This document shows, piece by piece, positions 1-35,348 of a stretch of DNA of 35,348 nt. A program made the translations under genes and the position numbers. Source of the stretch: Deltaproteobacteria bacterium (GTDB taxonomy: Bacteria > Desulfobacterota > Desulfobacteria > Desulfobacterales > UBA11574); contig JAFDHQ010000018.1 in assembly GCA_019308685.1 (NCBI GenBank), positions 1-35,348 of the forward strand, given 5' to 3'. Positions within the stretch are counted from its first letter, which is position 1; the number at the start of each line of letters is the position of its first letter. Below the pieces are notes generated by a model that was not told the DNA's origin, ran no database searches, and saw only the letters and a list, made by a program, of their open reading frames with translations.

Positions 1-71
1 TGAAGAAGAGGCTTTAACGCTTCCGCCTTGTTCTCCGGGACTATCCTTTTAATGATTATTTTTACTGCCAT
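1..71 (-). CDS. Antibiotic biosynthesis monooxygenase-like protein (5' fragment)
   Basis: Only the first 23 codons lie in the window; the gene runs off the left edge. The translation begins MAVKIIIKRIVPENKAEA. That opening beta strand followed by PE(N/D)KAEAL resembles small ABM-fold (dimeric ferredoxin-like) proteins I recall from deltaproteobacteria. The start is fixed by a strong AGGAGG site about 7 nt upstream. An ATG 8 nt further upstream is rejected because it hits a stop after five codons. The gene follows meaB on the same strand after about 130 bp. The family call rests on 23 residues and is tentative; the existence of the gene is much surer. Confidence 0.55.
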   Translation of the reverse strand, partial: MAVKIIIKRIVPENKAEALKPLL

Positions 72-168
72 TTTACCATCCTCCTTTCCTTTGATGGTTG
101 CGTAAAAAAGTGACGACTTGACTTTATAGTAACGGACCATAACCGCTGAACATTTCCTAAGATGAACT

Positions 169-186
169 CGTAAAAAGCCTTTTACG
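169..186. other. Small perfect hairpin after meaB
   Basis: CGTAAAA-AGCC-TTTTACG is a perfect 7-bp stem with a 4-nt loop, between the meaB stop codon and the next minus-strand start. No T-tract follows on the minus strand, so a terminator role is unproven. The CTCGTAAAAAG stretch resembles one end of the repeat at 11538, so it may be a repeat remnant. Confidence 0.4.
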
Positions 187-204
187 TCACCTTCTCTTTT
201 GATT

Positions 205-1197
205 CTATATACAAGGGTTATTGTCAAGCAAAAAAAGAAGTCGGCTTGCCGCTATTGTGGATTCAGTGGTACCGTTTTCAACCTCTTTTAAGATCCCCGG
301 CAGCATCTTTTTAACCTCTGGATTTTTATAGAACCTTTCTTTTAGACCCTCTTTTACAAGGGACCACATCCAGTCAACAGCCTGTCTTTTTCGGTTTGCA
401 TCGAGTTCTCCGGTATCGGTTAACTTCTTTCGGTGATCTAAAACAGTTTCCCAGATCAGATCAATCCCGGTCATTTCCAGGGCACTGCAGCTCAAGACCG
501 GAGGTGTCCAGGTAAGCGACGACGGCGTTAAAAAGTGCAGGGCTGTTTCATACTGCTTTCTTGCAAGTTCTGCCTTTTCAATATTATCACCATCTGCTTT
601 GTTAACGACAACGGCATCCGCCAGTTCCAAGATTCCCTTTTTTAACCCCTGAAGTTCATCTCCCGCACCCGCAATCATCAGCACCAGAAAAAAATCAACC
701 ATGGATGCCACGGTCGTTTCTGACTGGCCCACACCCACGGTTTCAATAATCATAACATCAAAACCGGCAGCTTCGCATACTATCATTGTCTCCCGGGTTT
801 TTTTTGCAACTCCGCCCAATGTGCCGCCTGAAGGTGAAGGCCTTATAAAGGCTTTCTCTTCAACAGCCAGCTTTTCCATACGAGTCTTATCTGCCAGTAC
901 GCTCCCGCCACTTCTTTTGCTGCTGGGGTCAACGGCAAGCACAGCCACCCGATGTCCTTTGTCCACGAGCATGGTTCCGAGGCTCTCGATAAACGTACTT
1001 TTACCCACACCCGGCACTCCTGTAATTCCAAGGCGCACCGCTTTGCCCGTGTACGGAAGCAGCAAATCGATAATCGTTCGAGCCAGTTCCTGATGAGAAG
1101 AAAGCGAACTTTCGATCAATGTAATTGTCTTTGCGAGCACACGCCGGTTGCAATCCAGCACGCCCTGAACATAATGCTGGGGGTCATCGGATATCAT
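205..1197 (-). CDS. meaB: Methylmalonyl-CoA mutase-associated GTPase MeaB (ArgK family)
   Basis: This is a G3E-family GTPase of 330 aa, the usual length. It assists and protects adenosylcobalamin-dependent methylmalonyl-CoA mutase in the cytoplasm. Visible motifs in order are the Walker A loop GVPGVGKST near residue 60, the VDPSS and GGSVLADKTRM segment typical of MeaB, the switch II region ETVGVGQSE, the guanine-specificity motif NKAD near residue 200, and SALEMTG as the G5 region. The ATG at 1197 is preceded by an AGG-type site within a copy of the 21-nt CCGG element. No mutase subunit is in the window. In sulfate reducers the mutase typically serves propionate or odd-chain carbon metabolism, which is inference here. 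It is the penultimate gene of the minus-strand run. Confidence 0.95.
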   Translation of the reverse strand: MISDDPQHYVQGVLDCNRRVLAKTITLIESSLSSHQELARTIIDLLLPYTGKAVRLGITGVPGVGKSTFIESLGTMLVDKGHRVAVLAVDPSSKRSGGSVLADKTRMEKLAVEEKAFIRPSPSGGTLGGVAKKTRETMIVCEAAGFDVMIIETVGVGQSETTVASMVDFFLVLMIAGAGDELQGLKKGILELADAVVVNKADGDNIEKAELARKQYETALHFLTPSSLTWTPPVLSCSALEMTGIDLIWETVLDHRKKLTDTGELDANRKRQAVDWMWSLVKEGLKERFYKNPEVKKMLPGILKEVENGTTESTIAASRLLFLLDNNPCI

Positions 1198-1205
1198 TGT
1201 CGTTA

Positions 1206-1226
1206 CCTAACCCGGATAAACCGGAA
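1206..1226 (-). repeat. 21-nt CCGG element upstream of meaB
   Basis: A 21-nt sequence with the core CCGGATAAACCGG (CCGG-ATAAA-CCGG can fold back) lies directly before the meaB start. It differs by one base from the sequence at 12415-12435, which also sits just before a minus-strand start codon. A related form, TTCCGGTTTGTCCGGG, is at 3715. On the minus strand its end (TTAGG) may act as the ribosome binding site. Confidence 0.6.
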
Positions 1227-1241
1227 AAGTTGCAGGAGAAT

Positions 1242-2213
1242 CTATCCTGCGTCGTAAACGAAAGTTTTTAGCAATTCACCATCTTCATAAAGAAAAACCG
1301 TTGAATTATTGTAACTGGGTATTAACAGCCAAATTTCTTCTCCAGGCTTCATGAAACCGTCGAAAAGATCAGCTGAAACTCCAAAGCTGTTTAAGCGCAC
1401 CCTGATGTGTCTTTTTAAAAAACCATTTTTTAGCCTGTATCTAAAAAGGCCGCCTTCTTGGAATTCATTTAAATATTTTCGGCCTTTTTTTATGGGTTTT
1501 CGGTTTATGACAATATTGACAGCACTCCCCTGGGTTACGCGATAGCCGGAAAGCAGTTCCTGGGCCACAACGGTATGTAAGGGTTTGTCTTCGTGAAAAC
1601 GAGTTTTTATCTCTCCGAGGACCAAATCTATACTCTCAATCATAATAATCGCGCTGTTGAGAGACAGTCCTATAAGATCAGGCATCTTATAGGACCGGGG
1701 TCTGATCCCCATACTCACAAGCAGGTTCACACATTCGCCTCTGGTTATCATGGTTCCTGGAGACGGAATCTGGGCAATTATCTCGTCTTTTTTTATAGTA
1801 TTGCTGTAAGTACTCGATATCTCACCCCGGCGCAAGCTGTTTTCTTCCAGGATGATCCGAGCCTGTCGTACAAAAAGCTCTTTAAGGTTGGGCATCAAAA
1901 TAGTCTTTGCGCCTTTTGAAATTATGATTCTGACGTTACGTCCCTTTTTTATTTCCGCCCCCGGTTCCGGTTCCTGGAAAATTACGTTGTTTTCAGGAAT
2001 ATCAGCGCTGTATTCCGACCCTTTTACTTTTGTATTAAGCCCCAAATCGGTTAACAATTTAAGAACATAGACCACATTTTTCCCGGAAAGATCAGGAACC
2101 ACAACCGTATCCTCACTCTTTATAATAAGCGCAAGGGTGAGATAAGCACTTGCACCAACGATCAGGACAAATAAAAAAAACAGGGTCGATAGTTTAAATA
2201 TTCGTAAAATCAC
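1242..2213 (-). CDS. Membrane-anchored PASTA-repeat protein
   Basis: The 323-residue protein has one N-terminal membrane segment (about residues 8-30) and then three PASTA-type repeats. Their starts are recognisable as VVVPDLSGK (about 37), ILMPNLKEL (about 105) and YKMPDLIGL (about 174), each ending in a V-N-I/V-I/L pattern. A roughly 80-residue tail of unknown fold follows. PASTA repeats in other proteins bind muropeptides or peptidoglycan, and they usually sit on a Ser/Thr kinase or a penicillin-binding protein. Neither a kinase nor a transpeptidase domain is present, so this is a stand-alone extracytoplasmic repeat protein. Its ATG overlaps the rsmB stop by 4 bp, implying translational coupling. 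A cell-wall sensing role is inference. Confidence 0.85.
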   Translation of the reverse strand: MILRIFKLSTLFFLFVLIVGASAYLTLALIIKSEDTVVVPDLSGKNVVYVLKLLTDLGLNTKVKGSEYSADIPENNVIFQEPEPGAEIKKGRNVRIIISKGAKTILMPNLKELFVRQARIILEENSLRRGEISSTYSNTIKKDEIIAQIPSPGTMITRGECVNLLVSMGIRPRSYKMPDLIGLSLNSAIIMIESIDLVLGEIKTRFHEDKPLHTVVAQELLSGYRVTQGSAVNIVINRKPIKKGRKYLNEFQEGGLFRYRLKNGFLKRHIRVRLNSFGVSADLFDGFMKPGEEIWLLIPSYNNSTVFLYEDGELLKTFVYDAG

Positions 2214-3568
2214 TTTTTCCGTTTCATACAGACTGAAAAAAAACCGTCCATGTTGTTAAGATGAGGAAAGGTTTTTAAATATCCGTTACCCGTTACAAGG
2301 GAACACGCGTCAAAGGGCAATCCTGAGGGTTTTTTTTCTATAGCAAACTGATCATGTTTATTCAAAAAAACTTTTATCACCGATTCATTTTCCTCGGGTT
2401 CCATGCTGCAAACCGCATAAACTAAAATACCTGTCGGCTTGACAAGATGTGAAAGGTTGTCCAAAAACAGAAACTGTCTTTTTTGGCAGTATGCTAGATT
2501 TTGTTGTGATGTGCGCCATTTTGTATCCGGATTCCTCCTTAAAACGCCCAAACCTGAACAGGGTGCATCCAGAAGAATACGGTCAAACGTTCCAAACGCT
2601 TCCCGGTTTAAGGGGTTGCTTAGGTCATGGATACAGGTTGTCACAATGGAAACTCCGAGTCGATGCATTTCAGATCCCAATTGCATAAGCTTGTTTTCAT
2701 CTTTGTCCATTGCAACAAGCTTTCCGCTGTTTTTCATGATCTGGGCGATATGCCCGGTTTTCCCACCCAGACCTGAACATGCATCTAAAATAGTTTCACC
2801 AGGCTGAGGATTTAAAAGAAGGGTAACAAGCTGGGCGGCCTCATCCTGGACCTGAAATAGACCCTCTTCAAATGCTTCTATTTTTGGAATAGATATTTTT
2901 GGGTTGAAAAAAAAGGCGCCATCCGGTGCATACTTTGTAATTTCGATCTTTTCCGCATATCCCCCCAGCGCTTTCACCAGTTTTTCCCGGTTTGTCTTAA
3001 GGGTATTGCAACGCACGGTTATGGGAGGAATGGTGTTGATTGCATCACAGAGCAAACCGGTTTCTTTTAATCCGAATCGATCCAACCATCTTTTAATCAG
3101 CCATTTCGGGAATGACTTTTTTATTGCCAATGCTTTTACAGGGTCCTTGTCAACATCCGGAAAAGTGACATGGCGATATTCTCTAACGGTATTTCTAAGG
3201 AGTCCGTTTACATATCGCACAACCCAGGGCCCAGCAACGGCCTTTGTCATTTCAACCGATGTATTTACCGCAGCAGATACGGGTATTCTATCTAAATATA
3301 TTATTTGAAAGAGCCCGAGCCTCAGAATATTTAAAACTTTTGGATCGATTTTGTTCAGGCGGGTTTTAGAAAAATAGTCTATAATCCAGTCGAGCCGCTG
3401 TCGCCACCGCAGAACGCCGTACACCAGAGCTTGAAGTAACGCCCGATCCTTTTTTGAAAAAAGAGTCTTTTCCCGAAAAACATCCTCTAAAAGACGATCC
3501 AGAGTGTAGTGCCCTTTATTCAAGGTATCCAATATATACAGAGCCGTTTTACGGACTTCATCCGCCAT
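2210..3568 (-). CDS. rsmB: 16S rRNA (cytosine-C5)-methyltransferase RsmB/Sun
   Basis: RsmB methylates a specific 16S rRNA cytosine at C5 using S-adenosylmethionine. The N-terminal NusB-like helical domain begins with ADEVRKTALYILD and contains the family-typical KDRALLQALVYGVLRW. The catalytic half shows the SAM-binding ILDACSGLGGKTGHIAQ, the DAPCSGLGVLRRNPD motif with one catalytic Cys, and the second Cys in VYAVCSMEPEENE. The ORF track extends to 3646 through a GTG inside an inverted repeat, and those 26 residues do not look like RsmB. I therefore start at the ATG at 3568 (MADEV), giving 452 aa. It lies 169 bp downstream of fmt and overlaps the PASTA gene by 4 bp. The order def-fmt-rsmB is common in bacteria. 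Confidence 0.95.
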   Translation of the reverse strand: MADEVRKTALYILDTLNKGHYTLDRLLEDVFREKTLFSKKDRALLQALVYGVLRWRQRLDWIIDYFSKTRLNKIDPKVLNILRLGLFQIIYLDRIPVSAAVNTSVEMTKAVAGPWVVRYVNGLLRNTVREYRHVTFPDVDKDPVKALAIKKSFPKWLIKRWLDRFGLKETGLLCDAINTIPPITVRCNTLKTNREKLVKALGGYAEKIEITKYAPDGAFFFNPKISIPKIEAFEEGLFQVQDEAAQLVTLLLNPQPGETILDACSGLGGKTGHIAQIMKNSGKLVAMDKDENKLMQLGSEMHRLGVSIVTTCIHDLSNPLNREAFGTFDRILLDAPCSGLGVLRRNPDTKWRTSQQNLAYCQKRQFLFLDNLSHLVKPTGILVYAVCSMEPEENESVIKVFLNKHDQFAIEKKPSGLPFDACSLVTGNGYLKTFPHLNNMDGFFSVCMKRKK

Positions 3569-3634
3569 GCGTTTAATTCTTAAGTCCCTTAAAATTGAAT
3601 TTTGTGCATTTTGTGGCAAAAAAAGTATGATCAC

Positions 3635-3689
3635 ACCACGAAGCACGAAGGATATATATTTTATACTTCTTTTCCTTCGTGATCGTGGT
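3635..3689. repeat. Inverted repeat between fmt and rsmB
   Basis: The arms ACCACGAAGCACGAAGGA and TCCTTCGTGATCGTGGT pair over about 17 bp with one mismatch region and an AT-rich loop of about 20 nt. It lies in the only sizeable gap of the def-fmt-rsmB run. It could act as a processing hairpin or partial terminator, or be a dispersed palindromic repeat; there is no clear T-tract. Confidence 0.6.
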
Positions 3690-3737
3690 AAAAATAAAAC
3701 CGATCTTTTTTTGGTTCCGGTTTGTCCGGGGCAGATA

Positions 3738-4679
3738 TCAGTTTAAAATGGTTCCGGGAGGAATCTTATATCCTCGCAGGAAGTCCTTGATCAAAAGACG
3801 TTTTCCCGATTCCCCCTGAATGATAATCACTGACAGGGCTCCTTTTCCGGTCGCAACGCACAGTTCGCCGGGAAATCTTTCGATGACGGTCCCCGGAGTT
3901 TCCACAGTATCGATAATAATGGGCATGGCCTTGAAGATCTTAAGACGTTTATCTCCATGAAATGTAAATGCGCCGGGCCATGGCGTCATTCCGCGTATGA
4001 ATGCTTCTAAAGTTTCGGCCGGCATTTCCCAATTTATGTGACCGTCATTTTTTTTGAGAAGTGGTGCATAGGTGGCTTGGGTATGGTCCTGAGACATAGG
4101 AGTTATGTCACCGGTTTCAAAAGATTCTATGGTCTGTATCAAAAGATCTGCCGAGAGATCAGCCAGGCGGTCATGAAGGGTGGCTGAAGTGTCGTCGGAA
4201 TAAATTTTAATTTTTGAAGACAGGAGAATGTCACCGGTATCCAAGCCTTCATCCATTAACATGGTCGTGACCCCCGTTTCTCTTTCTCCATTTATAATCG
4301 CCCACTGGATAGGCGCCGGTCCACGATACTTTGGCAAGAGCGATGCATGAACGTTTATGGTGGCTATTTTGGGTATTGCAAGAATGTTTTTTGGAATAAT
4401 GTGACCGAATGCAACCACAACAATAATATCGGGTTTGAATCTTGCCATCCGGTTTGCGAACTCGGCGGTTCGAATAGATGCGGGCTGATCGACTTCAAAT
4501 CCCAGGTTTATGGCAACTTCCTTTACAGGAGGAGGGATGACTTTGCGCCCCCGCCCTTTGGGTCGATCAGGTCGGGTTACGACCAACGCCGGGTTTTTAT
4601 TGGTATTATGAAGGGCTTTTAACGCGGGCACTGCAAATGCCGGCGTGCCCATGAAGATTATCTTTGCCGTTTTATTCAT
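3738..4679 (-). CDS. fmt: Methionyl-tRNA formyltransferase
   Basis: Fmt transfers a formyl group from 10-formyltetrahydrofolate to Met-tRNA(fMet) for translation initiation. The 313-aa length is typical. Visible are the N-terminal [14 protein letters not shown], the PKGRGRK loop, and the catalytic segment [21 protein letters not shown], which carries the Asn and His of the active site. [19 protein letters not shown] supplies the third catalytic residue (Asp), and the C-terminal OB-like domain contains the usual MTPWPGAFT. The ATG overlaps the def stop in ATGA, so def and fmt are translationally coupled and functionally paired: formyl addition and later removal. Confidence 0.97.
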
Positions 4680-5185
4680 TTATTTTTCAAATTCTTTATT
4701 ACGCGTCTTTTATACATTCCTCTTTTTAAGGAACTTATTCGGTCGATAAACAAGATGCCGTTTAAATGGTCAATCTCATGCTGCAGCAAGACAGCTAATA
4801 ATCCTTCCGCTTCTATACGCAGCGGTTTTTCATTATTGTCAAAACCTTCAACAAGAACAGAAGCTGCCCGTTTAACATTAGCTCTGAAATCAGGGACACT
4901 TAGACATCCCTCGTCTTCAGAAATTGTCGTCCCTTCACTCTCTACGATCCTGGGATTAATCAGGACCTGTAACGATCGTTTTTCATCTCTGGGTGAAACA
5001 TCATAAACGAGAAGGCTTTTGTTAACTCCAACCTGTATTGCAGCCAGGCCAATGCCCGGTGCCTGGTACATAATGGACGCCATGTCTTTAACTAAATTCT
5101 GGATCTTTTCGTCGATATTTTCAACCGGCTTCGTGGGTTCACTCAAAAATTTGTCCGGATACGTTAATATTTTTAGTGTTTCCAT
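4676..5185 (-). CDS. def: Peptide deformylase
   Basis: This metalloenzyme removes the N-formyl group from nascent proteins. All three family motifs are present: [10 protein letters not shown] (motif 1, with Ile where Pro is common), EGCLSVP with the metal-binding Cys (motif 2), and QHEIDHLNG with the two metal-binding His and the catalytic Glu (motif 3). The ORF track starts at 5212, but the ATG at 5185 ([11 protein letters not shown]) has an AGAGGT site 7 nt upstream and gives the family N-terminus, so I use it (169 aa). The stop codon of the upstream membrane protein gene ends one base before this start. Confidence 0.96.
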
Positions 5186-5186
5186 A

Positions 5187-6266
5187 TTATGACCTCTTTT
5201 CCCTTTTTTCATATGAGACCTGCAATATATTTACACTTGTGACCATAGCTGAAACAAGACCGACAATTATAACGGGAAACATCTGGATGGCATGATTTGC
5301 CAGCGTATAGCCCGCAGCATCTTTTGAAGAAACCCCGAAAAGGACCAGTGCAAAGACGCCGCCTGCTTCCCAAATTCCCCAGAAGCCGGGTACAGAGGGA
5401 AGCGCTATAAAAAAACAAATGATGATCATGTGGGCAGTAATTTCAGTAAACGCCAGTTCGATGCCCGGACACCCTTGAGCCATTATATAATATGAAAAAG
5501 CTGCAATACCCCAAATAAAAACAGACAGCCCAATACAAATGCATATCTTAGACGGATACTTAACAAGGGCAAAACCGGAGGTAAAATTTTCGACAAAGCT
5601 CACAAGAGGTTCACAAAACTTTTTTTGTATTTTTTTTTTAAATTCGGACCCGGAAAAGAAAAACAGATACGGAATCGACATGATTACACGGTTTATCGCT
5701 TTTCTTGTTTTGCCGAAACTAACCATGATTATCCCGACAATAAGCAGTAGAAGCAGCTTGAAGGTCCCTCCACCTGCTGTAACAAGAGTTTCTCTATTGA
5801 GATGATACTTGCCAAAAACAATATCAAGGTTCGGATCTATATTTACAGTTACAAGCAGTATCGCAAAAAGTATAAGCAGCATGCCAACATCAAATACCCG
5901 TTCGGCGGCAACCGTTGCAAGCCCTGTTGAAAAGGGTATATTTTCCTTCTTTTGGAGAACCGCCGGTCTTGCAACTTCTCCAACCCTGCCCGGGAGGATA
6001 CAGTTGATCATAAAACCGATCATCAAAGGGTGAAATGCCTGCCAGAAACTTACTTTGGCCGACGATTCCAGTATGATCTGCCATCTAAAAACTCTTAAAA
6101 CAAAACTGGTTAAAACAAGCAAAACCGCCGGAAATATCCAAACGTAATTGATTGAGACAAGATAACCCAAAAGATCGGAAACCGGCACGTTTCTGAATGC
6201 CAGATAAAGTGCCAGTGCGGATGCTGTTATCCCTGTAATCAGATAAATGGTTATGTTTTTTTTCAT
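5187..6266 (-). CDS. UPF0104 / LPG-synthase-TM-region family integral membrane protein
   Basis: A polytopic membrane protein of about 359 aa with roughly eight hydrophobic segments. Family features of the lysylphosphatidylglycerol synthase TM domain / AglD-like group are visible: [12 protein letters not shown], the conserved [19 protein letters not shown] (near residue 90) and the [12 protein letters not shown] segment. The late region [17 protein letters not shown] matches the family's PG-x-G-x-x-E signature. No aminoacyl-transferase domain is present. Members are thought to move or modify lipid-linked substrates, but the substrate here cannot be told. I prefer the ATG at 6266 (MKKNITIYL) over the TTG at 6290; neither has a strong ribosome site. 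It lies between ribF and def in the minus-strand run. Confidence 0.85.
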
Positions 6267-6311
6267 AAGAGATATTAAAGACCGGGTCAAAATAAGAAAG
6301 CTTGAGGATTA

Positions 6312-7244
6312 TCAAGACAGGATTTTGCGCGTCTTTACGATATCTTTTTTTATCTGATCAGACAATTCGGAAATATTTGAAAATTTTTTTTCATCTCTGA
6401 TGCGTTGTATGAAGTTAACACGGATTTTCCGGTCGTAAATATTTTCATTAAAGTCGAGGATATGAACTTCTACGGAAAAAACTTGGTCCCCGAATGTGGG
6501 GCTATAGCCGATATTGGCGACTCCTTTGTGTCTAATATTTCTACATTCCACGGTGACGGCATAGACCCCGGTTTTTGGGCACAGTTCATCATGAAGGATA
6601 ATATTTGCGGTTGGAAATCCTAAAAGCCTCCCCCCCCTGTTGCGCCCGGTTGTAACAACACCTCTGATCTGGTAGTTACGCCCCAACAGTTTTTGGGCTT
6701 CAGCCACCTTGCCCGCCATCACCAGTTCACGCGTCCGGGTACTGCTAATTCTATCAGGGTTTTTATTTAATGTCTGTATCCAATCGGCCACGATGACTTC
6801 AAAACCAAAAGTTTTGGCATAGGTTTGTAAAAGATCGAGATTCCCTTGACGATTCTTTCCAAACGTATAATCTTGTCCGACAACAATGGCTTTCATGCCG
6901 ATACGCGCTAACAGTATATCCTCCACAAACTCCTTTGCCGATATGGCTGCAAATTCCATGGTAAAGGGAATACAAATAAGAACATCTATTCCTGAGCTTT
7001 CAATAAGTTCGAGTTTCTGCTCATATAGAGTGATCAATGGCGGATGGCCGTTTTGCTTTAATACCCGTACAGGGTGGGGTTCAAAGGTCATGACGATGGA
7101 TGTACCGTCAATCGCGTCGGCTTTTTCTATCACCTCATGAAAAAGAGCTTGATGCCCAATGTGAACACCGTCGAAATTACCAATGGTAATCACGGCGTTA
7201 TTATACGGTTTTTCAATCTTATCAATATTTTCAACTATCTCCAT
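6312..7244 (-). CDS. ribF: Bifunctional riboflavin kinase / FAD synthetase
   Basis: RibF phosphorylates riboflavin to FMN and adenylates FMN to FAD. The N-terminal nucleotidyltransferase domain shows GNFDGVHIGHQ (HxGH-type motif), FTFEPHP-like MTFEPHPVRVL, and the ISSTRTREL motif. The C-terminal riboflavin kinase domain shows GFPTANI (with the catalytic and metal-site Thr-Asn) and VEVHILDF. The length of 310 aa is normal. It is the first gene of the minus-strand run and faces away from the tRNA-Leu gene. I see no FMN riboswitch in the short upstream region. Confidence 0.96.
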   Translation of the reverse strand: MEIVENIDKIEKPYNNAVITIGNFDGVHIGHQALFHEVIEKADAIDGTSIVMTFEPHPVRVLKQNGHPPLITLYEQKLELIESSGIDVLICIPFTMEFAAISAKEFVEDILLARIGMKAIVVGQDYTFGKNRQGNLDLLQTYAKTFGFEVIVADWIQTLNKNPDRISSTRTRELVMAGKVAEAQKLLGRNYQIRGVVTTGRNRGGRLLGFPTANIILHDELCPKTGVYAVTVECRNIRHKGVANIGYSPTFGDQVFSVEVHILDFNENIYDRKIRVNFIQRIRDEKKFSNISELSDQIKKDIVKTRKILS

Positions 7245-7271
7245 TCTAACCTTTCCCGGCCAATTATGATG

Positions 7272-7299
7272 GTTGAATTCGAGTTTTTATGAATTCAAC
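7272..7299. repeat. Perfect 9-bp inverted repeat between ribF and tRNA-Leu
   Basis: GTTGAATTC and GAATTCAAC are exact inverted copies with a 10-nt spacer. They lie in the divergent gap 28 bp upstream of the ribF start and 12 bp from the tRNA promoter -35 box. This geometry suits a dimeric repressor site or an RNA hairpin in the ribF leader. Confidence 0.5.
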
Positions 7300-7310
7300 A
7301 TGTAATGGCC

Positions 7311-7340
7311 TTGACAAAATTAAAAAAAGATTAATATAAG
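7311..7340 (+). promoter_or_regulatory. Sigma-70-type promoter of tRNA-Leu
   Basis: A perfect TTGACA -35 box and TATAAG -10 box are separated by 18 bp. They place the transcription start near 7347, about 40 nt before the mature tRNA 5' end. Confidence 0.75.
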
Positions 7341-7387
7341 ACAACTTGCATTTTAAATCAATATTTTTTAAATTACAGGTATTAGAT

Positions 7388-7474
7388 GCCGAAGTGGCGG
7401 AATTGGTAGACGCGCTAGGTTCAGGGTCTAGTGGGGGTTTCTCCGTGGGAGTTCGAGTCTCCCCTTCGGCACCA
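7388..7474 (+). tRNA. tRNA-Leu (CAG)
   Basis: This is an 87-nt class II tRNA with a long variable arm. The acceptor stem GCCGAAG pairs perfectly with CTTCGGC, and the D-arm GGAATTGGTAGAC is typical of tRNA-Leu. The anticodon stem CTAGG/TCTAG encloses the loop TTCAGGG with anticodon CAG. The T-arm GTTCGAG is present. Discriminator A and an encoded CCA complete the 3' end. Confidence 0.97.
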
Positions 7475-7492
7475 CAATTAACCGGTTATATA

Positions 7493-7525
7493 AATAGGTT
7501 CTTTCATTAAAGGGCCTATTTTTTT
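7493..7525 (+). terminator. Rho-independent terminator of tRNA-Leu
   Basis: A 12-bp stem, AATAGGTTCTTT/AAAGGGCCTATT with two G-T wobbles and a CATT loop, is followed by a run of T. It lies 19 nt after the encoded CCA. Confidence 0.85.
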
Positions 7526-8330
7526 GGCCTGGTCACCGTTTGGGTAAACATTTACACAAAAAACCTCCAGCCGTTCGATAGCTTTCCAGGCATTATTTTT
7601 ATCTGCTGTTTAAAAATGATAACAAATTTTCTGGTTTCATATCCTGTAATTTCTTTTATAACCGATGCCAATACACCAGCTCAGCAAATATTAAACCAAA
7701 AAATATGTCTTAAATCTGATATGTAAACCCGTCTTTTTTATTTCTTCCGTATCGTCTGCGCATTCAACGGGATTTCATCCCGTTACGATAGTTCCTATCT
7801 ATAGAGCCTCGATAACAGAATCTACGCGCTGCTTTTACAGGCAGGGGAGCGCAGAGATTGCGGAAAAGGGCCATTTCTGGATGGAAACTGGTTAATATTT
7901 TGATAAAGAAGATTGACAGTGCTACAATGTGGGGTTATTTTTGTCGTTAAGAATTCAATATATCTTTACTATTTAAAATATCAAGCTGTTAAAAAAATGG
8001 TAGTTGTAATGGATATTGGCCAGCTGTTTGGCAATATTAATGCCCTCTAAACACCCCAGATCTTGACCTGGTTAAAAGATAATTATAACACGCAAAATGT
8101 CATTCAATGATGACATGTTAGCCCCTTTTTATAAGGATATTTTTTGTTTAGAAAATGTTTGATAATGATTGGATTATTTGGTTTGATTGCTGTTGTTCAA
8201 TGGTAATAATTTCGTAAAAAGTAATTTCTTGAGCGATATTAAGCAATTTTTCAATCCAAAAAACCATTTTTGGGCGCACATATATTGACTCATTATCGTC
8301 CAGATCACAATTTACAGTATCATCACCATA
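7526..8330. other. Gene-free intergenic region before resB
   Basis: About 0.8 kb without a credible protein gene. It holds a perfect 8-bp hairpin (AACGGGAT-TTC-ATCCCGTT, 7766-7784) and a promoter-like TTGACA-17-TATTTT (7913-7941). A 17-codon ORF starts near 7998, a 9-bp bulged hairpin lies near 8014-8040, and a 7-bp hairpin (8097-8116) is followed 10 nt later by five T. A further stem, CCAAAAA-ACCA-TTTTTGG, is at 8256-8273. The promoter-to-hairpin stretch 7913-8130 could encode a small RNA, which is speculative. Confidence 0.4.
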
Positions 8331-8331
8331 T

Positions 8332-8337
8332 GGAGGG
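8332..8337 (+). promoter_or_regulatory. Shine-Dalgarno site that decides the resB start
   Basis: GGAGGG lies 5 nt before the CTG at 8343, the only plausible initiation codon for the conserved ResB N-terminus. The site also overlaps an off-frame ATG (8330) that would give only an 18-residue peptide. Confidence 0.55.
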
Positions 8338-8342
8338 TTGTC

Positions 8343-9764
8343 CTGAGATATTCGAACCGATTTTGGAAATTTTTCGTATCTGTTAAACTGACGGTAGTAC
8401 TTTTACTGGTTTTAGCCGTCACCTCGATTGTTGGAACTATTATTCCTCAGAATGAAAATCCTGCAGCATATTTTCGTGCCTACGGGGAGTTTGTTTACAA
8501 GCTTTTTGATCTTCTGGGCATTTTTGACATGTACCATTCCTGGTGGTTCCAGTTTTTGATTCTTTTGCTGACCATAAATATTGTTGTATGCTCAATCGAT
8601 CGACTGTCTGCCACATGGAAGATAATATTTGCTAAAAATCCATTATTTAATCTTTCTAGATTCAGAACGCTTTCTCAAAAGGAGATATTTACCGGTAGAC
8701 AGAGTCCCAAAGAATTGAGCACGGTCTACGAGACATTTATTTCAAGGCAATTTGGATATACTCGTGTTGAAGAGACCGACAAAGGGTTGTGCATTTTTGC
8801 CGAGAAATGGCGCTGGACCCGTTTCGGGGTTTACATCGTGCATCTCAGTGTAATCCTGTTGTTGCTGGGCGGACTGATCGGTTCGCTTTTCGGTTTTAAA
8901 GGATTTGCCATGATTCCGGAAAATGAAAAGATTGACAGCATCCGGATCAGAAATACCGGTCAGGTAAGGACGTTGGGTTTTGAAGTTTTATGCGATGATT
9001 TTAACATCAGTTTTTATGATAACGGAGCACCCAAAGAATACCGGTCGAGTTTAACCATCATTGAACACGGCCGGCCGGTATATAAAAAAGATATTATCGT
9101 TAACGATCCTTTGCGGTATAAGGGTATCAATATATTTCAGTCCAGCTACGGTAAAATGCCCTCAGGTGCTCTTCAAAACAAGAAAATTCATAAAAAAGAT
9201 CCGTCGGAAGACATTACATTAAATTTTGCCAGTAAAAAATCAGGAAAGTTATATAAAATAAAGGCTGTTATCGGTAAACCGGTGGATATTCCCGAGGATC
9301 TGGGCAAATTCGTTATTGTTGAATACCGAAAATCAGCCGAATTCGGCGGCCAAAACATCGGCCAGGCCTACATGGGAATTTTGACACCTAAAGACAAAGA
9401 GCCTGTCAAGATCATGCTCCCTTTGCATTTTCCCAATTTTGATAAGATGAGAAGGGGTGCCGTGGTTATTTCAGTGGGAGAGCAACAGGCGAAAAAATTT
9501 AACCCCGGTGAAAAATCAGACCAGAGGTATTATACCGGTCTCCAGATCACAAAAGATCCCGGGGTCTGGGTGGTTTACACGGGATTTATATTGATGATTA
9601 TAGGGATTTTCATTACGTTTTTCATGTCCCATCAAAGAATGTGTATCGAAATAGTTAAAACCGGCGAAAACAGCCAAGTTATCGTTTCAGGTACATCCAA
9701 CAAAAACAAACTTGCAATGCAAAACAACGTAAAAAAAATTGCAGAAAAACTTATCAATTTATAG
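8343..9764 (+). CDS. resB: Cytochrome c biogenesis protein ResB/Ccs1, probable CTG start
   Basis: ResB/Ccs1 is one half of the System II heme delivery and ligation complex; it works with CcsA/CcsB on the outer face of the cytoplasmic membrane. The ORF track starts at M8529, but the frame is open upstream. It encodes the conserved opening FWKFFVSVKLTVVLLVLAV (first membrane helix) and then TIIPQNENPAAYF and YKLFDLLGIFDMYHSWW, so the real gene begins earlier. From the in-frame stop at 8286 to 8529 there is no ATG, GTG or TTG. A CTG at 8343 behind GGAGGG is the best candidate and gives about 473 aa. Further membrane segments are near residues 70-90, 160-180 and 400-425 of that product. It is followed 21 bp later by ccsB. 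An undetected frameshift near the start is the alternative. Confidence 0.9.
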   Translation: MRYSNRFWKFFVSVKLTVVLLLVLAVTSIVGTIIPQNENPAAYFRAYGEFVYKLFDLLGIFDMYHSWWFQFLILLLTINIVVCSIDRLSATWKIIFAKNPLFNLSRFRTLSQKEIFTGRQSPKELSTVYETFISRQFGYTRVEETDKGLCIFAEKWRWTRFGVYIVHLSVILLLLGGLIGSLFGFKGFAMIPENEKIDSIRIRNTGQVRTLGFEVLCDDFNISFYDNGAPKEYRSSLTIIEHGRPVYKKDIIVNDPLRYKGINIFQSSYGKMPSGALQNKKIHKKDPSEDITLNFASKKSGKLYKIKAVIGKPVDIPEDLGKFVIVEYRKSAEFGGQNIGQAYMGILTPKDKEPVKIMLPLHFPNFDKMRRGAVVISVGEQQAKKFNPGEKSDQRYYTGLQITKDPGVWVVYTGFILMIIGIFITFFMSHQRMCIEIVKTGENSQVIVSGTSNKNKLAMQNNVKKIAEKLINL

Positions 9765-9785
9765 CATAGTTTTAAGGGAACAAAT

Positions 9786-10625
9786 ATGAACAGTTCGGTT
9801 TTATTATCAATCACGACATTTACTTACGGTCTGGCGGCATTTTTTTATTTTGCCTCTTTGATTTTCAAAAAACCCCTTACGGGAAAGCTGGCCACTTGGA
9901 CCGCATTAACCGGTGTTACCGTGAACGCAGCAGGCATTATCTTACGATGGATGGAATCATACCGTCTGGGTATCGGGCATGCCCCGCTTTCAAACATGTA
10001 TGAGTCTTTGGTCTTTTTTTCGTGTACCATCATAATTATTTATCTGGTCATCGAGCGCAGGTATAAAACAAGCGTTATTGGAGCCGTTGCCACTCCCCTG
10101 GCCTTTCTTGCCATGGCTTATGCTTCCCTGTCTCCCAATATCAATGATCGTATTCAGCCTCTGATTCCGGCATTGAAAAGCAACTGGCTGATTGCCCATG
10201 TGATCACTTGCTTTTTAGGGTATGCCGCCTTTGCAATCGCTTTCGGCATAAGCCTTATGTATCTTTTTAGGCAAAGAGACACAGAGGGTAAAATCCGTTT
10301 TCTCTCTCATTTCCCAAAATCTCGTGTTTTGGATGAGTTGACGCACCAGATGGTTATGTTCGGATTTCTTTTTTTGTCTATTGGCATCATAACCGGATCT
10401 GTGTGGGCCAATTCAGCCTGGGGGAGTTACTGGTCCTGGGATCCCAAAGAGACCTGGTCTTTGATCACCTGGTTTGTTTATGCAACATTTTTGCATGCCA
10501 GGATGATGCGGGGGTGGTCCGGCAAAAGGATCGCCTATCTTTCAATTTTAGGGTTCATGGCGGTGATCTTTACCTATTTCGGGGTGAATCTGTTGCCCGG
10601 CCTGCACAGTTACGGTTCGGGATAA
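9786..10625 (+). CDS. ccsB: Cytochrome c biogenesis protein CcsB/CcsA (ResC-like)
   Basis: The 279-aa polytopic protein carries the tryptophan-rich heme-handling motif WGSYWSWDPKETWSLITW near residue 215, the hallmark of the CcsA/CcmC/CcmF group. Histidines are placed around it on the outer face. An early segment, LGIGHAPLSNMYESL, is also typical. With ResB it makes up the System II holocytochrome c synthase. Its products would include the triheme DsrJ encoded in the same window. The ATG follows an AAGGGA site; the gene is 21 bp after resB and 15 bp before the epimerase, suggesting one operon. Confidence 0.93.
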   Translation: MNSSVLLSITTFTYGLAAFFYFASLIFKKPLTGKLATWTALTGVTVNAAGIILRWMESYRLGIGHAPLSNMYESLVFFSCTIIIIYLVIERRYKTSVIGAVATPLAFLAMAYASLSPNINDRIQPLIPALKSNWLIAHVITCFLGYAAFAIAFGISLMYLFRQRDTEGKIRFLSHFPKSRVLDELTHQMVMFGFLFLSIGIITGSVWANSAWGSYWSWDPKETWSLITWFVYATFLHARMMRGWSGKRIAYLSILGFMAVIFTYFGVNLLPGLHSYGSG

Positions 10626-10640
10626 AAGGGGGGATGAATC

Positions 10641-11543
10641 ATGAAAATATTTATTACCGGCGGATCCGGCTTTGTGGGCACGAACCTGTCATTTTATCTG
10701 CTCGAAAAGGGGCACACCATTATTGGTATCGGAACCTCTTCAGCACATAGCGTAATTCGGCATGATAATTTTCATTACATTTCGGCGGATACTACAATTA
10801 AAGGAGCCTGGCAGGATGCAATGAAAGATGTTGATGCAGTAATCAATCTTGCAGGAAAGAACATTTTTAAGCGATGGAGCGATACCTATAAGGATCAAAT
10901 ATATAACAGCCGTATTCTGACCACGCGAAACCTGGTTGAAGCCATGACCCACCAGAAAGACACAATACTTTGCAGCACTTCTGCGGTGGGATATTATGGT
11001 GACAGAGCAGATGACGTTCTAAAGGAAGATGCTCTGCCCGGAAATGATTTTCCTGCAAAAGTTTGCAGGGACTGGGAAAAAGAAGCTTTTCAAGCGGAAG
11101 CAAAAGGAGTCCGGGTCGCTGCGATGCGTTTTGGGGTGGTTCTCGGAAAAAACGGAGGTGCCCTTGCAAAGATGGTTCCGGCCTTTAAATCTTTTGCCGG
11201 CGGTCCTCTTGGAAGCGGTCTGCAATGGTTTCCATGGATTCATATGAATGATCTTATCGCCGCGATTATTTTTATACTTGAAAACCCGGATGTAAAAGGC
11301 CCGATCAATCTCTGTTCACCGAATCCGGTTAGAAACCGTGATTTCGCCGGCGTCCTTGGCCAAGTGCTAAACAGACCGTCTGTTCTGAGAACTCCGTCCT
11401 TCATGATCCGTTTGATAATGGGGGAAATGGGGAAATCTCTGATGAGCAGCCAGCGGGCAATCCCTGATAAGCTATTAAAATATGGTTTTAAGTTTCAATA
11501 TCCTGACATTAACAACGCCCTCTATAACTTGACGGTCTCGTAA
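10641..11543 (+). CDS. TIGR01777-family NAD-dependent epimerase/dehydratase-like protein
   Basis: An extended short-chain dehydrogenase fold with the nucleotide-binding GGSGFVGTNL at residue 7 and INLAGKNIFKRWSD, a signature of this family. The active-site-like region is STSAVGYYGD. The C-terminal part, from about residue 250 (TPSFMIRLIMGEMG, then SSQRAIPDKLLKYGF), is the DUF1731-like tail. The 300-aa length is normal. The substrate of this family is not known; homologues are annotated YfcH or as a cell-division-inhibitor-like protein. A purine-rich GGGGGGATG site precedes the ATG. It appears co-transcribed with resB-ccsB, but no functional link is evident. Confidence 0.9.
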   Translation: MKIFITGGSGFVGTNLSFYLLEKGHTIIGIGTSSAHSVIRHDNFHYISADTTIKGAWQDAMKDVDAVINLAGKNIFKRWSDTYKDQIYNSRILTTRNLVEAMTHQKDTILCSTSAVGYYGDRADDVLKEDALPGNDFPAKVCRDWEKEAFQAEAKGVRVAAMRFGVVLGKNGGALAKMVPAFKSFAGGPLGSGLQWFPWIHMNDLIAAIIFILENPDVKGPINLCSPNPVRNRDFAGVLGQVLNRPSVLRTPSFMIRLIMGEMGKSLMSSQRAIPDKLLKYGFKFQYPDINNALYNLTVS

Positions 11544-11648
11544 AAAGTCCAACTTCTGCGTTGTGCTGCATTTCGCAATCATTCAACGTACGAAAAGTAC
11601 GCCTCATGATTACAAAATTTGCACGCCTTGAATTTGAACTTCTTGACA
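11538..11648. repeat. MITE-like palindromic repeat, copy A
   Basis: Imperfect terminal inverted repeats (AAGTCCAACTTC at the left, complement of AAGTTCAAATTC at the right) flank a central hairpin, CGTAC-GAAAA-GTACG (11587-11601). The segment begins at CTCGTAAAAAG right after the epimerase stop codon. It shares its layout with the copies that follow and with the one after dsrP. Confidence 0.65.
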
Positions 11649-11790
11649 GCATCGTAAAAAATACAACTCCTGAGTTTTTCTGCATTTTTCTTCACAGCTG
11701 TGTACTATATAACTACGCCTCATTTTTCAGGATTCGTGCATCTCGAGTCTGACGCAAATATTGGCGAAAAAGACCACTTTCGTTCAGGCA
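11649..11790. repeat. MITE-like palindromic repeat, degenerate copy B
   Basis: It starts with ATCGTAAAAAATACAAC, parallel to the start of copy A. It has TACGCCTCAT and CAGGATTCG in the positions where copy A has TACGCCTCATGATTAC. It ends with CGAGTCTGACGCA, similar to the TGAGACTGACGCA in the post-dsrP copy. Its inner hairpin (GTA...TAC) is weak and the boundaries are approximate. Confidence 0.5.
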
Positions 11791-11796
11791 CCAGGT

Positions 11797-11940
11797 GGTG
11801 TCCATCCATAAATAGTAGATTTTGGTTTCCGGCAAGGCCCGAACGAGTTTTCAACCGCAGGCATAGTGCGCTATTTCGAGGATTGAAAACGAGCGAGAAC
11901 GCGCCGGGAGCCGAAAGATGCCGTTTATGAATGGACACTA
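11797..11940. mobile_element. MITE-like 144-bp element, copy C
   Basis: Terminal inverted repeats GTGTCCATCCATAAA (left) and the complement of GTGTCCATTCATAAA (right) continue inward imperfectly for about 60 bp. A central hairpin is ATAG-TGCG-CTAT (11863-11874), followed by CGAGGATTGAAAA. No transposase is encoded. The right end overlaps the end of the phosphatase gene and supplies its stop codon. Confidence 0.7.
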
Positions 11941-12404
11941 GATAGGAAGTCGATAAGACCCAAAACCGCATCCTCAATATCAAGAAAGCAAAACCGGTAT
12001 GCATCGTACTTAAGCCCGTACGGATCGGCGATACCCCGCCGCTTTGAGCCAAAACGGGCAAAATGCCTGATTAACTGGGTTTTGCCTTCTGCTTCCGGGA
12101 AGTCGGTCAGAAGCGTATCTTGGTGAGATTTCTCCATTACAAGAATGAGACTGGACCATGCCACAAGCTCTTTGGACACCGATTTGGCTTTGTGCTCGGC
12201 AAGATCTACACCGAATTCCTCGGCAACGCGTTGTGCCATATGGGTGGCTGAATTGCCCGGAAGTGCAAGCAATCCCGCAGATTCAACGGTAATATCCCGA
12301 AGCCGCTTTTGATGTACCAACTTTGTCATAAAGGCATGAGCAAAAGGACTGCGACAAATATTGCCTGTGCACACAAACAGAATATTAGCTTGCAGTTTAG
12401 TCAT
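11925..12404 (-). CDS. Low-molecular-weight protein-tyrosine phosphatase family protein
   Basis: A small cytoplasmic phosphatase of 159 aa, the normal size. The P-loop CTGNICRS (C-x5-R-S) is at residues 11-18, and the general-acid loop is IADPYG, where the family has DP. The mid-protein SAGL and the AEHKAKSV region also fit the LMW-PTP/arsenate-reductase fold. Bacterial members dephosphorylate tyrosine kinases of polysaccharide export or other phosphoproteins; no partner is in the window. The last four residues and the stop codon are read from the terminal repeat of the MITE-like element, so the original C-terminus was probably different. The start ATG at 12404 follows the 21-nt CCGG element and a TAGGG site. 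Confidence 0.9.
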   Translation of the reverse strand: MTKLQANILFVCTGNICRSPFAHAFMTKLVHQKRLRDITVESAGLLALPGNSATHMAQRVAEEFGVDLAEHKAKSVSKELVAWSSLILVMEKSHQDTLLTDFPEAEGKTQLIRHFARFGSKRRGIADPYGLKYDAYRFCFLDIEDAVLGLIDFLSSVHS

Positions 12405-12414
12405 GTTTACAAAC

Positions 12415-12435
12415 CCTAGCCCGGATAAACCGGAA
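12415..12435 (-). repeat. 21-nt CCGG element upstream of the phosphatase gene
   Basis: This matches 20 of 21 bases of the element at 1206-1226, in the same orientation and at nearly the same distance from a start codon. It joins directly onto the AT-rich fold-back repeat at 12436. Confidence 0.6.
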
Positions 12436-12592
12436 ATAACAAATCACAAGCATCAAATCTCAAATAAATTCCAAACTACAAGCTCCAAATTCCAAATAAG
12501 ATCCACAGTCAATCGTTTGTTATTTGTTTTTTTGGTCATTGAAATTTGTTTGTTATTTGTTTTTTGTTATTTGATTTTTTGACATAAAAACA
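12436..12592. repeat. AT-rich CAAATTCC-type fold-back repeat, copy 1
   Basis: The left half is built from variants of CAAATTCCAAA and CAAATCTCAAA. The right half is made of complementary TTTGTTATTTG and TTGAAATTTG words, so the whole folds on itself imperfectly. Copies with the same word composition are at 31804 and about 34420. No coding potential is seen. Confidence 0.65.
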
Positions 12593-12665
12593 CAAGAAAT
12601 CAGAGTTTAGGTACTAAAGTGGTTGAGTTGTTGGTGACCCATGATATCGGTTTTGGTTGATCAAA

Positions 12666-13520
12666 TCATATGCTTCCGGTGAGATAATTTTCACCCAAAG
12701 ATCCGTTGATCACAGGGAGCGAATCCATATCCGGAGGCTTAAATCCAAAGATAATTTCTAGAAAAATCATTGCAATCCGAAAAGTTGCGCCCCAAAGCAC
12801 TTCAGGTTCATCCTGATATTTATGGAGAAAGCATGGATAATCTTTTGTATCCAAGTTGTTCCTGTTCTCATGGGGTGTAGCAATATGTAATCGATAACGT
12901 GCATAATTGGAAGGGGTCAACAGATTTTGGAGGGGAATATAAACCACACGTTCCACTTCCCAATTCGGGAAAAACTGCTTTTGATGTCCATTCCAGCACA
13001 CCATTGGATAGATTACCTTGCGGAATATGACAAGTTGCTGTGACGGCAGAGGTCCCAGAAACTTCACTCCCAGAGGGTTCAAACGTATTTCCTCAAAACC
13101 CTCCCGTAAACAAGTGGCAAAAAGCAACGCCAGTCTTCGTGCCTCCTTGTGCCGCTTTTTACGCCAAAGTGACCAGTAAGGCCAACGGGATAGTGGAGAA
13201 CCACTCAAATATAAAAGCTTTGCAAGATAAGAATCGAGACCGGAAGAGATACTTCCACCCGGACAGCAAAGGTCTCCTGGTTGTTTTACCTTTAAGGATC
13301 GTTTGGTTAAAATCAGACAGGGCGTTGGAGAAAATCCTTTTTCTTGGCAATTGGGACCGAGCAAAAACAGCACCGAAGATGTGATAGATGAATCTGTAAC
13401 GCCTTTGGAAAAAACGATATCATTGTGGTTTCTTCCTTGAAGTGCGTGCATAATCTTTTTTAATAAGACGGACGTATTCCCGAAAGAATTCAGCATTCCA
13501 TTACTACCTGTATATTCCAT
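12666..13520 (-). CDS. NUDIX-hydrolase-like protein with a split NUDIX box
   Basis: The 284-aa protein has an upstream CLILTKRS strand, then CCPGGSI, as in CoA-pyrophosphatase-type NUDIX enzymes, where the box usually continues G-x5-E-x7-REUXEE. Here GGSISSG is followed by about 45 extra residues, rich in Trp, Lys and Arg, before the catalytic helix LREGFEEIRL (near residue 140). The first conserved Glu of the box is not evident. LGPLPSQQ after the box is again CoAse-like. Substrate and activity are therefore uncertain; it may be a diverged CoA or ADP-ribose pyrophosphatase. It is transcribed divergently from the M20 peptidase gene with about 150 bp between. The start (MEYTGSNG) is weakly supported. 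Confidence 0.7.
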   Translation of the reverse strand: MEYTGSNGMLNSFGNTSVLLKKIMHALQGRNHNDIVFSKGVTDSSITSSVLFLLGPNCQEKGFSPTPCLILTKRSLKVKQPGDLCCPGGSISSGLDSYLAKLLYLSGSPLSRWPYWSLWRKKRHKEARRLALLFATCLREGFEEIRLNPLGVKFLGPLPSQQLVIFRKVIYPMVCWNGHQKQFFPNWEVERVVYIPLQNLLTPSNYARYRLHIATPHENRNNLDTKDYPCFLHKYQDEPEVLWGATFRIAMIFLEIIFGFKPPDMDSLPVINGSLGENYLTGSI

Positions 13521-13671
13521 TAATAATCATCTTCTATTCTACATCACAATAGTCGGCAAATAAATATCATCAACCACCTATTTTATTCATTGTTGAACTT
13601 TTTGCAAGTTTGCGTTAAGGATTCTCGAGAAAATAAGAAAAAACCGAATGGTCCGGATTAGGAGGTATGGA

Positions 13672-14862
13672 ATGTATGGAAAACTGTCCGATGAGTTTTA
13701 CAATTGGCTTGTGGAGTTGCGTCGCTGGTTCCACCGGTTCCCGGAACCGGCGTATAAGGAAGAGAAAACCTCTGCCAAAATTTGCGAAGTGCTTGATGAG
13801 TTCAACGTTCCTTTCCAAGCAGGCGTGGGAGGAACCGGTGTTGTCGCAAAGGTCAGCGCAAGTCAACCCGGACCCATGGTGGCCTTTCGAGCGGATATGG
13901 ATGCCCTTCCTCTGGAAGAAAAAAATGTTATCCCTTACAAATCGCAAAATAAGGGATTCATGCATGCCTGTGGTCATGACGGACATACGACCATTGCCCT
14001 TGGTGTCATACGATGGCTCATGGAAAACCGGTGGCATGAGAATGGTTCCGGTAAAATCCTTTTCATCTTCCAACCCGCTGAAGAAGGCGGAGCCGGCGCC
14101 AGGGCCATGCTGGACTCCGGTGTTTTTAACTCGGAACCGGTGGAAGCAGCTTTTTCCGGCCATATGTATCCCGAATTTGCTGTGGGACATATCGGAATAG
14201 CTCCTGAAATCAGCAATGCGGCCGCGGATACACTCTTTATTCGATTAAGAGGTAAAGGCGGCCACGGCGCTCATCCGCATCACTGCAAAGACCCCATTGT
14301 GGCGGGAGCCCATCTGGTTACACAACTACAGTTTCTTATCAGCCGGGAGGTTCCGCCACTTGAAAGCGCAGTGCTGAGCATCGGCCGTTTTCAGGCCGGA
14401 ACGGCTTCAAATATCATACCGGAAGACGCTGTGCTCGAGGGAACCCTCAGAACCCTGCAGCCGGACATTCGCAAACAGATCATCAAACGTCTTGAAGAAC
14501 TGGTTAAAGGGGTGGCGCGGTCCTGCGGCATCCGGGCAACGCTTGAAGTTAAAAAGGGGTATCCCGTGCTGATCAATGATTCTGAACTGGTTAAGCACAC
14601 CGTTACCTGCGCCGGAGAAGTTCTGGGAGCGGACAAAGTGCACAGCGGACTTCCCCGAATGGGGGCCGAGGATTTTGCTTACTTTTGCCAAAAATGGGGC
14701 GGGATAATGGTAGGATTGGGATGCCACGATCCCCTCAAAGGCTTTCAATACGGTCTCCATTCTCCATATTTCAACATTGACGAAAGGGCCTTGGAAGTAG
14801 GAACCCGGCTTTTCGCACATGTTCTTACTCAATATATAGAAAGAAAAAAAAGAAAGTTATGA
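13672..14862 (+). CDS. M20-family amidohydrolase / metallopeptidase
   Basis: A cytoplasmic di-zinc amidohydrolase of the hippurate hydrolase/IAA-amino-acid hydrolase type, about 396 aa. Motifs are LRRWFHRFPEPAYKE at the N-terminus, the metal-binding HACGHDGH, the QPAEEGGAGA segment with the catalytic Glu pair, the dimerisation-domain GGHGAHPH, and the late MGAEDFAYF, which supplies a metal-site Glu. The ORF track starts at 13648, but AGGAGGT at 13660-13666 is spaced ideally for the ATG at 13672, so that start is preferred. The true substrate (N-acyl amino acid, peptide or amide) cannot be told. The gene converges on the enolase-superfamily gene, 26 bp away. Confidence 0.93.
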   Translation: MYGKLSDEFYNWLVELRRWFHRFPEPAYKEEKTSAKICEVLDEFNVPFQAGVGGTGVVAKVSASQPGPMVAFRADMDALPLEEKNVIPYKSQNKGFMHACGHDGHTTIALGVIRWLMENRWHENGSGKILFIFQPAEEGGAGARAMLDSGVFNSEPVEAAFSGHMYPEFAVGHIGIAPEISNAAADTLFIRLRGKGGHGAHPHHCKDPIVAGAHLVTQLQFLISREVPPLESAVLSIGRFQAGTASNIIPEDAVLEGTLRTLQPDIRKQIIKRLEELVKGVARSCGIRATLEVKKGYPVLINDSELVKHTVTCAGEVLGADKVHSGLPRMGAEDFAYFCQKWGGIMVGLGCHDPLKGFQYGLHSPYFNIDERALEVGTRLFAHVLTQYIERKKRKL

Positions 14863-14888
14863 TTTTTTCCGTTTAATCCGGACTATGG

Positions 14889-16040
14889 TCAGGGTCTAGA
14901 AACCGTTACGGTGTTGAAACCTTTAGACAACCCCGCCAGATTTTTACCGTTGACTTCTATACCCAGTCCCGGCCCCTTCAAAGGATCGGCTTCACCCCCT
15001 GGTCCCATTGACACATCTTCGACGGTAAGATTTTTTTCGAGCAAAAATTCATCATATGAACCGTCACAGTATACGGCATCACTGCAAAGAAGGCATAAAA
15101 TCCTGCCGGCGGCCGAAAGAAGGCCGGACTCACCCAAATGGCATCCGATCTGGAAAGAAATTCCATTGGACCTTAAGTAATCGATAACCTTCAATGAATT
15201 TCTGAATCCTCCGCATTTGGACAATCTAACGTTGATCATCTTATAGGTGCCCTCTCGGACAATCTTTTTCATATCATCCAAAGAGCATGCCGACTCATCG
15301 GCCATCAGGACCACACCGGCATTTTGCATAAGCTCGGCAAAATCGGCAGTTTCCGGATCGTTAGGCCTCATCGGCTGCTCTACAACTTTTATCCCGTAGT
15401 TCTTTATCAAGGATAGGTGCTTTACGGCCAGAGCATAATCCCAGACACAGTTTATATCAATTTTAAGATCACAATCTTCTCCAAACACCATGCGAACCGC
15501 TTCCAGAATTTCTTTGTTTTGGGATAGATCTTTGCCCAATTTCAGTTTCAACTTTTTCACTTTCATTTTTTTGATCAGCTGACATATCTCAACAATTCTT
15601 TTTTTGCCGGCAAGCGGAAGTGCAGAGCCATAGTAAACTTTGTTTGTCATAAAATCTTTGGGAAAATAATCTATGATGTTTCTTCCCTGGCTTTTGCCCA
15701 AAGCATCCAGCAGCGCTGTTTCCAGAGCACAAATAGCAGCATTGTGAGCCTTTCCATGGAAAAGACCGTCAATAAAATTCCATATTTGAGAAATGTGATT
15801 CAACTCCCAGGGAAAATTATTCAAATTAATAAAGCGGTATATACTTTGAGCCACACTTTCCTGAGATTCTCCGGTTACAAAAGACCTTGGAGCGCCTTCA
15901 CCATATCCTTTGATTTTACCCTGTTCGGCAACCACTTCGGCGATGATGTTATTGACTGAATATCTTTTCCTCAGGGAGTGAGAGAACTCTTCTGAAAACG
16001 GAAGTATAATCGGATATACACAGATCTTGTCTATTCGCAT
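14889..16040 (-). CDS. Enolase-superfamily (mandelate racemase / muconate lactonizing type) enzyme
   Basis: The 383-residue protein shows the muconate-lactonizing-enzyme subgroup layout. Catalytic lysines are in the KLKLKLG strand (about residue 165). Metal ligands are in IDINCVWD (D191-like), VEQP (Glu) and MADESA (Asp-Glu), and the second catalytic lysine is in NVRLSKCGG. These residues suit 1,1-proton transfer (racemase/epimerase) or o-succinylbenzoate-synthase-type chemistry. Dipeptide epimerase is an attractive guess because a peptidase-like gene adjoins it, but the specificity-determining loop cannot be assigned by eye. It is downstream of the sensor kinase gene by 43 bp on the same strand. 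Confidence 0.88.
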   Translation of the reverse strand: MRIDKICVYPIILPFSEEFSHSLRKRYSVNNIIAEVVAEQGKIKGYGEGAPRSFVTGESQESVAQSIYRFINLNNFPWELNHISQIWNFIDGLFHGKAHNAAICALETALLDALGKSQGRNIIDYFPKDFMTNKVYYGSALPLAGKKRIVEICQLIKKMKVKKLKLKLGKDLSQNKEILEAVRMVFGEDCDLKIDINCVWDYALAVKHLSLIKNYGIKVVEQPMRPNDPETADFAELMQNAGVVLMADESACSLDDMKKIVREGTYKMINVRLSKCGGFRNSLKVIDYLRSNGISFQIGCHLGESGLLSAAGRILCLLCSDAVYCDGSYDEFLLEKNLTVEDVSMGPGGEADPLKGPGLGIEVNGKNLAGLSKGFNTVTVSRP

Positions 16041-16083
16041 ATCATGGGTCCTTATATCAATCTTGTTTGGCGATGAGGAATGA

Positions 16084-18057
16084 TCAGGAAGGAATATTCG
16101 GCAGTATTAAAGTAAATATTGCCCCTTCATTCTTATTGTTTCTTACTTGGATAATCCCGCCATGATCTTGCATATTTTGATGGGCTACAAACAATCCAAG
16201 GCCTGTACCGCTGTGAATATTACTCTTATGTTTCGTCGTAAAATAGGGATCAAACACCCTGTCAATATGAGAAGGTGGAATTCCGGGGCCATTGTCTTTA
16301 ATCTCAATGCTAACTGTGGCCTGTTTTTCCTTTTCCGTACAATTTTTTGTTATTAATTCGATCTTTCCTCCCTCAGGGGTAAAATCCACTGCATTTGAAA
16401 GAATATTTAAAACGACCTGTTTCATTTTTTCAGAATCCATCCAGACTTGCCCGATATTTGGATCAAATTGACAGGAGACATCAATCTTCTTGGCCTTACT
16501 TTGGGGTGAGATCAGAAGAATCATTGTATCAATCAATCCATGCAGATCATTTAACTCCATGTGCGATTCTTTTGTCTTAACCAGGTCCAGAAGTTCGGTA
16601 ATAAGATTATTTATCCGGCGTGTCTCTTCCAGGGCAATCTTATGAAAGTCTTGTTGAAATTCTTCATCGTTGTATTTCTGCGGCATCATCTGTATGAAAG
16701 TCCCTATGGCTGTTAAGGGATTTTTGATCTCATGGGCAAGTCTTGCCGCCAGATTTCCTAAAAAAGAGAATTTTTCTGACCGGCTCAAGAGAGCATGTGA
16801 TTGCTTGAGTTCTTCCATCTGTTCTTGAAGCCTGCTGTAAAGTTTCGCATTTTCTATGGCAATAGCGATCTGAGGGGCAAAAACTTCCAGTGTTTCCCGG
16901 GTCTCTTTGGGTACCCCCTTCCCATCAACCGCATCCGTGGCAATAATACCGATCACTTTGGAGCGAGTGATGAGGGGAATTACATATACCGAAGTCGGTT
17001 TGCCGTGGGTCAACATAATATTCTCTTTTCTAAGGGTTGAGCTCTTTACCTCAGGCACATATTCCGGCCGTCCGGTATTGGTTACCCTGACAAGAATATT
17101 ACTTAAACGGTTTAAAGAAACCTTGTAATTTTTGATGGCCTCCGGCATTTCACCATTAACACCAATACCGTGAATGTATTCAAGAAACCCTCTGTCTTCA
17201 TTAACCAGCATAATTACGGCACGATTGATCCGGCATACGGTGGACAGAAGGTTCATAATGACCGAAAGGAGTTGTTCCAGGTCCAGCAAAGACAGGATCG
17301 CCTTACCGGTTTCCTGTATGGCTTCAAGTTGTTTGATTCTTTTATTAAGCTCTATATTCAGCAGGTTGACTTCCTCGTATTTTTGTTCGATGACCGCTTT
17401 ATCTTCTTCCATTTCCGTTATGGTTTCCATAAGAACCGATTTTGACGTGAAAAACCGTGAAAAAATCTCATGGAATCTGTTTTTGAAAGGCCATTTAATA
17501 TGGTATTCACAGTATGGATTTCCATCAAAGTAGCAACATTTTTCTTTAATTACTGCGGGGCTTCCTTTCCATATTTGCGGCATTGAAGCATAAACGCCTT
17601 GATTATACAGGCATATATTTTTTGTTACCTCCATCTTAGGGTCCCAGTGTAAACGGACAACCGCGTTATTTTTTTTAAGTTCAACAAGCTCGACTCTCTT
17701 ATTTCTATTCCAGCGGTCATTTACTTTCTGGCCATGCTTGAGCGCTTTTCTAACAGACCAAAATGCCTTGAATATAATACGCTGAGCGTAACCCAGAGAA
17801 ATGTTTTCTGTAGCATACCTGCCGATTTTATAAGCCGCCTTTTCATCATTAAGGATAGATGCCGCTCTTTTGTATAATTTTGAAATAACGCTGCAGGAAA
17901 TCCAACTGTTGGGATCTCTTAAAAAACTTTCAGGATCCTGGAGAGCATCAATTTCAGGGTCAAGATTCCCAAAAAGAGCACTGCAGTCACCGTCATTATA
18001 TTTTTTGACATAATCAAGGATTGCTTTAGAATTTATGCAACTCGTTTCCTTTTCCAT
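16084..18057 (-). CDS. Soluble sensor histidine kinase with V4R-like N-terminus and GAF domain
   Basis: The 657-residue protein has no membrane segment, so it senses a cytoplasmic signal. Residues 1-210 resemble a heme-NO-binding/V4R-like sensory module, ending in the Cys-rich CCYFDGNPYCEYHIKWP that recalls the V4R consensus C-x-F-x-G-x-P-x-C. A coiled coil follows (about 215-270), then a GAF domain (about 265-425). HisKA has LAHEIKNPL with the phospho-accepting His near residue 435. HATPase_c has NILSNAVDF, DNGPGIP and GTGLGLF. The architecture is that of an NtrB-like kinase that would pair with an NtrC-type regulator. One such regulator, lacking an adjacent kinase, starts at 21393. The pairing is inference. 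Confidence 0.9.
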   Translation of the reverse strand: MEKETSCINSKAILDYVKKYNDGDCSALFGNLDPEIDALQDPESFLRDPNSWISCSVISKLYKRAASILNDEKAAYKIGRYATENISLGYAQRIIFKAFWSVRKALKHGQKVNDRWNRNKRVELVELKKNNAVVRLHWDPKMEVTKNICLYNQGVYASMPQIWKGSPAVIKEKCCYFDGNPYCEYHIKWPFKNRFHEIFSRFFTSKSVLMETITEMEEDKAVIEQKYEEVNLLNIELNKRIKQLEAIQETGKAILSLLDLEQLLSVIMNLLSTVCRINRAVIMLVNEDRGFLEYIHGIGVNGEMPEAIKNYKVSLNRLSNILVRVTNTGRPEYVPEVKSSTLRKENIMLTHGKPTSVYVIPLITRSKVIGIIATDAVDGKGVPKETRETLEVFAPQIAIAIENAKLYSRLQEQMEELKQSHALLSRSEKFSFLGNLAARLAHEIKNPLTAIGTFIQMMPQKYNDEEFQQDFHKIALEETRRINNLITELLDLVKTKESHMELNDLHGLIDTMILLISPQSKAKKIDVSCQFDPNIGQVWMDSEKMKQVVLNILSNAVDFTPEGGKIELITKNCTEKEKQATVSIEIKDNGPGIPPSHIDRVFDPYFTTKHKSNIHSGTGLGLFVAHQNMQDHGGIIQVRNNKNEGAIFTLILPNIPS

Positions 18058-18147
18058 TTTATCAGCCGTTTTATGAGTTAAAAGCTGAGTAGGGTTGCTC
18101 CCGACCGAGGTGTGATACAGGCCGGGAATGCATAGCTTTTCTGAATT

Positions 18148-19686
18148 TTATAACTTTAAAATTCGGGTGTTTCTTTGATCTGACATCAATTTTTTATATT
18201 TTTCGGTTAAAACGGGCACCGATTTTCTGAAAATTGAAAGGCTTTCTCCCTGTACGTTAAATATTGATCTGTTATTGTCTCTGAAACATGGATCGGGTAC
18301 GGCATCATCTCTTAAGGACCAAGCCGGAAGTCTGAAAAAAGGCATAATATTTAAAAGTGCATTTTTTATTTTTTGCGTGTAATTGGATAGATTAAAAATT
18401 TTAGTATTATAATCGAGAATAGTCTCAAAGTCCAAATTTTTCGACGGCTGTCTGACAATGTTCTGGCCAAAAACACCGTCATCGTCAAAAACAACATCCG
18501 GCAGAGATACGGCAAGGTCATAAATCTTGGTTTTGGGATATACATGACATTCCCCTACCTTAAAGATATGTCCGCCCGGACCTTTGTATTTAGACAAATT
18601 TTGGACAAAATCAAAGCTTTCTTTAAGATCTTTTTCCGTATCACCCGGATACCCTGAAATCATAAAAATGATCATCGGAATTTCATTTCGGGACGCTTCT
18701 TTGAAAATAGCTTGGGTATTTGCAATATATTTTTCATAATGAGATTTATCCTTAACTTTATTCATGCGTCTTAACGTATTGTAACTGGCCGACTCAAAGC
18801 CAAGGGCGATAATGCTGCACACATCTGCAATGCCGGAGATAATGGAAGGATCAAGAACATCGCAACGACTTTCAAAATTCACTTTCATTCCCAATGACCT
18901 GAGGAGTGGAAACAGATCAAAGGATTTAAAAAGAGCATCACTCACCAGCAGTGTGGGTGCATTAATTTTATCTACCAAATTTTTCAAATCGTTCTGGATG
19001 ATTTCTGACGGCACTTTTCTTCTATGGGGTCGTATAAATTCCTCCATGCAAAAATTACACCCATAGGCACAGCCCCTGCTGAATGCATAGGGTAGAATAT
19101 CGTAATCACCGGGATACATTAATAAATCAAGGTTAAGAAGCGCTTTTTGGGCAAGATCAAACCGTTTCCCTCTCCTGCTTAAATGGGTTTGGCCCTCTTT
19201 TTTCCACACAATGTTGGGGATATTCTCATTTATCGGGTTTTTCCCCTCATGCAAAAGTTCAACGATCTTCAGTGAAGGCTCTTCGCCTTCACCCAAAACA
19301 ATCAAATCGACGGCCGTGGTTTTGGAAAAGATTTCTTCATAGTAAATGGTCGGGAAATACCCCCCTAAAAAGATAAAAATATCAGGGTCCAACTTCTTAA
19401 TAAGATTGCAAATATCAACAACCTCTTCTGCCTGGGAAATTGCCGTGCATGATATGCCGACTCCCTTTGGTTTTATTTTAGCCAGGTCTTTAAAGAATTC
19501 CCGAATTATCTGTTTTTTTCCATCTTTGTTAAGAGGCAAACCATAGTCCATGGCTATGGAAATAACTTTGATTTCTATGTCCGGTCTTTTAATCTTTATA
19601 AAACTCGTGATTTCCAGAATAGGTAAGGGATAAGCAGGGACATACATCCCTGTATTTTTTGAAATCGGCTCAATAAACAAGAACAT
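18148..19686 (-). CDS. B12-binding-domain-type radical SAM protein
   Basis: The 512-aa protein combines an N-terminal Rossmann-like B12-binding-type domain (about 1-150; GVGISCTAIS and IFLGGYFPTIY are visible) with a radical SAM core. The [4Fe-4S]-SAM motif is GCAYGCNFC (C-x3-C-x2-C, about residue 205-215). The DxHxxG cobalamin-ligand motif is absent, so base-off B12 binding may not occur in the usual way. The GEGEEPSLKIVELL segment is typical of this superfamily. The C-terminal 120 residues have no assignment. It follows the LpxL-like acyltransferase gene by 28 bp on the same strand, which points to lipid or membrane-linked chemistry, but the reaction cannot be named. Confidence 0.88.
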   Translation of the reverse strand: MFLFIEPISKNTGMYVPAYPLPILEITSFIKIKRPDIEIKVISIAMDYGLPLNKDGKKQIIREFFKDLAKIKPKGVGISCTAISQAEEVVDICNLIKKLDPDIFIFLGGYFPTIYYEEIFSKTTAVDLIVLGEGEEPSLKIVELLHEGKNPINENIPNIVWKKEGQTHLSRRGKRFDLAQKALLNLDLLMYPGDYDILPYAFSRGCAYGCNFCMEEFIRPHRRKVPSEIIQNDLKNLVDKINAPTLLVSDALFKSFDLFPLLRSLGMKVNFESRCDVLDPSIISGIADVCSIIALGFESASYNTLRRMNKVKDKSHYEKYIANTQAIFKEASRNEIPMIIFMISGYPGDTEKDLKESFDFVQNLSKYKGPGGHIFKVGECHVYPKTKIYDLAVSLPDVVFDDDGVFGQNIVRQPSKNLDFETILDYNTKIFNLSNYTQKIKNALLNIMPFFRLPAWSLRDDAVPDPCFRDNNRSIFNVQGESLSIFRKSVPVLTEKYKKLMSDQRNTRILKL

Positions 19687-19714
19687 TTAAAATCCTATAG
19701 TATCTGACTCAGGC

Positions 19715-20680
19715 TCAAATAAGGGAAGGTTCAAGCACAGGAGATGCCGGTGTTTCTGTTGCCACGTCAGTGGGTGCAAAAATATCCAAATTCGAATATT
19801 TTTTCCATTGATACCATTCTTCAGGAAATTTGTATATATAATGTTCCATAAATTTTAGGACGACCTCCCCGATGGACATATCCATGGATCGCTGATACTG
19901 CTTTGTCATTTCTTCCCAAGAAGATGTTATAAATTTATATCTTTGCCAGGAATCTCTGTGCATAGCTCCAAAAACGATAGCGGCCTTACATCTTTTGGAC
20001 AGAATATTTATTGTTTTGTCCATATGAATATGCTTGCCCAGAAAATCTATTTTTTTATTACGACAGGGCCTCCATTCATCTATCTCGTCACATTGGGTTA
20101 TCACAACCCGGTTTTCTTTTAGATTTTCAGAAATCGCTTTCATGATATTTGGGGTCCGGTCCGGGTCAATAAATCTGGCTGAAACTTCGCCGGCGCGTTG
20201 ATTTGATATTTCCCGCAACCGGTTTGTTTTAAATTTCACCACAATGGTTACCGGGTAATTATTTAACGCCAAATAACCCGGAATGAATTCAACCCCCCCG
20301 AGATGACCGGTGATTAAAAGAACACCCTTACCTTTGTTAAGCGCTTGATTTATATAGGTTATACCTTGATTCTCTATGTGTGTTCGGAAAAAGGTTTTCC
20401 ATGTTTCATTAGCGGAAAAGGCATTAAAAATTTTTTCGTAGTAATGGAATAAAATCCCTCTAAAAACGTCTCTTGTAATGGATTTTATTTCAGAGCTGTT
20501 TTTATGGTCCATGAAAACCGTTTTAACAGCCCTTTTGATTTTCCATTTTTCTTTTCTATTAAAGAAAAAATATAATTTACCCAAAATGCTCATATAAAAT
20601 AGGGTCATCCTCCACCCCAGCATCCTGCATAAAAAAATGTTGAATCGCCCTTGTAGAAAAGAACTTAAATTGATCTTCAT
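19715..20680 (-). CDS. LpxL/HtrB-like lysophospholipid or lipid A acyltransferase
   Basis: The 321-aa protein has the acyltransferase active-site motif GHLGGVEF (H-x4-E) near residue 130, with VVKFKTNRL and a later CDEIDEW segment in positions seen in the HtrB/LpxL family. A basic, hydrophobic N-terminus (RMTLFYMSILGKLYFFF) likely anchors it to the inner face of the cytoplasmic membrane. The length fits the family. It could acylate lipid A or another lipid. Because it is paired with a radical SAM gene rather than with lpx genes, a specialised acceptor is possible. The ATG is preceded by a GAGGTATACCC-type site. It appears to be the first gene of this minus-strand pair. Confidence 0.85.
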   Translation of the reverse strand: MKINLSSFLQGRFNIFLCRMLGWRMTLFYMSILGKLYFFFNRKEKWKIKRAVKTVFMDHKNSSEIKSITRDVFRGILFHYYEKIFNAFSANETWKTFFRTHIENQGITYINQALNKGKGVLLITGHLGGVEFIPGYLALNNYPVTIVVKFKTNRLREISNQRAGEVSARFIDPDRTPNIMKAISENLKENRVVITQCDEIDEWRPCRNKKIDFLGKHIHMDKTINILSKRCKAAIVFGAMHRDSWQRYKFITSSWEEMTKQYQRSMDMSIGEVVLKFMEHYIYKFPEEWYQWKKYSNLDIFAPTDVATETPASPVLEPSLI

Positions 20681-21113
20681 GGGTATACCTCCATCGTGTT
20701 CTTGGATTTTTTTCCGCTTATAGCTGGATAGAATTTCAAAAACGTATAATTCACAACATCAAGATGAAAATAGAGGCGCAACGAGGATTATTTTTTGAGC
20801 ATAACGCAGAGACTTGTCCGCCTCCGGCGGATTGTGCGAAAAGACCATTAATCAACAGACTCATCTATTCAGGTTGAACCTATGATGTCTATCAATCCAT
20901 TTGCTTTCTTTTTTATCAAAAAACGTGCCACAACCTGCCGAATAGATGGGATCTGGGTTTTAAAAAGCTGTTTTGAGATAGACTTACGATAAGAATCTAT
21001 TTAAGATCCTTGTTTAGAGCGATGTTACATTAATTGAATAATATGAAAATATATAACAAAACAATTTATACTTTTAATAGACGAGGCTCGGCATGGAGAA
21101 TCAGATAAGAGAT

Positions 21114-21154
21114 ATGCACAGAAAAATGTGCACGATGCACATTTTTCTGTGCAT
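21114..21154. repeat. Perfect 19-bp hairpin with nested TGCACA palindromes
   Basis: Two 19-nt arms are exact inverted copies around a 3-nt CGA loop. Each arm is itself palindromic at its ends (TGCACA-GAAAAA-TGTGCA), so TGCACA/TGTGCA occurs four times in alternating orientation. It lies 133 bp upstream of the sigma-54-type promoter, a usual distance for an enhancer-type activator site, although it could also be a transcript hairpin. Confidence 0.65.
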
Positions 21155-21286
21155 TTTAGTTTTGAACACTCTATGATTGACGAAAATAAAATTTTATGAT
21201 GAAATATTTTTTAAGGATCTTAACACCGAATTAACCATAAAATAATAATAACTTAACATAGTCTGACGCAGGTGGGCTTAAAAAAC

Positions 21287-21303
21287 ATGGCATAAAGTTT
21301 GCT
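21287..21303 (+). promoter_or_regulatory. Sigma-54-type promoter for the response regulator gene
   Basis: TGGCATA-AAGT-TTGCT matches the consensus TGGCAYR-N4-TTGCW, with GG and GC exactly 10 nt apart. Transcription would start near 21314, giving a leader of about 80 nt. Because the gene encodes a sigma-54 activator, autoregulation is likely. Confidence 0.7.
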
Positions 21304-21392
21304 TGTTCGGCCATTGTTTTAAATCTCCCGATATTTGTAAACCGGCCCATCCGAAACTTGCGGATTATAAATGAAGAACGAGTAAACTGGAT

Positions 21393-22745
21393 ATGAAAAA
21401 AAATCATACGATTCTTGTTGTGGATGATGAAAATGGCGTTCGCCAGTCATTCAACATGGTCTTAAAAGATGACTATAATGTGCTTCTGGCGGGTACAGGT
21501 CAACAAGCTATAGATATTTTTATAAAAAATAAAGTCGATCTGGTTTTGCTAGATATCCTTTTGCCGGATACCGGAGGCCTGAACCTCCTTGAAAAATTCA
21601 AGGAAGCAGATCCTAATACAGAAATAATCATGGTAACCGCAGTTAATGAAGTTCAAACGGCGGTAAAGGCGATTAAACTGGGGGCGTATGAATATATTAT
21701 TAAACCGTTTGTTGTGGATGATGTCTTGACGGTAATCCATCGGGCCATGGAAAAACGAAGTCTGGTAAAAGAAGTTGCCTATCTAAAGGACGAACTCGAA
21801 CGATATTGCCCCTTTGAGAAGATGGTCGGCAAAGATGAAAAGATGATAAAAATCTTTGAGTTGATATCGATTGTTTCTCAAGGTGATGGCAGCGTACTGA
21901 TACAGGGGGAAAGCGGTACGGGCAAGGAACTGGTTGCCAGAGCCATTCATAACCGGGGATCAAGACATAAAGATCCGTTTGTGGTTATTAATTGTTCCGC
22001 CATACCGGCGACCCTGATGGAGAGTAAAATTTTCGGTCACAACAGGGGAGCGTTTACCGGGGCCACCCATACCAGTGTCGGAAAACTGGAAATTGCAGAC
22101 AAGGGGACTATTTTACTGGATGATATCGATTCTCTGGATATCAATATGCAGGCTAAGCTTCTACGAATCATTCAGGAAAAAGAATTTGAAAGACTCGGCA
22201 GCACCAAGGTTGTCAAGGTTGATGTCAGGTTTGTGGCATCTTCGAACAAAGACCTCAATAATTTGATTTTACAGGAAGAATTTCGTGAAGATCTCTATTA
22301 TAGGCTGGCCGTTTTTCCCATCGAACTCCCTCCCCTAAGAGAAAGAAAAGACGATATCCCACTTCTATTGAACCACTTTTTGGAATTAAATTCCATGAAT
22401 ACCGGGAAACCTCCCAAAATATTTTCCGAAGAGGCCGTTGACATATTAACAGAATATGATTGGCCGGGAAATGTCAGAGAACTTCAAAACCTGGTAGAAA
22501 GATTGTTTGCCATTACAAAAGGCTCTGTGATTCATCTTAAAGATATTTCCACTTTCAACACTGGTAAAAGGGGAATTAAAGATATGACCCTTAAACAAGC
22601 CGTTAGAGAATTTGAGAAAAATTACATTTCCGAGATTCTTGAAAGCGTTGACGGCAATAGAAAAAAGGCTGCAGAACGACTGGGAATACACCGTAATACA
22701 CTTTTTGCCAAAACCGTCGAATTCGGTTTGAATACAAACAAATAA
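21393..22745 (+). CDS. Sigma-54-dependent response regulator (NtrC/AtoC family)
   Basis: The 450-residue protein has three domains. The receiver domain (about 1-120) has the acidic pair VVDDE, the phospho-acceptor Asp in VLLDILLPD (about residue 53) and KPF. The AAA+ domain has Walker A GESGTGKE (about 172), GAFTGA for sigma-54 contact (about 220) and a Walker B region reading ILLDDID, where most family members have LDEI. A Fis-type helix-turn-helix (KKAAERLGIHRNTL) is at the C-terminus. It would activate sigma-54 promoters on phosphorylation. No kinase gene is adjacent, but the soluble kinase at 16084 is a candidate. It lies directly upstream of the RsbRD-dsrMKJOP unit, so control of sulfate respiration or of an energy signal is a reasonable inference. 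Confidence 0.95.
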   Translation: MKKNHTILVVDDENGVRQSFNMVLKDDYNVLLAGTGQQAIDIFIKNKVDLVLLDILLPDTGGLNLLEKFKEADPNTEIIMVTAVNEVQTAVKAIKLGAYEYIIKPFVVDDVLTVIHRAMEKRSLVKEVAYLKDELERYCPFEKMVGKDEKMIKIFELISIVSQGDGSVLIQGESGTGKELVARAIHNRGSRHKDPFVVINCSAIPATLMESKIFGHNRGAFTGATHTSVGKLEIADKGTILLDDIDSLDINMQAKLLRIIQEKEFERLGSTKVVKVDVRFVASSNKDLNNLILQEEFREDLYYRLAVFPIELPPLRERKDDIPLLLNHFLELNSMNTGKPPKIFSEEAVDILTEYDWPGNVRELQNLVERLFAITKGSVIHLKDISTFNTGKRGIKDMTLKQAVREFEKNYISEILESVDGNRKKAAERLGIHRNTLFAKTVEFGLNTNK

Positions 22746-22806
22746 ACCTATCGGAAATTCTACAAAGGAAACCTCCTCTATTTCACATCTTTTTTTTTAT
22801 TTATCC

Positions 22807-22835
22807 TTGACATGAATTTGCAAAATGTTTATAGG
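22807..22835 (+). promoter_or_regulatory. Sigma-70-type promoter upstream of the RsbRD-dsr unit
   Basis: A perfect TTGACA and a TATAGG -10 box are 17 bp apart. Transcription would start near 22842 and give a leader of about 150 nt before the RsbRD-type gene. Confidence 0.65.
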
Positions 22836-22902
22836 ACTTTTTTCAATGTGATTTTTCTGTTTTTTTTCTCCAAATGGAAATGGTTTATCTCCAACGGGAA
22901 CG

Positions 22903-22959
22903 GTCGATTAACCAACTGATATTAATAGGCAATTTTGTTAATATCGACTGGTGATCGAC
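22903..22959 (+). promoter_or_regulatory. Long bulged hairpin in the dsr leader
   Basis: Three stacked stems can form: GTCGAT/ATCGAC, ACCA/TGGT and GATATTAA/TTAATATC, 18 bp in all. Small internal loops separate them, and the apical loop is 12 nt. It lies between the predicted transcription start and the RsbRD-type start codon. It could be an RNA control element or, as DNA, an operator. Confidence 0.5.
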
Positions 22960-22993
22960 TCAATAGAAGTGGAAATTTGGAGCGGTCCTGAAT

Positions 22994-23539
22994 ATGAGGC
23001 TCAACAATTTGCTGGCGCAAAGAAAAACCGCGATTATAAAAAACTGGTTTACTTTAGCAGTTGAAACTTATCCGCCCGACACCGCATCATTTCTAAAAAA
23101 GCAAAAAGATCCGTTTGCCAACCCTGTTGGAAGAACCATATCCCGGGGATTGGAAGCATTGTATAATGAACTCCTCAAAGAGATGGACCATGACTCCATA
23201 ATTTCCTTCCTCGATCCTATCATCAGGATCAGAGCGATTCAAAACTTCTCCCCTGCACAAGCCATAAGTTTCATCTTTCTTTTAAAAAAGGCCATAAGAG
23301 AAAATATAAAAAAGGAGGCTTTGGAAGAGCAGCTTTTCAATGAACTGCTGTTGTTCGAGTCAAAAATCGATCAATTGGCCATGATTGCGTTTAACCTTTA
23401 CATGGAATGCAAAGAAAAGATTTACGACCTCAAAGCCAATGAGATGAGAAATACAACTTATAAGGCTTTTAAGAGGGCGGGTTTGGTTAGAGAGATGCCG
23501 GTGGATGAACCGGACATTAAACCTAATGTTAATACTTAA
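22994..23539 (+). CDS. RsbRD N-terminal domain protein upstream of dsrM
   Basis: A 181-aa, mostly helical, soluble protein. LLAQRKTAIIKNWFTLAVETYP at the start and the FSPAQAISFIFLLKKAIRE helix in the middle are the features of the RsbRD N-terminal (RsbT co-antagonist) domain. In stressosome proteins this domain binds signals and is fused to STAS; no STAS domain is present here. The last 20 residues (Asp/Pro-rich) look disordered. It ends 117 bp before dsrM and shares its promoter, so it may be a regulator or assembly partner of the Dsr complex. Function is unproven. Confidence 0.8.
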   Translation: MRLNNLLAQRKTAIIKNWFTLAVETYPPDTASFLKKQKDPFANPVGRTISRGLEALYNELLKEMDHDSIISFLDPIIRIRAIQNFSPAQAISFIFLLKKAIRENIKKEALEEQLFNELLLFESKIDQLAMIAFNLYMECKEKIYDLKANEMRNTTYKAFKRAGLVREMPVDEPDIKPNVNT

Positions 23540-23656
23540 GGAGGCTTCAAACGGTATATTAGTTTTTTGAAAAATCATTTGTAAAAAAGCTGCCTGAGAC
23601 GATTTTGGATAAACTTTATATGTTGTTATGAGGCCATTAAGTGAGGTAATGGTATA

Positions 23657-24694
23657 ATGAATATTAGTTACATGTATTCCCTCGTAGCGGTAATCGTTCT
23701 GTTTCTGGTTGCCTATGTGGGCGTTATGTTGCCGGGGGGTGAGGTATTTTTTGGTATTATCATACCTTATCTGGCGTTAGTTATTTTTATTTTGGGATTT
23801 ATAAACCGCATTATAGACTGGGCCCGTTCACCGGTTCCTTTTCGCATTCCCACAACATGCGGTCAGGAAAAATCTTTGCCCTGGATCAAACCCAACAGCA
23901 TTGACAACCCCACGACTATCGGCGGCGTTATTATTCGGATGTTTCTGGAAATCGTTTTTTTCCGGTCATTATTCAGAAATACAAAAATGGCATTAAAAGA
24001 GGGCGATAAGCTTTCCTATGAATGGGAAAAGTGGTTGTGGCTCTTTTCGCTGGCATTTCACTGGACCTTTTTCGTCGTATTATTCAGACATCTTCGATTC
24101 TTTTCGGAACCGGTGCCGGCTTTAGTGGAATTAGTGGCAAAACTGGACGGTTTTCTGCAGATCGGACTGCCGGAGCTTAGAATTTCCGGCGTGGTCCTGC
24201 TGGCCGCTTTAATCTTCTTGTTCTTAAGAAGAATATATATTCCACAGATGAGATATATTTCACTGGCTTCAGACTATTTCCCCCTGTTTTTGATTATTGG
24301 CATTGCGTTTACCGGAATCTTGATGCGCTACTTTACTAAGGTGGATATCGTGGGTGTAAAAGAGTTTACCATGAGCCTGGCAACTTTTAAGCCCCATATC
24401 ACTGAAGGAATCGGCAGCATTTTTTATGTGCACCTATTTTTTGTCAGTGTTCTTTTAGCCTATTTCCCCTTCAGCAAACTCATGCACCTGGGAGGAATTT
24501 TTATGAGCCCCACCCGAAATATGGTCAACAACAACCGTTTTAAAAGACATATCAATCCATGGAATTATCCTGTCAAGGTTCACACATATGAAGCATATGA
24601 AGACGAGTTCAGGGAAAAGATGGTCGAAGCAGGATTGCGCGTGGATAAACCGTTAGCGGCGAAACCGCCGGAGGAACCAGAGGAAAAGGAGTAA
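23657..24694 (+). CDS. dsrM: DsrM, menaquinol-oxidising cytochrome b subunit
   Basis: DsrM is the NarI-like di-heme b membrane subunit of the DsrMKJOP complex, which links the menaquinone pool to DsrC and dissimilatory sulfite reductase. The 345-aa protein has about six hydrophobic segments. Histidines are suited to heme ligation in FHWTFFVVLFRHL and in the late YVHLFFVSVLLAYFPFSKLMH segment. The sequence IPTTCGQEKSLPWIKP near the N-terminus is a DsrM feature. The C-terminus is cytoplasmic and charged. It is the first of five dsr genes, 3 bp before dsrK. Confidence 0.95.
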   Translation: MNISYMYSLVAVIVLFLVAYVGVMLPGGEVFFGIIIPYLALVIFILGFINRIIDWARSPVPFRIPTTCGQEKSLPWIKPNSIDNPTTIGGVIIRMFLEIVFFRSLFRNTKMALKEGDKLSYEWEKWLWLFSLAFHWTFFVVLFRHLRFFSEPVPALVELVAKLDGFLQIGLPELRISGVVLLAALIFLFLRRIYIPQMRYISLASDYFPLFLIIGIAFTGILMRYFTKVDIVGVKEFTMSLATFKPHITEGIGSIFYVHLFFVSVLLAYFPFSKLMHLGGIFMSPTRNMVNNNRFKRHINPWNYPVKVHTYEAYEDEFREKMVEAGLRVDKPLAAKPPEEPEEKE

Positions 24695-24697
24695 GTA

Positions 24698-26350
24698 ATG
24701 TCAGAACTTCCAAATCCGGATGAATTTTTAGCAAAAATAGAGCATAAACCCTCCCCTAGGGGATGGATGGATACGCCTGTCGAAATCAGGAAAGGCATCG
24801 CATGCCATGCGGCTAAGCCTGAACGGCTTGAAACTGTCGGTTTTCCCAATCCCAGAGATTGGAGCTGCTATGACGAAGACTGGAAACTTCCTGAAAACTG
24901 GCAGGAAATACTTCACAAAGGCTTCAAGGAGCGGCTCGACAGGTTTCGTTCCATAAAAGTCTTTATGGACATCTGTGTGCGCTGCGGCGCCTGTGCCGAC
25001 AAATGTCATTTTTTTATCGGGTCCGGCGATCCCAAAAACATGCCGGTTGTGCGGGCCGAATTGCTTCGTTCCATTTATAGAAACGATTTCACCACCGCCG
25101 GTAAAATTCTCGGATTATTCGGAAAGAAAGTCAAAAAGAGCTACGGCGCCAGAGAGATGACCCTGGAGGTGTTAAAAGAATGGTGGTATTATCTCTTTCA
25201 GTGTACAGAATGCCGTCGCTGCTCGGTTTTTTGCCCATACGGCATTGACACGGCAGAGATTACCATTTTCGGCCGGGAATTATTGAATCTCATCGGCCTG
25301 AACATTGACTGGGTTGCAGCGCCGGTGGCCTTTTGCTACCGAACAGGGAATCATTTGGGTATTCAGCCCCATGCTTACAAGGATATGATAGATTTCTTTA
25401 CCGATGAGATCGAAGATGTTGCCGGCATCCGGGTAGAACCCCATTTCATGAAAGAGAAGGCCGATATCCTTTTTATAACCCCTTCCGGTGATGTTTTCGC
25501 CGATCCCGGAACGTTTACCTGCATGGGATACATGATGCTGTTTCACTTTTTACAGGAGAAATATGGTCTTGAAATCACCTGGAGCACTTACGCTTCCGAA
25601 GGTGGAAATTTTGGTTTTTTTACCTCTCATGAGATGATGAAGCGGCTGAATGCCAAAATGTATGCGGAAGCCAAACGACTGGGCGTAAAATGGATTCTGG
25701 GCGGAGAGTGCGGTCACATGTGGCGGGTGGTACATCAGTACATGGATACCATGAACGGTCCCGCCGATTTTCTGGAAGAACCGGTATCTCCCATTACCGG
25801 AACCAAATTCGAAAATGCCAGATCTACGAAAATGGTTCATATTACCGAGTTTGTCGCCGACCTTATCAAGCACGGAAAACTCGATCTGGACCCTTCCAGA
25901 AACGACCATTTGAAGGTCACCTATCATGACTCATGTAACCCTGCCAGAGGAATGGGATTGCTGGAAGAACCTCGTTATGTCATCAAAAACGTATGTAATC
26001 ATTTTTACGAAATGCCTGCCAACACCATCCGGGAACAGACGTTTTGCTGCGGCAGCGGGGCGGGTCTCAATGCCGGAGAAAACATGGAGCTGAGGATGCA
26101 AGGCGCTCTGCCCAGACTCAATGCGGTCAAATATGTCCACGAAAAACACGGTGTGAATATGCTGTCGTGTATCTGCGCCATTGACAGAGCCGCGTTTCCC
26201 ACAGCGTTGGAGTACTGGCTTCCCGAAGTGGATAACTGCGGTGTTCACGAGCTGGTGGCCAATGCCCTGATTTTGCCCGGAGAAAAAAAGCGAACGGTAG
26301 ATCTGCGCAATGAACCGTTGCCGGGAATGGAGGATGAAGATGCCGAATAA
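24698..26350 (+). CDS. dsrK: DsrK, HdrD-like iron-sulfur catalytic subunit
   Basis: DsrK is the cytoplasmic subunit proposed to reduce the DsrC trisulfide or disulfide, by analogy with HdrD. In its 550 aa, two [4Fe-4S] sites read CVRCGACADKC (about residue 94) and CTECRRCSVFC (about residue 170). Two CCG-type halves follow. In the last, DSCNPARG, FCCGSGAG and SCICAID supply cysteines for the catalytic cluster. The final pair is spaced C-I-C here, whereas the CCG consensus I recall is C-x2-C; whether that is normal for DsrK needs an alignment. AGGAG lies before the ATG, and the 3' end overlaps dsrJ by 11 bp. Confidence 0.96.
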   Translation: MSELPNPDEFLAKIEHKPSPRGWMDTPVEIRKGIACHAAKPERLETVGFPNPRDWSCYDEDWKLPENWQEILHKGFKERLDRFRSIKVFMDICVRCGACADKCHFFIGSGDPKNMPVVRAELLRSIYRNDFTTAGKILGLFGKKVKKSYGAREMTLEVLKEWWYYLFQCTECRRCSVFCPYGIDTAEITIFGRELLNLIGLNIDWVAAPVAFCYRTGNHLGIQPHAYKDMIDFFTDEIEDVAGIRVEPHFMKEKADILFITPSGDVFADPGTFTCMGYMMLFHFLQEKYGLEITWSTYASEGGNFGFFTSHEMMKRLNAKMYAEAKRLGVKWILGGECGHMWRVVHQYMDTMNGPADFLEEPVSPITGTKFENARSTKMVHITEFVADLIKHGKLDLDPSRNDHLKVTYHDSCNPARGMGLLEEPRYVIKNVCNHFYEMPANTIREQTFCCGSGAGLNAGENMELRMQGALPRLNAVKYVHEKHGVNMLSCICAIDRAAFPTALEYWLPEVDNCGVHELVANALILPGEKKRTVDLRNEPLPGMEDEDAE

Positions 26351-26744
26351 AAAAAAGATTTATGATAAAGGAGCAGTTTTAGTCGGTCTTTGCATCTTTG
26401 TAATTGTGATAACGTTTCCCTTCTGGTTCAACTTTGGAAATGCCGCTCCGGCGCCGGAACCCAAAATTTCTGACAAAGCCAAAGCCGCAAAAGAGTGTGT
26501 CATGCCCAAAGAATACATGAAGATGGAGCATATGCAGCTTCTGAATGAATGGAGGGATACGGTTGTACGAGACGCCAAAAGGATCTTTGTAAGCAGCAGT
26601 GGGAAGGAATTTAATATGAGTCTTACCAATACCTGTTTGGATTGTCACGTGGAAAAGGCTGAATTTTGTGACAAATGCCATAATTATGCTTCGGTAACCC
26701 CTTACTGCTGGGAGTGCCACATCGATCCAAAGGAGACCAAGTGA
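26340..26744 (+). CDS. dsrJ: DsrJ, periplasmic triheme cytochrome c
   Basis: This small membrane-anchored cytochrome c has one N-terminal hydrophobic helix (about residues 10-30, uncleaved or signal). Three heme sites sit close together near the C-terminus: CLDCH, CDKCH and CWECH. A single non-heme Cys in the KECVMPKEYM region matches the place where DsrJ is known to use an unusual His/Cys heme ligand; that match is from memory. The ORF track begins at 26310, but GGAGG at 26329-26333 is best spaced for the ATG at 26340 (MPNKKK), giving 134 aa. Maturation would need the System II Ccs pair encoded at 8.3-10.6 kb. Confidence 0.95.
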   Translation: MPNKKKIYDKGAVLVGLCIFVIVITFPFWFNFGNAAPAPEPKISDKAKAAKECVMPKEYMKMEHMQLLNEWRDTVVRDAKRIFVSSSGKEFNMSLTNTCLDCHVEKAEFCDKCHNYASVTPYCWECHIDPKETK

Positions 26745-27532
26745 TGAAAAGCAGCAGAAGAAAATTTTTGAAAATAGCCGGTGTTTCAGCACTCGGTTTA
26801 GGGGCTAAGCCGGTACTCGACGTACTGGCCGCGTCCGGTGAACATGAAGAAACATCTAAGCCTGAAATCATGAAAGGCAAAGATGCTTTGATAGCCAAAA
26901 GATGGGCCATGGTTGTTGACACCCGCAAAATCGAATCCGAAGAAGACCTCAAGCCCATGATTGAGGCCTGCCATAAAATCCATAATGTTCCTGAATTTGA
27001 AAATAAAAATCATGAGATCAAATGGATTTGGCTGGAAGAGTTTAAACATGAATTTCCGACCCAGGAACATGAATTTGTAGATGAAAGGGTCAAGCATTTA
27101 CCTTTTTTAACCCTTTGTAATCATTGTCAAAATCCTGCCTGTGTTCGGGTTTGTCCTACAAAGGCAACGTTTAAACGCGAAGACGGAATCGTACTCATGG
27201 ATTTTCATCGATGCATCGGCTGCAGATTCTGCATGGCGGCCTGCCCCTATGGATCCAGAAGTTTCAATTTCAGAGATCCGCGCCCCTTTATCAAGGAGAC
27301 CAACCCCGAATTTCCCACCAGAACAAAAGGGGTTGTTGAAAAATGTAATTTCTGTGCGGAAAGACTGGCGGTGGGGAGAATGCCGGCCTGTGTTGAGGCG
27401 TCCAACGGTGTGCTGACCTTCGGCGATCTGGATGATCCTGAATCGGAAGTCAGAAAACTGTTAAAAGCCAATTATGCGATACGTCGTAAACCGGCCCTGG
27501 GAGCTGGGCCATCAGTATTTTATATTATATGA
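26744..27532 (+). CDS. dsrO: DsrO, periplasmic ferredoxin-like subunit
   Basis: The electron-transfer subunit with several [4Fe-4S] clusters. The N-terminus carries a twin-arginine signal (SSRRKFLKIAGVSALG), so the folded iron-sulfur protein is exported by Tat. Cysteine groups CNHCQNPACVRVC, CIGCRFCMAAC and CNFCAERLAVGRMPAC fit the DmsB/NrfC/HybA-like fold. The true start is the ATG at 26744, which shares one base with the dsrJ stop (TGATG) and has AGGAG 8 nt upstream. The 10 extra residues in the track are not part of a Tat signal. Length is 262 aa. It is predicted to bridge DsrJ and DsrP. Confidence 0.95.
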   Translation: MKSSRRKFLKIAGVSALGLGAKPVLDVLAASGEHEETSKPEIMKGKDALIAKRWAMVVDTRKIESEEDLKPMIEACHKIHNVPEFENKNHEIKWIWLEEFKHEFPTQEHEFVDERVKHLPFLTLCNHCQNPACVRVCPTKATFKREDGIVLMDFHRCIGCRFCMAACPYGSRSFNFRDPRPFIKETNPEFPTRTKGVVEKCNFCAERLAVGRMPACVEASNGVLTFGDLDDPESEVRKLLKANYAIRRKPALGAGPSVFYII

Positions 27533-27539
27533 GGTGGAT

Positions 27540-28703
27540 ATGCTTGAAAAGGCGTTAACAGGAAGCAAAAGATACTATGGATGGATGGCGGCGTTACTCG
27601 CCGTTATCAGTGTTGGTTTTGTCTGCTATCTGTGGCAGTTTCGTTTCGGCTTAGGGATTACAGGCATGAGCCGGGACGTATCCTGGGGATTTTATATCGC
27701 CCAGTTCACGTTCCTTGTCGGTGTGGCTGCATCGGCGGTAATGGTGGTTCTTCCCTATTATCTGCATGATTATAAAGCATTCGGCAGGATTACCATTTTG
27801 GGAGAATTTCTGGCGGTGGCTTCGGTGACCATGTGCATCCTGTTTATTTTCGTGGATCTGGGCCAGCCCATACGGGTCATGAATGTGCTGTTGCACCCCA
27901 CACCCAATTCGATTCTTTTCTGGGATATGATCGTGTTAAACGGCTACCTTTTACTGAATATTGTTATCTCCTGGAAAGTACTGGAAGCAGAGCGCAACAA
28001 TGTTGCCCCGCCCAAATGGTTAAAACCTTTTATATATATTTCAATCCCATGGGCTGTGAGTATCCATACGGTAACGGCATATCTGTACTGTGGTCTTCCG
28101 GGCAGGGGGTTCTGGCTCACCGCTATTTTGGCACCCCGCTTTCTTTCTTCGGCCTTTGCTGCAGGTCCGGCGCTTTTAATCCTGTTGTGCATGATTGTCA
28201 GGAAATTTACCAAGTTTGATCCGGGCAAGGAACAGATCCAGTCTCTCGCCAAAGTCGTGGCATATGCCATCACCGTCAATGTATTCTTTTTTCTGTGCGA
28301 GGTCTTTGTGGTATTCTACAGCAAAATACCGGATCATATGGACCATCTAATCTACCTTTTTGTGGGATTGCACGGACACGGTGTTTTAGTGCCCTGGATG
28401 TGGGCCTCCATGATACTTATGGTGGTGTCGATTATTTTGCTGGTCAACCCGGTAACCCGCAAAAACGAGACGGTTCTGGTTGCAGCCTGCATCACCGTGT
28501 TTGTCAGCACCTGGATTGACAAGGGCCTGGGAATGATATCCGGCGGGTTTGTCCCCAACCCCTTGCATCATGTGAATGAATATGTCCCCACAGTACCTGA
28601 AATTCTTATTTCCATCGCGGTATGGGCCATAGGCTTTCTGGTATTGACGGTTCTGTACAAAATCGGTGTAACCGTCAAAGAAGAAATCGCAGGATTAGCA
28701 TAA
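27540..28703 (+). CDS. dsrP: DsrP, NrfD/PsrC-like membrane quinone subunit
   Basis: An integral membrane protein of 387 aa with about ten hydrophobic segments, of the NrfD/PsrC/HybB superfamily that exchanges electrons between quinol and periplasmic iron-sulfur subunits. Recognisable stretches are GLGITGMSRDVSWGFYIAQFTF near residue 35 and SWAVSIHTVTAYLYCGLPGRGFW-like text near residue 175. The ORF track starts at 27474 inside dsrO; the ATG at 27540 behind GAGGTGG is the better start. It is the last dsr gene; a MITE-like element and then a terminator follow. Confidence 0.95.
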   Translation: MLEKALTGSKRYYGWMAALLAVISVGFVCYLWQFRFGLGITGMSRDVSWGFYIAQFTFLVGVAASAVMVVLPYYLHDYKAFGRITILGEFLAVASVTMCILFIFVDLGQPIRVMNVLLHPTPNSILFWDMIVLNGYLLLNIVISWKVLEAERNNVAPPKWLKPFIYISIPWAVSIHTVTAYLYCGLPGRGFWLTAILAPRFLSSAFAAGPALLILLCMIVRKFTKFDPGKEQIQSLAKVVAYAITVNVFFFLCEVFVVFYSKIPDHMDHLIYLFVGLHGHGVLVPWMWASMILMVVSIILLVNPVTRKNETVLVAACITVFVSTWIDKGLGMISGGFVPNPLHHVNEYVPTVPEILISIAVWAIGFLVLTVLYKIGVTVKEEIAGLA

Positions 28704-28727
28704 ACTGTTGTTGATGTTTTTTTTTAG

Positions 28728-28871
28728 AGAGACCTTTGAAAAATGCTCAATTTTGTTCAATAACAAGGAAGGCGAAAATTTTAACCACAGGAATACATTG
28801 AGTATTTTGAGGATTAAAATTTGAGACTGACGCAGGAATTGAGCAAAAGGGGGCGTTTTGCAAAGGTCTCT
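28728..28871. mobile_element. MITE-like 144-bp element in the dsr 3' region, copy D
   Basis: The terminal inverted repeats AGAGACCTTTG and CAAAGGTCTCT are perfect over 11 bp and continue inward imperfectly (GCTCAATTTTG against the complement of AAAAGGGGGCG). The centre has the small hairpin ATAC-ATTGA-GTAT (28793-28805) followed by TTGAGGATTAAAATTTGAG, parallel to the centre of copy C. No ORF is inside. The size equals copy C. Confidence 0.7.
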
Positions 28872-28875
28872 TAGA

Positions 28876-28906
28876 GGGGTTCATCCTCAGGGTGAGCCCC
28901 TTTTTT
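28876..28906 (+). terminator. Rho-independent terminator of the dsr operon
   Basis: GGGGTTCA pairs with TGAGCCCC (one G-T) around a 9-nt loop and is followed by six T. It lies 5 bp after the MITE-like element, so the element is transcribed as part of the dsr 3' untranslated region. Confidence 0.85.
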
Positions 28907-28907
28907 C

Positions 28908-28934
28908 TTGACATTCTCTCATTAACCATATAAA
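28908..28934 (+). promoter_or_regulatory. Possible promoter of the cbiM operon
   Basis: TTGACA follows the dsr terminator T-tract directly, and TATAAA lies 15 bp downstream (shorter than the ideal 17). A start near 28941 would give a leader of about 140 nt containing the hairpin at 29011-29066. Confidence 0.45.
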
Positions 28935-29010
28935 AATTATCTAAATTTTACGTAATAAGAAATTGCGTTTTTAGCGTTACATCTCCTTTTAAAATTAACT
29001 GTAAAAATTA

Positions 29011-29066
29011 AAAAAGCCAGGAAGGCTCAAATGGATTGAAATCCAACAGGCATTCCTGGTTTTTTT
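29011..29066 (+). promoter_or_regulatory. Terminator-like leader hairpin just upstream of cbiM
   Basis: A-rich sequence plus CCAGGAA pairs with TTCCTGG plus a seven-T run (about 12 bp with one bulged G). An inner stem is TGGATT/AATCCA. It ends 17 nt before the cbiM start, after the dsr operon already has its own terminator, so it is best read as an attenuator within the cbiM leader. The frame CCA-x-GAAGG ... TTC-x-TGG is shared with the hairpin before the DUF4198 gene. Confidence 0.6.
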
Positions 29067-29082
29067 GTTTGCGGGTAAAAAA

Positions 29083-29700
29083 ATGCATATATCCGAGGGA
29101 GTATTATCCGCACCGGTGCTTGTCACGGGTGCAGCCCTGGCGGTAACCGGGATCTCAGTGGGTCTGAAAAAAATGGATTACGATAAGATTCCAGAGGCCG
29201 CGGTCCTGTCAGCCACTTTTTTTGTCGCCTCTTTGATCCACGTTCCAATGGGTCCATCCAGTGTCCACCTCGTCCTCAATGGGATAAACGGACTCCTTTT
29301 GGGCTGGCTCTGTTTTCCTTCAATATTGGTCGCTTTGGCGCTTCAGGCAATTCTTTTCCAGTTCGGTGGGATCACTGTGCTTGGCGTTAATACGGTAATC
29401 ATGGCCCTGCCCGGTTTAATGGGTTACTATGTTTTCGGCAACCTTATAAAAGGAAAAAACAGGCTTTTGAGTTTGGCAGCCGCCTTTGCCTGTGGATTTT
29501 TCTCTGTTCTCCTTTCAGGCATTTTTGTGGCAGGTGCTTTGTTGTTTACAGGGAAATCATTTATATCGGCGGCCAAACTCATTTTATTGGCTCATCTGCC
29601 CGTAATGATTATTGAAGGAATCATTACGCTTTTTTGTGTAGCATTTTTGAAGAAGGTAAAACCAGAGATTCTGGGAGGTGTTTATGAAAAAGGGTCATAA
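29083..29700 (+). CDS. cbiM: CbiM/NikM, substrate-specific subunit of an ECF-type Ni/Co importer
   Basis: CbiM/NikM is the metal-selective S component. In this family the free N-terminal amine, His2 and a later His bind the metal, so the mature protein must begin Met-His. The ATG at 29083 gives exactly MHISEGVLSAP; the ORF-track extension from 29065 is not credible. The 205-aa protein has about six membrane segments and the conserved SLIHVPMGPSSVHLVLNG with the additional His. Its 3' end overlaps nikL by 17 bp. Ni2+ is favoured over Co2+ because a NikL-type partner follows and no cobalamin riboswitch is visible upstream, but the sequence does not settle it. Confidence 0.94.
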   Translation: MHISEGVLSAPVLVTGAALAVTGISVGLKKMDYDKIPEAAVLSATFFVASLIHVPMGPSSVHLVLNGINGLLLGWLCFPSILVALALQAILFQFGGITVLGVNTVIMALPGLMGYYVFGNLIKGKNRLLSLAAAFACGFFSVLLSGIFVAGALLFTGKSFISAAKLILLAHLPVMIIEGIITLFCVAFLKKVKPEILGGVYEKGS

Positions 29701-30274
29701 TACCCGGTTTTCCTTTATTATTCTTTTAACCGCTATCATCCTAATAGGGAGCCATGTTCCTGCCAAGGCCCATAAGGTAATGATTTTTGCCTGGGTTGAG
29801 GGAGACACGGTTTTCACTGAGAGTAAGTTTAGCGGAGGAAAAAAGGCTATTCATGCACCGGTTGAAATATTTGATAAGGACGGCAAAAAACTTTTGGAAG
29901 GAAAGACCGATAACGAAGGAGAATTTTCTTTTAAAATACCTAAAGTAACTGATTTGAGGATCGTCCTTAATGCCGCTATGGGCCATAAAGCAGAGTGGAC
30001 GGTCCCGGAATCAGAAATTCGTGAAGCAGGCGCTATTGTGGAGAAAAAAAGTACTGCTGAGCCTTCCGGGCCAATAGCGGTCGGGTTAAGCAAAAAAGAA
30101 GTCCAAAAGATTGTTGAGGATTCCCTGGATAAAAAACTCAGGCCCATTATCAGGATGATAACCGAATCCAGGAATACCAAGCCCTCTCTCACCGAAATAA
30201 TCGGGGGCATCGGGTATATCTTCGGACTCATGGGAGTCGCACTATATTTTAAAAACAGAGGGAAAAAGCGTTGA
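29684..30274 (+). CDS. nikL: NikL/CbiL-type auxiliary protein of the Ni/Co importer
   Basis: The 196-residue protein has a cleavable-looking signal (about 1-28, ending PAKAHK). A periplasmic carboxypeptidase-regulatory-like beta domain follows: KVMIFAWVEGDTVFTESKF, then DGKKLLEGKTDNEGEFSF. A linker leads to a C-terminal membrane helix (IGGIGYIFGLMGVALYF). This matches the NikL component found between nikM and nikQ in deltaproteobacteria. After signal cleavage the chain would start near His-Lys, which could bind metal. The ATG at 29684 behind GGAGGT is preferred. It is 16 bp before cbiQ. Confidence 0.8.
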   Translation: MKKGHNTRFSFIILLTAIILIGSHVPAKAHKVMIFAWVEGDTVFTESKFSGGKKAIHAPVEIFDKDGKKLLEGKTDNEGEFSFKIPKVTDLRIVLNAAMGHKAEWTVPESEIREAGAIVEKKSTAEPSGPIAVGLSKKEVQKIVEDSLDKKLRPIIRMITESRNTKPSLTEIIGGIGYIFGLMGVALYFKNRGKKR

Positions 30275-30290
30275 GGTTTAGAAATACAAG

Positions 30291-31049
30291 ATGATTGAGG
30301 AACAATTTTCTACGGGCAACTCCATTATTCACGGTCTGGATCCAAGGGTTAAACTTATCATCGTTGCATTTTTTTCTGTGATAGTTGCCATATCAAGCAG
30401 ATTTTTAGCATTGCTTCCCGCATTGGCCATATCGCTATTTCTTGTGGCCATGGCCAAACTGTCAATAAAAAAAGTCTTCCATAGGTTATTATTAGTCAAT
30501 GGATTCATCCTTTTCCTCTGGTTGGTTCTTCCGTTTACATACAACGGTGAAGAATGGTTTGCCATAGGGCCGTTTGTCGCAACCAAAGAAGGGATATTGC
30601 TTGCGAGTCAAATTACGGTCAAAAGCAATTCTATCCTTTTGTCCATGATTGCTCTTTTGTCCACAACACCGATTTTTTCACTGGGCCATGCCATGGGACA
30701 ACTCCATTTTCCAAATAAAATAACACACCTTTTTTTGTTTACTTTCCGCTATATCCATGTAATTTATAAGGAGTATCGCAGGCTGACAAACGCGATGAGG
30801 GTGCGTGGTTTTGTCCCTCGATCAAATATGCACACCTACAAGAGTTATGCTTATCTTGTGGGAATGCTTCTGGTCAGAAGTTATGACCGGGCGGAAAGAA
30901 TCCACAAGGCTATGCGTTGCAGGGGATTTAACAAAAAATATCATTCATTAACACAATTTTCCCTCAAAATGGAAGATATCTTTTGTCTGTCACTGATGCT
31001 GGCCGTAATTTCAGGACTGGCGGTTTTGCAATGGGTCGTAACAACCTGA
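30291..31049 (+). CDS. cbiQ: CbiQ/NikQ, energy-coupling transmembrane subunit
   Basis: The T component of the importer, 252 aa with about five membrane segments. It carries the two cytoplasmic Ala-Arg-Gly-type coupling helices, read here as NAMRVRGFVPR and KAMRCRGFNKK, which contact the ATPase. The opening SIIHGLDPRVKLIIVAFF is a family signature. The ATG follows a distant GAGGT site that includes the nikL stop. Its 3' end overlaps cbiO by 19 bp. Confidence 0.94.
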   Translation: MIEEQFSTGNSIIHGLDPRVKLIIVAFFSVIVAISSRFLALLPALAISLFLVAMAKLSIKKVFHRLLLVNGFILFLWLVLPFTYNGEEWFAIGPFVATKEGILLASQITVKSNSILLSMIALLSTTPIFSLGHAMGQLHFPNKITHLFLFTFRYIHVIYKEYRRLTNAMRVRGFVPRSNMHTYKSYAYLVGMLLVRSYDRAERIHKAMRCRGFNKKYHSLTQFSLKMEDIFCLSLMLAVISGLAVLQWVVTT

Positions 31050-31762
31050 TCATTAATTTAGAAGGGGTATCATTCTCATATTCAGCGGGTAAACCCGTAA
31101 TTGATAACCTGAGTTTTCATCTTCATCCAGGTGACCGTATCGGTCTTGTGGGGCCGAACGGCAGCGGTAAAACCACGCTTTTTCATATTATCCTGGGTCT
31201 ATTAAAACCCTATTCCGGCACCGTCAAACTTTTCGGCAGGCATGCCAAAGAGGAAAAAGATTTTAGAGAGGCCAGAAAAAGGATAGGGCTCCTTTTTCAA
31301 GACCCTGATGACCAATTATTCAGTCCCACGGTCCTTGAAGATGTCGCCTTTGGCCCGCTGAATCTGGGGAAATCCCCGGAAGAGGCAAAAGACATTGCCT
31401 TGAACACACTTGCCAGACTTGACCTTTCCGGGTTTAAGGATAGGATAACCTACAAACTATCAGGAGGTGAAAAAAGGCTGGTCTCCTTGGCTACGGTCTT
31501 TGCAATGGACCCGGAGGTCCTTCTCCTTGACGAACCTACCAATGGACTGGATGAAGAAACAGAAAAAAAAATAACCAATATCTTAAAAAAATTGGAGCTA
31601 TCCTACATTTTTATTTCTCACAACTTTGATTTCCTTTCAAAAACCACGAACAGGATATATGCCATGTCAAAGGGAAAAATTTCCTCTGATGAGGCCATGG
31701 TCCCCCACTCCCATATTCATATCCATAAATCCGGCAAGATACCTCATAAGCACAAATCTTGA
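31031..31762 (+). CDS. cbiO: CbiO/NikO, ATPase subunit with His-rich tail
   Basis: An ABC ATPase of 243 aa. Walker A is GPNGSGKTT, the Q-loop LLFQDPDDQLFSPTV is typical of ECF ATPases, the signature is LSGGEKR, Walker B is VLLLDEPT and the switch is SHN. The ATG at 31031 (MGRNNL) replaces the track start at 30983, which lies within the cbiQ reading region. The last 20 residues carry seven His (HSHIHIHKS then PHKHKS), a likely metal-binding tail. It is the last gene of the importer operon. Confidence 0.94.
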   Translation: MGRNNLIINLEGVSFSYSAGKPVIDNLSFHLHPGDRIGLVGPNGSGKTTLFHIILGLLKPYSGTVKLFGRHAKEEKDFREARKRIGLLFQDPDDQLFSPTVLEDVAFGPLNLGKSPEEAKDIALNTLARLDLSGFKDRITYKLSGGEKRLVSLATVFAMDPEVLLLDEPTNGLDEETEKKITNILKKLELSYIFISHNFDFLSKTTNRIYAMSKGKISSDEAMVPHSHIHIHKSGKIPHKHKS

Positions 31763-31771
31763 GTCATTATA

Positions 31772-31799
31772 ACCGGTGACCCGGCTCCGGGTCACCGGT
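31772..31799 (+). terminator. Strong GC-rich hairpin after cbiO
   Basis: ACCGGTGACCCGG and CCGGGTCACCGGT are perfect inverted 13-mers around a 2-nt centre, 10 bp after the cbiO stop. No T-run follows, so it may end transcription imperfectly or protect the transcript. Confidence 0.6.
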
Positions 31800-31803
31800 G
31801 TTG

Positions 31804-32100
31804 TAAATTAGATAACCGTTCACGGACTTTTTGAAACCCAAAATTCCAACCGCCAAAGATCAATTAAATCTCAAATTCCAAGCACCAAATCTCAAACAAA
31901 TTTAAAACTCCAAATTCCAAACCGGTTCAAAGCGATTGTTTTTTTGTTTGGGATTTTGAATTTCGGTCATTGGTGTTTGCCTGCCCTGTTAAATAAATCG
32001 TAGATTTAATGCGAAGCATTATTTAACAGGGTAAATGTTTTGGGATTTGTTATTTGGAATTTCCACTAACTCCATTACACCGTGAACAGATACTAAATTA
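31804..32100. repeat. AT-rich CAAATTCC-type repeat with flanking inverted ends, copy 2
   Basis: The ends ATTAGATAACCGTTCACGG and the complement of CCGTGAACAGATACTAAAT are imperfect inverted copies. Inside is a fold-back of CAAATTCCAAG/CAAATCTCAAA words against TTTGGGATTTTGAATTT. A perfect 13-bp stem, CCCTGTTAAATAA/TTATTTAACAGGG, is at 31984-32031 with AATGC-GAA-GCATT near its apex. The whole fills the gap between the convergent cbiO and LbtU-like genes and carries no ORF. Confidence 0.65.
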
Positions 32101-32101
32101 G

Positions 32102-33364
32102 TTAAAACTCAACAGCAAGCTGTGTGGTCACTAAATCCCTTTCATCATCATTCTCGAATTCTCCATGGAGATATTCGAGAGACAGGGATGTGCTCTCAAA
32201 CAGGCCATACGTGACCGCCACGCCATACTGGTCTTCAGGAAGGAACTGATCTTCAGTAAGTAAGGGACCACCGAGATCATCGCCGCCCTCATACTTGACG
32301 GCAATTTCGAGCCGATCCGTTGCCGCATACGCCAGTTCGAAGTTCCATGTTTCGGGCTGAAATTCCTTTCCTCCGTCAAAAGATAATTCGTTCGCTTTAA
32401 ACTCATCAAGAGCCCCCAGATATTCACACTCAAGGAAGAATTTATCTATAAAAGATATGCTTAAAAAGGCGTTGAATCCACCCACATAGTCTTTAATTTG
32501 GCCGGGAGTTTCTCCCTCAAGGCCATCACTATCCGCAATATTACTGATGTAAGACACCCCGCCGGCAATGCCGAAATTCGAAATGAGTTCCTGGGGAAGA
32601 GAAAAGGAAGCAGCGGCGACATAGCTCTCTATATGATTATCTTCTCCGGTTTCATCGATGTCCCCGTTAAAGGCACTCACGGAAACGTCCATCCATTCAT
32701 TCACATATCCCACACTGAGTGCGCTTTCCCGGGTCTCCCCGAGCTCTAACGTTAACGGATCGCTGATAAAATGGCTTTCAAAATTGCCGAATGGAACATA
32801 GAGCTTGCCCACATTCAAATAAAGGGGCACCACATCCGCTCCGTCCAGGGTAATAAACCCTTCATCCACGTCCACGGGCTCCGTATCATCCTCTTCCCAT
32901 AAAAAGAGTACATGCCCCTTGACATGTTTTGTTATGTCCACATCAACCCCTAACTCCACCGTAGCGAGGGTTATATCACTCGAGTCCTCATCATTGGTCG
33001 CGGGATTATCATAGTCATAATCTTCGTAACCAGCTTCCGCCTCGATCACTCCGCTCAGGGTTATTTTATCCGCCCATTTTTCCAGTATACCCTCTTGTTT
33101 TTGTGCCATTTTTTCTTCAATTCGACGGACCCGTTCCGGCAGACCTTGACCTTCAAGACCGGTGGGAACATCTTTGGAAATTTTCTCTTTGGATACTTTT
33201 TCCTGCTTTTCCAGTTTCTCTTCGAGAATTCTGATTTTCTCTTTGAGCGCTTTTAATTCTTGCATGAGTTCGGTGTTGGACATCTCTTGGCAAATGCAAA
33301 CGCCCGGCATCATTAATGATATAACGATAAATGTTAAGAAAGTACTCATCAATCCCTTATTCAT
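32102..33364 (-). CDS. LbtU-like outer-membrane porin
   Basis: The 420-aa protein has a signal peptide (about 1-25), then a short coiled coil (LMQELKALKEKIRILEEKLEKQ). A beta-barrel region starts near residue 100 (ADKITLSGVIEAEAGYED), with alternating strands and Asp/Glu-rich loops, and a C-terminal aromatic (LAVEF) suits BAM assembly. The pattern resembles the LbtU siderophore-porin family annotated in many deltaproteobacteria; siderophore transport should not be assumed. It is 48 bp downstream of the DUF4198 gene on the same strand. With a periplasmic DUF4198 protein and an inner-membrane Ni/Co importer next door, metal entry is a plausible role. Confidence 0.82.
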   Translation of the reverse strand: MNKGLMSTFLTFIVISLMMPGVCICQEMSNTELMQELKALKEKIRILEEKLEKQEKVSKEKISKDVPTGLEGQGLPERVRRIEEKMAQKQEGILEKWADKITLSGVIEAEAGYEDYDYDNPATNDEDSSDITLATVELGVDVDITKHVKGHVLFLWEEDDTEPVDVDEGFITLDGADVVPLYLNVGKLYVPFGNFESHFISDPLTLELGETRESALSVGYVNEWMDVSVSAFNGDIDETGEDNHIESYVAAASFSLPQELISNFGIAGGVSYISNIADSDGLEGETPGQIKDYVGGFNAFLSISFIDKFFLECEYLGALDEFKANELSFDGGKEFQPETWNFELAYAATDRLEIAVKYEGGDDLGGPLLTEDQFLPEDQYGVAVTYGLFESTSLSLEYLHGEFENDDERDLVTTQLAVEF

Positions 33365-33412
33365 AAGTATTCTCCCTGTTCAGTCTATTATCTATCTGTT
33401 ATTAGAGAAAAA

Positions 33413-34189
33413 TTACTTTTCCTTCCATTCATGAAAGTTAACCCAGATTACAGCACCGATTTCTATGTCTTTTTCCTCACCCTTATGCTTCAGTTTTTCA
33501 TCAGCGGTATTCAGTGCGGCAAATCCCCACCAGCCGGCCTTCGGCACTGCATAAGTAAATACTCCGTTTTTATCGGCCTTGATCGTCTGGGTGACCATGT
33601 AGTCCGTGGGTGCTTGGGCCTTCCCATCTTTGTTATAGTATTCCACTTCCACCTCGGCATAAGGGACCGGGTTTCCATCCAGTTTGACAATTCCCTGGAA
33701 AACGTTTCCGGTATAAAGACCGAAGGGCTTTGATAGGGGGACGATCTCGGTTTTCAGCCCGATTTCTTCATCCCAGCCTTCATCGTCGCCGAATGCCGTA
33801 ACCACGGTCTTTGTATAATGCACGATAAAACAATCCTCTGCCGGTTCCCAGTAGGGTTTGGGCTCCATAAAGAACATGTATACACCCGGCCTTTTGACAG
33901 AGTAAGCCAATTCCCAGGCCGTATGCTCCATGATCGTCGTCTTTTTTAGACTGCCGAGCAAACTCTGTTTCTTGCCGTTTGCCACGACCCCAAAAGCAAT
34001 CGGTTTTACCAGTTCCATGCCATGCCCTTCAAAGGGATGAGAAAATGAGAGCGTCACCGTCACATTTTTGTTCTCGCCCTGCATAACCATACTGTCCGAG
34101 GGGATCACCATGCCGAAATGCGCAGAAGCCTGTCCTGCCAGTATGAAGATGGTTGTAATGATAACCGAAAAAATCATGCCCTTTTTCAT
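33413..34189 (-). CDS. DUF4198-type periplasmic protein (NikK-like)
   Basis: The 258-aa protein has a clear signal peptide ([19 protein letters not shown] then QASAHFG), so the mature form probably starts at or near His. The first half has [14 protein letters not shown], which is DUF4198-like, and the second half is a beta-sandwich with [26 protein letters not shown] and [25 protein letters not shown]4198 proteins are often encoded with nickel or cobalt importers in deltaproteobacteria, where one is called NikK. That makes a periplasmic metal-handling role likely but unproven. A strong AGGAGGT precedes the ATG. Transcription and the leader hairpin lie at 34208-34350. Confidence 0.85.
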
Positions 34190-34207
34190 GAAAACCTCCT
34201 TTTGTGC

Positions 34208-34262
34208 AAAAAAAAACCATGAACTTATGGCATCTTCATGATACCCATACCTTCATGGTTTT
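34208..34262 (-). promoter_or_regulatory. Terminator-like leader hairpin upstream of the DUF4198 gene
   Basis: On the minus strand AAAACCATGAA pairs with TTCATGGTTTT (11 bp), with inner stems TATGG/CCATA and ATC/GAT, and a nine-T run follows. The T-run ends just before the AGGAGGT and start codon. Placed between promoter and gene, it looks like an attenuator, and it shares its layout with the cbiM leader hairpin. Confidence 0.6.
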
Positions 34263-34323
34263 ATGTGTTTTTTGATGAATTAATTTTTATCGCAGCCTTC
34301 TGACTGCTATTTTTTCAGGAACA

Positions 34324-34350
34324 AATATATTATAAAATGGATGATGTCAA
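34324..34350 (-). promoter_or_regulatory. Possible promoter of the DUF4198-porin operon
   Basis: On the minus strand TTGACA lies 15 bp before TATATT, and a TATAAT overlaps the spacer. Neither combination has ideal spacing, so the exact boxes are uncertain. The leader to the start codon would be about 125 nt. Confidence 0.4.
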
Positions 34351-34389
34351 TAAAATTTCATACATATCCGGCATTTTCCCCCTGGGTTG

Positions 34390-34660
34390 TTTGTCCGGGG
34401 TTAACAACCTTTTTCGTGAAAATCATGAAAATTCCAAGTACCAAAATACAAATCTCAAACAAATATCAATGACCGAAATTCAAAATTCAAAACAGATAGA
34501 ATGACGGCGAGACATCCAATAAGTGATTGAAATCTTTTGGTCATTGGAAATTGATCAGTAACAAATGTGATCTTAATGACCGATAGGTTCGCGCTATTCA
34601 TAATCATTTAACAGGGTAAATAATTTGAGTATTGTGATTTGGGATTTTAGTACCGTTTCC
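34390..34660. repeat. AT-rich CAAATTCC-type repeat, copy 3 (degenerate)
   Basis: It begins with a degenerate CCGG-type element (TTGTTTGTCCGGGG), continues with CAAATCTCAAACAAAT and AATTCAAAATTCAAAA words, and ends with ATTTAACAGGGTAAAT, which is also in copy 2, and TGTGATTTGGGATTT. The right half is weaker than in the other copies. No gene is seen in the whole stretch 34263-34899 apart from this repeat and the flanking promoters. Confidence 0.55.
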
Positions 34661-34734
34661 GGGAAAGTAAATAGCTTCTATCTGAATCAGTTAGAGTTGA
34701 CTTTGACGTTTCCCCGTGTTGCCTGCAAAGTCAC

Positions 34735-34763
34735 TTGACTTGGGAATAAAAAGTCTTTATGAA
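34735..34763 (+). promoter_or_regulatory. Sigma-70-type promoter of argS
   Basis: TTGACT and TATGAA are separated by 17 bp and lie about 140 bp before the argS start. Transcription would begin near 34770. Confidence 0.6.
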
Positions 34764-34899
34764 TTGCAATTTTTGTAAAGAAACACTATTAGATAAAGCA
34801 ATCCTTCGGATCTTTGAAACAAATCGATTTCCATTAAGCCATAATATTTAAAAAAACCATAGTGTTACCCAAAAAATAACAAGCGTACACATAAATTAA

Positions 34900-35348
34900 A
34901 TGAAACAAAAATTAATAAAACTGATCCGTAATGCCGCAAACTCTGCATATGAAAAAGGTGATCTGCCTTCAAAAGCGTTTCCAGAGATTGAAGTTGAAGT
35001 GCCCAAAATAGAATCGCATGGTGATTTTTCAACAAACATCGCAATGGTTACGGCATCTGTCCAGAAGATGGCCCCGCGAAAGATTGCAGAATCGATTGTA
35101 AAACATCTCGAAGATCCGAACAATATTTTGGCAAAAACAGAGATTGCCGGTCCCGGCTTTATCAATTTTTTTGTAAACATAGGGTCCTGGTATCCGGTGT
35201 TACACAAAATCCATCAAGAAGATATCCGTTATGGCGCTTCGGATATGGGCAATGGTGAAAAAATCCAGGTGGAATTTGTAAGCTCTAATCCAACAGGGCC
35301 TTTGCATGTGGGACACGGACGAGGTGCTGCGGTTGGCGACAGCTTGGC
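34900..35348 (+). CDS. argS: Arginyl-tRNA synthetase (5' part, runs off the window)
   Basis: About 149 codons are present. The N-terminal Arg-tRNA-synthetase additional domain is visible: [18 protein letters not shown], then [15 protein letters not shown]. The class I catalytic core starts with [20 protein letters not shown], where HVGH is the HIGH motif that binds ATP. The first ATG (MKQKLIKL) gives a normal N-terminus but has no evident Shine-Dalgarno site. The rest lies beyond the right edge. Confidence 0.95.

Follow-up and report, generated by a model that had tools for sequence, protein, structure and literature searches.

A covarying GAA-loop leader RNA upstream of nickel and cobalt uptake operons and its proposed role in transcription antitermination

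The 35,348-nucleotide stretch of deltaproteobacterial DNA analysed here (contig JAFDHQ010000018.1; the window) holds two metal-uptake operons whose leaders both carry a hairpin and a long T-run, raising the question of whether they share a regulatory RNA. A preliminary description had reported this match, together with a compensatory change in the outer stem, and proposed a shared metal- or protein-responsive attenuator, possibly undescribed. Both hairpins were present with the sequence and coordinates it gave. In the cbiM leader the feet read CCAGGAAGGC...GCATTCCTGG then T7, and in the leader of the DUF4198 gene (nikK, named following PMC545781 and PMC2667541), on the minus strand, CCATGAAGGT...AGTTCATGG then T9. 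In the 3.26-Mb genome the pattern CCANGAAGG-N20-45-TTCNTGGTTT is found at these two leaders and nowhere else, and the reversed control gave 0 matches. When folded with their flanks, neither was equalled by any of 200 dinucleotide shuffles (z scores in Table 1). As expected of intrinsic terminators, each combines a stable hairpin with a U-run between a promoter-like site and the start codon. Absent from the preliminary description were a further hairpin (P1), just 3′ of the promoter-like site in both leaders, and the possibility that the 5′ foot common to both itself folds as a hairpin, CC-A[N]GAA-GG (P2).

Table 1. Features of the two leaders and operons, in window coordinates
Feature	Position	Strand	Basis
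Promoter-like site, cbiM operon, TTGACA-18-AAAAAT	28908..28937	+	Consensus scan, 10/12
P1, cbiM leader, ACGTAAT-AAGAA-ATTGCGT	28950..28968	+	In leader MFE fold; within R1 match
P2, proposed antiterminator, cbiM leader, GCC-AGGAA-GGC	29016..29026	+	Nascent-RNA MFE before 3′ arm; x1-x2 covariation, 118 elements
Terminator, cbiM leader	29017..29066 (stem 29017-29059, T7 29060-29066)	+	Fold -26.5 kcal/mol with flanks, z -4.9
P3, apical hairpin of terminator, cbiM leader, TGGAT-TGAA-ATCCA	29032..29045	+	Folding and covariation analyses
cbiM/nikM, ECF substrate-binding membrane component	29083..29700	+	PF01891 E 2.4e-57; NF004905
nikL	29684..30274	+	NF058648 (NikL family nickel/cobalt ECF subunit) 187.6 bits, cut-off 100
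cbiQ/nikQ	30291..31049	+	PF02361; TIGR02454
cbiO/nikO	31031..31762	+	PF00005; TIGR04521/TIGR01166 matches below cut-off
LbtU-family outer-membrane porin	32102..33364	-	NF033652 273 bits, cut-off 90
nikK (DUF4198), periplasmic component of NikKMLQO	33413..34189	-	PF10670 E 3.5e-66
Terminator, nikK leader	34208..34258 (stem 34217-34258, T9 34208-34216)	-	Fold z -4.6 with flanks; R1 match
P3, apical hairpin, nikK leader, GGTATC-ATGAA-GATGCC	34229..34245	-	Folding and covariation analyses
P2, proposed antiterminator, nikK leader, ACC-ATGAA-GGT	34249..34259	-	Covariation; nascent-RNA fold
P1, nikK leader, GCAGTC-AGAA-GGCTGC	34292..34307	-	GAA-loop hairpin common in DUF4198 leaders; covariation
Promoter-like site, nikK operon, TTGACA...TATAATATA	34326..34350	-	Read in sequence; position conserved in relatives

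The two hairpins are parts of one larger conserved, covarying leader RNA, whose anatomy we defined computationally. A promoter-proximal P1 is followed by an AU-rich linker and by the intrinsic terminator, which bears a hairpin of its own, P3, at its apex; this arrangement is common to the leaders of DUF4198 orthologs in about 60 genomes from many families, and the promoter-then-P1 order of the cbiM leader likewise recurs in relatives. The loops of P1 and P3 are of the same kind, 4-5 nt of the form [A]NGAA, and are closed by C-G or U-A in both hairpins, the table of co-variation between the two being sparse. Across the leaders the loop GAA is nearly invariant and the stems covary: 94.7% of cells were paired as compared with 35-47% in slid versions, with double-sided changes in 17 of 20 pairs and 0 of 500 shuffles doing as well. 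A GAA-loop P1 of at least 5 bp was found in 47 of 59 DUF4198 leaders versus 1.5% of shuffles and, free of model bias, at 37 of 59 pattern loci versus 1.8%, every other loop ending occurring at most 4 times. The linker, of about 26-60 nt, varies in sequence and in length; the distance from P1 to the terminator, measured in 47 leaders, was 26-57 nt. In 37 of 87 non-NikK elements our script found no GAA-loop P3.

Because some pattern matches in relatives (L007, L020) are dispersed CACGAAG repeats, we replaced the simple pattern with a covariance model, R1, trained on DUF4198 (NikK) leaders only and with the cbiM leader left out. R1 matched the nikK leader at 34211-34308 (87.8 bits), recovered the cbiM leader at 28950-29065 (38.5 bits) and had matches in 84 of 116 relatives. 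Scanning 84,980 genomes without an anchor yielded 62 loci. The element is present in at least three bacterial phyla, Desulfobacterota, Nitrospirota and Firmicutes (Syntrophaceticus schinkii), and a single genome can carry as many as about nine copies. The genes 3′ of it are overwhelmingly those of Ni/Co uptake: nikK, cbiM/nikM, nikL, cbiQO, nikA-like genes, TonB receptors and porins. The preliminary description had wanted more copies, and had made its idea depend on enrichment upstream of metal-transport genes in a covariance-model search of relatives; the idea held on both counts.

We further evaluated the 5′ foot of the terminator. This CC-ANGAA-GG segment can form another GAA-loop hairpin, P2, the third of the leader, and P2 and the terminator are mutually exclusive. 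The form x1-CC-NNGAA-GG-x2 was found in 118 of 143 elements, with x1-x2 being G-C in 59, A-U in 36 and G-U in 15. Pairing of x1 with x2 (110/118) exceeded that in shuffles, which retain relatedness (90.3 +/- 2.7; 0 of 2000 as good), and did so when only distinct sequences were counted (71/79 versus 60.2). Neighbouring-position controls that share the same relatedness (x1-x3, x1-x4 and x0-x2) paired at chance, and the 15 G-U combinations stood against a single A-C (p 5e-4). The compensatory change noted earlier is real, and its position is also the free second loop position of A-N-G-A-A (C in 97, T in 9 and G in 6 of the 118 elements). The GAAGG of this 5′ arm keeps its conservation (0.42-0.65 bits) at positions where the pairing partner in the terminator varies (0.87-1.88 bits). 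P2 is a short stem of only 3-4 bp, a fifth pair not rising above shuffle, and in the 25 of 143 elements (about a sixth) without the CC-NNGAA-GG foot it may be dispensable or have a substitute. Before the 3′ arm has been transcribed, the nascent RNA of the two window leaders has P1+P2+P3 as its minimum free energy fold, and the full terminator is more stable than the P2-enforced fold by 9.3 and 13.5 kcal/mol, respectively.

These data allow us to propose, with a probability of about 0.72, that the leader RNA governs a Ni/Co-uptake regulon by factor-dependent antitermination, a form of transcription attenuation. RNA polymerase would make P1 and next P2 (x1CC-ANGAA-GGx2); when the 3′ arm has emerged, the outer stem of the terminator would far outweigh P2, so that termination before the start codon is the expected default. 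Given that P2 is too weak to win alone, we infer that a factor acts in trans to keep P2 closed; it would most likely be a protein that recognises GAA loops, those of P1 and P2 and perhaps that of P3. Closed P2 would occupy the 5′ arm of the terminator, and polymerase would read through to the genes for uptake. Scarcity of metal would be the condition under which the factor acts, metal being the probable signal on the basis of regulon content and mutual exclusion with the nickel repressor NikR.

We also considered whether the RNA alone might bind Ni2+/Co2+, or a metal-related metabolite, through its GAA-loop hairpins and favour the terminator at high metal. The regulon would suit such a signal, and one loop consensus across three phyla is often seen with riboswitches. 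Ni/Co riboswitches are known: the NiCo (czcD) RNA is, like the element, a leader tied to Ni/Co genes, although known NiCo RNAs control efflux and form a four-way junction, in contrast to the uptake genes and simple tandem-hairpin layout found here. However, only three short loops and GG are conserved, the linker is variable and no aptamer-like core is seen; three alike loops on freely varying stems instead resemble repeated protein sites. Rfam searches likewise gave the element no family, NiCo and other riboswitches included: in the window only a tRNA reached the gathering score, with no cobalamin aptamer (RF00174) or NiCo, and 18 further loci gave Cobalamin and tRNA only; the best sub-threshold match was 21.6 bits against a cut-off of 50. 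A riboswitch is therefore unlikely. Cobalamin riboswitches resemble the element in controlling Co and B12 uptake genes and differ from it in structure. At one Clostridiaceae locus (L206) a cobalamin aptamer lies directly upstream of a P2/P3-type terminator.

Alternatively, a factor might bind the terminator loops and stabilise termination at high metal, with P2 a side effect. Such repression at high metal is what an uptake operon needs, and the apical loop of the terminator has the GAA motif of P1. This repressive scheme leaves the x1-x2 covariation, and the conservation of GAAGG beyond that of its pairing partner, unexplained, and the terminators are strong already without help; we regard it as improbable and antitermination, rather than stabilised termination, as the likelier mode.

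The closest architectural parallel is the family of target RNAs of the ANTAR proteins EutV, NasR and AmiR, in which tandem alike-looped hairpins with variable stems and conserved loop bases serve several operons per genome, the first standing free upstream and the next using the 5′ arm of the terminator and excluding it (PMC3369931, PMC8934654). P1 and P2 show this arrangement, and ANTAR proteins were found in 63 of 116 relatives. ANTAR loops, however, are hexanucleotides with A1 and G4 on hairpins joined by a linker of 2-25 nt (PMC8164766), unlike the 4-5-nt loops ending in GAA and longer linker of the element, which also has a third loop of this kind within the terminator and a metal-uptake regulon. 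The own genome (a 94.7% complete assembly) has no ANTAR protein, nor do 35 of the 84 genomes bearing the element, and there was no association (p 0.21). We thus rejected a known ANTAR protein as the trans factor, and a divergent ANTAR target is very improbable. Chance likeness of ordinary terminators or of a dispersed repeat, such as the CACGAAG repeats above, is refuted by the restriction of the pattern to two leaders in its own genome, by its covarying occurrence in the leaders of orthologs from different families and phyla, by the matches in relatives and by the link to one gene function.

In Deltaproteobacteria NikR, a DNA repressor with operator GTGTTAC-N13/14-GTAACAC, controls nikKMLQO/nikMQO and related nickel uptake genes (PMC545781). 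The element has targets of the same type and differs in being an RNA terminator found in lineages almost all without NikR. The own genome has no NikR, which was found in 3 of 116 relatives; among 197 genomes of the phylum NikR occurred in 1 of 21 bearing the element, an overlap of one (p 1.4e-5). The element appears to replace NikR, the usual nickel repressor. DUF3842 (PF12953), in contrast, was present in 21 of 21 element-bearing and 46 of 176 other genomes of the phylum (p 1e-11, lineage effects included), and NikR was encoded in 2 of 67 genomes with DUF3842 versus 91 of 130 without DUF3842 (p 6e-22, lineage effects included). One family (f114) holds both NikR-only and DUF3842-only genomes. 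In several genomes the DUF3842 gene itself is directly 3′ of the element, and in Syntrophaceticus it lies within the cbiM operon. We hypothesise that DUF3842 is the leading candidate for the protein partner. Tentatively, it might be a small Ni/Co-responsive RNA-binding antiterminator that reads the GAA-loop hairpins and replaces NikR across much of Desulfobacterota and anaerobic Firmicutes; a Ni/Co-handling protein under the same control would be just as plausible. No paper on DUF3842 was found in the open-licence PMC literature, and no solved relative came from a PDB profile search, whose sole match, to ribosomal protein uL1, was non-significant (E 0.48). A single-sequence AlphaFold2 model (pLDDT 41.7) was too low in confidence to use.

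Many nickel-using anaerobes lack NikR, and their NikR-independent regulation of nickel uptake has been noted as unexplained (PMC2667541). For many of them, sulfate reducers and syntrophic acetate oxidisers included, the element supplies a possible explanation. No report of an RNA attenuator for nickel uptake in these groups was found in the open-licence PMC literature, and this RNA switch before Ni/Co uptake genes is apparently undescribed so far. It would represent an attenuator family spanning a coherent regulon from inner to outer membrane, and a kind of tandem-hairpin antiterminator whose loop code departs from that of ANTAR targets. Operons of unknown substrate that carry the element (DUF3842, FmdE, TonB receptors, porins) probably serve metal uptake. 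Some pattern loci (L213, L252, L184) are upstream of no obvious metal gene. Syntrophaceticus schinkii Sp3 is a cultured carrier of the element.

Both leader hairpins lie where the preliminary description had placed them, and shuffles fold far worse than either. A genome scan with the pattern CCANGAAGG-N20-45-TTCNTGGTTT found only two matches in the window's own genome, both at these leaders. In Rfam 15, the window leaders gave no family match. DUF4198 (nikK) and the NikM, NikL, Q and O components are the counterparts of the NikKMLQO nickel importer known from Deltaproteobacteria (PMC545781, PMC2667541).

Features of the window and loci elsewhere (G000, the window's genome; C, contig; L172, L206 and L272, locus handles)
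Feature	Position	Strand	Remarks
cbiM-leader hairpin + T7	29017-29059	+	from sequence; before cbiM; operon cbiM-nikL-cbiQ-cbiO
DUF4198-leader hairpin + T9	34217-34258	-	from sequence; before DUF4198 gene; operon DUF4198-LbtU porin
R1 match at cbiM leader	28950-29065		P1 included
dsrOP end of DsrMKJOP sulfate-reduction operon	26714-28703		precedes cbiM operon
MITE-like segment, ~150 bp	28726-28873		between dsrP gene and dsrP terminator; imperfect terminal inverted repeats AGAGACCTTTGaAAAAtGC.../...GCgTTTTGCAAAGGTCTCT
Near-perfect 19-bp inverted repeat	21114-21154		intergenic; ATGCACAGAAAAATGTGCA...
Similar low-complexity intergenic repeats	31840-32060, 34430-34660		flank DUF4198-LbtU operon on both sides; ATTCCAAG.ACCAAATCTCAAACAAAT...
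Third own-genome R1 copy	G000:C277:3483-3605 (L172:301-423)		outside window; 5' of truncated reading frame
Main own-genome DUF3842 copy	G000:C70:13590-13973 (L272)		ParB-NYN domain-DUF3842-IspH (neighbours named by eye)
Cobalamin riboswitch directly 5' of P2/P3-type terminator	L206:1228-1539	-	Clostridiaceae MAG

Of 146 relatives, 33 have matches to this hairpin pattern, while the reversed control gave one; many matches lie directly 5' of a DUF4198 ortholog that had been located independently. Comparison of the upstream regions of ~60 such orthologs from different families revealed a single common layout: a TTGACA/TATAAT-like promoter, a hairpin of 5-8 bp with an [N]NGAA loop (P1), an AU-rich linker of ~26-60 nt, an outer stem (CCACGAA/UUCGUGG in most), an unpaired GG, an apical hairpin with an A[N]GAA loop (P3), then a U-run, ribosome site and ATG. 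The GAA loops are constant across these leaders and the stems variable. Our shuffle tests of the alignment, P1 and P2 leave in the relatedness among sequences; on these terms P1 occurs in 47 of 59 DUF4198 leaders versus 1.5% of dinucleotide shuffles, and the three helices of the alignment (94.7% paired cells, both-side changes in 17 of 20 pairs) outscore all shuffle and slide controls, as does the terminator taken alone.

A covariance model, R1, trained on 35 DUF4198 leaders with the cbiM leader left out, recovers the latter at 38.5 bits (E 1.3e-5 in 210 kb, from a short calibration, as for all R1 E-values). It matches 84 of 116 relatives at E <= 0.05. The truncated frame after the third own-genome copy may be the start of a TonB-dependent receptor; a Pfam search with its 82-aa fragment gave no match. 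Away from nikK, the genes immediately 3' of matches encode several CbiM types, CbiO, NikL, LbtU and other porins, TonB-dependent receptors, FmdE, DUF3842, and family-2 and family-5 substrate-binding proteins. One 52-kb contig of a same-genus genome (G002:C35; L173-L175) carries five copies, preceding cbiO, a TonB receptor, an FmdE-family gene, a LuxR-type regulator and a TonB-receptor plug gene.

Scanning 84,980 genomes with an exact pattern containing neither a gene nor P1 yielded 62 loci, 38 of them before nikK; genes downstream of the remainder include cbiM, cbiQ, TonB, FmdE, an ECF S component and substrate-binding proteins. These loci take in Clostridia, Peptococcaceae, Syntrophaceticus schinkii and Nitrospirota. 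A GAA-loop P1 was present in 37 of 59 (1.8% of shuffles), and every other loop ending in at most four. Whole-genome searches found nine copies in S. schinkii, preceding NikA-like proteins, an ECF system and a cbiM-cbiN-DUF3842 operon. Of 20 genomes from the same class, 16 carry the element. The riboswitch arrangement in the Clostridiaceae MAG reflects either control by both elements in tandem or the borrowing of an expression platform. Judged by Rfam 15 and open-licence PMC papers, the element is apparently undescribed.

In 118 of 143 elements the 5' foot of the terminator has the sequence x1-CC-A-N-GAA-GG-x2, a potential short hairpin (P2) whose loop is again A-N-G-A-A (ACGAA 97, AUGAA 9, AGGAA 6, GCGAA 4, AAGAA 2). 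Within the terminator x1 and x2 are not tied, because x1 has another partner there. They are nevertheless G-C in 59 elements, A-U in 36, G-U in 15 and non-pairing in 8, a degree of pairing that exceeds 2000 of 2000 shuffles, also with distinct sequences only and in each group separately; control pairs at neighbouring positions were at chance level. The needs of terminator pairing alone do not account for the degree of 5' arm conservation. In both window leaders the minimum free energy fold of RNA made before the 3' arm is P1+P2+P3, and once that arm is made the terminator is favoured by 9-13 kcal/mol; P2 could therefore be relevant only kinetically or if held by a factor. This is the same logic as in ANTAR target RNAs (PMC3369931, PMC8934654).

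All of our evidence comes from sequence, and we infer the element's signal, direction and factor from it. ANTAR was rejected as the factor on loop type, linker and occurrence. NikR is nearly absent from the order (3 of 116 genomes); among 197 genomes of the phylum with a completeness of 90% or more, and with the element called at E <= 1e-4, the element occurs in 21, NikR in 93 and both in one. DUF3842, which drew attention because in several genomes the element precedes its gene, is found in 21 of the 21 element-bearing genomes and in 67 of the full 197; just two genomes, members of a single genus, have it alongside NikR. One family contains some genomes with NikR and others with DUF3842. Within the order, DUF3842 occurs in 78 of 84 element-bearing genomes versus 15 of 32 without the element; most of the exceptions are incomplete or contaminated assemblies. 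Its sequence is very conserved; a PDB profile search found no solved relative, and no paper on it was found among open-licence PMC papers. We regard DUF3842 as a candidate factor and not as a result, because co-occurrence follows lineage to some degree and a metal protein under the same regulation would give a similar picture. The main copy in the window's genome has an unrelated neighbourhood; other genomes carry a second DUF3842 paralog, in the metal regulon.
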